Of a stretch of 37,038 nucleotides of DNA, positions 1 to 37,038 are shown piece by piece. The stretch lies in the NCBI GenBank assembly GCA_023667185.1, contig JAMPAP010000006.1:1-37038 (forward strand), written 5' to 3'. The stretch is from Lachnoclostridium sp. Its GTDB lineage: Bacteria > Bacteroidota > Bacteroidia > Bacteroidales > Muribaculaceae. The position numbers and the translations under genes were made by a program. How positions within the stretch are numbered: position 1 is the first letter of the stretch; each line of letters starts with the position of its first letter. The notes beneath the pieces are model-generated. The model was not told the origin of the DNA, did no database searches, and worked only from the letters and a program-made list of their open reading frames with translations.

Positions 1-2
1 CC

Positions 3-146
3 TCACAGTATCCGCACACAAGCTGGTATGACATGGTGGGTGACCAGACCATGGCCGATGCCATCCTCGACCGGATCATCCACTCGGCCTACAACATCGA
101 GCTGACGAGAGAAAGTCTCCGTAAACTAAAAGCCAGGAAAGGCTGA
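3..146 (+). CDS. istB: IS21-family helper ATPase IstB, C-terminal end only (partial, cut by window edge)
   Basis: The open frame enters from the left edge and stops with TGA at 144-146, giving 47 residues. They include SWYDMVGDQTMADAILDRI and end ESLRKLKARKG. This matches the C-terminal tail of IstB, the AAA+ helper ATPase of IS21-family transposition, where a W-x-x-x-(I/V)-G-x-x-T-x-A-D-A-I-L-D-R motif is typical. IstB assists the IstA transposase in target selection. The Walker motifs and the istA gene would lie to the left of the window. The terminal repeats of the element follow directly (161-258), which supports this being the right end of an otherwise unseen element. Whether the full gene is intact cannot be judged. 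Confidence 0.85.
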   Translation, partial: SQYPHTSWYDMVGDQTMADAILDRIIHSAYNIELTRESLRKLKARKG

Positions 147-160
147 AATTTAAAATAAGG

Positions 161-255
161 CAAAATAAATTTGACCCCCCCCTGTGCCAGGACTTTTACA
201 GGGTCAAAATTATTTTGTCCTGAGGGTCAAATCCCGCGTGCCCCAAAGGGTCAAA
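161..255. repeat. Terminal repeat cluster of the IS21-family element
   Basis: GGGTCAAA occurs at 201-208, 224-231 and 248-255, with an inverted copy TTTGACCC at 170-177. The 161-177 and 201-217 segments can pair into a hairpin with a 23-nt loop. In IS21-family elements such end repeats are the presumed binding sites for IstA. The hairpin is not followed by a T-run, so I do not call it a terminator. Confidence 0.65.
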
Positions 256-258
256 ACA

Positions 259-571
259 CCGTGCCTTTTCCGCTTAGATTGGATATGATGCGCTCTCGGC
301 AAATCCGTAGGCTTTCGCGCATTTGCTCGGGATTCACAGCCTCCACCACGCGCCTAATCGTGTCGCCGGATGGTACACCGTTGGTGAGTTTGAGGAACCC
401 CTTCTCTTTAAGTTCTACCTGTCGCTCCTCTATAAAATCAGATATCTCATCATAATCCTCACACGAAGTTAGCACTCCAATCAGGGCTATTCTCAATACA
501 TCTTCAAGCTCGTGCTTTACTTTGCCCAACACTCGTGGGTCTTTGACTCTTGCGAAAATTTCTATTTGCAT
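259..571 (-). pseudogene. ISAs1-family transposase, N-terminal remnant truncated by IS21-type insertion
   Basis: The frame starts at 571 and encodes about 102 recognisable residues: FARVKDPRVLGKVKHELEDV, then CEDYDEISDFIEER, GVPSGDTIRRVVEAV and SNLSGK. This is the N-terminal DDE_Tnp_1-associated domain of ISAs1-type (H-repeat-like) transposases. Family members normally follow S-x-x-GK with an (I/V)-A-(I/V)-DGK-x-(L/A)-RG block carrying the first catalytic Asp. Here the homology stops at SGK and the frame runs a few codons into the IS21 end, stopping at 251. The whole catalytic domain is therefore missing. The rest of the gene may lie left of the IS21 element, outside the window. Confidence 0.82.
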
Positions 572-743
572 ATAGCTAAATTAATACATTTCAGCTATAT
601 ATACAAGCCTTTCAACTTTTATTCACAAACTACCCCTCCGTTTTAACTAAATCTTATATAAATTTCATGCTCCTGTCTTGGGATTATTTTTGGGGGGATT
701 GTGTTTTTTATAATAAATGGGGTGGGGGGTGCGTTATTTTATC

Positions 744-1370
744 ATGCAACAGGAATTTGTATCGGAATTGCTTGAGGTGGCTGTGACGGAGTTGTCGCGG
801 CTTCCGGGGATAGGGCGTAAGACGGCTTTGCGTCTGGCTCTTCATATCTTGCGGTGTGATGAGCAGCAGGGTGTGGCTTTGGGTGAGGCGATTATCAAGA
901 TGCGTCGTGGAATCCGGTATTGTGGTAAGTGTCATAATATTTCGGAGAATGAGTTATGTCCGATATGTAGTTCGCCTTCAAGGGATGGGTCAACGATTTG
1001 TGTCGTTGAGACGGTGAAAGATGTTATGCTTTTTGAGAATACGGGTCAGTATAACGGGCTGTATCATGTGCTCGGGGGGGTGATTTCTCCGATGGAGGGT
1101 GTCGGGCCTGAGCAGCTTGAGATCAGTTCGCTGGTGGGTAGAGTGGCTTCGGGTGAGGTGAAGGAGGTGATTCTGGCTTTGAGTGCGACGATGGAGGGTG
1201 AGACTACAAATTATTATATTTTCCGTAAGCTTGCGCCGTATGGTGATGTTAAGATTACGCAGCTTGCCCGCGGTGTGGCTGTGGGTAATGAGATTGAGTA
1301 TATCGATGAGGTTACTCTTGGGCGGTCGCTTGTGAACAGGACGCTTTTTTCGGATTCAATCGTTAAGTGA
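744..1370 (+). CDS. recR: Recombination mediator protein RecR
   Basis: RecR acts with RecO and RecF to load RecA at single-strand gaps. The protein has 208 residues, the usual RecR length (about 200). An N-terminal helix-hairpin-helix stretch ([20 protein letters not shown], residues 18-37) is followed by a C4 zinc motif (Cys60, Cys63, Cys72, Cys75). A Toprim domain comes next, beginning near [16 protein letters not shown] and containing the G-x-x-x-P-x-E-G-V-G-P segment. I chose ATG 744 over the in-frame ATG 717 because family members begin a few residues before the LL-x-x-A-V segment. The gene ends inside the convergent GNAT gene (15-nt overlap). Its plus strand is strongly G-rich. No clear promoter is visible in 572-743. 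Confidence 0.95.
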
Positions 1371-1910
1371 TACGGTGTCGGCGGCGAGGAGCCGTTGAAG
1401 GATAAATGCGTCGGTATAAGATTGGGAAGATATTCTGATCCAGGATCTCAGTCGCCCGGCTATCTTGAATGCTGCTTGCTGGAATGCTTGGTAGGATGGG
1501 TGGTTGTTGACTCCTGCGATGGCGTAGAGCTGGTGGATGCCGAGGTGGATGGCGCAGTATCGTGCGGTGATGTTTATGGCGCGGGTGGCATATCCGTTGC
1601 CGCGATGGATGGTGTCGATGAGTATTCCTATGCCGCACCGACGGTTTCGTGGGTCGAAGTCGTAGAGGTCTATTGTGCCGATTGTTAGGGCTTTGTCTTT
1701 GTCAATGAGGTCAATCATCAGTCTTAGCTGCCGTGCTTTGAAGATGTCGGGTTCATATCCCGAGATGTAGTCGGCTATAAGATTACGGGAGAACGGGGCT
1801 ATGGTAGCCCCGTCGTTCCATATTGTGGTGTCGTTTTCCCAGCTGAACATCAGGTCGATGTCACCGGGTTCGAGTGCTCGGAGTGATATTTTTCCGTCGG
1901 TGAGGGTCAT
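1356..1910 (-). CDS. GNAT-family N-acetyltransferase
   Basis: The 184-residue protein starts with a typical GNAT beta1 segment ([20 protein letters not shown]). It carries the acetyl-CoA-binding motif A near residues 92-112 ([20 protein letters not shown]), with the (R/Q)-x-x-G-x-(G/A) core as HRGNGYA. The later N-x-x-S-x-x-x-x-x-x-x-x-F pattern is also normal for RimJ/RimL-like acetyltransferases. The substrate (amine, peptide N-terminus or antibiotic) cannot be read from sequence. The start codon overlaps the trxB stop by 4 nt (ATGA), so it is probably translated as the last gene of a lolA-like/trxB/GNAT operon. Its 3' end overlaps recR by 15 nt in convergent orientation. Confidence 0.85.
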
Positions 1911-2854
1911 GAGTTTTCCATTAGGAAACGTTCGACATCAATTGCGGCTTTGCATCCCATTCCGGCGGCTGTAATAGCCTGACGGTAAGTGGGATCGGCA
2001 ACATCTCCTGCAGCGAATACGCCATCGATGTTGGTGTGGGTAGAGGCGCCTTTTACTTTTATGTATCCTTGCTCGTCGAGTTCGACATATTGTTTGAAGA
2101 TTTCGGTGTTGGGGGTGTGTCCGATTGCGAGGAAGAATCCGTCGATTGCGAGGTCGAAGTGTTTTTCCTCGGGTGTACCGATGTGTTGCACGAGGTGGGC
2201 TCCTTCGAGGCCGTCCTGGCCGTAGAGTCCTTCGGTGTTGGTGTGATAGAGTACGGTGATGTTTTCTTTGTCGTTAAGGCGGTTTTGCATGACTTTGGAT
2301 GCGCGGAGGAATCCTTTTCTGACGATCATGAAGACTTCTTTTGCTATATTGCTGAGGTAGAGAGCTTCTTCGCAAGCTGTATCGCCACCTCCAACCACGG
2401 CTACGCGTTTGCCGCGGTAGAAGAAGCCGTCACAGGTGGCGCAGGCTGATACGCCGAGGCCGTTGTATTTTTTTTCGTCGGGTAGGCCGAGGTAACGTGC
2501 TGATGCTCCGGTGGATATGATGACGGCTTCGGCTGAGATCGACAGACCGCTATCAGTGTGTACTTTAAATGGTCGACTTGAGAAGTCGACATCGGTCACG
2601 AGGCCTGAGCGGATGTCTGCTCCGAATCGGAGGGCTTGTTTGCGGAGATCTTCCATGAGTTGTGGACCTTCGACGCCCTGATGGTATCCGGGGAAGTTTT
2701 CGACTTCGGTGGTGGTGGTGAGTTGTCCGCCGGGCTGCAGTCCTTCTATCATCAGAGGGTGCATATTGGCGCGAGAGGTATAGATAGCTGCTGTATAACC
2801 TGCGGGGCCTGAGCCTATTATGAGGCATCTGGTGGATATTACTTCGTTTTGCAT
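1907..2854 (-). CDS. trxB: Thioredoxin reductase (NADPH)
   Basis: A cytoplasmic flavoenzyme that passes electrons from NADPH via FAD and a redox disulfide to thioredoxin. The protein has 315 residues, matching the low-molecular-weight TrxB class. It shows the FAD dinucleotide-binding GSGPAGYTAA (residues 14-23), the redox pair CATC (Cys138 and Cys141), the NADPH-binding GGGDTACEEA (155-164) and the C-terminal FAD motif FAAGDVADPTYRQAITAAG. It lies 30 nt downstream of the lolA-like gene and overlaps the GNAT gene by 4 nt, so the three are likely co-transcribed. All expected catalytic residues are present. Confidence 0.97.
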   Translation of the reverse strand: MQNEVISTRCLIIGSGPAGYTAAIYTSRANMHPLMIEGLQPGGQLTTTTEVENFPGYHQGVEGPQLMEDLRKQALRFGADIRSGLVTDVDFSSRPFKVHTDSGLSISAEAVIISTGASARYLGLPDEKKYNGLGVSACATCDGFFYRGKRVAVVGGGDTACEEALYLSNIAKEVFMIVRKGFLRASKVMQNRLNDKENITVLYHTNTEGLYGQDGLEGAHLVQHIGTPEEKHFDLAIDGFFLAIGHTPNTEIFKQYVELDEQGYIKVKGASTHTNIDGVFAAGDVADPTYRQAITAAGMGCKAAIDVERFLMENS

Positions 2855-2884
2855 TTTTGAGTTGTTTTACGAGTTTTCATTACG

Positions 2885-3499
2885 TTATCTGAGGTCAATC
2901 ACTTCGACTCCCGGGAGAATTTTCTTGTCGTATCGGAAGTAAGAGTCGGGTAAGATCTGTCCTTCGCTGATGGATAGGATATCAATAGTCATTGTCGAAC
3001 CGGTTGACGTAGTTATAACAATCCGTGACGGGAAAAATGTTCGGTCGTCGATGGAAATTATTACATTTTTTATCTCTTTGGAGGGCGATTTAGGTTCAAG
3101 TCGGATGGTGGTATTGCCGCCGGATGAGGATACGATGGATGATTTGTAGGCATTTCGGAAGCTGTTGATTATCGCAAACGGGTTGACCTGTGCTATCTCC
3201 TCGGGGGTGGGTTCGGTGACATTAACCTCGTTGACATCGGCCATATAGGTCCATTGTGTAGTGCCGTCAAACCAGGATCTGATTGAAGTAGCATCGATGG
3301 TAAACCGGTCGCGTGAGACTACGATACTTCCCTTAAGGGACTGACCATCTGTCTTGATGCGGTAAGTGGCCACGATTGACTTTGAGCGTGCGAGGCGGTC
3401 AGCCGCGGTGTTAAGTAGTGTGGCGGCGCTTGTAGCGGCGTTAAGTGAAATTGCTGTCGCAAGGATAATTATTGTAGAAATGATGAATTTTTTGATCAT
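2885..3499 (-). CDS. LolA-like outer-membrane lipoprotein carrier family protein
   Basis: The protein is 204 residues from the chosen start. It begins with a signal peptide (MIKKFIISTIIILATAISLNA), consistent with a periplasmic protein. The rest matches the LolA/LolB-like half-barrel pattern: LARSKSIVATYRI, then a G-SLKGSIVVSRDRF beta-strand pair, a W-x-D-G-x-x-x-W-x-Y-x-x-x-x-x-E-V segment and a T-P-E-E-x-x-x-x-x-P segment. LolA-type proteins shuttle lipoproteins between inner and outer membrane, but Bacteroidetes carry several paralogues and the exact job here is inferred. The frame is open further upstream to 3553, but that start would precede the predicted promoter and break the signal peptide, so I reject it. 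Confidence 0.8.
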   Translation of the reverse strand: MIKKFIISTIIILATAISLNAATSAATLLNTAADRLARSKSIVATYRIKTDGQSLKGSIVVSRDRFTIDATSIRSWFDGTTQWTYMADVNEVNVTEPTPEEIAQVNPFAIINSFRNAYKSSIVSSSGGNTTIRLEPKSPSKEIKNVIISIDDRTFFPSRIVITTSTGSTMTIDILSISEGQILPDSYFRYDKKILPGVEVIDLR

Positions 3500-3518
3500 G
3501 ACAGATATTATTTTTTTA

Positions 3519-3551
3519 CAAATGTAATGAAAATTTTTATGATGATTCAAC
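3519..3551 (-). promoter_or_regulatory. Bacteroidetes-type promoter for the lolA-like/trxB/GNAT operon
   Basis: On the minus strand a perfect -7 box TACATTTG lies at 3526-3519. A near-match -33 box GTTG lies at 3551-3548, separated by 21 nt. The consensus is TTTG-N19-21-TAnnTTTG. The box is 19 nt upstream of the chosen start at 3499. Confidence 0.6.
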
Positions 3552-3605
3552 AATAGTGGCCATTAGAATGTTTTAAAATTATAAAATTCTAAAACTATTT
3601 AAATT

Positions 3606-4151
3606 ATGAGCGGTAAATCTGATCTTTTCACGTCGCTGATTGTAGCAATAGTAGGCGTGGTTATGATATGCCTCTATCAGCGTATCGATATATTGGCATG
3701 GATAGTAATGTTGATAGGCGCCATGTTTCTCATTCCCGGGCTTTTCAGCCTGATATTGGGGATGCGTAGCCGTCAAAACGGTGGTAGCACCACAACACTT
3801 CTCGCAGGCATAGGAGCTGTGGCACTTGGAGTTATCATGATGGTGCTTCCCAATTCATTCACAGGGATTTTGGTATATATTTTTGCCGGATTGCTCATTA
3901 TCGGAGGTATTTACCATATCGTGTTTGTTGGGTGGCTTGCGCGGCCTTTTATCCTGCCATTTTACTATTACATATTGCCGGTGCTGATGATCGTGGCGGG
4001 CATAGTGCTTATTGTGATCAATAAGCATTTGCTCAACAGTATCGTTGTGCTCGTGACAGGCATATCCTTCGTGGTGTGGTCGTTCTGCTCTCTTGTGGAG
4101 TGGATAGCCACTCATCCTACTTCAAAGAAGGATGAGGTTGAGAAGGCATAA
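3606..4151 (+). CDS. DUF308/HdeD-type small membrane protein
   Basis: The 181-residue protein is almost entirely hydrophobic, with about six membrane helices in pairs: residues 8-27, 30-52, 64-82, 84-105, 117-138 and 142-163. A charged cytoplasmic-type tail, TSKKDEVEKA, follows. This fits the HdeD/DUF308 family, whose E. coli member is linked to acid-stress tolerance. Function in Bacteroidetes is unknown to me. It is a single-gene unit: a strong hairpin terminator follows 22 nt after the stop, and the neighbours on both sides are on the other strand. No full-consensus promoter is visible in the AT-rich 3554-3605. Confidence 0.75.
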   Translation: MSGKSDLFTSLIVAIVGVVMICLYQRIDILAWIVMLIGAMFLIPGLFSLILGMRSRQNGGSTTTLLAGIGAVALGVIMMVLPNSFTGILVYIFAGLLIIGGIYHIVFVGWLARPFILPFYYYILPVLMIVAGIVLIVINKHLLNSIVVLVTGISFVVWSFCSLVEWIATHPTSKKDEVEKA

Positions 4152-4172
4152 TTGGTCGTTAAGTATAACATT

Positions 4173-4213
4173 ACAGGTCACGCGCCGGGAGTGGTGCGTG
4201 ACCTGTAGTTTTT
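4173..4213 (+). terminator. Intrinsic terminator after the DUF308 gene
   Basis: A perfect 11-bp stem pairs ACAGGTCACGC (4173-4183) with GCGTGACCTGT (4196-4206) around a 12-nt loop, followed by AGTTTTT. The T-run is on the plus-strand side, so it best serves the DUF308 gene. The convergent MFS gene may use the same stem, but its side lacks a T-run. Confidence 0.88.
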
Positions 4214-4234
4214 GGGGGGATGTCGAGAGACGGA

Positions 4235-5938
4235 TTATTCTTCGGCGGCCTCTACTTCTGATTCGAGCACTTCTGACTGCGGACGGATGTTGGGGAGTTC
4301 CAGTCCGAGGTGTTGCTTTTTGTCAATAACCTTAAGGATGAGACCGAGGATGAGGGCGGCTACACCGAGTCCTGCGAGCATGACAAGTGGCCATGTATAG
4401 TTGTAGCTTACAGAGGCTTGCTCGGCTGTCATGGTGCCGTCAGCGACGGCTTTGACGATGTCAGGGTTAGTGTTGTCGAGCACTTTGCCGATGAGGAGCG
4501 GGAAGAGCCATAGACCGATGTTCTGCACCCAGAAAATCAGGGCGTATGCTGAACCGATGATTTTGGCGTCCACGAGTTTGGGTACGCTGGGCCACAATGA
4601 AGCAGGCACGAGTGAGAATGAGGCTCCAAGTACGAGGATGGTAAGATATGCCACAGTGACGCCTCCTATGGGGTTGCCCTTGAACATGGGGAGGATGAAG
4701 GCGAATGTGAGGTGACAGGCGATGAGGAGCAGTGAGCCGAGTACGAGCATAGATGCTGCTTTGCCTTTATGGTCAACATAGTTGCCGAGGATGGGTGTGA
4801 TGCCCACGGCAAGGAGGGGGAATACAGCGAAAATCGTTCCGGCTGACTGGCGCATATAGCCCATGTAGCAGTAGGTCACGAGGGCTACGATGGCCACTGT
4901 GAGGAATCCGTATTTGTAGCTTTTGTCCTTTGAGAAGTTGCTTGCAAATGAGGCACCTGCAACCACTATCATTATTACATACTGGATATAGACCACCACG
5001 TCGCCGCCCCAGAATGATTCGGGGTCAACATCAGTGAACGTAAGGTTACATTGCAGCATGTTGACGGCATATTTCTGGAAGGGGAAGATGGCTGAATAGT
5101 AGAGTACGCAGAGCAGAGCCACGAGCCAGAAACCGCTGCTGGTGAGGATCTTTCCAAGGTCCGATAGGCGGAACGGCTCGTCTTTCTCCTCTTCGGCGTG
5201 TGTCTGAGAGTCAAGCTTCTTGTCCATGAAGAAGTAGACGATAAACATTATCAACGCTATCATAAGCAGAACCACGCCGAAGGCCACCGAGCGTGACACC
5301 GAGATGTCGCCGCCGAGAGTGGCAAACATGGGTGAGAAAATCATACATGTAGCCACGCCGAGACGTGCAAGCGCCATTTCCGAGCCCATTGCAAGTGCCA
5401 TCTCGCGGCCTTTGAACCATTTGACGATACCGCGGCTGACGGTAATGCCGGCCATCTCTACGCCGCAACCGAAGATCATAAAGCCTACAGCTGAGAATTT
5501 GGCCGAGGCAGGCATACCCTCGTAGAAGGGTGCGATTCCGAGCGAGTCAAACACCGGAATATGGTTGAGGTGATTGGTGAACCATACATCGAGGCTGCTG
5601 CCGATGAAAGCGTCAGTCAGTGCATACCAGTTGATTACAGCGCCTACGAGCATCACTGCTCCTGACAATACGGCAGTGAATCTTACTCCCATCTTGTCAA
5701 GGATAATTCCTGCAAAAATCAGGAAGAAAATAAATACATTGAGGAATGTCTCTGATCCCTGCATTGTGCCGAAGGCTGTGGAGTCCCAGCCGCGGGTCGA
5801 CTGGAGCAAGTCCTTGATAGGCGACAGGATGTCCATGAAGATGTAACTGCAAAACATGGCAAATGCCAGCAGGCCAAGGGCTGTCCAGCGTGCCCATGCT
5901 TTATCAGATAACACTTGTTTTTGAATTTCTTTTTCCAT
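4235..5938 (-). CDS. MFS transporter (substrate unknown)
   Basis: The 567-residue integral membrane protein has about 12 hydrophobic segments, with a charged central loop after helix 6 (MDKKLDSQTHAEEEKDEPFR, around 240-260). It carries an MFS-like motif A after helix 2 (LDKMGVRF, about residues 80-87). The equivalent motif in the second half is NYVDHKGKAA. An R-G-x-V-K-W-F-K-G-(K/R)-E-M-A-L-A block is typical of the oxalate/formate-antiporter-like and MFSD1-like branches of MFS. I recall the Bacteroidetes members only as MFS transporters of unassigned substrate. An extra periplasmic-side insertion (about residues 110-145) and a long insert before the last helix (NTNPDIVKAVADGTMTAEQA) make it longer than a typical MFS protein. 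It faces the AI-2E-type permease gene across a 79-bp divergent intergenic region. Confidence 0.82.
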   Translation of the reverse strand: MEKEIQKQVLSDKAWARWTALGLLAFAMFCSYIFMDILSPIKDLLQSTRGWDSTAFGTMQGSETFLNVFIFFLIFAGIILDKMGVRFTAVLSGAVMLVGAVINWYALTDAFIGSSLDVWFTNHLNHIPVFDSLGIAPFYEGMPASAKFSAVGFMIFGCGVEMAGITVSRGIVKWFKGREMALAMGSEMALARLGVATCMIFSPMFATLGGDISVSRSVAFGVVLLMIALIMFIVYFFMDKKLDSQTHAEEEKDEPFRLSDLGKILTSSGFWLVALLCVLYYSAIFPFQKYAVNMLQCNLTFTDVDPESFWGGDVVVYIQYVIMIVVAGASFASNFSKDKSYKYGFLTVAIVALVTYCYMGYMRQSAGTIFAVFPLLAVGITPILGNYVDHKGKAASMLVLGSLLLIACHLTFAFILPMFKGNPIGGVTVAYLTILVLGASFSLVPASLWPSVPKLVDAKIIGSAYALIFWVQNIGLWLFPLLIGKVLDNTNPDIVKAVADGTMTAEQASVSYNYTWPLVMLAGLGVAALILGLILKVIDKKQHLGLELPNIRPQSEVLESEVEAAEE

Positions 5939-5958
5939 TGTGATGATTTAATTTTTTG

Positions 5959-5966
5959 CAAATTTA
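5959..5966 (-). promoter_or_regulatory. Possible -7 box for the MFS gene
   Basis: On the minus strand TAAATTTG matches the TAnnTTTG consensus and lies 20 nt upstream of the MFS start codon. No TTTG sits at the expected 19-21 nt further upstream, so this is a weak call. Confidence 0.35.
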
Positions 5967-6017
5967 GGGATTATTTATCAAAAATTTGTAATTTCGTGGC
6001 TGCAAAAACTTCAAATC

Positions 6018-7118
6018 ATGAATATTTTCACTGCCGAACGCTATGATCTTGACCGGACAGTGCGTCTGATAATCAATTGTGTACTCTTTTTGGGAGCTAT
6101 CTGGCTTGTCAATATCCTTAAGGGAGTCTTGTTGCCATTTCTTGTAGGATGTCTCATTGCTTATCTTTTAGAGCCGTTTCTTCAATTTAACCGCTCGCTG
6201 CTGAAGATAAAGAGTCGTGTGGCTGCTACCTTTGTGACACTTTTTGAGGTGACATTTGTAGTGGCTGCGGTACTTTATCTGATAATTCCGTTAATCATCC
6301 ATGAGACTGAATCAATGGCAGATATGCTACGCACTTACTCAGCTTCACAGCCGTCATCGCGACTGCTTCCGGTGTCGGTCGAAGAGTTTCTGCGGCGCAA
6401 TATTGACTTCGAGCTGATAGCATCAAAACTCACCCACGAGGAATGGACACGCATGATTGAGGAGGGACTATCTGCATCATGGTCAGTGATTACCGGATCT
6501 ATTTCGATCATATTTTCAATAGTATCGTGGATGGTGGTTATATTATATGTGGTATTCGTGATGATCGACTATGATAAGATTAGCCTCGGATTCAAGCGCA
6601 TGATAATGCCCCGCTACCGCCGTATGGTGATGACGATAGCTCATGATGTCAAGGTGTCCATGAACCAATATTTCCGTGGACAGGCGCTGGTATCGTTTTT
6701 CGTAGGCGTACTTTTCAGCATAGGTTTTCTTATTTTGGGGCTACCGATGGCTATAGTGCTCGGAATGTTTATCGGGGTGCTGAACATGGTGCCGTATCTC
6801 CAGCTTATCTCATTCATTCCCACCACGTTACTCTGTATAGTATATAGTGTGGGGTCGCCCGTGGGATTCTGGACGATATGGTGGGAATGTTTTGCCGTTT
6901 ATTGCATCGTGCAAGTGATTCAGGACTTGTATCTTACACCTAAAATCATAGGTAAAGCCATGAGTCTCAACCCGGCACTGATATTCCTGTCGCTTTCCAT
7001 CTGGGGTACGCTGATGGGATTTATCGGACTGATTATTGCCATCCCGCTCACGACGCTGCTCCTGTCGTATTATGATAAATATGTCATAAAGCCACGAGAA
7101 GATAAGGGTAAATTATAA
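6018..7118 (+). CDS. AI-2E family (PerM-type) membrane transporter
   Basis: The 366-residue protein follows the AI-2E/PerM family layout. Two N-terminal helices (LIINCVLFLGAIWLVNIL and LLPFLVGCLIAYLLEPF) and a third helix near residues 70-93 precede a large soluble stretch of about 60 residues. Further helices follow, and the conserved block GQALVSFFVGVLFSIGFLIL with LGMFIGVLNMVPYLQ is present. The C-terminal half has VIQDLYLTPKIIGKAMSLNP and IWGTLMGFIGLIIAIPLT, which are hallmark family segments. Family members have been linked to autoinducer-2 export or to Na+/H+ antiport; the substrate here is unknown. The stop codon directly abuts the stop codon of the convergent DUF3109 gene. Confidence 0.9.
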   Translation: MNIFTAERYDLDRTVRLIINCVLFLGAIWLVNILKGVLLPFLVGCLIAYLLEPFLQFNRSLLKIKSRVAATFVTLFEVTFVVAAVLYLIIPLIIHETESMADMLRTYSASQPSSRLLPVSVEEFLRRNIDFELIASKLTHEEWTRMIEEGLSASWSVITGSISIIFSIVSWMVVILYVVFVMIDYDKISLGFKRMIMPRYRRMVMTIAHDVKVSMNQYFRGQALVSFFVGVLFSIGFLILGLPMAIVLGMFIGVLNMVPYLQLISFIPTTLLCIVYSVGSPVGFWTIWWECFAVYCIVQVIQDLYLTPKIIGKAMSLNPALIFLSLSIWGTLMGFIGLIIAIPLTTLLLSYYDKYVIKPREDKGKL

Positions 7119-7727
7119 TCACTGATATTCAGCAAGATATGTTTCGCAAGCGAGCACGAGCTCGTTATACCATTCCTTGCCGAATCGCTCTGTCAATGGT
7201 CCTTCAAGGAATTGGTAGAGCCTTATTCCGAGCTGACGTCCTTTGACTTCAGCAGGGCGACATATTTTCCACCGGTGATAATTTACGGCCGTAAACGTGG
7301 GATATTCAGTGAGTCTTACAGGATAAAGGGCGCATGACGATGGTTTGCGGAAACCGCCCGTCAGCCCCTTGGAGCAAGCCTTCTCGATGGCACAGAGGCA
7401 TAAGCCGCCGGGAGCGTAGCAGGTGAATACACAGTTGCGCCCATTGACGATCTGCGTGACGAGATCCCCCTCCTCATCCACGTAAGATGTTCCCTCTGAT
7501 TTGATAACCTCTAAGGCACCGGGTAGCAGTTCGGGCTCAACGACTGGAAGAATTTCATTTATTTTGTCGCGCTCAGCCTCTGTAATAGGAGCTCCGGCAT
7601 CACCTTCGATGCAACATTCGCCGTGACACTTCTCGAGATCGCAGCAGAAGTAACGCTCGGCAAGGTCGAGCGACACGAGTGTATCCTGTATCTGAAACAT
7701 AATTTGCTCTTCAGTAGATTCGTTCAT
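7119..7727 (-). CDS. DUF3109 family cysteine-rich protein (putative Fe-S protein)
   Basis: The 202-residue protein carries many cysteines: Cys28, 29, 34, 38 and 39 near the N-terminus, then Cys99, 103, 110, 112, 118 and 132. They sit in the pattern CCDLEKCHGECCIEGDAGAP followed by C-x3-C-x6-C-x-C-x5-C and SSCALYPVR. This matches the DUF3109 family, related to YkgJ-type zinc/iron-chelating proteins; biochemical function is unknown. An internal ATG at 7700 (MFQIQDTLVSLD) resembles the usual family start, so the true protein may be 193 residues. It is the last gene of an ung/plug/DUF3109 run, 13 nt after the plug gene. Confidence 0.85.
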   Translation of the reverse strand: MNESTEEQIMFQIQDTLVSLDLAERYFCCDLEKCHGECCIEGDAGAPITEAERDKINEILPVVEPELLPGALEVIKSEGTSYVDEEGDLVTQIVNGRNCVFTCYAPGGLCLCAIEKACSKGLTGGFRKPSSCALYPVRLTEYPTFTAVNYHRWKICRPAEVKGRQLGIRLYQFLEGPLTERFGKEWYNELVLACETYLAEYQ

Positions 7728-7740
7728 AAGTTATTATTTG

Positions 7741-8997
7741 TCAACGTCCCGAAGTAACCGTTGTGACGGCTGCCAGGCGATCAAACCGCGCGCCCGGTTG
7801 CCGGTAATATACGCGGATTTCATATTCATTTACTGTCTCGTAATTATCACCCTCGATGGTAGCGGTGTTACCACGTGACGAGCCTACCGGGACCGTAAGA
7901 TATTGATAGTTATATGCTCCCTGCTTCAGCATCATGGCGTTTTCGTAGCGTGACGTAGCGTTGTTCCACACCATCAATGACTCCGGGCCAAAACGGCGCG
8001 ACACAAAATCTCCGTCAAGGAAAATCTCTGAGCCATAGAGCCTTGGAGCTTCGAGGGAGAAGCGGGTCATCACATAGTCAGCCTGCACATCCGAGTCAGT
8101 GGAATTGTATTCGCGCACGAGGAAGCGGCCATGCTGGGTGCTGTCGTAAAGATAATCCTGCCCGGCGCGTGGAGTGTCGGTATAAAGTGTCAAGTTATAT
8201 ACCGGGTTAATATATTCAATATCAGCTACTCCCATTCCGGGGAAAGTAGTGGACACGATCTCCATTCGGCGATATTCGTTACCCGCGTCGAAGATGAGAT
8301 TTCTATCGTGCTCGAAGAAGAGTTTTGTGCCCGATTTACGCATAGGGCGGGTGACCTTAACTGCGTTGTCTATACGAGCATTTTGGCTTACTTCCACGGT
8401 GACATCGCTGTAAGGGTCGCGCACGTCAGCCGAGCGCGTATCTACAATTACTGACACCTGCTGGTGGCGCGAGTTTGTGTCAATATCAGTTCGTGATGTC
8501 ACCTCCGCCCCCGCTCTCATCGAGTAATCACACACGCCGAAGCGCGCCTGAAGCAGCACGGTGTCAGGGTCTGATTCATCGTAGACCTGAAGCAGATAGT
8601 TGCCCGGCTGGGTGATTCGCATCTGGCCGTCAGGAATACGTATAGTATAGTGGACGTAGTGTACCAAAGTTGCCTCAGAGTAAGCCCACTCCGTGACTTC
8701 GGCCTCATTGAATCCATCGAGAAATTCCGAGTCAACCAATCCCTCGGGCTGCCAATTTCGGTCGCAGTGCACAAGGCGGTAACGCATATAGCGGCGTTCT
8801 TCGCTCAGCTCGTCAAACGAAATGACGATACGGTCAGACTCCTCGCCTAAGGTAATCACATCAGGAGCGTAAGGAGCGCCCTCCACCTCTATCTGAAGCG
8901 ACTTGAACATTGGATCGAAAGTTCCGCTCATTGTGTCGACAGCAGCTGTCGCAGTAAGTGTCACAACAATCAGTATTGCGAATAATAATATCTTCAT
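7741..8997 (-). CDS. Type IX secretion plug-family protein (DUF5103)
   Basis: The 418-residue exported protein has a signal peptide (MKILLFAILIVVTLTATA). Its family hallmarks are PLQI-type FKSLQIEVEG near the mature N-terminus, I-x-F-D-E-L, YRLVHCDRNWQPEGL, EFLDGFNEAEVTEW and a C-terminal (Y/V)-R-V-YYRQPGARFDRLAA. I recognise this as DUF5103. From recall, the Flavobacterium johnsoniae member plugs the periplasmic end of the SprA translocon in the type IX secretion system. Start ATG 8997 places the signal peptide at the N-terminus and sits 2 nt past the ung stop. An alternative ATG at 9006 would overlap ung by 7 nt. Co-location with ung is probably just operon packing. Confidence 0.82.
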   Translation of the reverse strand: MKILLFAILIVVTLTATAAVDTMSGTFDPMFKSLQIEVEGAPYAPDVITLGEESDRIVISFDELSEERRYMRYRLVHCDRNWQPEGLVDSEFLDGFNEAEVTEWAYSEATLVHYVHYTIRIPDGQMRITQPGNYLLQVYDESDPDTVLLQARFGVCDYSMRAGAEVTSRTDIDTNSRHQQVSVIVDTRSADVRDPYSDVTVEVSQNARIDNAVKVTRPMRKSGTKLFFEHDRNLIFDAGNEYRRMEIVSTTFPGMGVADIEYINPVYNLTLYTDTPRAGQDYLYDSTQHGRFLVREYNSTDSDVQADYVMTRFSLEAPRLYGSEIFLDGDFVSRRFGPESLMVWNNATSRYENAMMLKQGAYNYQYLTVPVGSSRGNTATIEGDNYETVNEYEIRVYYRQPGARFDRLAAVTTVTSGR

Positions 8998-8999
8998 GT

Positions 9000-9662
9000 T
9001 CACCATCTTATCGGATCAATTGAATGTTGTGCAAGATACTCGTTGGCTCTCGAAAAAGGTCGGCTGCCGAAAAATCCGCGCGAGGCGCTCAGAGGTGAGG
9101 GGTGAGCCGAAGTGATCACAAGATGGCGGTTTCGGTCAATAAACTCGCCCTTACGGATGGCATACGCACCCCAGAGGATAAACACAAGATTTTCCCTCTG
9201 CCCGGCTAATGACCTGATAGCAGCATCAGTAAACTGCTCCCAGCCTCGCTGCGAATGTGATGTTGGAGTGTGCGCCCTGACAGTCAAGGTAGAATTAAGC
9301 AAAAGTACACCCTGATCAGCCCATCGGACGAGATCGCCCGAAACCGGAGGCTCTATTCCCAGATCGCTCCGCAGTTCCTTATAGATATTAATCAGCGACT
9401 TAGGTAATGGTACGCCCTGATTTACTGAAAAGCATAACCCGTTAGCCTGACCCTCGCCATGATAAGGATCCTGCCCGAGAATCACCACCTTCACCTTGTC
9501 AAACGGACAACGATCAAACGCCGCAAATATCTGTGACGCAGGAGGAAACACCTGCTGCGTGGCATATTCTCTCCTGACAAAATCAGTGAGTTGGCGGAAA
9601 TAATCCTTCTCCCATTCAGCTGAGAGAGCATCCTTCCATGATTTATCTATTCTGACATTCAT
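9000..9662 (-). CDS. ung: Uracil-DNA glycosylase, family 1
   Basis: It removes uracil from DNA to start base-excision repair. The protein has 220 residues, the usual length. Motif 1 is GQDPYHGEGQANGLCFSV with the water-activating Asp at residue 65; motif 2 is HPSPLSASRGFFGSRPFS with His187. LLLNSTLTVR and VFILWGAYA are also standard. I chose ATG 9662: the frame stays open upstream to 9779, but that extension would read through a tRNA gene and its terminator. The predicted tRNA terminator ends only 15 nt upstream of this start, so ung transcription must come from read-through or a promoter overlapping that region. Confidence 0.97.
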   Translation of the reverse strand: MNVRIDKSWKDALSAEWEKDYFRQLTDFVRREYATQQVFPPASQIFAAFDRCPFDKVKVVILGQDPYHGEGQANGLCFSVNQGVPLPKSLINIYKELRSDLGIEPPVSGDLVRWADQGVLLLNSTLTVRAHTPTSHSQRGWEQFTDAAIRSLAGQRENLVFILWGAYAIRKGEFIDRNRHLVITSAHPSPLSASRGFFGSRPFSRANEYLAQHSIDPIRW

Positions 9663-9677
9663 AAGCAAGTGACAATT

Positions 9678-9715
9678 AAAAAAATGAGCCAACCCTCGTA
9701 AAAAAGACTGGCTCA
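9678..9715 (-). terminator. Intrinsic terminator after tRNA-Arg
   Basis: Reading the minus strand, TGAGCCA (9715-9709) pairs with TGGCTCA (9691-9685) around a 17-nt loop, and a run of seven T follows (9684-9678). It begins 7 nt after the tRNA 3' end. Confidence 0.8.
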
Positions 9716-9721
9716 AAATTG

Positions 9722-9793
9722 TACCCCCGAAGGGAATCGAACCCTTATCAAAGGAACCGGAATCCTCCATTTTATCCATTAAACTACAGGGGC
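9722..9793 (-). tRNA. tRNA-Arg (anticodon CCG)
   Basis: The 72-nt cloverleaf reads on the minus strand. The 7-bp acceptor stem pairs GCCCCTG with CGGGGGT and includes a G1-U72 wobble. The D arm is GTTT/AAAT around AATGGATA. The anticodon stem GAGGA/TCCTT carries loop TTCCGGT, giving anticodon CCG. The variable loop is 4 nt, and the T arm is AAGGG/CCCTT with loop TTCGATT. The discriminator base is A; CCA is not encoded. A consensus promoter lies upstream and a hairpin terminator downstream, so it is a stand-alone transcript. Confidence 0.95.
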
Positions 9794-9810
9794 TGCTTGT
9801 TTAACGGCAA

Positions 9811-9842
9811 CAAATTTACAACATTCTCCCCAAACAGCCAAA
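9811..9842 (-). promoter_or_regulatory. Consensus Bacteroidetes promoter for tRNA-Arg
   Basis: On the minus strand TTTG (9842-9839) is followed after 20 nt by TAAATTTG (9818-9811), an exact match to TTTG-N19-21-TAnnTTTG. The tRNA 5' end is 17 nt downstream of the -7 box. Confidence 0.85.
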
Positions 9843-9851
9843 TAAATCTTA

Positions 9852-10199
9852 TCAGCCCATCCGGAACAGAGTGTGTTTCAAGAGTTTAGATATCATGTCA
9901 TCAGACATACCGGCCTCTTTCATCTTGCGGATCATCTCCTCAACAGCCTTGCGTTTCCCTTCCTCGAAGCCCTCTTCGCGACCGAGTATCTTGCCCTTTT
10001 CAAGACCCTCTTCAAGCCCTTTTTCATGGCCAATCTCTATGCCGGCAGCAAGACCTTCAGCAACGCCTTCTTCGCGAGTATTGGAGAGTACGTCGTTCTG
10101 TATCATAATGTTATCAATATGGGCATCGTATGCACGGCGCTCTTTGACGGACATATTCAGCACCTGAAGTTTCTTGCGTGCCTCTTGAAGTCCGGGCAA
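9852..10199 (-). pseudogene. C-terminal remnant of an Rpn/PD-(D/E)XK-type transposase-nuclease
   Basis: About 115 residues remain: NMSVKERRAYDAHIDNIM, then a glycine/glutamate-rich repeat tract (EEGVAEGLAAG, EKGLEEGLEKG, REEGFEEGK) and a C-terminal helix ending MSDDMISKLLKH. This is the characteristic tail of Bacteroidetes Rpn-family recombination-promoting nucleases (PDDEXK_2 putative transposases). The N-terminal catalytic nuclease domain, normally about 200 residues, is absent. The frame only starts with a TTG codon, and just upstream lies the end of the carbonic anhydrase gene. It is best read as a decayed fragment. Confidence 0.72.
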
Positions 10200-10210
10200 A
10201 GCAAATATTT

Positions 10211-10750
10211 TTAGAGGGGGTCGAGGGCGCCGGTGTAGGAGTCCATGATGTAGCCGGCAGTGGTGACATCGGCAGGCATCAACGGGTGGTGGGATATGAG
10301 GTCAACTGTCTCAAGTACAGCAGCATGGGTGTCTTCGAAACCGTGAAGCCAGCTGTCGAGATCGATGCCGCAGTGACGCATCAATGAGATGTGTTCTTCG
10401 TCGATTCCGCGCTCTTTCATCAGGTGAATCATCTCGGCGGAGTCCATGCCCTGTACACCGCAGCCGGTATGGCCGATGACCATTATCTCATTGACACCCA
10501 ACTCATAAACGGCTACCAGCAGCGAGCGTACTGTAGAGTCGAAAGGATTAGTGATTACACCTCCGGCATTTTTGATGATCTTGACATCGCCGTTTTTCAG
10601 CCCGAGAGCGGCGGGAAGCAGCTCTATCAGACGGGTGTCCATGCATGTGACGATGGCTATTTTCTTGTCGGGATACTTGGATGTGGCGTATTGCTCGTAT
10701 TTTTTGTCCTCGACAAATTTACGGTTGTAGGCTAAAATTTCTTTAATCAT
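10211..10750 (-). CDS. Beta-class carbonic anhydrase
   Basis: Interconverts CO2 and bicarbonate with a zinc cofactor. The 179-residue length fits the short beta-class (clade D-like) enzymes. Zinc ligands are Cys36 in VTCMDTR, His94 and Cys97 in GHTGCGV; the Asp38-Arg40 dyad is also present. IKNAGGVI and the SLLVAVYELGVNEIMVIGH strand-helix are standard. It starts 3 nt after the tilS stop, so the two are probably one operon. The gene is followed after 11 nt by the Rpn remnant, which suggests that a transposition-related rearrangement happened at its 3' side without hitting the gene. Confidence 0.93.
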   Translation of the reverse strand: MIKEILAYNRKFVEDKKYEQYATSKYPDKKIAIVTCMDTRLIELLPAALGLKNGDVKIIKNAGGVITNPFDSTVRSLLVAVYELGVNEIMVIGHTGCGVQGMDSAEMIHLMKERGIDEEHISLMRHCGIDLDSWLHGFEDTHAAVLETVDLISHHPLMPADVTTAGYIMDSYTGALDPL

Positions 10751-10753
10751 AAT

Positions 10754-12058
10754 TTATTCTATCCATTGAAATTCAACATATTGCTTAGTCCTGTCGGTCA
10801 CAGGGAAAAGGGCTGACTGGCGCAGCCCGATCACCCAGATAATCTCGCCGTTGCGGGTAAGCACACGGGCATTGGTTTTATCATTTAGATTGAAATGGTG
10901 AGAGGCGAAAAGATCGCTCAATTTTTTGCTCCCTTTCATCCCGAATGGACGGAAACGGTCAGCTATTTCCCAACCTCTTATCTGAAACACTGGGTCGCCA
11001 TCGAGGATACTGCTGTCAAACCACGCACGGTCGGGGCAGCGTGACGGCGAAAATTCAGCTCGGTCAAATAGCCTCATAAGCAGCGGTTTATTGCCGGGGG
11101 TAATGGTTATTACTTCAGGCGATGTTTCCTTGATGGGGTGAAGTATTCCGTGGCTTAGGGTGTAGTTGTTATAACACAATCCAGAGGATTGTGCTACATT
11201 GGATTGCGACTCAATAATATCTTCTACCTGAGAAAATGTAATTGAATGATCCTTAACGAGCTGGTATAATGCCTGAACGGGATGTGGATGTGATTTAATA
11301 ATATCTCTTACTGCAATGGATCCGTCGCTGGCTACGAAACGTGACGTGAGCTCGGCTACATAGTCGGAAAGCAATAAGTAATCATCGCGCAAATTTCTCT
11401 GAGTCAAAGCTATGCGCGTTGACGCCCCGGAAAAAGACCGCTCCATCTCCGGCAGAATAAGGTTGCGTATCCTGTTGCGGGCGTAATCAGTTGAGGCATT
11501 GGTAGAATCTTCTACATGATCTAATCCCTCAACAGTAAGATAATCAATGATTTCATGGCGTGTCACCTCAAGAAAAGGGCGGATGATATATCCATTGCGC
11601 GGAAGCATACCTTTCAGTCCTTTGACCGAGGTGCCACGCATGGCATTGAAGAGGAAAGTTTCGACGTTGTCATCGGCATGATGTGCCACCGCAATTGACT
11701 TTGCGCCAATCTCCCTGCGTAGATTTTCAAACCAATCGTAGCGGAGGTTACGGCATGCTGTTTCTACCGATTCATGATATTCAAGGCATCGTGCAGTGAC
11801 ATCAAAATGCTTGACGTGGAGCTCGATACCATGGTCGCGGCAGAAATCTCTTACGAAAGATTCGTCGCGGTCGCTTTCATCGCCGCGCAGATGAAAGTTG
11901 CAATGAGCAGCTACGATGGTGATACCGAGTCGGGCAAGCACCCGGGCAAGAGCCACCGAGTCGGCGCCACCGCTGAGTGTCACCAATACCGTATCATCCT
12001 CTGCCACAAGATTATTATCGCAGATGAAGTCTTTTATCTTTGACTCGAAATCTTTCAC
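10754..12058 (-). CDS. tilS: tRNA(Ile)-lysidine synthetase TilS
   Basis: Modifies C34 of tRNA-Ile(CAU) to lysidine so that it reads AUA codons. The 434-residue protein has the PP-loop ATPase signature SGGADSVAL (residues 29-37). The HCNFHLRGDESDRDE block is present, followed by AVAHHADDNVETFLFNAMRG (the conserved H-x-x-D-D-x-x-E-T) and YIIRPFLEVTR. The C-terminal TilS domain follows (WEIADRFRPFGMKGSKKLSDLF). The start is GTG at 12058; no ATG occurs before the PP-loop. A TAATTTTG box ends only 4 nt before it (12070-12063), so the transcript may be nearly leaderless. Confidence 0.94.
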   Translation of the reverse strand: MKDFESKIKDFICDNNLVAEDDTVLVTLSGGADSVALARVLARLGITIVAAHCNFHLRGDESDRDESFVRDFCRDHGIELHVKHFDVTARCLEYHESVETACRNLRYDWFENLRREIGAKSIAVAHHADDNVETFLFNAMRGTSVKGLKGMLPRNGYIIRPFLEVTRHEIIDYLTVEGLDHVEDSTNASTDYARNRIRNLILPEMERSFSGASTRIALTQRNLRDDYLLLSDYVAELTSRFVASDGSIAVRDIIKSHPHPVQALYQLVKDHSITFSQVEDIIESQSNVAQSSGLCYNNYTLSHGILHPIKETSPEVITITPGNKPLLMRLFDRAEFSPSRCPDRAWFDSSILDGDPVFQIRGWEIADRFRPFGMKGSKKLSDLFASHHFNLNDKTNARVLTRNGEIIWVIGLRQSALFPVTDRTKQYVEFQWIE

Positions 12059-12062
12059 ACTC

Positions 12063-12070
12063 CAAAATTA
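12063..12070 (-). promoter_or_regulatory. Possible -7 box for tilS
   Basis: On the minus strand TAATTTTG matches TAnnTTTG and lies 4 nt upstream of the GTG start. No TTTG is found at the expected -33 spacing, so support is partial. Confidence 0.4.
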
Positions 12071-12092
12071 CAAAATTTCCATATCTTTTCAC

Positions 12093-12100
12093 TACATTTG
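12093..12100 (+). promoter_or_regulatory. Possible -7 box for the esterase gene
   Basis: TACATTTG matches TAnnTTTG and lies 5 nt upstream of ATG 12106, implying a very short leader. The -33 region has no clear TTTG. Confidence 0.45.
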
Positions 12101-12105
12101 CGGAT

Positions 12106-12924
12106 ATGAAAAAAATATACGCCTCAATTTTATTACTGCTGACAGCTTGCATCGCCTTCAGCCATAACCTCGTTGACACCATCAGTATCGAAAGCCACCA
12201 CATCGCATCACCGGCAAAGGCAGTAGTCGCTGTGCCCGCGGATTATTTTTCTGACAATAACACGGAGAATTATCCCGTAGTATACCTACTTCACGGCTAT
12301 AGCGACGATTACGCCTACTATTCCACAAAAATGGACATAGCCAAAGCTGCTGACGATTACGGTATAATCATTGTATGCCCCGATGGCCGCGACAGCTGGT
12401 ACTGGGATTCGCCCATCGACCCGACGATGCAGATGGAAGGCTTTATCACTGAAGAGCTTGTACCGGCCATCGACCGCCGGTATCGCACCATCGACTCGGC
12501 TTCGCAGCGGGCTATAGCCGGCCTCAGTATGGGTGGACAAGGGTCGCTCTGGCTTGCTATCAGGCATCCCGATATTTGGGGTAACGCCGCCTCTATGAGT
12601 GGTGGCGTGGACATAACACCTGAGAAATTCCATGCCAAGTGGAAGATGGCCCGCAGTCTCGGCTCGTATGAGTCAAATCCGCAGCGATGGCGTGAACACT
12701 CGATCACCAATCTTGTAAAAGATCTAACCCCCGAAACGATAAACATTTATATCGCCTGTGGCACAAGCGACTTCTTCTACAAAGTAAATTGTGACCTTGA
12801 CCGCCGGCTCAACGAAGCCAAAATACCACACGTATATGTGACCGCTCCCGGCGGCCACTCCTGGGACTACTGGGCCAAAACCATCTATCTCATTCTCGAC
12901 TTCTTCAACGCCAACTTCCGATAA
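12106..12924 (+). CDS. Exported alpha/beta-hydrolase esterase (esterase D/feruloyl esterase-like)
   Basis: The 272-residue protein has a signal peptide (MKKIYASILLLLTACIAFSH). An alpha/beta-hydrolase core follows: oxyanion-hole LLHGYSDD (around residue 61), the nucleophile elbow GLSMGG with Ser141, a candidate acid Asp in CGTSDFF and the catalytic His in APGGHSWDYW. This is the putative esterase family (PF00756), including S-formylglutathione hydrolase, feruloyl esterases and mycolyltransferase-like proteins. The natural substrate is unknown; a periplasmic or cell-surface acyl or glycan ester is plausible. ATG 12106 is preferred over the longer open frame because it starts the signal peptide exactly. 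The Cys at residue 15 sits in LLTACIAF and could be a lipobox variant, which I rate unlikely. Confidence 0.85.
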   Translation: MKKIYASILLLLTACIAFSHNLVDTISIESHHIASPAKAVVAVPADYFSDNNTENYPVVYLLHGYSDDYAYYSTKMDIAKAADDYGIIIVCPDGRDSWYWDSPIDPTMQMEGFITEELVPAIDRRYRTIDSASQRAIAGLSMGGQGSLWLAIRHPDIWGNAASMSGGVDITPEKFHAKWKMARSLGSYESNPQRWREHSITNLVKDLTPETINIYIACGTSDFFYKVNCDLDRRLNEAKIPHVYVTAPGGHSWDYWAKTIYLILDFFNANFR

Positions 12925-13012
12925 CCTTTATTAATTTTCTGAAATACGGCCAAAAAATCGACACCACCAAAATCATAATTCGATAACTATGGGATTCCAA
13001 GCTTAAGCGGGG

Positions 13013-15310
13013 TCAGAATGGGTAGCCGATGGCGAGGTGGAAGGCGAGGGAGCGGCCAAAGGAGGTCATGTTGTAGTAGCCGCGCTTGCCGGTGTCGTAT
13101 GGGGCGTGGATGCCTATGCCGAGGTCGCCGCGGATCACGAGCATCTGGATGTCAAACCTGAGTCCGACGCCGGTGCCCGTGGCAAGGTCTTTGAAGAACG
13201 TTGAGCCTTTCAGAAGTCCGCCGGGACGTTGTGGGTCATTTTTCAGCAGCCATACGTTGCCTGCGTCGAAGAATACTGCACCATGAAGAGGACCCAAAAT
13301 AGGGAAGCGATACTCAACGTTTGCCTCAAATTTGAATGTACCGGTCTGGTCAAAATAACCGTTGACCTGATCCTTGGGCGCGCGATAGGAGCCGGGGCCG
13401 ATAGAACGTACGGTAAAGGCTCTGACAGAGTTGGCACCGCCTACGTAAAACTGTTCGCTGTAAGGCACTTGTGACGAGTTGCCGTAAGCATGAGCTGCAC
13501 CTACGGCTACTCTCGATACGAGCCAGCATCCGGGGTTAGTCTGATGTCCGTAAACTATCTGAGCTTGCCCTTTGATAAACTGCGAGAATGGGGTTCCGAA
13601 TAGTTTTTTCTCACCTTCACGTTTGCCGCATAGCTCGTAGATACTCCAGAAGAGATTACCGGCTTCAGTGACTGAGAACTGGACATTGATATTGTTATAT
13701 CTATCCATCGCGCGATCGTAGACGAGGCTGTAGCTGAGCTGCGGTATAAACTGGCTGCGGAAGCTCAGAGCTATTGCTTTATTGGCGTTCATGATCGAGT
13801 CAAATACGGAGGTGGTGGTGATGAGCTTCGTGTAAGTGAGTTTAAGCGGCGTAAATGTGTTGGTGATATATCGTGTCGATTGCCAGTCGTAAGATATTGA
13901 TGTATTAAACTGGGCCATCTTGAAGTAGTGGGGGCGATTGAGTAGGTCGGCACCAAGCTGCAGGCGGGTCCAGTTGACAGTGCGACGCCAGTGGCGGATG
14001 AATCCGGGGGCGAGAAGCCGCGGGAAGGCGAGGGTGGAGTTGATACCCACTTCGTAAGAGTTGAACACTGACGAGCGGCTGTGACCTGTCTGCCACTCGT
14101 AAGAGCCGGTAAGCGAAACGTTGAACTGCTCGCCGCCGCCAAACATATTTCTGTTGGTCAGTCCGAGCGTTATACCCGGGCCGAGGTAGCTGTTGGATTT
14201 CGATGAAACGTTGGCTTCGATGGATGCCTCGAGCGGTTTGTCGTAAGTGCACGACATTATTACGTTCAGACGGTTTTGGGTAAGGTCAGTAGTGTCAGGC
14301 ACTACTACCATATCGATAGAATTGAATATACCGAGGCGCGCGATGTTTGACTGTGTATTTTCCATCTGGCTGACGCGGAATGTGTGTCCGGGGCGGAACG
14401 TGATGCACCCGGGTATCAGTCCGTCGCGAAGTCGTGACGGAGTCATGCGGATGATCGTACCCTTCTTTGTTATGGTGGTATCAGCCGTACCGCCTCCATC
14501 GTTACGATATATATATGTGGTGATGTCGCCGGTGACATATTTTTTCAGCGCGTGAGGCGGGGTATTTGTCGGGACATCAATTTTAAGAGCTATTCTGTCC
14601 TTATGGATAGTGGAGTCAGCGAGGTATTCAATATACTCAGGCTTGAAGAAGTAGTAACCGCGGTTACGCACCTCGTTGGTGATACGGATGCGGGCGGCGC
14701 TGAGCGAGTCAGTGGAATATCTGTTGCCAGTCTGAAGATACTTGTTACGCGAAGCTATGGAGTCGATCAGGTGAAACAGTTGTGTGGTGTCAGGCAGGAG
14801 GATAATCGAGTCGAGCAGGTAAGCCGGTCCCGGGTTTACATTATATATTATAGATGCTTTTTTCTTGTTTTTCTTCTGAGCGAGTTCGTAGCTGGAGTAA
14901 CCCTGAAAATAACCGTTGTTGTCAAGAATCTGGTTAATCATCTCGGTTCTTACCTCCGGTCGCACGTCGCTGACGAGGATTGGCTCGGTGACCAGCTTTT
15001 CATAAATCCAGTGCTTGAAACCTTTGGGTGGATTTGACCAGTGGTTGTAGACCCAGAGGCCGAGCGGGAAGGGCACGCGGTAAGAAGCCGAGCCGAAAAG
15101 CGGATTATTCGGTTTTACAGAGACGGCACTTGTCACATCACTTTTCACTCTCGAAGGAACTTTAGAAATCGTATCGTTGAAATTCACCTTCTTCAGTCCG
15201 GTGTATAGAATTTCACCCTCAGGCAGGCGTGATGTGGTGGAGCATGACGAGACAATCAACATGGCAGCCACTGAGAGCAGTAAAAGTAATATTGTTGAAT
15301 TATTTTTCAT
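13013..15310 (-). CDS. TamA/BamA-like outer-membrane beta-barrel lipoprotein
   Basis: The 765-residue protein has a lipoprotein signal with SSC at Cys23. A POTRA-like region follows, and a C-terminal BamA/TamA (Omp85) barrel closes the protein. Barrel hallmarks near the end are YVGGANSVRAFTVRSIGPG (the V-R-G-F/Y-like loop 6 motif, here VRAF), VEYRFPILGPLHGAVFFDAG and the terminal FHLAIGYPF ending in Phe. It is translated with tamB directly upstream (11-nt overlap), so it likely forms the outer-membrane half of a TamA/TamB-type system. In E. coli such systems help assemble autotransporters and move phospholipids. The lipid anchor is a Bacteroidetes feature not seen in E. coli TamA. Confidence 0.85.
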   Translation of the reverse strand: MKNNSTILLLLLSVAAMLIVSSCSTTSRLPEGEILYTGLKKVNFNDTISKVPSRVKSDVTSAVSVKPNNPLFGSASYRVPFPLGLWVYNHWSNPPKGFKHWIYEKLVTEPILVSDVRPEVRTEMINQILDNNGYFQGYSSYELAQKKNKKKASIIYNVNPGPAYLLDSIILLPDTTQLFHLIDSIASRNKYLQTGNRYSTDSLSAARIRITNEVRNRGYYFFKPEYIEYLADSTIHKDRIALKIDVPTNTPPHALKKYVTGDITTYIYRNDGGGTADTTITKKGTIIRMTPSRLRDGLIPGCITFRPGHTFRVSQMENTQSNIARLGIFNSIDMVVVPDTTDLTQNRLNVIMSCTYDKPLEASIEANVSSKSNSYLGPGITLGLTNRNMFGGGEQFNVSLTGSYEWQTGHSRSSVFNSYEVGINSTLAFPRLLAPGFIRHWRRTVNWTRLQLGADLLNRPHYFKMAQFNTSISYDWQSTRYITNTFTPLKLTYTKLITTTSVFDSIMNANKAIALSFRSQFIPQLSYSLVYDRAMDRYNNINVQFSVTEAGNLFWSIYELCGKREGEKKLFGTPFSQFIKGQAQIVYGHQTNPGCWLVSRVAVGAAHAYGNSSQVPYSEQFYVGGANSVRAFTVRSIGPGSYRAPKDQVNGYFDQTGTFKFEANVEYRFPILGPLHGAVFFDAGNVWLLKNDPQRPGGLLKGSTFFKDLATGTGVGLRFDIQMLVIRGDLGIGIHAPYDTGKRGYYNMTSFGRSLAFHLAIGYPF

Positions 15311-18300
15311 TTACAGGGTCAGTTTTAGGTTTCCTACCGAAGATGTTGCGGAGAGAATTGAGCTTCTTTTTATATACAAAGCCCACGCCCGTCTGGGTCA
15401 CTTCGCCCTCGAGGATACTCTCGTAACCTGTGTGACGGAATATGCGGATATACATCGAGCCGGGCTTGTTGAGCATATATTCGATTGAGATGTCGTTGAT
15501 GAGGTTTTGCGACAGGTTCTCGTCAGCATCAGCGTCAGTGGAATAGTTTCCGCCGACGATGATCTTCACGCGGTCGTTGAAGAGTGATTTTGACACGCGG
15601 TAGCTGTAACTTGTGGTAGTGGAAGTGTTACCCTCATATGTGCGGTCATACTGGTCAACGCCGAAGGAGATATCTACACCCTTGATATTATTGGCGGCCC
15701 AGGAGTTGAGCTGCGATGTGAGGAACGAGTACAGAGCGTTGCCCGACAGGTTAGCAGTAGCCTTGGTCCCGGCACCGGAGTAGACGTTGTAAAGTAGCAG
15801 GTTCATAGCCTGGTTGGCGCGTTGCTCGGGTGACATCGAGGCCAGCTCGTTTTCTACGGTTATGTCATCGTCAGTCGACAGGTCAAAGGCTACATTCATA
15901 TTTTCGAGCGAACCGGTTACTGAAAGCCCAATGTCAAAGTAGACAAGGCGGGAGTTCTGACCCTCCTGTGTGACGTTGGCTCTCACCTGATCCACGGCGT
16001 GAACATTCAGCAGCGGATTCATCACATTACCATTGAAAGCCACGTATGAGCCCTCCTCGAAGTTAAACAGCTTTTCTGACAGGATAGGGGGCATGCTGTA
16101 GCGCACATAGCCTTTATTGATATTCAGTCGTCCGGTAAGACGCTGTCCGTTAAGACCTGACATCGTATAGTCGAGATCGCCCTGGGCTTCGATCTGTGCG
16201 CGGTTTTTACCATCAGTAGAGAGATCGACACCTATTACCGTGCCTTCCTGAATATGAAGTTCGGCGTCGAGATTCAGCATCATGCCGGTGTTGGCAATAG
16301 TATCAGCATCGTTAACCTGAGATGTGTCAGAGAACTGGACAAATTTCACCATGTCGCTGTTGCTGCGATTGGTTATAGCGGAGGTGGCTTCGGGGACTAT
16401 GTAGGTGACATTTGTCCCTGCGAGCAGGCTGACATCAGCGTTGACCAGAAGCCGCTCCATGTCGCCTTTGACTGAGGCATCAAGGTCAAGGAATGCTTTA
16501 CCGTATACGTCAGCGCCGTGAGGACGGGTAGATTTTACAACCTGGAAGTTGCGGGCATCGAGCGAGAGATCGATACCGATATCAGAAATGTGGCGGAGAT
16601 CCACAATACCGTTTACCCGGAGCGGATTTTCATTGCAGCCGGTGATGGTAAAATCGCTGAACCGCACGATATTGCTGTCAACCGGTATCTTGTCCTCCGA
16701 GAAGGTGAACGTAGTCCCGAGCATATCCACTTTCACGGCCGTGGAGTCAAAGTCAAGGTAGCCGTTAAACTGAGGAGCGGCTGCATCGCCGGTAATCTTC
16801 ATGTTGCCGTTAAGCATACCAGAGAGTTTTGCCATGCCGGGGGGAAGGAATGGATTTACGACCTTGAGCGGGAACTTTATCATCGAGAAGTCGAGCAGGA
16901 AAGGGCTGCTTGCCGTAGAGTCGTTGATGGCACCGCGGGCCGTAATGGTTTTCACGGAATCCACCATAAGGGCAATGTCGGCATTTACGGTACCACCGGG
17001 AGTGTTTGAAAGGTTCACGTCAAGGTCAAACGTTCCTACTCGTTCGCGACCATAGATGAAATCCTGAAGCCCTACGGTGCCTTTGCCGGTGAGGACGGAT
17101 TTGTCCCAGTTGAATTTCAAGTCGGCAGAGAGGTTACCCTTCATAGGAGGAGCGAATGGTGAGATTGAGAGCCAGTCCTGAATCCTGATTTTGTCAAGTT
17201 GGAGCACGATATCTTCTGCCGCGGCAGAGTCAGCTCCCTCTACATGGTCAGTGAAAAGTTTCAGATAGCTCTTGTCATTTTCAAGTACGAGGTTAGCGTC
17301 AATATGTTGGGTAGCGAAGTTGTAGCTGAGGAAGTTGTCGCGGTTGAGTGTCCACTGCTTGTAGGCGATGGTGGGATTGTAAGGCACGAATTTCACTACA
17401 ATCGAGCTATCCTGAAACTCGGCGCCGAGGCCTATAACAAAACCTTTGACATCCTTGATGTTTCGCTGGCGCAGGAATAGCGATAAGCGGTTTGAGGCTA
17501 CGAAACCGTTGACGTTGACGTGGGCGAAGTCGTCCATTGTGCCGGGGCGGTTGTTGATGCTCACGGTGTAGGCAAGGAAGCGGCCATGCTGCATAGCGTC
17601 AAGGTTGATTGTGTCAATCTTGGTAGAGCCTGTCGTAAGGCGGGTCAGTTCGGCATTAAACCGCAGCAGCGAGTCGTTGTGTAATCCTGCGGTGAGGGAG
17701 TTGAATCCGATATCTGAGCTACTCTTCAGGTAGGATGCCGCGATATTATTGGTGCCCATCGTAAGGATCATGTCGATAAACGGAAGAGCCTTGGATATGG
17801 AGTCAACGTCAATGGCGCGAGCCTGTAGCTGATGATTAACAACCTCGGAAGTCGCGGTAAGTTTTTTGACGAAATCCATCAGACCTGAAGTGGAAAAAAG
17901 TTTCAGGTTAAGGTCGCCATTATTGAGCGATGCATCGAGCAGAGAATCCTCCGAAAGAAGATTCAGCTTAATCTGGGGCGTTGTCAGGTCAATGTTGTCA
18001 AGGCTCCAGGCGAGGTTGCTGATGGAGGCATCAGCATCAATAAAGCCTGACTTCACGCCATATCGGCCTGCTGATTTCAGGGTAAGAGAACCGGCATTGA
18101 GGGTGGGGGAGAGGTGAAGCTTCTGGAGATCGAGGCGGCCTACGTCACCGTCAAGATCGTAAGTAATCGTATCATTGAGGATTGACGCTGTGAAGTCAGC
18201 ATCAATATCCGCATCGGGGTTGTTGCTGCGGAGATTGCCGTGAGCGCTGCCATCGGCCAGGGAGAGATTTAATGTAATGTTTGACAATATTTCGTCGTTG

Positions 18301-20033
18301 AATGAGAGCCGGGTCACATCAGCATCAGCAGTGATCTTTGTTTTTGCTGACAGCGGGTCATAACCCTTGCCATCTACATCAAGGGCTGCGGTGACGTCAC
18401 CTATGCCCAGTGAAGGCATGAAAGCTCCTACCGGGAAATCTTCAGTCTTAAGTGATGCGCTGTATGACTCCGATCTTCCCACCCACTTTCCGGCAAGAGC
18501 CACGCGACCATTTCCTGTCGTCACGGCCATGCGCCCATCTACGCGCCCCGGATTGTAGTCCACATTACCTTTGATATTCATCGCAGGGATATGGATAGCA
18601 GAGTCAAGATTCAAAATGCTTGAAAAGCGGGGAGTCAACCGGCCGGTATGGCCATCGAGACTGAGGTTTCCGCTAATGTTGTTGAAGTCCATCACGTTGG
18701 CAATTTCGCCTGAGGTTTTCAGCGATACCACGTGAGGCATATCAAGCGAGAAATTTCGGATATCAATAAATCCTGTTGTACCGGCGATGTCTGACGATAT
18801 TGTCACCGGATTAAGGCCTGCGAGCATCTTCGACATCAGCGGGAAAGCGATCACGGCATCCGCCGGGCTCAGCAGACCGTCAACTTTCAACATAAGAGGC
18901 AGATCAGGATTCCTGGCGAGATCGCCCATCCCCATCTCGGCGTTGAGCTTCAATGAGGAGCGCTGTGTATCAATATTAAAATCGCGGGCTCGCATCAAAG
19001 CCGAGTCCATCTCAAAAACACCGTTGGCAATTAGAGCCAGGCCGCATCGCTCGGTAGCTGAAAGATTCCTTAGAGGAACGGTGATAGAAGTGCCGCGGTT
19101 GTAGAATGAATCAACCTCGATTTTGACGTCATTGACCTGAAGATAGTTCATGTCAAGCCCCGGAGTCGGCATGGCACCGCGCACGGCATAAGTAGCTTCG
19201 TTAGCCATAAGTGAAAGTCGGTCGGCCGTTATGGTCCAGAAGTTGCCGGATGTTGCTGTGGAGTCAGTGACGGCAGTGGAAGTAGTTTCAGCCGTTGACG
19301 GTGGGAGCAGATAAGTAGCTGTCACGCTATCGACATCGAGCGAATGGGCGTGAATACGATAGTTGGCCATATCTACTGTACCATCCTTCAGCTCGGCCAT
19401 ACCTACGTAGCAACCGAGAGAATCAATCGTAGGAAGCATCTCCATACGGTAGTTCACCCGTGAAAGCGTGATATCATCGGCATGAATAAACAGTGGTGAC
19501 GAAGCCGTAGTATCAGTCTTCGCAGTCGTTGTGTCAGGAAGCATGCGCAGATACACGTCAGCCCCGTCAACCGAGGCCCGAGTAATAAGTATCTTGCCCT
19601 TTGATAATTGAAGGTCGGCGCCCGAAATTATCGCCTTTTGGATCTTGGCGCGAAGCATCATCACAGAGTCGCGGTTGCCCATCCCGTAGGAAGCATCAGT
19701 GAGCTCAGCGCCGTCGACATCGATAATACCACGAAATAGCGGTTTCATCTTCACGTCAACGGCAAGAGTCCCTGCTGTAAGCATCGTGTCGCCCGAAGCT
19801 TCGAGTATCTCCACATCCTTCACCTCAAGATTGAGCGGAAATTTCAGTCGCAGATAGCCCACGGAGACCTTCATCCCGGTAGACCCCTCCACTTTGTCGA
19901 CGGCGATTTTCCGTGCCATGTCCTGCACGGCCGGGATATAAAGCAGGATCGGAATGATGATCACTAATCCGACGATCACTCCTAAGACCCATGCGCTGAT
20001 TTTCAGCACCTTTATGATAATATTGCGATTCAC
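15300..20033 (-). CDS. TamB-like translocation/assembly module protein (DUF490 C-terminus)
   Basis: The 1577-residue protein has one N-terminal membrane anchor (about residues 10-32) followed by a long repetitive beta-rich periplasmic stretch, as in AsmA/TamB bridge proteins. The C-terminal DUF490-type region contains GLNGQRLTGRLNINKGYVRY, YVAFNGNVMNPLLNVHAVDQ and NLLLYNVYSGAG, and then a VDISFGVDQYDR stretch ahead of YRVSKSLFNDRVKIIVGGNY. TamB spans the periplasm and works with a TamA-type barrel. The start is GTG at 20033. The gene comes first in the operon and overlaps tamA by 11 nt. I see no full-consensus promoter in 20034-20168. Confidence 0.87.
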   Translation of the reverse strand: MNRNIIIKVLKISAWVLGVIVGLVIIIPILLYIPAVQDMARKIAVDKVEGSTGMKVSVGYLRLKFPLNLEVKDVEILEASGDTMLTAGTLAVDVKMKPLFRGIIDVDGAELTDASYGMGNRDSVMMLRAKIQKAIISGADLQLSKGKILITRASVDGADVYLRMLPDTTTAKTDTTASSPLFIHADDITLSRVNYRMEMLPTIDSLGCYVGMAELKDGTVDMANYRIHAHSLDVDSVTATYLLPPSTAETTSTAVTDSTATSGNFWTITADRLSLMANEATYAVRGAMPTPGLDMNYLQVNDVKIEVDSFYNRGTSITVPLRNLSATERCGLALIANGVFEMDSALMRARDFNIDTQRSSLKLNAEMGMGDLARNPDLPLMLKVDGLLSPADAVIAFPLMSKMLAGLNPVTISSDIAGTTGFIDIRNFSLDMPHVVSLKTSGEIANVMDFNNISGNLSLDGHTGRLTPRFSSILNLDSAIHIPAMNIKGNVDYNPGRVDGRMAVTTGNGRVALAGKWVGRSESYSASLKTEDFPVGAFMPSLGIGDVTAALDVDGKGYDPLSAKTKITADADVTRLSFNDEILSNITLNLSLADGSAHGNLRSNNPDADIDADFTASILNDTITYDLDGDVGRLDLQKLHLSPTLNAGSLTLKSAGRYGVKSGFIDADASISNLAWSLDNIDLTTPQIKLNLLSEDSLLDASLNNGDLNLKLFSTSGLMDFVKKLTATSEVVNHQLQARAIDVDSISKALPFIDMILTMGTNNIAASYLKSSSDIGFNSLTAGLHNDSLLRFNAELTRLTTGSTKIDTINLDAMQHGRFLAYTVSINNRPGTMDDFAHVNVNGFVASNRLSLFLRQRNIKDVKGFVIGLGAEFQDSSIVVKFVPYNPTIAYKQWTLNRDNFLSYNFATQHIDANLVLENDKSYLKLFTDHVEGADSAAAEDIVLQLDKIRIQDWLSISPFAPPMKGNLSADLKFNWDKSVLTGKGTVGLQDFIYGRERVGTFDLDVNLSNTPGGTVNADIALMVDSVKTITARGAINDSTASSPFLLDFSMIKFPLKVVNPFLPPGMAKLSGMLNGNMKITGDAAAPQFNGYLDFDSTAVKVDMLGTTFTFSEDKIPVDSNIVRFSDFTITGCNENPLRVNGIVDLRHISDIGIDLSLDARNFQVVKSTRPHGADVYGKAFLDLDASVKGDMERLLVNADVSLLAGTNVTYIVPEATSAITNRSNSDMVKFVQFSDTSQVNDADTIANTGMMLNLDAELHIQEGTVIGVDLSTDGKNRAQIEAQGDLDYTMSGLNGQRLTGRLNINKGYVRYSMPPILSEKLFNFEEGSYVAFNGNVMNPLLNVHAVDQVRANVTQEGQNSRLVYFDIGLSVTGSLENMNVAFDLSTDDDITVENELASMSPEQRANQAMNLLLYNVYSGAGTKATANLSGNALYSFLTSQLNSWAANNIKGVDISFGVDQYDRTYEGNTSTTTSYSYRVSKSLFNDRVKIIVGGNYSTDADADENLSQNLINDISIEYMLNKPGSMYIRIFRHTGYESILEGEVTQTGVGFVYKKKLNSLRNIFGRKPKTDPVNEK

Positions 20034-20168
20034 CGATCCAATAGTTTTAACGTGAGATACTATTTAAACCATAAAATTAGTGAAAATGTTGACAAAAATT
20101 AAAAAATATTTCACGAATATATTAAAATCCCTTTAATAATTGGATCGAGGTTGTCGCAGACCTAATTG

Positions 20169-20615
20169 TCAAAGCCGGGAGTTAGTTATGCGCGATCGCT
20201 CTGTCTGCTCGAGCTGGCGTTCGGCCTGTCGTCGTTGCTGCCGTGTCAACCCGACGTTGGGGTTTATCGTAAATTTACAACCGTTTTTCACAAAGTCCAC
20301 ACCCTCTACAAGTGTCATGCCGAGGTTGGCCACATAAATCGTCTTTGGCCGATTGGTGATCTTCTGCTGCTTGCGCTGTGCAGCGCGTTGGCGAGCCTTG
20401 CTTGAACGTTCAATGGCCGTCAAGATCTCCGATGAAATGTATCGGAAGATGGATTGCACCATCTGATCCTCCTTTGATGTGTCTGGCATAACGCCATCGG
20501 TCATTAGGCTGTCGGCCAATGAGATGAGACGTTCGGCCATCTCGGCATTGAATGATGTGTTGATTTTCTCGATAATGCTTTTGCGGAACTTCCGCGATAC
20601 TGCTAACTGTTTCAT
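20169..20615 (-). CDS. Uncharacterised 148-residue basic protein
   Basis: I do not recognise this family. The protein is largely helical by appearance, with no signal peptide or membrane segment. The N-terminal half (MKQLAVSRKFRKSIIEKIN, then MAERLISLADSLMTDG and MVQSIFRYISSEILTAIERS) looks like a compact helical domain. A basic linker follows (SSKARQRAAQRKQQKITNRP), then a short beta-like stretch IYVANLGMTLVEGVDFVKNG and a charged helix LTRQQRRQAERQLEQTERSR. The two basic stretches suggest nucleic-acid or ribosome contact, which is speculation. ATG 20615 and ATG 20621 are both possible starts. It stands alone, 135 nt before tamB on the same strand, and starts 70 bp from the inverted-repeat element. 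Confidence 0.65.
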   Translation of the reverse strand: MKQLAVSRKFRKSIIEKINTSFNAEMAERLISLADSLMTDGVMPDTSKEDQMVQSIFRYISSEILTAIERSSKARQRAAQRKQQKITNRPKTIYVANLGMTLVEGVDFVKNGCKFTINPNVGLTRQQRRQAERQLEQTERSRITNSRL

Positions 20616-20634
20616 AATCATAATTATTTTTCAG

Positions 20635-20642
20635 CAAAAATA
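20635..20642 (-). promoter_or_regulatory. Possible -7 box for the uncharacterised gene
   Basis: On the minus strand TATTTTTG matches TAnnTTTG, 13-19 nt upstream of the two possible starts. No matching -33 box is seen. Confidence 0.4.
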
Positions 20643-20684
20643 CACGAAAGCATTACGCAGTAGTGACCATAATGGCAAAAAGTA

Positions 20685-20786
20685 GTTTTTAGTTTTTAGT
20701 TTTTAGTTTTTAGTTTTTAGTTTTTAGTTGTTAGTTTTTAGATTTTAGATTTTAGATTTTAGTTTTTAGTTGTTAGTCGTTAGTCG
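20685..20786. repeat. Left heptad tandem array
   Basis: Fourteen exact-length 7-bp units occupy 20685-20782, plus GTCG. In order they are six GTTTTTA, GTTGTTA, GTTTTTA, three GATTTTA, GTTTTTA, GTTGTTA and GTCGTTA. The unit changes only at positions 2-4. Confidence 0.92.
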
Positions 20787-21060
20787 AAAGAGGTCCGGAG
20801 GGCCGATGTTGTCAGTCATCGCCTTAGCGCTTTGCTTTAGCAAAGAAACCCCACGTTTACGTGGGGCCATGACTATCTCTCTGATACTGAGGCTCGGAGA
20901 GCCGATGTTGTAGTAACGGCTTTTTCGCTACCACAACATCGCCTCTCCGAGGCTCAAGTGGTTGATTATCAGCCTACCCCACATAAATGTGGGGTTTCTT
21001 TGCTAAAGCAAAGCGCTAAGGCGATGACTGACAATCTCGGCGCTCCGCGCCTCTTTCGAC
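20787..21060. repeat. Hairpin core of the inverted-repeat element
   Basis: It contains four copies of a 5-bp stem with a GGA loop (A1-A4; the right-hand two on the minus strand). It also holds two copies each of CGC-CTTA-GCG (B), CTTTGC-TTTA-GCAAAG (C) and CCCCAC(G/A)-TTTA-(C/T)GTGGGG (D), written outside-to-inside for each arm. Each A copy is followed by GATGTTGT or a near-identical variant (GAGATTGT in A4). Confidence 0.88.
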
Positions 21061-21165
21061 TAACAACTAACGACTAACAACTAACGACTAACAACTAACG
21101 ACTAACAACTAAAAACTAACAACTAACAACTAAAAACTAACAACTAAAAACTAACAACTAACAAC
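21061..21165. repeat. Right heptad tandem array (mirror of the left array)
   Basis: Fifteen 7-bp units are visible, all TAACAAC, TAACGAC or TAAAAAC. The first seven alternate TAACAAC and TAACGAC. These are the reverse complements of GTTGTTA, GTCGTTA and GTTTTTA found in the left array. Confidence 0.92.
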
Positions 21166-21203
21166 TGATATTAGTATAATTAATGTTTAATTAACGCGGG
21201 TGG

Positions 21204-21235
21204 TTTGGGGTTGACGCGAAAATTTCTTAACTTTG
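21204..21235 (+). promoter_or_regulatory. Consensus Bacteroidetes promoter for uvrA
   Basis: TTTG (21204-21207), 20 nt, then TAACTTTG (21228-21235) is an exact consensus match. The ATG at 21242 is only 6 nt after the -7 box, so the mRNA is predicted to be leaderless or nearly so. The promoter lies outside the inverted-repeat element, 38 bp to its right. Confidence 0.82.
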
Positions 21236-21241
21236 CAAGTT

Positions 21242-24061
21242 ATGAAGAAAACAAATACTCCTATGGTCAGCGATGACCACAACATAATAGTACGGGGAGC
21301 CCGTGTCAACAATCTGAAAAACGTGGATGTTACCATTCCGCGCGGGAAGTTTGTGGTGATAACGGGTGTATCCGGCTCGGGTAAGTCGTCACTTGCCTTT
21401 GATACTCTTTATGCCGAGGGGCAGCGCCGCTATGTGGAGAGCCTCTCGAGCTATGCCCGCCAGTTTATGGGCAAGATGCAGAAGCCTGAATGTGATGCCA
21501 TAATAGGTCTCCCGCCTGCTATAGCCATTGAGCAGAAGGTAAATACCCGCAATCCGCGAAGCACCGTAGGCACCTCCACCGAGATTTATGATTATCTGCG
21601 GTTACTGTTTGCGAGGGTAGGGCATACGTTTTCGCCTGTCAGCGGTGTGGAGGTGAAAAAGCATACTGTAAATGATGTTACAGATCTTGCGTCCTCGTTT
21701 CCCGAGGGCACACGCCTTGCCGTGACCGCCCCGGTGACACTCCCCGAGGGACGAAAGGTGCGCTCCCAGCTCGATGTGTATTTCAAGGCCGGATATTCCC
21801 GCCTTGTCAAGGATGGGGAATTTCTTGATATTGAGGAGATGCTTGCTGACGACAAGCTCGTCCCGCCGAGCCTTGACGGGTATCATCTGCTCATCGACCG
21901 TTTGGCCGTAAGCAGTGACCCTGATGAGGTGAGCCGTCTTGCAGACTCCGTGGAGTCAGCCTTTTTCGAAGGGAACGGCGATATGCGCCTCCTGATATAT
22001 AACGATGGTGAAGCCACGTCTTATGATTTCTCCAAAAGGTTTGAAGCTGACGGCATCAAGTTTGCCGAACCGAGCGACATGATGTTTAACTTTAACAATC
22101 CTGTAGGCGCCTGCGAAGAGTGTGGCGGTTTCGGCAAAGTGCTTGGTATCGACTCGCGGCTGGTGGTTCCTAATCCCTCATTATCAGTTTATGATGATGC
22201 AGTGGCTTGCTGGAAAGGAGACAAGATGAGTGAATGGAAACGCGACTTCATATCCCGCGCTTCGAAAAATAAATTCCCGATTCACACCCCTTACGTTGAC
22301 CTGACTGATCAGCAGAAAGACCTCCTCTGGCATGGCGACGGATCCCGAACATTCCCTTGTATTGACAACTTCTTCAAGATGGTGGAGGAGAACCAGTATA
22401 AGATCCAGTACCGCGTGATGTATGCCCGCTACCGCGGAAAAGCGGAGTGCCCCACCTGTCACGGCGCGCGATTGAAGAAGGCTGCCACCTATGTGAAGGT
22501 GGGCGGAAAGTCAATCGACGAGCTTGTGAAGATGCCGGTGGATTCCCTGCTCGAATTCTTTAATAACCTGGAGCTTAATCCTACGGATGCCGTCACGGCT
22601 GACCGCCTTCTCAAAGAGATCCGTAACCGCATTGGTTACCTCGTAGAGGTTGGCTTGAGCTATCTTACACTTGACCGTCTGTCGTCATCGCTTTCGGGCG
22701 GTGAAAGTCAGCGTATCAACCTTGCTACCTCGCTCGGCAGCAGCCTTGTAGGATCAATATATATCCTCGATGAACCCTCCATAGGACTTCACTCTCGTGA
22801 TACCGACAAGCTGATTACCGTGCTTCGCAAGCTGCGCGACGCCGGTAATACCGTGGTTGTAGTGGAGCACGATGAGGAGATAATGCGCGCTGCTGACTAT
22901 ATCATCGATGTAGGGCCTGATGCGGGCCGTCATGGAGGCGAAATCGTATTTGAAGGCACTCCCGCCGAGCTTGTGAAAAGCGATGGATATACCGCTAAAT
23001 ATCTGACCGGTAAGCTCACCGTCCCCGTGCCCAAGATACGTCGCAAATGGCGCGACAAAATTACCATCGAAGGTGCTCGCGAGCATAACCTAAAGGGAAT
23101 AGATGTCGACTTCCCGCTCGGAGTGATGACGGTGGTCAGCGGCGTCAGCGGTTCGGGTAAATCCACCCTCGTGCGCGACATCCTTTACCGCGCCCTGCTG
23201 CGTCACTTCGGCGAGGCTTCAGATGCTCCCGGCGCTTTCCGTAACCTCAGTGGCAGCCTGTCGCGGCTCTCGGCCGTGGAATTTGTGGATCAGAATCCGA
23301 TAGGCAAATCCACCCGCTCAAATCCCGCCACCTACCTGAAGGCTTTCGATGAGATACGTCGCCTCTATGCTGCCCAGCAAGCCGCGGTGCAGCTCGGCTT
23401 GACGGCCTCAGATTTCTCGTTTAATGCCGAGGGCGGACGCTGCGAGGAGTGTAAAGGCGAGGGATTTATCAAGATTGAGATGCAGTTTATGGCCGATATC
23501 ACCATCCCGTGCGAAAGCTGTGGTGGCAAGCGCTATACTCGTGACGTGCTTGATGTGAAATATCGAGGAAAAAATATATATGACGTCCTTGAAATGACCA
23601 TAAATCAGGCTATTGAATTCTTCTCGGAGGAACAAGGCTCGATAGAAAAGAAAATCGTCAAGCGCCTCAAACCGCTCCAGGATGTTGGCCTCGGATATAT
23701 AAAGGTAGGACAAAACTCTTCATCACTCTCAGGCGGTGAGAATCAGCGTGTAAAACTTGCGTCGTTTTTTGCCGACGAGAGCTCCGTGCCTACGATGTAT
23801 ATCTTCGACGAACCTACTACCGGATTGCATTTCAACGATATAGCACTGCTCCTGAAATCATTTGACCGCCTTGTGGAGGCTGGCCATACGGTAGTCATCA
23901 TCGAGCATAACCTTGACATCATCAAGCGAGCCGACCATGTGATCGACATGGGGCCTGAAGGTGGCGAAGGTGGCGGCCGGGTAGTGTGTACGGGCGTACC
24001 CGAGAAAATTGCCGAATGCCCTGATTCTTACACCGGAAAATATCTTAAAGAAAAATTATAA
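21242..24061 (+). CDS. uvrA: Excinuclease ABC subunit A
   Basis: Damage-sensing ATPase of nucleotide-excision repair, working with UvrB and UvrC. The 939-residue length is typical. Two ABC-type ATPase units are visible. The first has Walker A GVSGSGKSSLAFD, signature LSGGESQRINLA and Walker B YILDEPSIGLH. The second has Walker A GVSGSGKSTLV, signature LSGGENQRVKLA and IFDEPTTGLHFND. Zinc-binding Cys motifs occur in CEECGGFG with CPTCHGARL, and in CEECKGEG with CESCGGKRY. ATG 21242 is used; an upstream TTG 9 nt earlier is in frame but overlaps the -7 promoter box. It is the first gene of a long plus-strand block, 13 nt ahead of the Smr gene. Confidence 0.98.
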   Translation: MKKTNTPMVSDDHNIIVRGARVNNLKNVDVTIPRGKFVVITGVSGSGKSSLAFDTLYAEGQRRYVESLSSYARQFMGKMQKPECDAIIGLPPAIAIEQKVNTRNPRSTVGTSTEIYDYLRLLFARVGHTFSPVSGVEVKKHTVNDVTDLASSFPEGTRLAVTAPVTLPEGRKVRSQLDVYFKAGYSRLVKDGEFLDIEEMLADDKLVPPSLDGYHLLIDRLAVSSDPDEVSRLADSVESAFFEGNGDMRLLIYNDGEATSYDFSKRFEADGIKFAEPSDMMFNFNNPVGACEECGGFGKVLGIDSRLVVPNPSLSVYDDAVACWKGDKMSEWKRDFISRASKNKFPIHTPYVDLTDQQKDLLWHGDGSRTFPCIDNFFKMVEENQYKIQYRVMYARYRGKAECPTCHGARLKKAATYVKVGGKSIDELVKMPVDSLLEFFNNLELNPTDAVTADRLLKEIRNRIGYLVEVGLSYLTLDRLSSSLSGGESQRINLATSLGSSLVGSIYILDEPSIGLHSRDTDKLITVLRKLRDAGNTVVVVEHDEEIMRAADYIIDVGPDAGRHGGEIVFEGTPAELVKSDGYTAKYLTGKLTVPVPKIRRKWRDKITIEGAREHNLKGIDVDFPLGVMTVVSGVSGSGKSTLVRDILYRALLRHFGEASDAPGAFRNLSGSLSRLSAVEFVDQNPIGKSTRSNPATYLKAFDEIRRLYAAQQAAVQLGLTASDFSFNAEGGRCEECKGEGFIKIEMQFMADITIPCESCGGKRYTRDVLDVKYRGKNIYDVLEMTINQAIEFFSEEQGSIEKKIVKRLKPLQDVGLGYIKVGQNSSSLSGGENQRVKLASFFADESSVPTMYIFDEPTTGLHFNDIALLLKSFDRLVEAGHTVVIIEHNLDIIKRADHVIDMGPEGGEGGGRVVCTGVPEKIAECPDSYTGKYLKEKL

Positions 24062-24074
24062 ATCATCATAAGTA

Positions 24075-25157
24075 ATGGCTAAAATAGGCGATATAGTAAG
24101 ATTTCTAAATTCGACGGGTGGCGGTGTTGTCACCCGAATTGAAGGTAATATAGCATACGTTGACGACGATGGCTTCGAAACGCCCGTCATGGTGCGTGAG
24201 CTCGTGGTAGTAGGTCAGGCCAAGGCGGAGAAGGAGAAGCCCAAGCGAACCGCAGAGTTCCGTGCTGCACCCCAGCCTCCCGTCCAGGAGAGCCGCCCCG
24301 CTCCAGCGCCGGCCGTCGTGGAGGAGGAGATTCCCGTTGAGGAAACCGAGGGTGGCGACAAACTCAACATTGTGCTTGCCTACGAACCCTCTGACATCAA
24401 GCAGATTTCCTCGACAACATATAACGCTTACCTGGTCAACGATTCCAACTATTTCCTCTATTTCACCTACCTTACCAAGGCTGACGGTGAAGAGGGTTGG
24501 GCGGCAAGATATTGCGGCATCGTAGAACCAAACATTCAGCTCTGGCTCGAGGAGTTTGCCGGAGCTGACCTTGCGAGAATGGATCGTGTGGCCGTGCAGC
24601 TGGTGGCGTTCAAGCAAAATAAACCTTTTGCTCTTAAACCGGCTATCACCGTGGAGCGCAAGCTCGATACAACGAAGTTTTTCCGCCTTCACTGCTTTAC
24701 CCCTAATCCCTACTTCGACGAACCGGTAATCGCCCTTGATATCGTCAAGGATGATGTGGTGTCAAGCCAAAAGAAGATGGATCCCCGCACTATCGAGAAG
24801 GCTATCAAAGCCAAGAAAGCTATTGATCGCCCGCGCCGCCGTCCGGTCAAGAAGCAGAACACTACCCGTCGCAATGGTGATGTCATCGAGGTGGATCTTC
24901 ATATTGACGAACTTGTGGATACTACAGCCGGACTTTCAGCTGCAGATATGCTTAATCTTCAAGTGGATGAATTCCGCCGTGTGATGGATGCCAACCTTAA
25001 AAACAAGGGACAAAAGATAGTGTTCATTCATGGCAAAGGGGAGGGTGTGCTTCGTCATGCTCTGCTTAAAGAGCTGAACCATAGGTATAAAGGACATGAT
25101 GTGCAGGATGCCTCGTTTATCGAATATGGCTACGGCGCAACCTGTGTGACAATATGA
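24075..25157 (+). CDS. DUF2027 domain protein with C-terminal Smr domain
   Basis: The 360-residue protein starts with a short beta-barrel-like stretch (MAKIGDIVRFLNSTGGGVVT, then IEGNIAYVDDDGFETPV), similar to the KOW/MutS2-like start of DUF2027 proteins. A proline- and glutamate-rich linker (about residues 50-93) leads to a central beta domain with YNAYLVNDSNYFLYFTYL. A basic linker (PRRRPVKKQ) precedes a C-terminal Smr domain with IEVDLHIDEL, IVFIHGKGEGVLRHAL and YGYGATCVTI. Smr domains nick DNA or cleave RNA at stalled ribosomes; the HGKGEGVLR loop is intact. The role is inferred to be nucleic-acid processing. It sits between uvrA (13 nt) and the EFR1 gene (9 nt). Confidence 0.85.
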   Translation: MAKIGDIVRFLNSTGGGVVTRIEGNIAYVDDDGFETPVMVRELVVVGQAKAEKEKPKRTAEFRAAPQPPVQESRPAPAPAVVEEEIPVEETEGGDKLNIVLAYEPSDIKQISSTTYNAYLVNDSNYFLYFTYLTKADGEEGWAARYCGIVEPNIQLWLEEFAGADLARMDRVAVQLVAFKQNKPFALKPAITVERKLDTTKFFRLHCFTPNPYFDEPVIALDIVKDDVVSSQKKMDPRTIEKAIKAKKAIDRPRRRPVKKQNTTRRNGDVIEVDLHIDELVDTTAGLSAADMLNLQVDEFRRVMDANLKNKGQKIVFIHGKGEGVLRHALLKELNHRYKGHDVQDASFIEYGYGATCVTI

Positions 25158-25166
25158 CCGTAGCAC

Positions 25167-25904
25167 ATGATTTACTGGTTTAGCGGTACAGGCAACTCCC
25201 GGCGTGTGGCTCAGCACCTTGCTCAGCTGCTTGGCGATGGGATGGCTTTTATGACACCGGGTCTGAAGAGTGATCACGAGCGCGTGATATGGGTTTTCCC
25301 TATATATTCATGGGGTGTACCCCCGTATGTTGCAGAGGTAATACGGACAGCTTCCCTCGCCGAGGGATCACGTCATTATATGGTGGCAACCTGTGGCGAC
25401 GATGCAGGCCTTGCTCCGCAGATGTGGCGCAAGTTGCTGGAGCCACACCATGTGGTGCCGATGGCAGCTTATACTGTTATCATGCCGAATACTTACGTAG
25501 TGCTTCCGGGGTTTGATGTTGATCCTCCGGAGTTGAGAGACAGCAAGTTGGAGCAAGAACCCGAGCGTACGCGCCATATAGCCCGGTTGATCTCTGAATC
25601 GTCAACCACCGATGATTTTACCACTGGCTCGATGCCCTGGATCAAGACCCGCTTGATATATCCATGGTTTATCGCCCACATGATGTCGCCGCGCGATTTT
25701 AAGGTGAGCGATGCCTGTATTTCGTGTGGACGATGTAGCCGCGATTGCCCGGTAAGTAATATCAGCATGGATGAAAAAGGCCGTCCCGTATGGGGCGACA
25801 GATGCGCCGGATGTCTCGCCTGCTACCACGTCTGCCCTGCTCACGCCATCAGCTTCGGCCGCTTCACCGCCTCCAAGGGCCAATATTACCTCGAAAATCC
25901 TTGA
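25167..25904 (+). CDS. EFR1-family ferredoxin/flavodoxin fusion protein
   Basis: The 245-residue protein begins with a flavodoxin-like FMN loop (IYWFSGTGNSRRVA) and the strand VIWVFPIYSWGVPPYV. It ends with two 4Fe-4S ferredoxin motifs, CISCGRCSRDCP and CAGCLACYHVCP. This architecture is the EFR1 family, an electron carrier of unknown partner found widely in anaerobes. It lacks signal or membrane segments, so it should be cytoplasmic. It follows the Smr gene by 9 nt and is followed by the dnaN promoter. Confidence 0.88.
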   Translation: MIYWFSGTGNSRRVAQHLAQLLGDGMAFMTPGLKSDHERVIWVFPIYSWGVPPYVAEVIRTASLAEGSRHYMVATCGDDAGLAPQMWRKLLEPHHVVPMAAYTVIMPNTYVVLPGFDVDPPELRDSKLEQEPERTRHIARLISESSTTDDFTTGSMPWIKTRLIYPWFIAHMMSPRDFKVSDACISCGRCSRDCPVSNISMDEKGRPVWGDRCAGCLACYHVCPAHAISFGRFTASKGQYYLENP

Positions 25905-25921
25905 GAAAATTAACAATTTGC

Positions 25922-25952
25922 TTTGATAAATGAAGTTGAATTATTAATTTTG
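25922..25952 (+). promoter_or_regulatory. Consensus Bacteroidetes promoter for dnaN
   Basis: TTTG (25922-25925), 19 nt, then TAATTTTG (25945-25952) matches the consensus exactly. The leader to ATG 25991 is about 30 nt. This gives dnaN and the downstream genes a start independent of uvrA. Confidence 0.82.
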
Positions 25953-25990
25953 TAAGCTAATCAAGAAATCAACTACAATAGAAGAAATAT

Positions 25991-27121
25991 ATGAAATTTT
26001 CCGTTCCGAGCAAAGTCCTTCACAACTACTCATCAGCAGTAAGCAAGGTTATCAATGCAAAAAATGCGCTTACCATTCTCAATAACTTTCTTCTCTCGAT
26101 AAAAGAAGGAGAGCTGACTATCACGGCTTGCGATGGAGAGAATACTCTGTGTGCCCGCGTTCCTATCATGGATGTAGAGGGCGAAGGCGAGCTTTGTATC
26201 GATGCGCGCCGCCTGGTGGATCTCCTGCGCGTAATGCCTGAGCAGGTGTTGACATTCATCATTGATGATGAGACTCTTGCCGTGGAGATGACACATCCCA
26301 ATGGCTCATATCACTTCGTGGGAACCCCCGGAATAGAATATCCCCGCTTCAAGCGCACCCGCACTGACGCTTCCGTGCAGTTTACTGCCCCGTCGGAGAA
26401 GCTGCTCCGCGGTCTTGACTTCACCGGATTTGCTGCCGGGACTGATACGCTGCGCCCGCAGATGATGGGTGTGTATTGGGACATTCAGCCTGACTCGCTG
26501 GTGTTTGTGGCAACTGATACGCACAAGCTTGTGAAATTCAAGGACTCGTCAGTGATTCCCGGCATCAAGGGCTCGTTTATCCTGCCTAACAAGTCGACTA
26601 ACGTTTTCAAGAGCGTATTCGGAAAAGATGAGGTGGTGACCGTCACCCTCGAGCCTCAGCAGGGCGTCACATTTGAGACTGATACCTTTACATTTGAAAG
26701 CCGCATAGTGAAAGGGAATTTCCCTGATTATAACCGCGTTATCCCAACGGGCAATCCTTACGTGCTGACCGTTGACCGCCAGCTTTTCTCTATCTCGGTG
26801 AAACGTGTAAGCCTCTTCGTAGATGAGGGTCATGGTCTGCTGAAATTTAAAGTTGAGCCTGAGCGAATCGTGGTCAAAGCTTCGGATAATGAATATAATA
26901 CATCGGGTGAGGAAGTGCTCCCATGTGAATTTACCGGCAATCCTATGGTTATAGGTTTCAGCTCATCGTTCCTTGGTGATTTGATGAATGTGCTCTGGAC
27001 CGATGAGGTGATATTCAGGCTTGCAGATCCTTCACGTCCTGCAGTGATACTCCCCTCGGAAAACAAGCAGGATACAGAGCTTACCATGCTCCTCATGCCT
27101 ATGAACGTTAAAGATTTCTGA
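25991..27121 (+). CDS. dnaN: DNA polymerase III subunit beta (sliding clamp)
   Basis: Ring-shaped processivity factor that tethers polymerase III and many repair proteins to DNA. The 376-residue length is normal for the family. The N-terminal MKFSVPSKVLHNYSSAVSKV, the LLSIKEGELTITACDGENTL segment and the KGNFPDYNRVIP motif are standard, and the C-terminal LLMPMNVKDF resembles the usual M-P-M-(R/K) end. It has its own promoter. It is not near an origin or dnaA here; the exonuclease-coaBC-DUF4835-recN-rlmB order that follows is a gene order I recall as common in Bacteroidetes. Confidence 0.97.
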   Translation: MKFSVPSKVLHNYSSAVSKVINAKNALTILNNFLLSIKEGELTITACDGENTLCARVPIMDVEGEGELCIDARRLVDLLRVMPEQVLTFIIDDETLAVEMTHPNGSYHFVGTPGIEYPRFKRTRTDASVQFTAPSEKLLRGLDFTGFAAGTDTLRPQMMGVYWDIQPDSLVFVATDTHKLVKFKDSSVIPGIKGSFILPNKSTNVFKSVFGKDEVVTVTLEPQQGVTFETDTFTFESRIVKGNFPDYNRVIPTGNPYVLTVDRQLFSISVKRVSLFVDEGHGLLKFKVEPERIVVKASDNEYNTSGEEVLPCEFTGNPMVIGFSSSFLGDLMNVLWTDEVIFRLADPSRPAVILPSENKQDTELTMLLMPMNVKDF

Positions 27122-27129
27122 TAGCTGAA

Positions 27130-27891
27130 ATGGAACTGAATCTTAAGAAACCGGTGATATTTTTCGATCTCGAGACCACCGGTACGAATATCACCTCTGA
27201 CCGCATTGTGGAGATCTCGCTGATAAAGGTGATGCCCGGCGGCGAAGAAATCGAAAAGACACGTCGCATAAATCCCGAAATGCCTATCCCGGCTGAAGCT
27301 ACTGCCGTGCATCACATCTCGGATGCCGACGTGGCTGACTGCCCTACCTTCAAGCAGGTGGCCAAGTCACTGGCTGACCTCTTTGCGGGATGTGATATCG
27401 CGGGATTTAATTCCAACAGATTTGATATTCCGCTGCTCGATGAGGAGTTTCGCCGCGCCGGAATAAAGTTTGATTTCACTAAGGCACGGTTTATCGACGT
27501 CCAGACCATTTTCCATAAGAAAGAGCAACGTACTCTCGTGGCTGCCTACCGCTTTTATTGTGACAAGGATCTCGAAGGTGCTCACTCTGCTACGGCTGAT
27601 ACCCGCGCTACTTACGAGGTGCTGAAAGCTCAGCTCGACAAATACTCTGATCTTCCTAACGACATTGCCGCTCTGAGCGATTATTCTACTCAGAACCATA
27701 ACGTCGACCTGATGGGGCGCCTGGTCTATAACGAAAAGAAGCAGCCGGTGATCAACTTCGGAAAATATAAGGGTCGCCTTGCCGAAGAAGTGCTTCAGAA
27801 GGATCCGGGATACTATAGCTGGATACTCCAAGGAGATTTCCCGCAAAACACTAAGGACGTGTTCACGGCGATCAAACTTAATATGAAATAA
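27130..27891 (+). CDS. 3'-5' exonuclease, DnaQ-like (DEDDh)
   Basis: The 253-residue protein carries the DEDDh exonuclease set. ExoI is FFDLETTG, ExoII includes HHISDADV ahead of GFNSNRFDIPLLDEEF, and ExoIII is H-S-A-T-A-D-T-R-A-T. A C-terminal extra segment (NFGKYKGRLAEEVLQKDPGY, then YSWILQGDFP) resembles the small domain that follows some DnaQ-like exonucleases and exonuclease X relatives. It is probably a proofreading or repair exonuclease; placement 8 nt after dnaN suggests action at the clamp, which is inference. Confidence 0.9.
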   Translation: MELNLKKPVIFFDLETTGTNITSDRIVEISLIKVMPGGEEIEKTRRINPEMPIPAEATAVHHISDADVADCPTFKQVAKSLADLFAGCDIAGFNSNRFDIPLLDEEFRRAGIKFDFTKARFIDVQTIFHKKEQRTLVAAYRFYCDKDLEGAHSATADTRATYEVLKAQLDKYSDLPNDIAALSDYSTQNHNVDLMGRLVYNEKKQPVINFGKYKGRLAEEVLQKDPGYYSWILQGDFPQNTKDVFTAIKLNMK

Positions 27892-27903
27892 TATGTCACT
27901 GAG

Positions 27904-29118
27904 ATGCTGAAAGGAAAACATATTATTCTCGGAATCACAGGAGGTATCGCGGCATATAAGTCAGTGAGCCTCCTGCGGTTGCTTGTAAAAGCGGGTGCCG
28001 AGGTTCAAGTGGTGATTACTCCGGCCGGCAAACAGTTTATCACTCCGGTCACCTTGTCGGCTCTGAGCGGTAAGCCCGTGATAAGCGAATTTTTTACCGC
28101 TAACACAGGCGAATGGCACTCCCACGTCGACTTGGGTCTCTGGGCCGATTGCATGATTATCGCGCCGGCCACTGCCTCAACTATAGGCAAGATGGCTAAC
28201 GGCGTGGCTGATAATATGCTCGTGACCACCTATCTTTCGGCCAAGTCGCCCGTGTTTGTGGCTCCGGCCATGGATCTCGACATGATGGCTCACCCCTCCA
28301 CCAAGCGCAATCTCGAGCTACTCTGCTCTTACGGCAACCATATCATAGAGCCCGAAAGTGGATTTCTTGCAAGTGGCCTTACCGGTAAGGGCCGGATGGA
28401 GGAACCGGAGAAAATAGTTGAGATCCTCGATGATTTCTTTGAAAAAAATGAAAAACGTGACCTTACGGGTAAAAAGGTGTTAATAACGGCCGGCCCTACA
28501 TACGAAGCTATTGACCCTGTACGTTTTATAGGTAATTACTCGTCAGGGAAAATGGGCTATGCCCTGGCCGGGGAAGCATGCCGCCGTGGAGCTGAGGTGA
28601 CACTCGTCAGCGGTCCCGTCGCCATCGAGAGCCCCGACAGCCGTATCAATCTCGTCAATGTCAAGTCAGCGCGACAGATGCTCGAGGCTTCACAGAGGGC
28701 TTTTTATGACGCGGATATAGCCATATTCTGCGCTGCCGTGGCTGACTATGCTCCGGCTGAGGTGGCTGACAAGAAGATAAAGCGTGAAAATCGCGACACG
28801 ATGACTCTCGAGCTCGTCCGTAACCCCGATATCGCGGCTACTCTCGGCGAGAGCCGGAAAGCGGGACAGACTCTCGTGGGATTTGCACTCGAAACTGACA
28901 AGGAGCATGAAAATGCAATATCCAAGCTCCATCGCAAGCATCTCGATATGATAGTCCTTAACTCGATGCGTGACCCGGGTGCCGGTTTTGCTACTGATAC
29001 CAACAAGGTTACGATAATCGACGTTAAAGGCCACGAGCAGTCGTTCGGACTTAAATCCAAGCAGCTCGTTGCCGCAGATATCATTGACAGTATCGTGGAG
29101 TACAGCTCTGAAAATTGA
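27904..29118 (+). CDS. coaBC: Bifunctional phosphopantothenoylcysteine decarboxylase/phosphopantothenate-cysteine ligase
   Basis: Catalyses two steps of coenzyme A synthesis. The 404-residue length is usual. The CoaC half starts KHIILGITGGIAAYKS (flavoprotein fold) and has HSHVDLGLWAD with the active-site His, PATASTIGKMANGVADN and the flap Cys-containing region near ELLCSYG. The CoaB half has KKVLITAGPTYEAIDPVRFI, NYSSGKMGYALA and the CAAVADYAPAE and KIKR segments. It lies 12 nt after the exonuclease and 30 nt before the DUF4835 gene. Confidence 0.97.
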   Translation: MLKGKHIILGITGGIAAYKSVSLLRLLVKAGAEVQVVITPAGKQFITPVTLSALSGKPVISEFFTANTGEWHSHVDLGLWADCMIIAPATASTIGKMANGVADNMLVTTYLSAKSPVFVAPAMDLDMMAHPSTKRNLELLCSYGNHIIEPESGFLASGLTGKGRMEEPEKIVEILDDFFEKNEKRDLTGKKVLITAGPTYEAIDPVRFIGNYSSGKMGYALAGEACRRGAEVTLVSGPVAIESPDSRINLVNVKSARQMLEASQRAFYDADIAIFCAAVADYAPAEVADKKIKRENRDTMTLELVRNPDIAATLGESRKAGQTLVGFALETDKEHENAISKLHRKHLDMIVLNSMRDPGAGFATDTNKVTIIDVKGHEQSFGLKSKQLVAADIIDSIVEYSSEN

Positions 29119-29148
29119 TAGATAATAAGTTAGCCCTGAATAAGATAT

Positions 29149-30069
29149 ATGATAAAAATATACCGTATAATATTAGCAATTGCAGCTCTCGGATGCGCCG
29201 CTTTCATACAGGCTCAGGAGCTGAACTGCCGCGTTGAGATAAACTCGGATCAGATTCAGGGTACCAACAAGCAGGTGTTTGAGTCGCTTCAGAATGCGCT
29301 CAACGACTATGTGAATACTACCCGCTGGACCACGGCTCAGTTCTCGCCAAACGAGAAGATAGAGTGTACGCTATTCCTCACCGTCAAGGAGTATAACGAA
29401 GCAGAGAATATGATAAAGGGTGATCTTCAGGTGCAGTCGATACGCCCGGTCTACAATAGCTCTTACACTACCACATTGATAAATTTCAAGGATCAGCGCA
29501 TAGAATTTACCTATCAGGAAAACGAGCCGCTGATATATAACGAAAACAATATGGAGAGCAATCTGACGGCGATATTCAACTATTACGTCTACCTGATACT
29601 CGCCATCGATTTCGACAGCTTCCAGCTTCATGGCGGTGACCCTTATTGGGAAAAACTCGCTACGATAGTGCAGCAGGGACAATCGTCAGGCGAAACCGGA
29701 TGGAAGGCGTTTGAGGATACGAAAAACCGCGCTGCGGTGCTGGCGGCATATACTGATGCTTCTACCTCAGTGCTCCGCGATATGCTCTACGAATATCACC
29801 TCAAGGGACTGGATCAGATGGCGGTAAGTCCTGACAAAGGTCGTCAGGCTATCACTGCTACGCTTGAAAACCTTACCAAGGTGTATCAGGCTCAGCCGAT
29901 GTCAGTAGGGCTTTCGATGTTTCGCGATGCCAAGCTCGACGAGCTTGTGAACATCTATTCCAAGGCTCCGTCAGATGAGCGCGAAGCCGCCTACAAGATT
30001 CTTTCACCACTATATCCTACTGATACCGAGCGCCTCGAGAAGATAAAACGAGGTGACGAAAACAACTGA
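29149..30069 (+). CDS. DUF4835 family protein (type IX secretion PorD-like)
   Basis: The 306-residue exported protein has a signal peptide (MIKIYRIILAIAALGCAAF, then IQAQ). It has the family start ELNCRVEINSDQIQGTNKQV and the segments YDYYVYL-like NYYVYLILAIDFDSFQLHGG and GWKAFEDTKNR. This matches DUF4835. I recall the family being associated with the type IX secretion translocon under the name PorD; this is from memory and not certain. The gene is in the position between coaBC and recN that I recall from other Bacteroidetes. Its stop is 4 nt before the recN start. Confidence 0.82.
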   Translation: MIKIYRIILAIAALGCAAFIQAQELNCRVEINSDQIQGTNKQVFESLQNALNDYVNTTRWTTAQFSPNEKIECTLFLTVKEYNEAENMIKGDLQVQSIRPVYNSSYTTTLINFKDQRIEFTYQENEPLIYNENNMESNLTAIFNYYVYLILAIDFDSFQLHGGDPYWEKLATIVQQGQSSGETGWKAFEDTKNRAAVLAAYTDASTSVLRDMLYEYHLKGLDQMAVSPDKGRQAITATLENLTKVYQAQPMSVGLSMFRDAKLDELVNIYSKAPSDEREAAYKILSPLYPTDTERLEKIKRGDENN

Positions 30070-30073
30070 TAAT

Positions 30074-31762
30074 ATGCTTCGCTCGCTACATATATCCAAT
30101 TATGCCCTGATTTCGGGAGTGGACATCGATTTCTATCCCGGATTCAATGTCATAACCGGCGAAACAGGTGCCGGAAAATCAATCATCCTTGGCGCATTGT
30201 CGCTGATTCTCGGTGGAAGAGCTGACACAAGAGTTGTCACTGATCCTTCGGTGAAAACGGTTATCGAAGCTCAGTTTGATGTCAAGGGTTACGATGCGCT
30301 CAAGCAATTCTGTGCCATGTCTGACATCGAATGGGATGATAATACATGTATCCTTCGCCGCGAGATAGCACCGGCCGGACGATCGCGCGCCTTTGTCAAC
30401 GACTCGCCCGTGCCTGTAGCCAAGCTTCGCGAAGTGGCGATGTATCTTGTGGATATTCATTCGCAGCATCAAAACCAGCTTCTTTCCACCCCTGAGTTTC
30501 AGCTTAAAGTAATAGATACACTTGCCGGTAATGCTTCTAAACTTGCTGAATATGAGACAAGATTCAAGGCTTACCGTGATGCTGTGCGCAAGCTTAAGGC
30601 AGCCCGCTTGGAGGTGGAGCGCGAGAAGCAGGATGAGGAATACACCCGCTTCCAGCTTGAGCAGATTCAGGCTCTGGCACTACAGCCCGGTGAGCAGGAG
30701 CAGCTTGAGCATGACCGCGAGGTGATGGTGAATATGGCTAATATTTCATCAGATATAGCTGAGTCAGTGGCAGCCTTGACCGGCAGTGACACTAATGCTC
30801 TCTCGCTTATTGATGAGACTATCGAGTGTTGCGACCGCCTTTCAGCTGTGCTCGATGCCGGCGACAATATTTCATCGCGCCTTGATACTGTAAGGATAGA
30901 GATAGCGGATATATCACGTACGCTCGAGGCAATGGGTGAGCGATTGACTGCCGACGGCTCGTCGCTCGACGCCGTAGAAGAGCGGCTCAACGCTATCTAT
31001 TCACTTTGTCACCGCCATCATGTAGAGTCGGCCGACGATCTGATAGAACTGCGCGAGAGCCTGATGTCGCGCCTTGAAAGCATTGACAACTCTGAGGATT
31101 ATCTCAAGCAGCTCGAAGTGGAGGCTCGTCGGCAGCGTGCTCTTGCCCGCGAGACTGCCATGGAGATTTCCGAGTCAAGAAAGCGTCAGGCTGCGGAGTT
31201 TGCCCGCCGTCTTCAGGAAGTAGCCGTGCCGTTAGGCATGAAAAACCTTCAGGTGGAGATAGCAGTCCTTCCGGCTGAAATGTCGGCAACCGGTATTGAC
31301 GAGGTGAAGTTTATGTTTGCCTTCAATAAAAATCAGCAGCTTATGCCGGTAGGAGCCGGAGCTTCGGGAGGTGAAATTTCACGTCTGATGCTGTCAATCA
31401 AGAGCATAATAGCATCTCAAATGCAGCTTCCGTCGATAATCTTCGACGAGATAGATACAGGAGTGTCAGGCGAAGTAGCTGACCGTATGGGTTCGATGAT
31501 GAAGAAGATGTCTGACGATATTCAGGTCACCACTATAACCCATCTGCCTCAGGTGGCGGCAAAAGCTAACCATCATTACAAGGTGTTCAAGGAGGATGTC
31601 GATGACCGCACATTGACCCGCATCGCGCTGCTTTCGGAGGACGAGAGGGTGGGGGCTCTGGCTACAATGCTCTCAGGCAGCTCCGTTGACGATGCAGCTC
31701 TGATGAATGCCCGTTCTCTTCTCGGTAACGTAAAACCTAATTTGTTTAATGGAAAAGAGTGA
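30074..31762 (+). CDS. recN: DNA repair protein RecN
   Basis: SMC-like ATPase that acts in double-strand-break repair. The 562-residue length from ATG 30074 is typical (about 555). It shows Walker A ITGETGAGKSIILGAL, the HSQHQNQLL motif, two long coiled-coil arms (about residues 150-350), the ABC signature GASGGEISRLMLS and Walker B IIFDEIDTGVSG. The C-terminal VTTITHLPQVAAKANHHYKV is standard. An ATG 21 nt upstream is in frame but lies within DUF4835. The 3' end overlaps the rlmB start by 14 nt. Confidence 0.97.
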   Translation: MLRSLHISNYALISGVDIDFYPGFNVITGETGAGKSIILGALSLILGGRADTRVVTDPSVKTVIEAQFDVKGYDALKQFCAMSDIEWDDNTCILRREIAPAGRSRAFVNDSPVPVAKLREVAMYLVDIHSQHQNQLLSTPEFQLKVIDTLAGNASKLAEYETRFKAYRDAVRKLKAARLEVEREKQDEEYTRFQLEQIQALALQPGEQEQLEHDREVMVNMANISSDIAESVAALTGSDTNALSLIDETIECCDRLSAVLDAGDNISSRLDTVRIEIADISRTLEAMGERLTADGSSLDAVEERLNAIYSLCHRHHVESADDLIELRESLMSRLESIDNSEDYLKQLEVEARRQRALARETAMEISESRKRQAAEFARRLQEVAVPLGMKNLQVEIAVLPAEMSATGIDEVKFMFAFNKNQQLMPVGAGASGGEISRLMLSIKSIIASQMQLPSIIFDEIDTGVSGEVADRMGSMMKKMSDDIQVTTITHLPQVAAKANHHYKVFKEDVDDRTLTRIALLSEDERVGALATMLSGSSVDDAALMNARSLLGNVKPNLFNGKE

Positions 31763-32504
31763 TTACATCTACGGCATCCGTGCCGTAATCGAGGCTATCG
31801 AAGCCGGTAAAGAGATTGACAAAATATTTATATCTAAGGATCTTCAGGGTCCTTTGGCTCAGGAACTTATAGAGACAGCTCGCGCTTCGAAGGTAGTGAT
31901 GCAGCGAGTGCCCGTGGAGCGTATCAACCGTATTACCCGCAAGAATCACCAAGGTGTGCTTGCCATGATGTCGGCCATCACATATTATCGCCTTGACCAT
32001 CTTGTCCCCGAACTTTATGAGGCCGGTTTGCTGCCGTTTATTGTGGTGCTTGATGGCATTACTGATGTGAGAAACTTTGGTGCGATAGCCCGTACAGCTG
32101 AATGTGCAGGAGTGGATGCCATCGTGATACCTCAGCATGGCAGCGTATCCGTTGGCGGTGATGCCGTGAAGACTTCGGCAGGAGCGTTGCTTCATCTGCC
32201 GGTAGCGAGAGTGCAGTCAACGGTGCAAGCCGTGCGCTTCCTTAAAGACAATGGCTATAAGGTGGTTGCCGTGACTGAGAAGGCTGACTTCAACTATACT
32301 CAGACATCTTATACTGACCCTGTGGCGCTCGTCATGGGTGCTGAGGATACCGGAATCTCCCCCGAGGTGATGAAATATTGCGATACGAGGGTAAGCATTC
32401 CGATGTTCGGCAAGATCAGTTCGTTGAACGTGTCAGTTGCGGCCGGTGTCATGATTTATGAGGTGGTACGTCAGCGCCTTGAGGCTAATGCTGAGGTGAT
32501 GTGA
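31749..32504 (+). CDS. rlmB: 23S rRNA (guanosine-2'-O)-methyltransferase RlmB (SpoU family)
   Basis: A SPOUT-type methyltransferase expected to methylate the 2'-O of G2251 in 23S rRNA. The 251-residue length is typical. The N-terminal substrate-binding domain (YIYGIRAVIEAIEAGKEIDK, then HQGVLAMMS) is followed by the trefoil-knot motifs: motif 1 ITDVRNFGAIARTAE with the catalytic Arg, motif 2 VMGAEDTGIS and motif 3 SIPMFGKISSLNVSVAAG. It overlaps recN by 14 nt, so translation is likely coupled. Confidence 0.95.
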   Translation: MEKSDYIYGIRAVIEAIEAGKEIDKIFISKDLQGPLAQELIETARASKVVMQRVPVERINRITRKNHQGVLAMMSAITYYRLDHLVPELYEAGLLPFIVVLDGITDVRNFGAIARTAECAGVDAIVIPQHGSVSVGGDAVKTSAGALLHLPVARVQSTVQAVRFLKDNGYKVVAVTEKADFNYTQTSYTDPVALVMGAEDTGISPEVMKYCDTRVSIPMFGKISSLNVSVAAGVMIYEVVRQRLEANAEVM

Positions 32505-32543
32505 CAACAAAATTCGTCATTCCATTGTTAATACATATATATT

Positions 32544-32987
32544 ATGGATAATGTAAAAGTTTCGATCATCAATAAGTCTACCAACGAGCTCCCGGCATAT
32601 AGCACGCTGATGTCGGCCGGAATGGACGTAAGAGCGTATGTCAAAGAGCCTGTGACGATTAACCCCGGACAACGGGCACTGATTCCAACCGGACTCTATA
32701 TCGCTCTGCCTGAAGGCTATGAATGTCAGCTGCGTCCCCGTAGCGGCCTCGCTCTGAAGCATGGTATCACGCTGCTCAATACTCCCGGCACGATTGATGC
32801 TGATTATCGCGGCGAAATAGGTGTGATACTCATTAATCTGTCTGACACGCCATTTGTTGTCAACGATGGCGAGCGTATTTGCCAGATGGTGGTGAAGCGG
32901 TATTCACGTGTCGAGTGGATCGAAACTGATACGCTGGATGATACTGAGCGCGGTGCAGGTGGCTTCGGCCATACCGGTCGCCACTAA
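32544..32987 (+). CDS. dut: dUTP diphosphatase (dUTPase)
   Basis: Hydrolyses dUTP to dUMP, limiting uracil in DNA and supplying thymidylate synthesis. The 147-residue trimeric type has all five motifs: [36 protein letters not shown] and [12 protein letters not shown]. It lies 39 nt after rlmB and 21 nt before the TPR gene. With ung about 23 kb away it completes the cell's uracil-control pair seen in this window. Confidence 0.97.
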
Positions 32988-33008
32988 TTATATACTGAAC
33001 TATTTATT

Positions 33009-34763
33009 ATGAGAAGGTTACCCTACTTTATCTTTACTGCAATATTCCTCGTATTGACGCTGTTAAGCGGCTGGTCAAAGTCAATGAAGTATACAGCCGA
33101 CGACGAGCGTAAAGCTGATTATATGTATCTTGAGGCTATGCGCGAGAAGGCTCTTGGCAATAATGATGCCGCATACGAGCTCCTCAATCGTGCCCGTCAG
33201 CTTAACCCCGGAGATGTGGAGATAGGGTCGGAGCTTGCCAACTTCCTGCTGGCGCTTTCAGCCGGCGACTCAGCTACGGTGATGGATGCCGTCAGCTTGA
33301 TCCGCGATTACTACACGGCGCATCCCGACGATTATTACGAGGCTCTGCGTTACGGCCTTCTCAATGAGAATATCGGTCGCAAGGATGAGGCGCTCAAAGT
33401 ATGGGGCGACCTTCATAGCCGTTACCCTGAAAAAGTGGAGCTGACTTATAAATATGCTGACTTCCTCAGCTCGCTTGGCGACACGCTTAACCGCCATAAG
33501 GCTATCGCAATCTACGATTCGATCGAGGTAATTGATGGGCGCAGTATTCCGATATCGTCAAAGAAGATACAGATTTATTATGCTCTCAACGACACTCAGT
33601 CAATCATCCGTGAGGCTCGAAATCTGGTGACAGCTTTCCCTCAGTCAGTGGATAACAATGTATTCCTTGCTGACATCTATCAGATGATGAACAATAACGA
33701 CTCGGCTTTGGCATACTATAACCGCGCCTGCGAGATTGACCCCTCAAGCGGCGTGGCTTACTATTCACGAGCCAGTTTTTATGATGCGATAGGCGACTCG
33801 GCCGGATTTGACCGCGAGGTGTTTAACGCCCTTGTTCATGACGATCTCGAGGTCAACACCAAGCTTGCCATCATGCGCTCCTATATAGAGAAGATTTACA
33901 CTGACTCAGCTGAGCAGCCGAGGATTGACAACCTCTTTGACGTGCTGATAGAGCAGCACCCGCATGAGCGTGATATTCATGACCTTTACGCAAGATATTT
34001 GATCGTAAAAAAAGATTACCCTCAGGCTGCCGAGCAGACAGAACTGACTCTTGACCTTGACCCATCCGATGAGCAGGGCTGGGAGATGCTTTCATCGCTC
34101 TATTTCCAGATTGATAATTATAAAAAAGCCGGTGAAGCTATTGATCGCTCTATCAGATATTTCCCGAAGAATCCGATGTCATACTTCCGCAAAAGTGTAG
34201 TAGATTCTCATTTCAAGAATTACAAAGAGGCTTTTGCGGATCTGAACAAAGCTCTGGAGTACACTGACTCTACTGATCTTGAGACGATGTCGCTTATCTA
34301 CTCGGCTTTCGGCGATGTGTCCTACGCCTCGGATGAGAAAGATCAGGCATTTGAATATTACAATAAGGCTTTAGCTTACAATCCACTGAACTACTCGGCG
34401 ATGAACAATTGCGCCTACTTCCTTGCTTGCGAAGGGCGTGATCTCGACCGTGCTCTCAAGATGATAGAGAAGTGTATCGAAGTGGAGCCTTCAAGCACTA
34501 ATCTTGACACTTACGCCTGGGTGCTCTTCAAACTCAAGGACTATGATAAAGCTAAGGAGGTGATTGACAGCGCTCTGTCAACGGATGAAGAGGTTGACGA
34601 GGCTGATCCGGGCAAGGAATTGCTTGAGCATGCCGGCGATATCTATTTCATGGCCGGTTACCCTGACGAGGCCGTGGAATTCTGGCAGGAAGCTCTTGCC
34701 CAAGACGAAGACAACGAGCTGCTGCAACGTAAAGTGAAAAACAAGACATATTTCTATAAATGA
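33009..34763 (+). CDS. Exported tetratricopeptide-repeat protein
   Basis: The 584-residue protein has an N-terminal signal or anchor segment (LPYFIFTAIFLVLTLLSGW). Many TPR units follow along the whole length, for example DAAYELLNRARQLNPGD, DSALAYYNRACEIDP, PQAAEQTELTLDLDPSD, KAGEAIDRSIRYFP, QAFEYYNKALAYNP, RALKMIEKCIEVEP and DEAVEFWQEALAQDEDN. TPRs bind other proteins. The fixed set of this gene, a DUF4292 lipoprotein and an EnvC-like factor in one operon suggests envelope biogenesis, but the partner is unknown. The stop overlaps the next start by 4 nt. Confidence 0.88.
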   Translation: MRRLPYFIFTAIFLVLTLLSGWSKSMKYTADDERKADYMYLEAMREKALGNNDAAYELLNRARQLNPGDVEIGSELANFLLALSAGDSATVMDAVSLIRDYYTAHPDDYYEALRYGLLNENIGRKDEALKVWGDLHSRYPEKVELTYKYADFLSSLGDTLNRHKAIAIYDSIEVIDGRSIPISSKKIQIYYALNDTQSIIREARNLVTAFPQSVDNNVFLADIYQMMNNNDSALAYYNRACEIDPSSGVAYYSRASFYDAIGDSAGFDREVFNALVHDDLEVNTKLAIMRSYIEKIYTDSAEQPRIDNLFDVLIEQHPHERDIHDLYARYLIVKKDYPQAAEQTELTLDLDPSDEQGWEMLSSLYFQIDNYKKAGEAIDRSIRYFPKNPMSYFRKSVVDSHFKNYKEAFADLNKALEYTDSTDLETMSLIYSAFGDVSYASDEKDQAFEYYNKALAYNPLNYSAMNNCAYFLACEGRDLDRALKMIEKCIEVEPSSTNLDTYAWVLFKLKDYDKAKEVIDSALSTDEEVDEADPGKELLEHAGDIYFMAGYPDEAVEFWQEALAQDEDNELLQRKVKNKTYFYK

Positions 34764-35578
34764 CCGTGCTAAAAAAATCATTCACATTACTTATTTCTCT
34801 ATCTATACTTCTGCTTCTCGGCAGCTGCGGCAGTTCGCGTAAGGCCGCTGAAAGCAGTGAAGTGACTTCAGGTGATATTTCAGCAATTGTCGCTACATAT
34901 ACACCGTGGGAGTCGCTGAGCGTGCCGGTTTCGCTGAATCTGCGGCAGCCGGTTTCGTTGAAAGTCTCGGCTACGATGACCATGCGCCGCGACGAGTATG
35001 TCCATATTTCGGCGCGGTTTCTCGGTATGGAGGTGGGTGCGCTGATGATTACCCGTGACTCTGTATTTGCCAAGGAGAAACTTCATAAGACGTATGTTGC
35101 CGAAAGCCTTGCTGCGCTGACCGGTGACAACAAGATAACCCTCGACAATGTCCAGCAGATGATTTTCGGACACCTTTTCGTGCCGGGCGAGACGGGTTTC
35201 CCCCCGCGCATTGCTGATATTTATACAATGACTGACTACAAGGGTTTCCGCACCGTGACGCCTCGCGACATCAGCCGTTACGGAAATTTCACCTTTACAT
35301 TTGACTCCTCTACTGATCACCTTACCATGCTTTCGGCCGATATCAGAAACAAATATCCTGTAGCAGCATCTTATTCCGACTATGTGAATACTGCGGCCGG
35401 CGATGTTGCAGGGCTGATAACCATCAGTGCTTCAGCCTCAAAGATGAAATTCGATGCCGGTATTGACTGTAACTATGGTAAAGCCAAGTGGAACTCCACC
35501 GGTACAAAAACCTGGGAAACTCCCCGAGGATATAGTAAAATCACTGTTGATAAGCTTCTGAAATCCCTTTCATTATAG
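34760..35578 (+). CDS. DUF4292 family outer-membrane lipoprotein
   Basis: The 272-residue protein has a lipoprotein signal ending LLGSC with Cys23, so it should be lipid-anchored in the envelope. The mature part has LRQPVSLKVSATMTMRRDEY, RFLGMEVGALMITRDSV and LDNVQQMIFGHLFVPGE, features I associate with DUF4292, a LolA/LolB-like fold family restricted to Bacteroidetes. A LolB-like lipoprotein-handling role is possible by fold only. It overlaps the TPR gene by 4 nt and precedes the EnvC-like gene by 4 nt. Confidence 0.84.
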   Translation: MTVLKKSFTLLISLSILLLLGSCGSSRKAAESSEVTSGDISAIVATYTPWESLSVPVSLNLRQPVSLKVSATMTMRRDEYVHISARFLGMEVGALMITRDSVFAKEKLHKTYVAESLAALTGDNKITLDNVQQMIFGHLFVPGETGFPPRIADIYTMTDYKGFRTVTPRDISRYGNFTFTFDSSTDHLTMLSADIRNKYPVAASYSDYVNTAAGDVAGLITISASASKMKFDAGIDCNYGKAKWNSTGTKTWETPRGYSKITVDKLLKSLSL

Positions 35579-35582
35579 TGAC

Positions 35583-36947
35583 ATGAAATTCCGACTTCGT
35601 AGATTCGTTGCCCTTGCATTAGCCATCATTATAGCGATAGCTTTTGCTGACCCGGCTATGGCTCAGCGCAAGCGTAAATCATCAAAATCAAAACCGAAGT
35701 CGGACATCGAATCAGTGACCTCCGAAAAACGTCGCCATGAGCAGGAGATGGCCAATACCTCACGTCGCATCGAGTCAAACAAGGCGGAAATTTCACGACA
35801 ACTCGCTAATCTTAATACACTTAACGCAGAGATTGAGGAGAATACAAAATCCTTGTCGCGTCTCTCCCTGCTCAACGACTCCATTCAGCAGCTGATTGCC
35901 GTGACCGAGGATTCAGTGGAGTTGTGCAACAGTCAGCTCGCCTCTCTCAGGGAATCGTATATCAAGGCTCTTCGTCAGCTTCAGCCGTATGATAAGTCAT
36001 CTTCGGCACTGGCATTCATATTTTCTGCCGACGATTTTTCATCGTTGACACAGCGCATCAGATATATACGTCACTTCTCCAAGTGGCGCAAAAAGAGATC
36101 TGAAGAAATTGAAGTGCTGACAGCACACCTCGCAGAAAAACGTAAATCGCTGAAATCACTTCAGGATAAATCATCAGCGCTGCTTGCCCGAACCAGCGAC
36201 GAGCAAAACCGTCTGAACAGCAACCGCAAAAAAACTGAGAATATTGTCACTTCTCTCAAGCGCGACGAGAAGTCGCTCCGCAGTGTCCTCGAGCAGCATC
36301 GCCGTCAAGCCAAGGCGCTTGATGCCAAGCTCGAGCGGCTGATTGCCGAGGAGCAGCAGCGCATAGCTCGCGAGGAAGCGGCACGAAAGGAAGCGGCACG
36401 AAAGGAAGCTGAGAAGAAAAAGACTGAAAAGAAACCGACCGAAACAAAATCGGAAAAATCAGCACCGGCAGCCAAGCCCTCACCGAAGTCAGAACCTCTC
36501 GTAGCTGAGGCTTCGACTTCAATCGAAAAACTAACAGGGACATTTGCCGCCAACAAAGGGAAGCTGCCTTTCCCCGTTGCCGGGAAGTATAAGATAGTGA
36601 GTCGGTTCGGGCGCCAACCTCATCCCTCATTGCCGAAGGTGGAGATTGAAAATTCAGGTATCGATATCCAGACGGACAGTGGTGCCAAAGCCCGTGCAAT
36701 CTTCGACGGCAAAATTTCAGCCATTTTTAAGGAGGATGGTTATAACTCCATCGTAATGGTGCGCCACGGAAAATATATCACCATTTATGCCGGAATAGAC
36801 CATCTGGCGGTGAAAACCGGCGACAATGTCAAGGCCGGCCAGACTATCGGCACGGTCAACAATGATGCCGCAAAAGGCGTGCCTATCCTTCACTTCGAAA
36901 TCCGAAACGAAAAGACCAAGCTCAATCCCACCGCCTGGCTTAAGTAA
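35583..36947 (+). CDS. EnvC-like murein hydrolase activator with degenerate M23/LytM domain
   Basis: The 454-residue protein has a signal peptide (residues 1-27, ending ADPAMA). A long coiled coil covers about residues 35-265, followed by a Lys/Glu/Ala-rich linker (about 265-310). A C-terminal LytM (M23) domain contains GRQPHPSLPKVEIENSGIDI, DGKISAIF and LHFEIRNEKTKLNPTAWLK. Of the usual M23 zinc and catalytic residues, the first His is Asn (NSGID), the Y-x-H-L His is Gly (YAGIDHL) and the first His of H-x-H is Ile (ILH). Only the Asp and last His remain. This is the pattern of EnvC-type amidase activators, not active endopeptidases. Confidence 0.88.
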   Translation: MKFRLRRFVALALAIIIAIAFADPAMAQRKRKSSKSKPKSDIESVTSEKRRHEQEMANTSRRIESNKAEISRQLANLNTLNAEIEENTKSLSRLSLLNDSIQQLIAVTEDSVELCNSQLASLRESYIKALRQLQPYDKSSSALAFIFSADDFSSLTQRIRYIRHFSKWRKKRSEEIEVLTAHLAEKRKSLKSLQDKSSALLARTSDEQNRLNSNRKKTENIVTSLKRDEKSLRSVLEQHRRQAKALDAKLERLIAEEQQRIAREEAARKEAARKEAEKKKTEKKPTETKSEKSAPAAKPSPKSEPLVAEASTSIEKLTGTFAANKGKLPFPVAGKYKIVSRFGRQPHPSLPKVEIENSGIDIQTDSGAKARAIFDGKISAIFKEDGYNSIVMVRHGKYITIYAGIDHLAVKTGDNVKAGQTIGTVNNDAAKGVPILHFEIRNEKTKLNPTAWLK

Positions 36948-37038
36948 AGATAAAGATGAGGATATTAATTTTTTTTAATCGCCACTAAGTAATCATTAAA
37001 AAATAAATAGGGACACCTGCTTGGTCTATTCGGAATCT

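Follow-up and report, generated by a model that had tools for sequence, protein, structure and literature searches.

The window, by which we mean the whole stretch of 37,038 nucleotides analysed (contig JAMPAP010000006.1), contains a gene-less nested inverted repeat of 481 bp that separates two divergently oriented genes, as an earlier note on this DNA had described. In full, the mirrored structure spans positions 20683-21166: its palindromic core, about 275 bp long, is bordered on the left by a TAGTTTT-type array and on the right by an array of the ACTAACA type. No ORF of at least 80 aa was found inside the element. The features of the locus are given below; the inverted-repeat arms and those hairpins for which no other basis is named were located from the sequence.

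20169..20621, minus strand: gene for a 150-aa protein with no Pfam or NCBIfam match
20664..20677, minus strand: conserved box TGCCATTATGGTCA upstream of the 150-aa gene, recurring upstream of its paralogues
20683..20784, plus strand: left heptamer array (TRF 20683-20777, 13.6 copies of TAGTTTT; units to 20784 by reading)
20785..21058, no strand: palindromic core, a gene-less copy of the Y1-associated element (own-genome matches, fold, Y1-bearing copy)
20792..20812, plus strand: outer REP-like hairpin A with foot GATGTTGT, left (sequence and stem covariation among copies)
20809..20854, plus strand: 46-bp perfect inverted repeat, left arm
20819..20845, plus strand: extra hairpin cluster TCGCCTTAGCGC, CTTTGCTTTAGCAAAG, left (in some copies only, among the matches listed)
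20849..20866, plus strand: CCCCAC...GTGGGG hairpin, left
20891..20911, plus strand: inner REP-like hairpin A' with foot, left
20912..20932, no strand: central loop region (position of the transposase gene in the Y1-bearing copy)
20933..20954, minus strand: inner REP-like hairpin A', right
20977..20994, minus strand: CCCCAC...GTGGGG hairpin, right
20989..21034, minus strand: 46-bp perfect inverted repeat, right arm
20998..21024, minus strand: extra hairpin cluster, right
21031..21052, minus strand: outer REP-like hairpin A, right
21059..21166, minus strand: right heptamer array (TRF, 15.4 copies of ACTAACA)
21242..24061, plus strand: uvrA (Pfam UvrA_inter and UvrA_DNA-bind)

The 46-bp inverted repeat reported earlier at 20809-20854 and 20989-21034 is exact at these coordinates and cannot be extended, and the wider arms (20652-20866 and 20977-21191) are 82% complementary. 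The inner hairpin clusters are indeed mirrored about the centre, with the modules located on both sides. The heptamer arms had also been described as mirrored; reading of the letters shows that this holds for their orientation but not unit by unit. The left array is made up of TAGTTTT, TAGATTT, TAGTTGT, and TAGTCGT units and the right array, on the plus strand, of ACTAACA, ACTAACG, and ACTAAAA units, both running towards the core. Folded as single-stranded DNA, the 278-nt core reached -119.1 kcal/mol, compared to a shuffle mean of -36.7 (z = -22.8), and none of 200 shuffles equaled it; the 481 nt reached -184.2 kcal/mol (z = -26.1), again with no equal among 100 shuffles. A fold of this stability would suit a structured RNA or an attenuator, but we consider that reading very unlikely. 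No Rfam family came near its threshold, the sole match being MIR4371 at 24.1 bits against a threshold of 110, and the mirror symmetry makes both strands fold alike. In addition, the likely promoters, as read from the letters, lie outside the element and point away from it, which is where the earlier note had placed them; uvrA is backed by its Pfam matches, and the boxes of the opposite gene recur in its paralogues.

The 150-aa protein family occupies 17 places in the genome, the window and 16 further ones, and the box TGCCATTATGGTCA is exact or near-exact in all 17 upstream regions. In 14 of them (by eye, with short arrays counted), a heptamer array ends 10-20 bp before the box, while the upstream regions L184, L187, and L194 have no heptamer array. 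Since arrays precede the box at most paralogues, the left array of the window is perhaps part of the upstream region of the 150-aa gene, to which it may belong as much as to the element.

A search of the host genome, which the earlier note had proposed, showed that the core is multi-copy and, in the sample, intergenic. The genome comprises 2.29 Mb on 43 contigs. Matches to the 278-bp core numbered 107; grouped by eye, they fall at about 40 places, and 37 stretches round such matches were retrieved. Among the matches listed, there were many half copies beside full mirrored copies. A 400-kb sample (C11:100,001-500,000) held 35 hairpin cores in 14 clusters. None of the 35 cores was inside any of the 313 genes called there (ORFs by a simple longest-ORF rule), although these genes take up 90% of the sample. 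When the sample was reversed, no hairpin cores were found. In their gene context (U 10, D 2, and C 2), the 14 clusters were similar to the full set of gaps of at least 40 bp (U 105, D 30, and C 24). The core gave no matches in phages and plasmids, and viral contigs gave none to a 25-base core pattern; together with the Rfam search, these searches gave no match to a named element.

The hairpin stems were surveyed from the foot in the window, the 400-kb sample, and a further 25 stretches of the genome. A perfect 5-bp stem was present in 94 of 198 foot-anchored candidates and in none of 42 in the reversed control. The perfect stems fall into four types, set apart from one another by compensating changes (37, 26, 25, and 6, numbers that are copies and not independent events, as the copies are related). 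Dispersed intergenic palindromes with covarying stems, a trait of REP/RAYT systems, are thus found in this genome. Hairpin A adjoins several different outer modules, and the true ends of the element are therefore not fixed.

The genome has two PF01797 (Y1_Tnp) genes, on contigs C11 and C23. The C11 gene (C11:345,181-345,609) is flanked on both sides by the inner hairpins of a full copy, which extends from outer hairpin to outer hairpin over about C11:345,081-345,761. The arms of this copy and its mirrored heptamer arrays are the same as in the window copy; its arms align over 251 nt with 89% complementarity, reaching into the heptamer arrays, and the gene forms the loop. In the window copy, about 20 nt occupy the place of the transposase gene. 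The fuller form of the element is an arm (hairpin A, foot, CCCC hairpin, spacer, A', and foot), a Y1 HUH gene, and the mirrored arm.

The C11 gene (L046:2080-2530, upstream sequence included) has an in-frame stop soon after an ATG that matches the MSKV-type start of the C23 gene, and its ORF as called starts at a later TTG. Because of this early stop, the C11 gene may be inactive and make no enzyme, judging from its reading frame. The C23 gene (L064; G000:C23:13205-13543) is open from its own ATG and is enclosed by a different inverted repeat (105 nt, 81%), also with A-type hairpins. If the C11 gene is without an enzyme, the C23 enzyme would need to act across families. Long tandem hairpin arrays were observed beside the C23 gene, near the contig end. 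The alignment of the C11 protein with the ISHp608 transposase 2a6m (E = 1.4e-7) takes in both the HUH and the Tyr motif. Both proteins scored above the cut-off of 55 for NCBIfam transpos_IS200 (C11 protein, 69.7 bits). With the RAYT model NF047646 (cut-off 80), the C11 protein scored 19.1 bits and the C23 protein gave no match at 1e-3. The PF01797 match, the HUH motif, the catalytic Tyr, and the transpos_IS200 score above the cut-off are those of class 1, the IS200/IS605 type.

The core is private to the species. Any match to it was found in 11 of 81 genomes, including its own, and the matches in the others were just 26-74 nt, the size of a hairpin. A homologous Y1 protein was present in 43 of the 81 genomes. 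We surveyed 31 Y1 loci, 29 from relatives (one per genome, of the 42 other positive genomes) and the two of the genome itself, by matching 400 bp before the Y1 match to about 460 bp after it at E < 1e-4. Of the 30 testable loci, 25 were inside an inverted repeat; the 31st was cut by a contig end. In the same test, none of 290 random places in the own genome was positive, and of 299 of its genes three were positive: the Y1 gene itself, the gene beside it, and a small ORF, of which the last two lie between heptamer arrays. No such inverted repeat was found round the Y1 gene at L109, L110, L117, L118, and L120, and at L107, L115, and L123 the arms were at unequal distances from it. The arm sequences differ between species. 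By eye, many of the loci listed have an arm plan of a small hairpin with a loop of few bases, a foot, a taller and mostly C-rich hairpin, a spacer, and then a second small hairpin beside the gene. A strict pattern of the foot and the start of the C-rich hairpin matched at 13 of the 31 Y1 loci, several of these plainly by chance, so the layout across species is a description by eye and not a consensus.

Gene-less copies were also found in sister species. The arm of the Y1 element of G018 gave 32 matches in G018 and 4 in G005; six of 12 gene-less places examined in G018 are mirrored pairs 33-56 nt apart, and G005 holds one further pair. Matches to the arm from G020 numbered 20 in G020, 8 in G017, and 2 in G008, whereas a further six genomes gave none; one of the G017 places is a gene-less mirrored pair. 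A search for the Y1 protein in genome contigs selected by organism name gave 21 pattern stretches, none of which was confirmed.

These data also bear on the possibility that the element is BIME-like and kept for a host function, such as gyrase or nucleoid binding, insulation of divergent promoters, or the formation of transcript ends, with Y1 as a domesticated maintenance enzyme, as has been proposed for RAYTs. We consider this unlikely, as the core is species-private, with any match in 11 of 81 genomes, and the gene context of the clusters resembles that of all gaps of at least 40 bp. A host function would nevertheless account for the intergenic placement, the covarying stems, and the position of the window copy upstream of both promoters. 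It is also favoured by three terminator-like sites in 20500-21300, of which two lie at the CCCC hairpins (the shuffle mean for the region being 0.8, sd 1.0), and by the perhaps broken Y1 gene of the full copy.

The flanks of the window copy were compared with those in sister genomes. In 26 sister genomes, the sequence taken round uvrA showed neither the 150-aa gene nor the start of tamB; in two of these, a paralogue is probably present in that sequence instead. Of the 24 sister genomes with both uvrA and tamB, 22 have the two genes on different contigs, where adjacency across contig ends is possible, while G007 and G025 carry them on a single contig at a great distance from each other. An empty site was sought at uvrA in the sister genomes and none was found, the upstream region being non-syntenic. 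As the join of the two flanks was not seen in the sister genomes, the element marks a junction without a counterpart there, the product of a genuine rearrangement at repeats or else of a misjoin. That the element itself is an assembly artefact, through misjoin or collapse at a repeat, is highly improbable. Several copies do lie at contig ends or beside N runs, and the sister-genome stretches round uvrA showed neither flanking sequence, with uvrA and tamB on different contigs or far apart, but tens of copies share the architecture and sister genomes have it too, so a misjoin could affect only the join of the two flanks at the window copy. With that join excepted, the single-copy assembly artefact that the earlier note had kept in view is ruled out.

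Half an arm is carried by a MITE-like element of 185 bp whose ends are of the ATGAGTATCC...GGATACTCA type. Direct repeats were found at three of its copies, which are those that fit the search pattern; others seen by eye did not fit it.

L058:1894-2078: 185-bp element with an exact 9-bp direct repeat
L060:1885-2069: 185-bp element with a 10-bp direct repeat, one mismatch
L055:1955-2139: 185-bp element with an 8-bp direct repeat, one mismatch

In L058, the 185-bp element is located between the promoter and the start codon of a 150-aa paralogue. An element with direct repeats that bears half an arm speaks for a reading of the family as a DDE-type MITE, a TIR transposon that carries REP hairpins as passengers. 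However, the window copy, as its letters were read, has no ends of this type, and a Y1 gene is inside the full copy and inside the inverted repeats of relatives. We regard a DDE-type origin as very unlikely.

The Y---Q--HH signature was present in all 31 Y1 proteins. In PMC6006769, this signature is the mark of TnpA_Y1 subclass 1.2, a group mostly of Cyanobacteria and Bacteroidetes that has 'no' under REP in the table and is generally without typical terminal IS200 structures; its table row gives the HUH site DH[IV]H and a WQ motif. The HUH site of the 31 proteins was DH[IV]H in 13, NH[VI]H in 15, DHLH in 2, and EHLH in 1. A pattern for the W motif found nothing in 15 of the 31 proteins and WQ in 6, and is a poor test. 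One signature, Y---Q--HH, together with the IS200-type score, suggests membership of subclass 1.2. The Bacteroidetes host and the two genes in the own genome are likewise similar to what is given for this subclass. In contrast to the subclass as tabulated, long mirrored hairpin arms and gene-less copies are present here, and the 25 of 30 testable loci within inverted repeats contradict the trait of no REP or terminal structure. We found no published account of such elements for subclass 1.2 among the listings of the open-access collection searched.

Several known systems share part of this organisation. REPINs and REP-RAYT systems (PMC3116915 and PMC3733652) are similar in that short intergenic palindromes occur in inverted pairs, dispersed and with covarying stems, and in that the gene for a Y1 HUH enzyme is bordered by the same palindromes. 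In contrast to the REP doublet, there are several hairpin kinds per arm here, and the C11 enzyme is far below the cut-off of the RAYT model. GTAG or GTGG within 8 nt 5' of the hairpin, a REP/RAYT trait, was found at none of the 94 hairpins; in 46 of them, GT[AG]G lies 3' of the hairpin at a distance of at most 13 nt. TIRtrons, or TIRYTs, resemble the present family in having a Y1 gene within long terminal inverted repeats and, in some genomes, dispersed TIR copies (PMC3733652). However, the 26 TIRYTs are placed in subclasses 2.1, 2.2, and 2.5 in PMC6006769, whereas the signature found in the present proteins is that of subclass 1.2. TIRYTs have the motif GGGGWSAS, which PMC3733652 gives as common to some TIRs only; it is not in the window core. 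It was near 5 of the 31 Y1 loci, compared to 58 of 300 random places in the own genome, and is thus not enriched. The enzyme is homologous to that of IS200/IS605 elements such as IS608, with the HUH and Tyr motifs aligned with 2a6m, and hairpins adjoin the gene in both. However, the hairpins of IS608 are short and subterminal (PMC6006769), while long symmetric multi-hairpin arms are on both sides here.

The heptamer arrays are a second repeat system, associated with the element but separable from it, in agreement with the earlier description of two unrelated kinds of repeat. In the own genome, four-unit TTAGNNN windows numbered 239 on one strand and 241 on the other, compared to 0 and 2 for the reversed pattern. 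The 400-kb sample held 27 arrays of at least 5 units in 18 clusters, none of them in called genes. Within gaps below 600 bp, six heptamer clusters were convergent pairs and none was divergent, and the arrays round the Y1 copy were convergent; one divergent array pair about 0.9 kb apart flanks the gene next to the Y1 copy (345,917-346,834). Seven of the 18 heptamer clusters were within 400 bp of a hairpin core, compared to 2.1 expected, and 1 of 2,000 intergenic shuffles was as high. The other 11 clusters had no core of the strict pattern within 400 bp, two of them (281,309 and 131,351) holding a degenerate hairpin, and cores without arrays were common. The view that the heptamers are a fixed part of the element is weakened by the 11 coreless clusters and by three pure heptamer mirrors. 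These mirrors, at C11:315027-315166, 445444-445667, and 479077-479272, have almost nothing between their arms.

Among the 81 genomes, a Y1 hit was found in 15 of 19 heptamer-rich genomes and in 28 of 62 others (Fisher one-sided p = 0.009), a value that applies to a cut-off of at least 5 windows picked after the counts had been seen, ignores relatedness, and takes in the reversed 'control' pattern as another kind of array. Near 4 of the 31 Y1 loci (L064 and L065, both own, and L098 and L100) there are clear arrays with a period of 7 or a multiple of it, and weak ones lie near L102 and L104. Other heptamer units (TTAGGAG, TTAGCAA, and TTAGCGT, and GATTNNN via the reversed control) were observed patchily in related genomes. 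Heptameric TAACTGA arrays (PMC4679880) are similar in being 7-nt arrays, mostly intergenic, with Bacteroidetes and Cyanobacteria among their hosts. They differ from the arrays here, in which the unit is TTAGNNN and variable and mirrored pairs lie round a centre.

These results make it probable that the window copy is a non-autonomous, REPIN- or MITE-like, gene-less member of a species-specific palindromic family that has been, or still is, mobilised by a Y1 enzyme. The arms are common to the Y1-bearing copy and dozens of gene-less copies, dispersal is intergenic, and the stems covary. The Y1 genes of relatives lie within inverted repeats, and sister species have gene-less mirrors. Of the options that the earlier note had offered, a REP/BIME-like mobile palindrome is the best fit, the copies being dispersed, intergenic in the sample, and provided with arms common to the Y1 copy; its mobility we infer, as we do the cutting point and the direction of descent, by loss or by gain of the gene. 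In such a mechanism, the arms would fold when the locus became single-stranded, as in the lagging-strand template or a transcription bubble. The Y1 enzyme would recognise the A hairpins with their feet and would cut and join single strands as IS200/IS605 enzymes do, and the element would thereby be copied or moved. Because the element is a palindrome, either strand could be used as the substrate. No transposition, excision, or empty site was seen in the material compared, which consisted of one genome per species and sister genomes without copies. The early stop in the C11 gene, the lack of an empty site, the 5 of 30 relatives' loci without an inverted repeat, the three loci with unevenly spaced arms, the half copies carried by the MITE-like element, and the unfixed ends all count against this reading.

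A wider and rather doubtful extension, which we offer tentatively, is that the Y1 enzymes of the REP-less subclass in Bacteroidales drive self-symmetric transposons in which the gene is in the loop of a multi-hairpin palindrome. The arms would follow a hairpin plan common to all, with a fast-diverging sequence particular to each species, and would multiply as gene-less mirrors, and the same enzyme would make or maintain the mirrored heptamer arrays at their edges. If this is true, either strand of such a transposon would be an equivalent single-stranded substrate. The family would be a candidate substrate for a group of HUH enzymes that has been tabulated without one. Many Bacteroidales genomes have a similar hairpin plan in which the sequence diverges freely, and they could serve as a test set for coevolution of Y1 enzymes and hairpins. 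The family may also be a candidate cause for some of the burden of intergenic repeats that these genomes bear, and for some of their contig breaks and rearrangements.

In genome contigs, the 25-base core pattern matched one record, a Muribaculum sp. MAG (JAMPGE010000022.1) with hairpin copies. No Y1 protein was noticed on inspection of the ORFs listed near this match. In the MAG (L195:1700-2400), repeated units of a similar hairpin and a C-rich hairpin were observed behind the end of an ORF that, named by eye, is secA-like.
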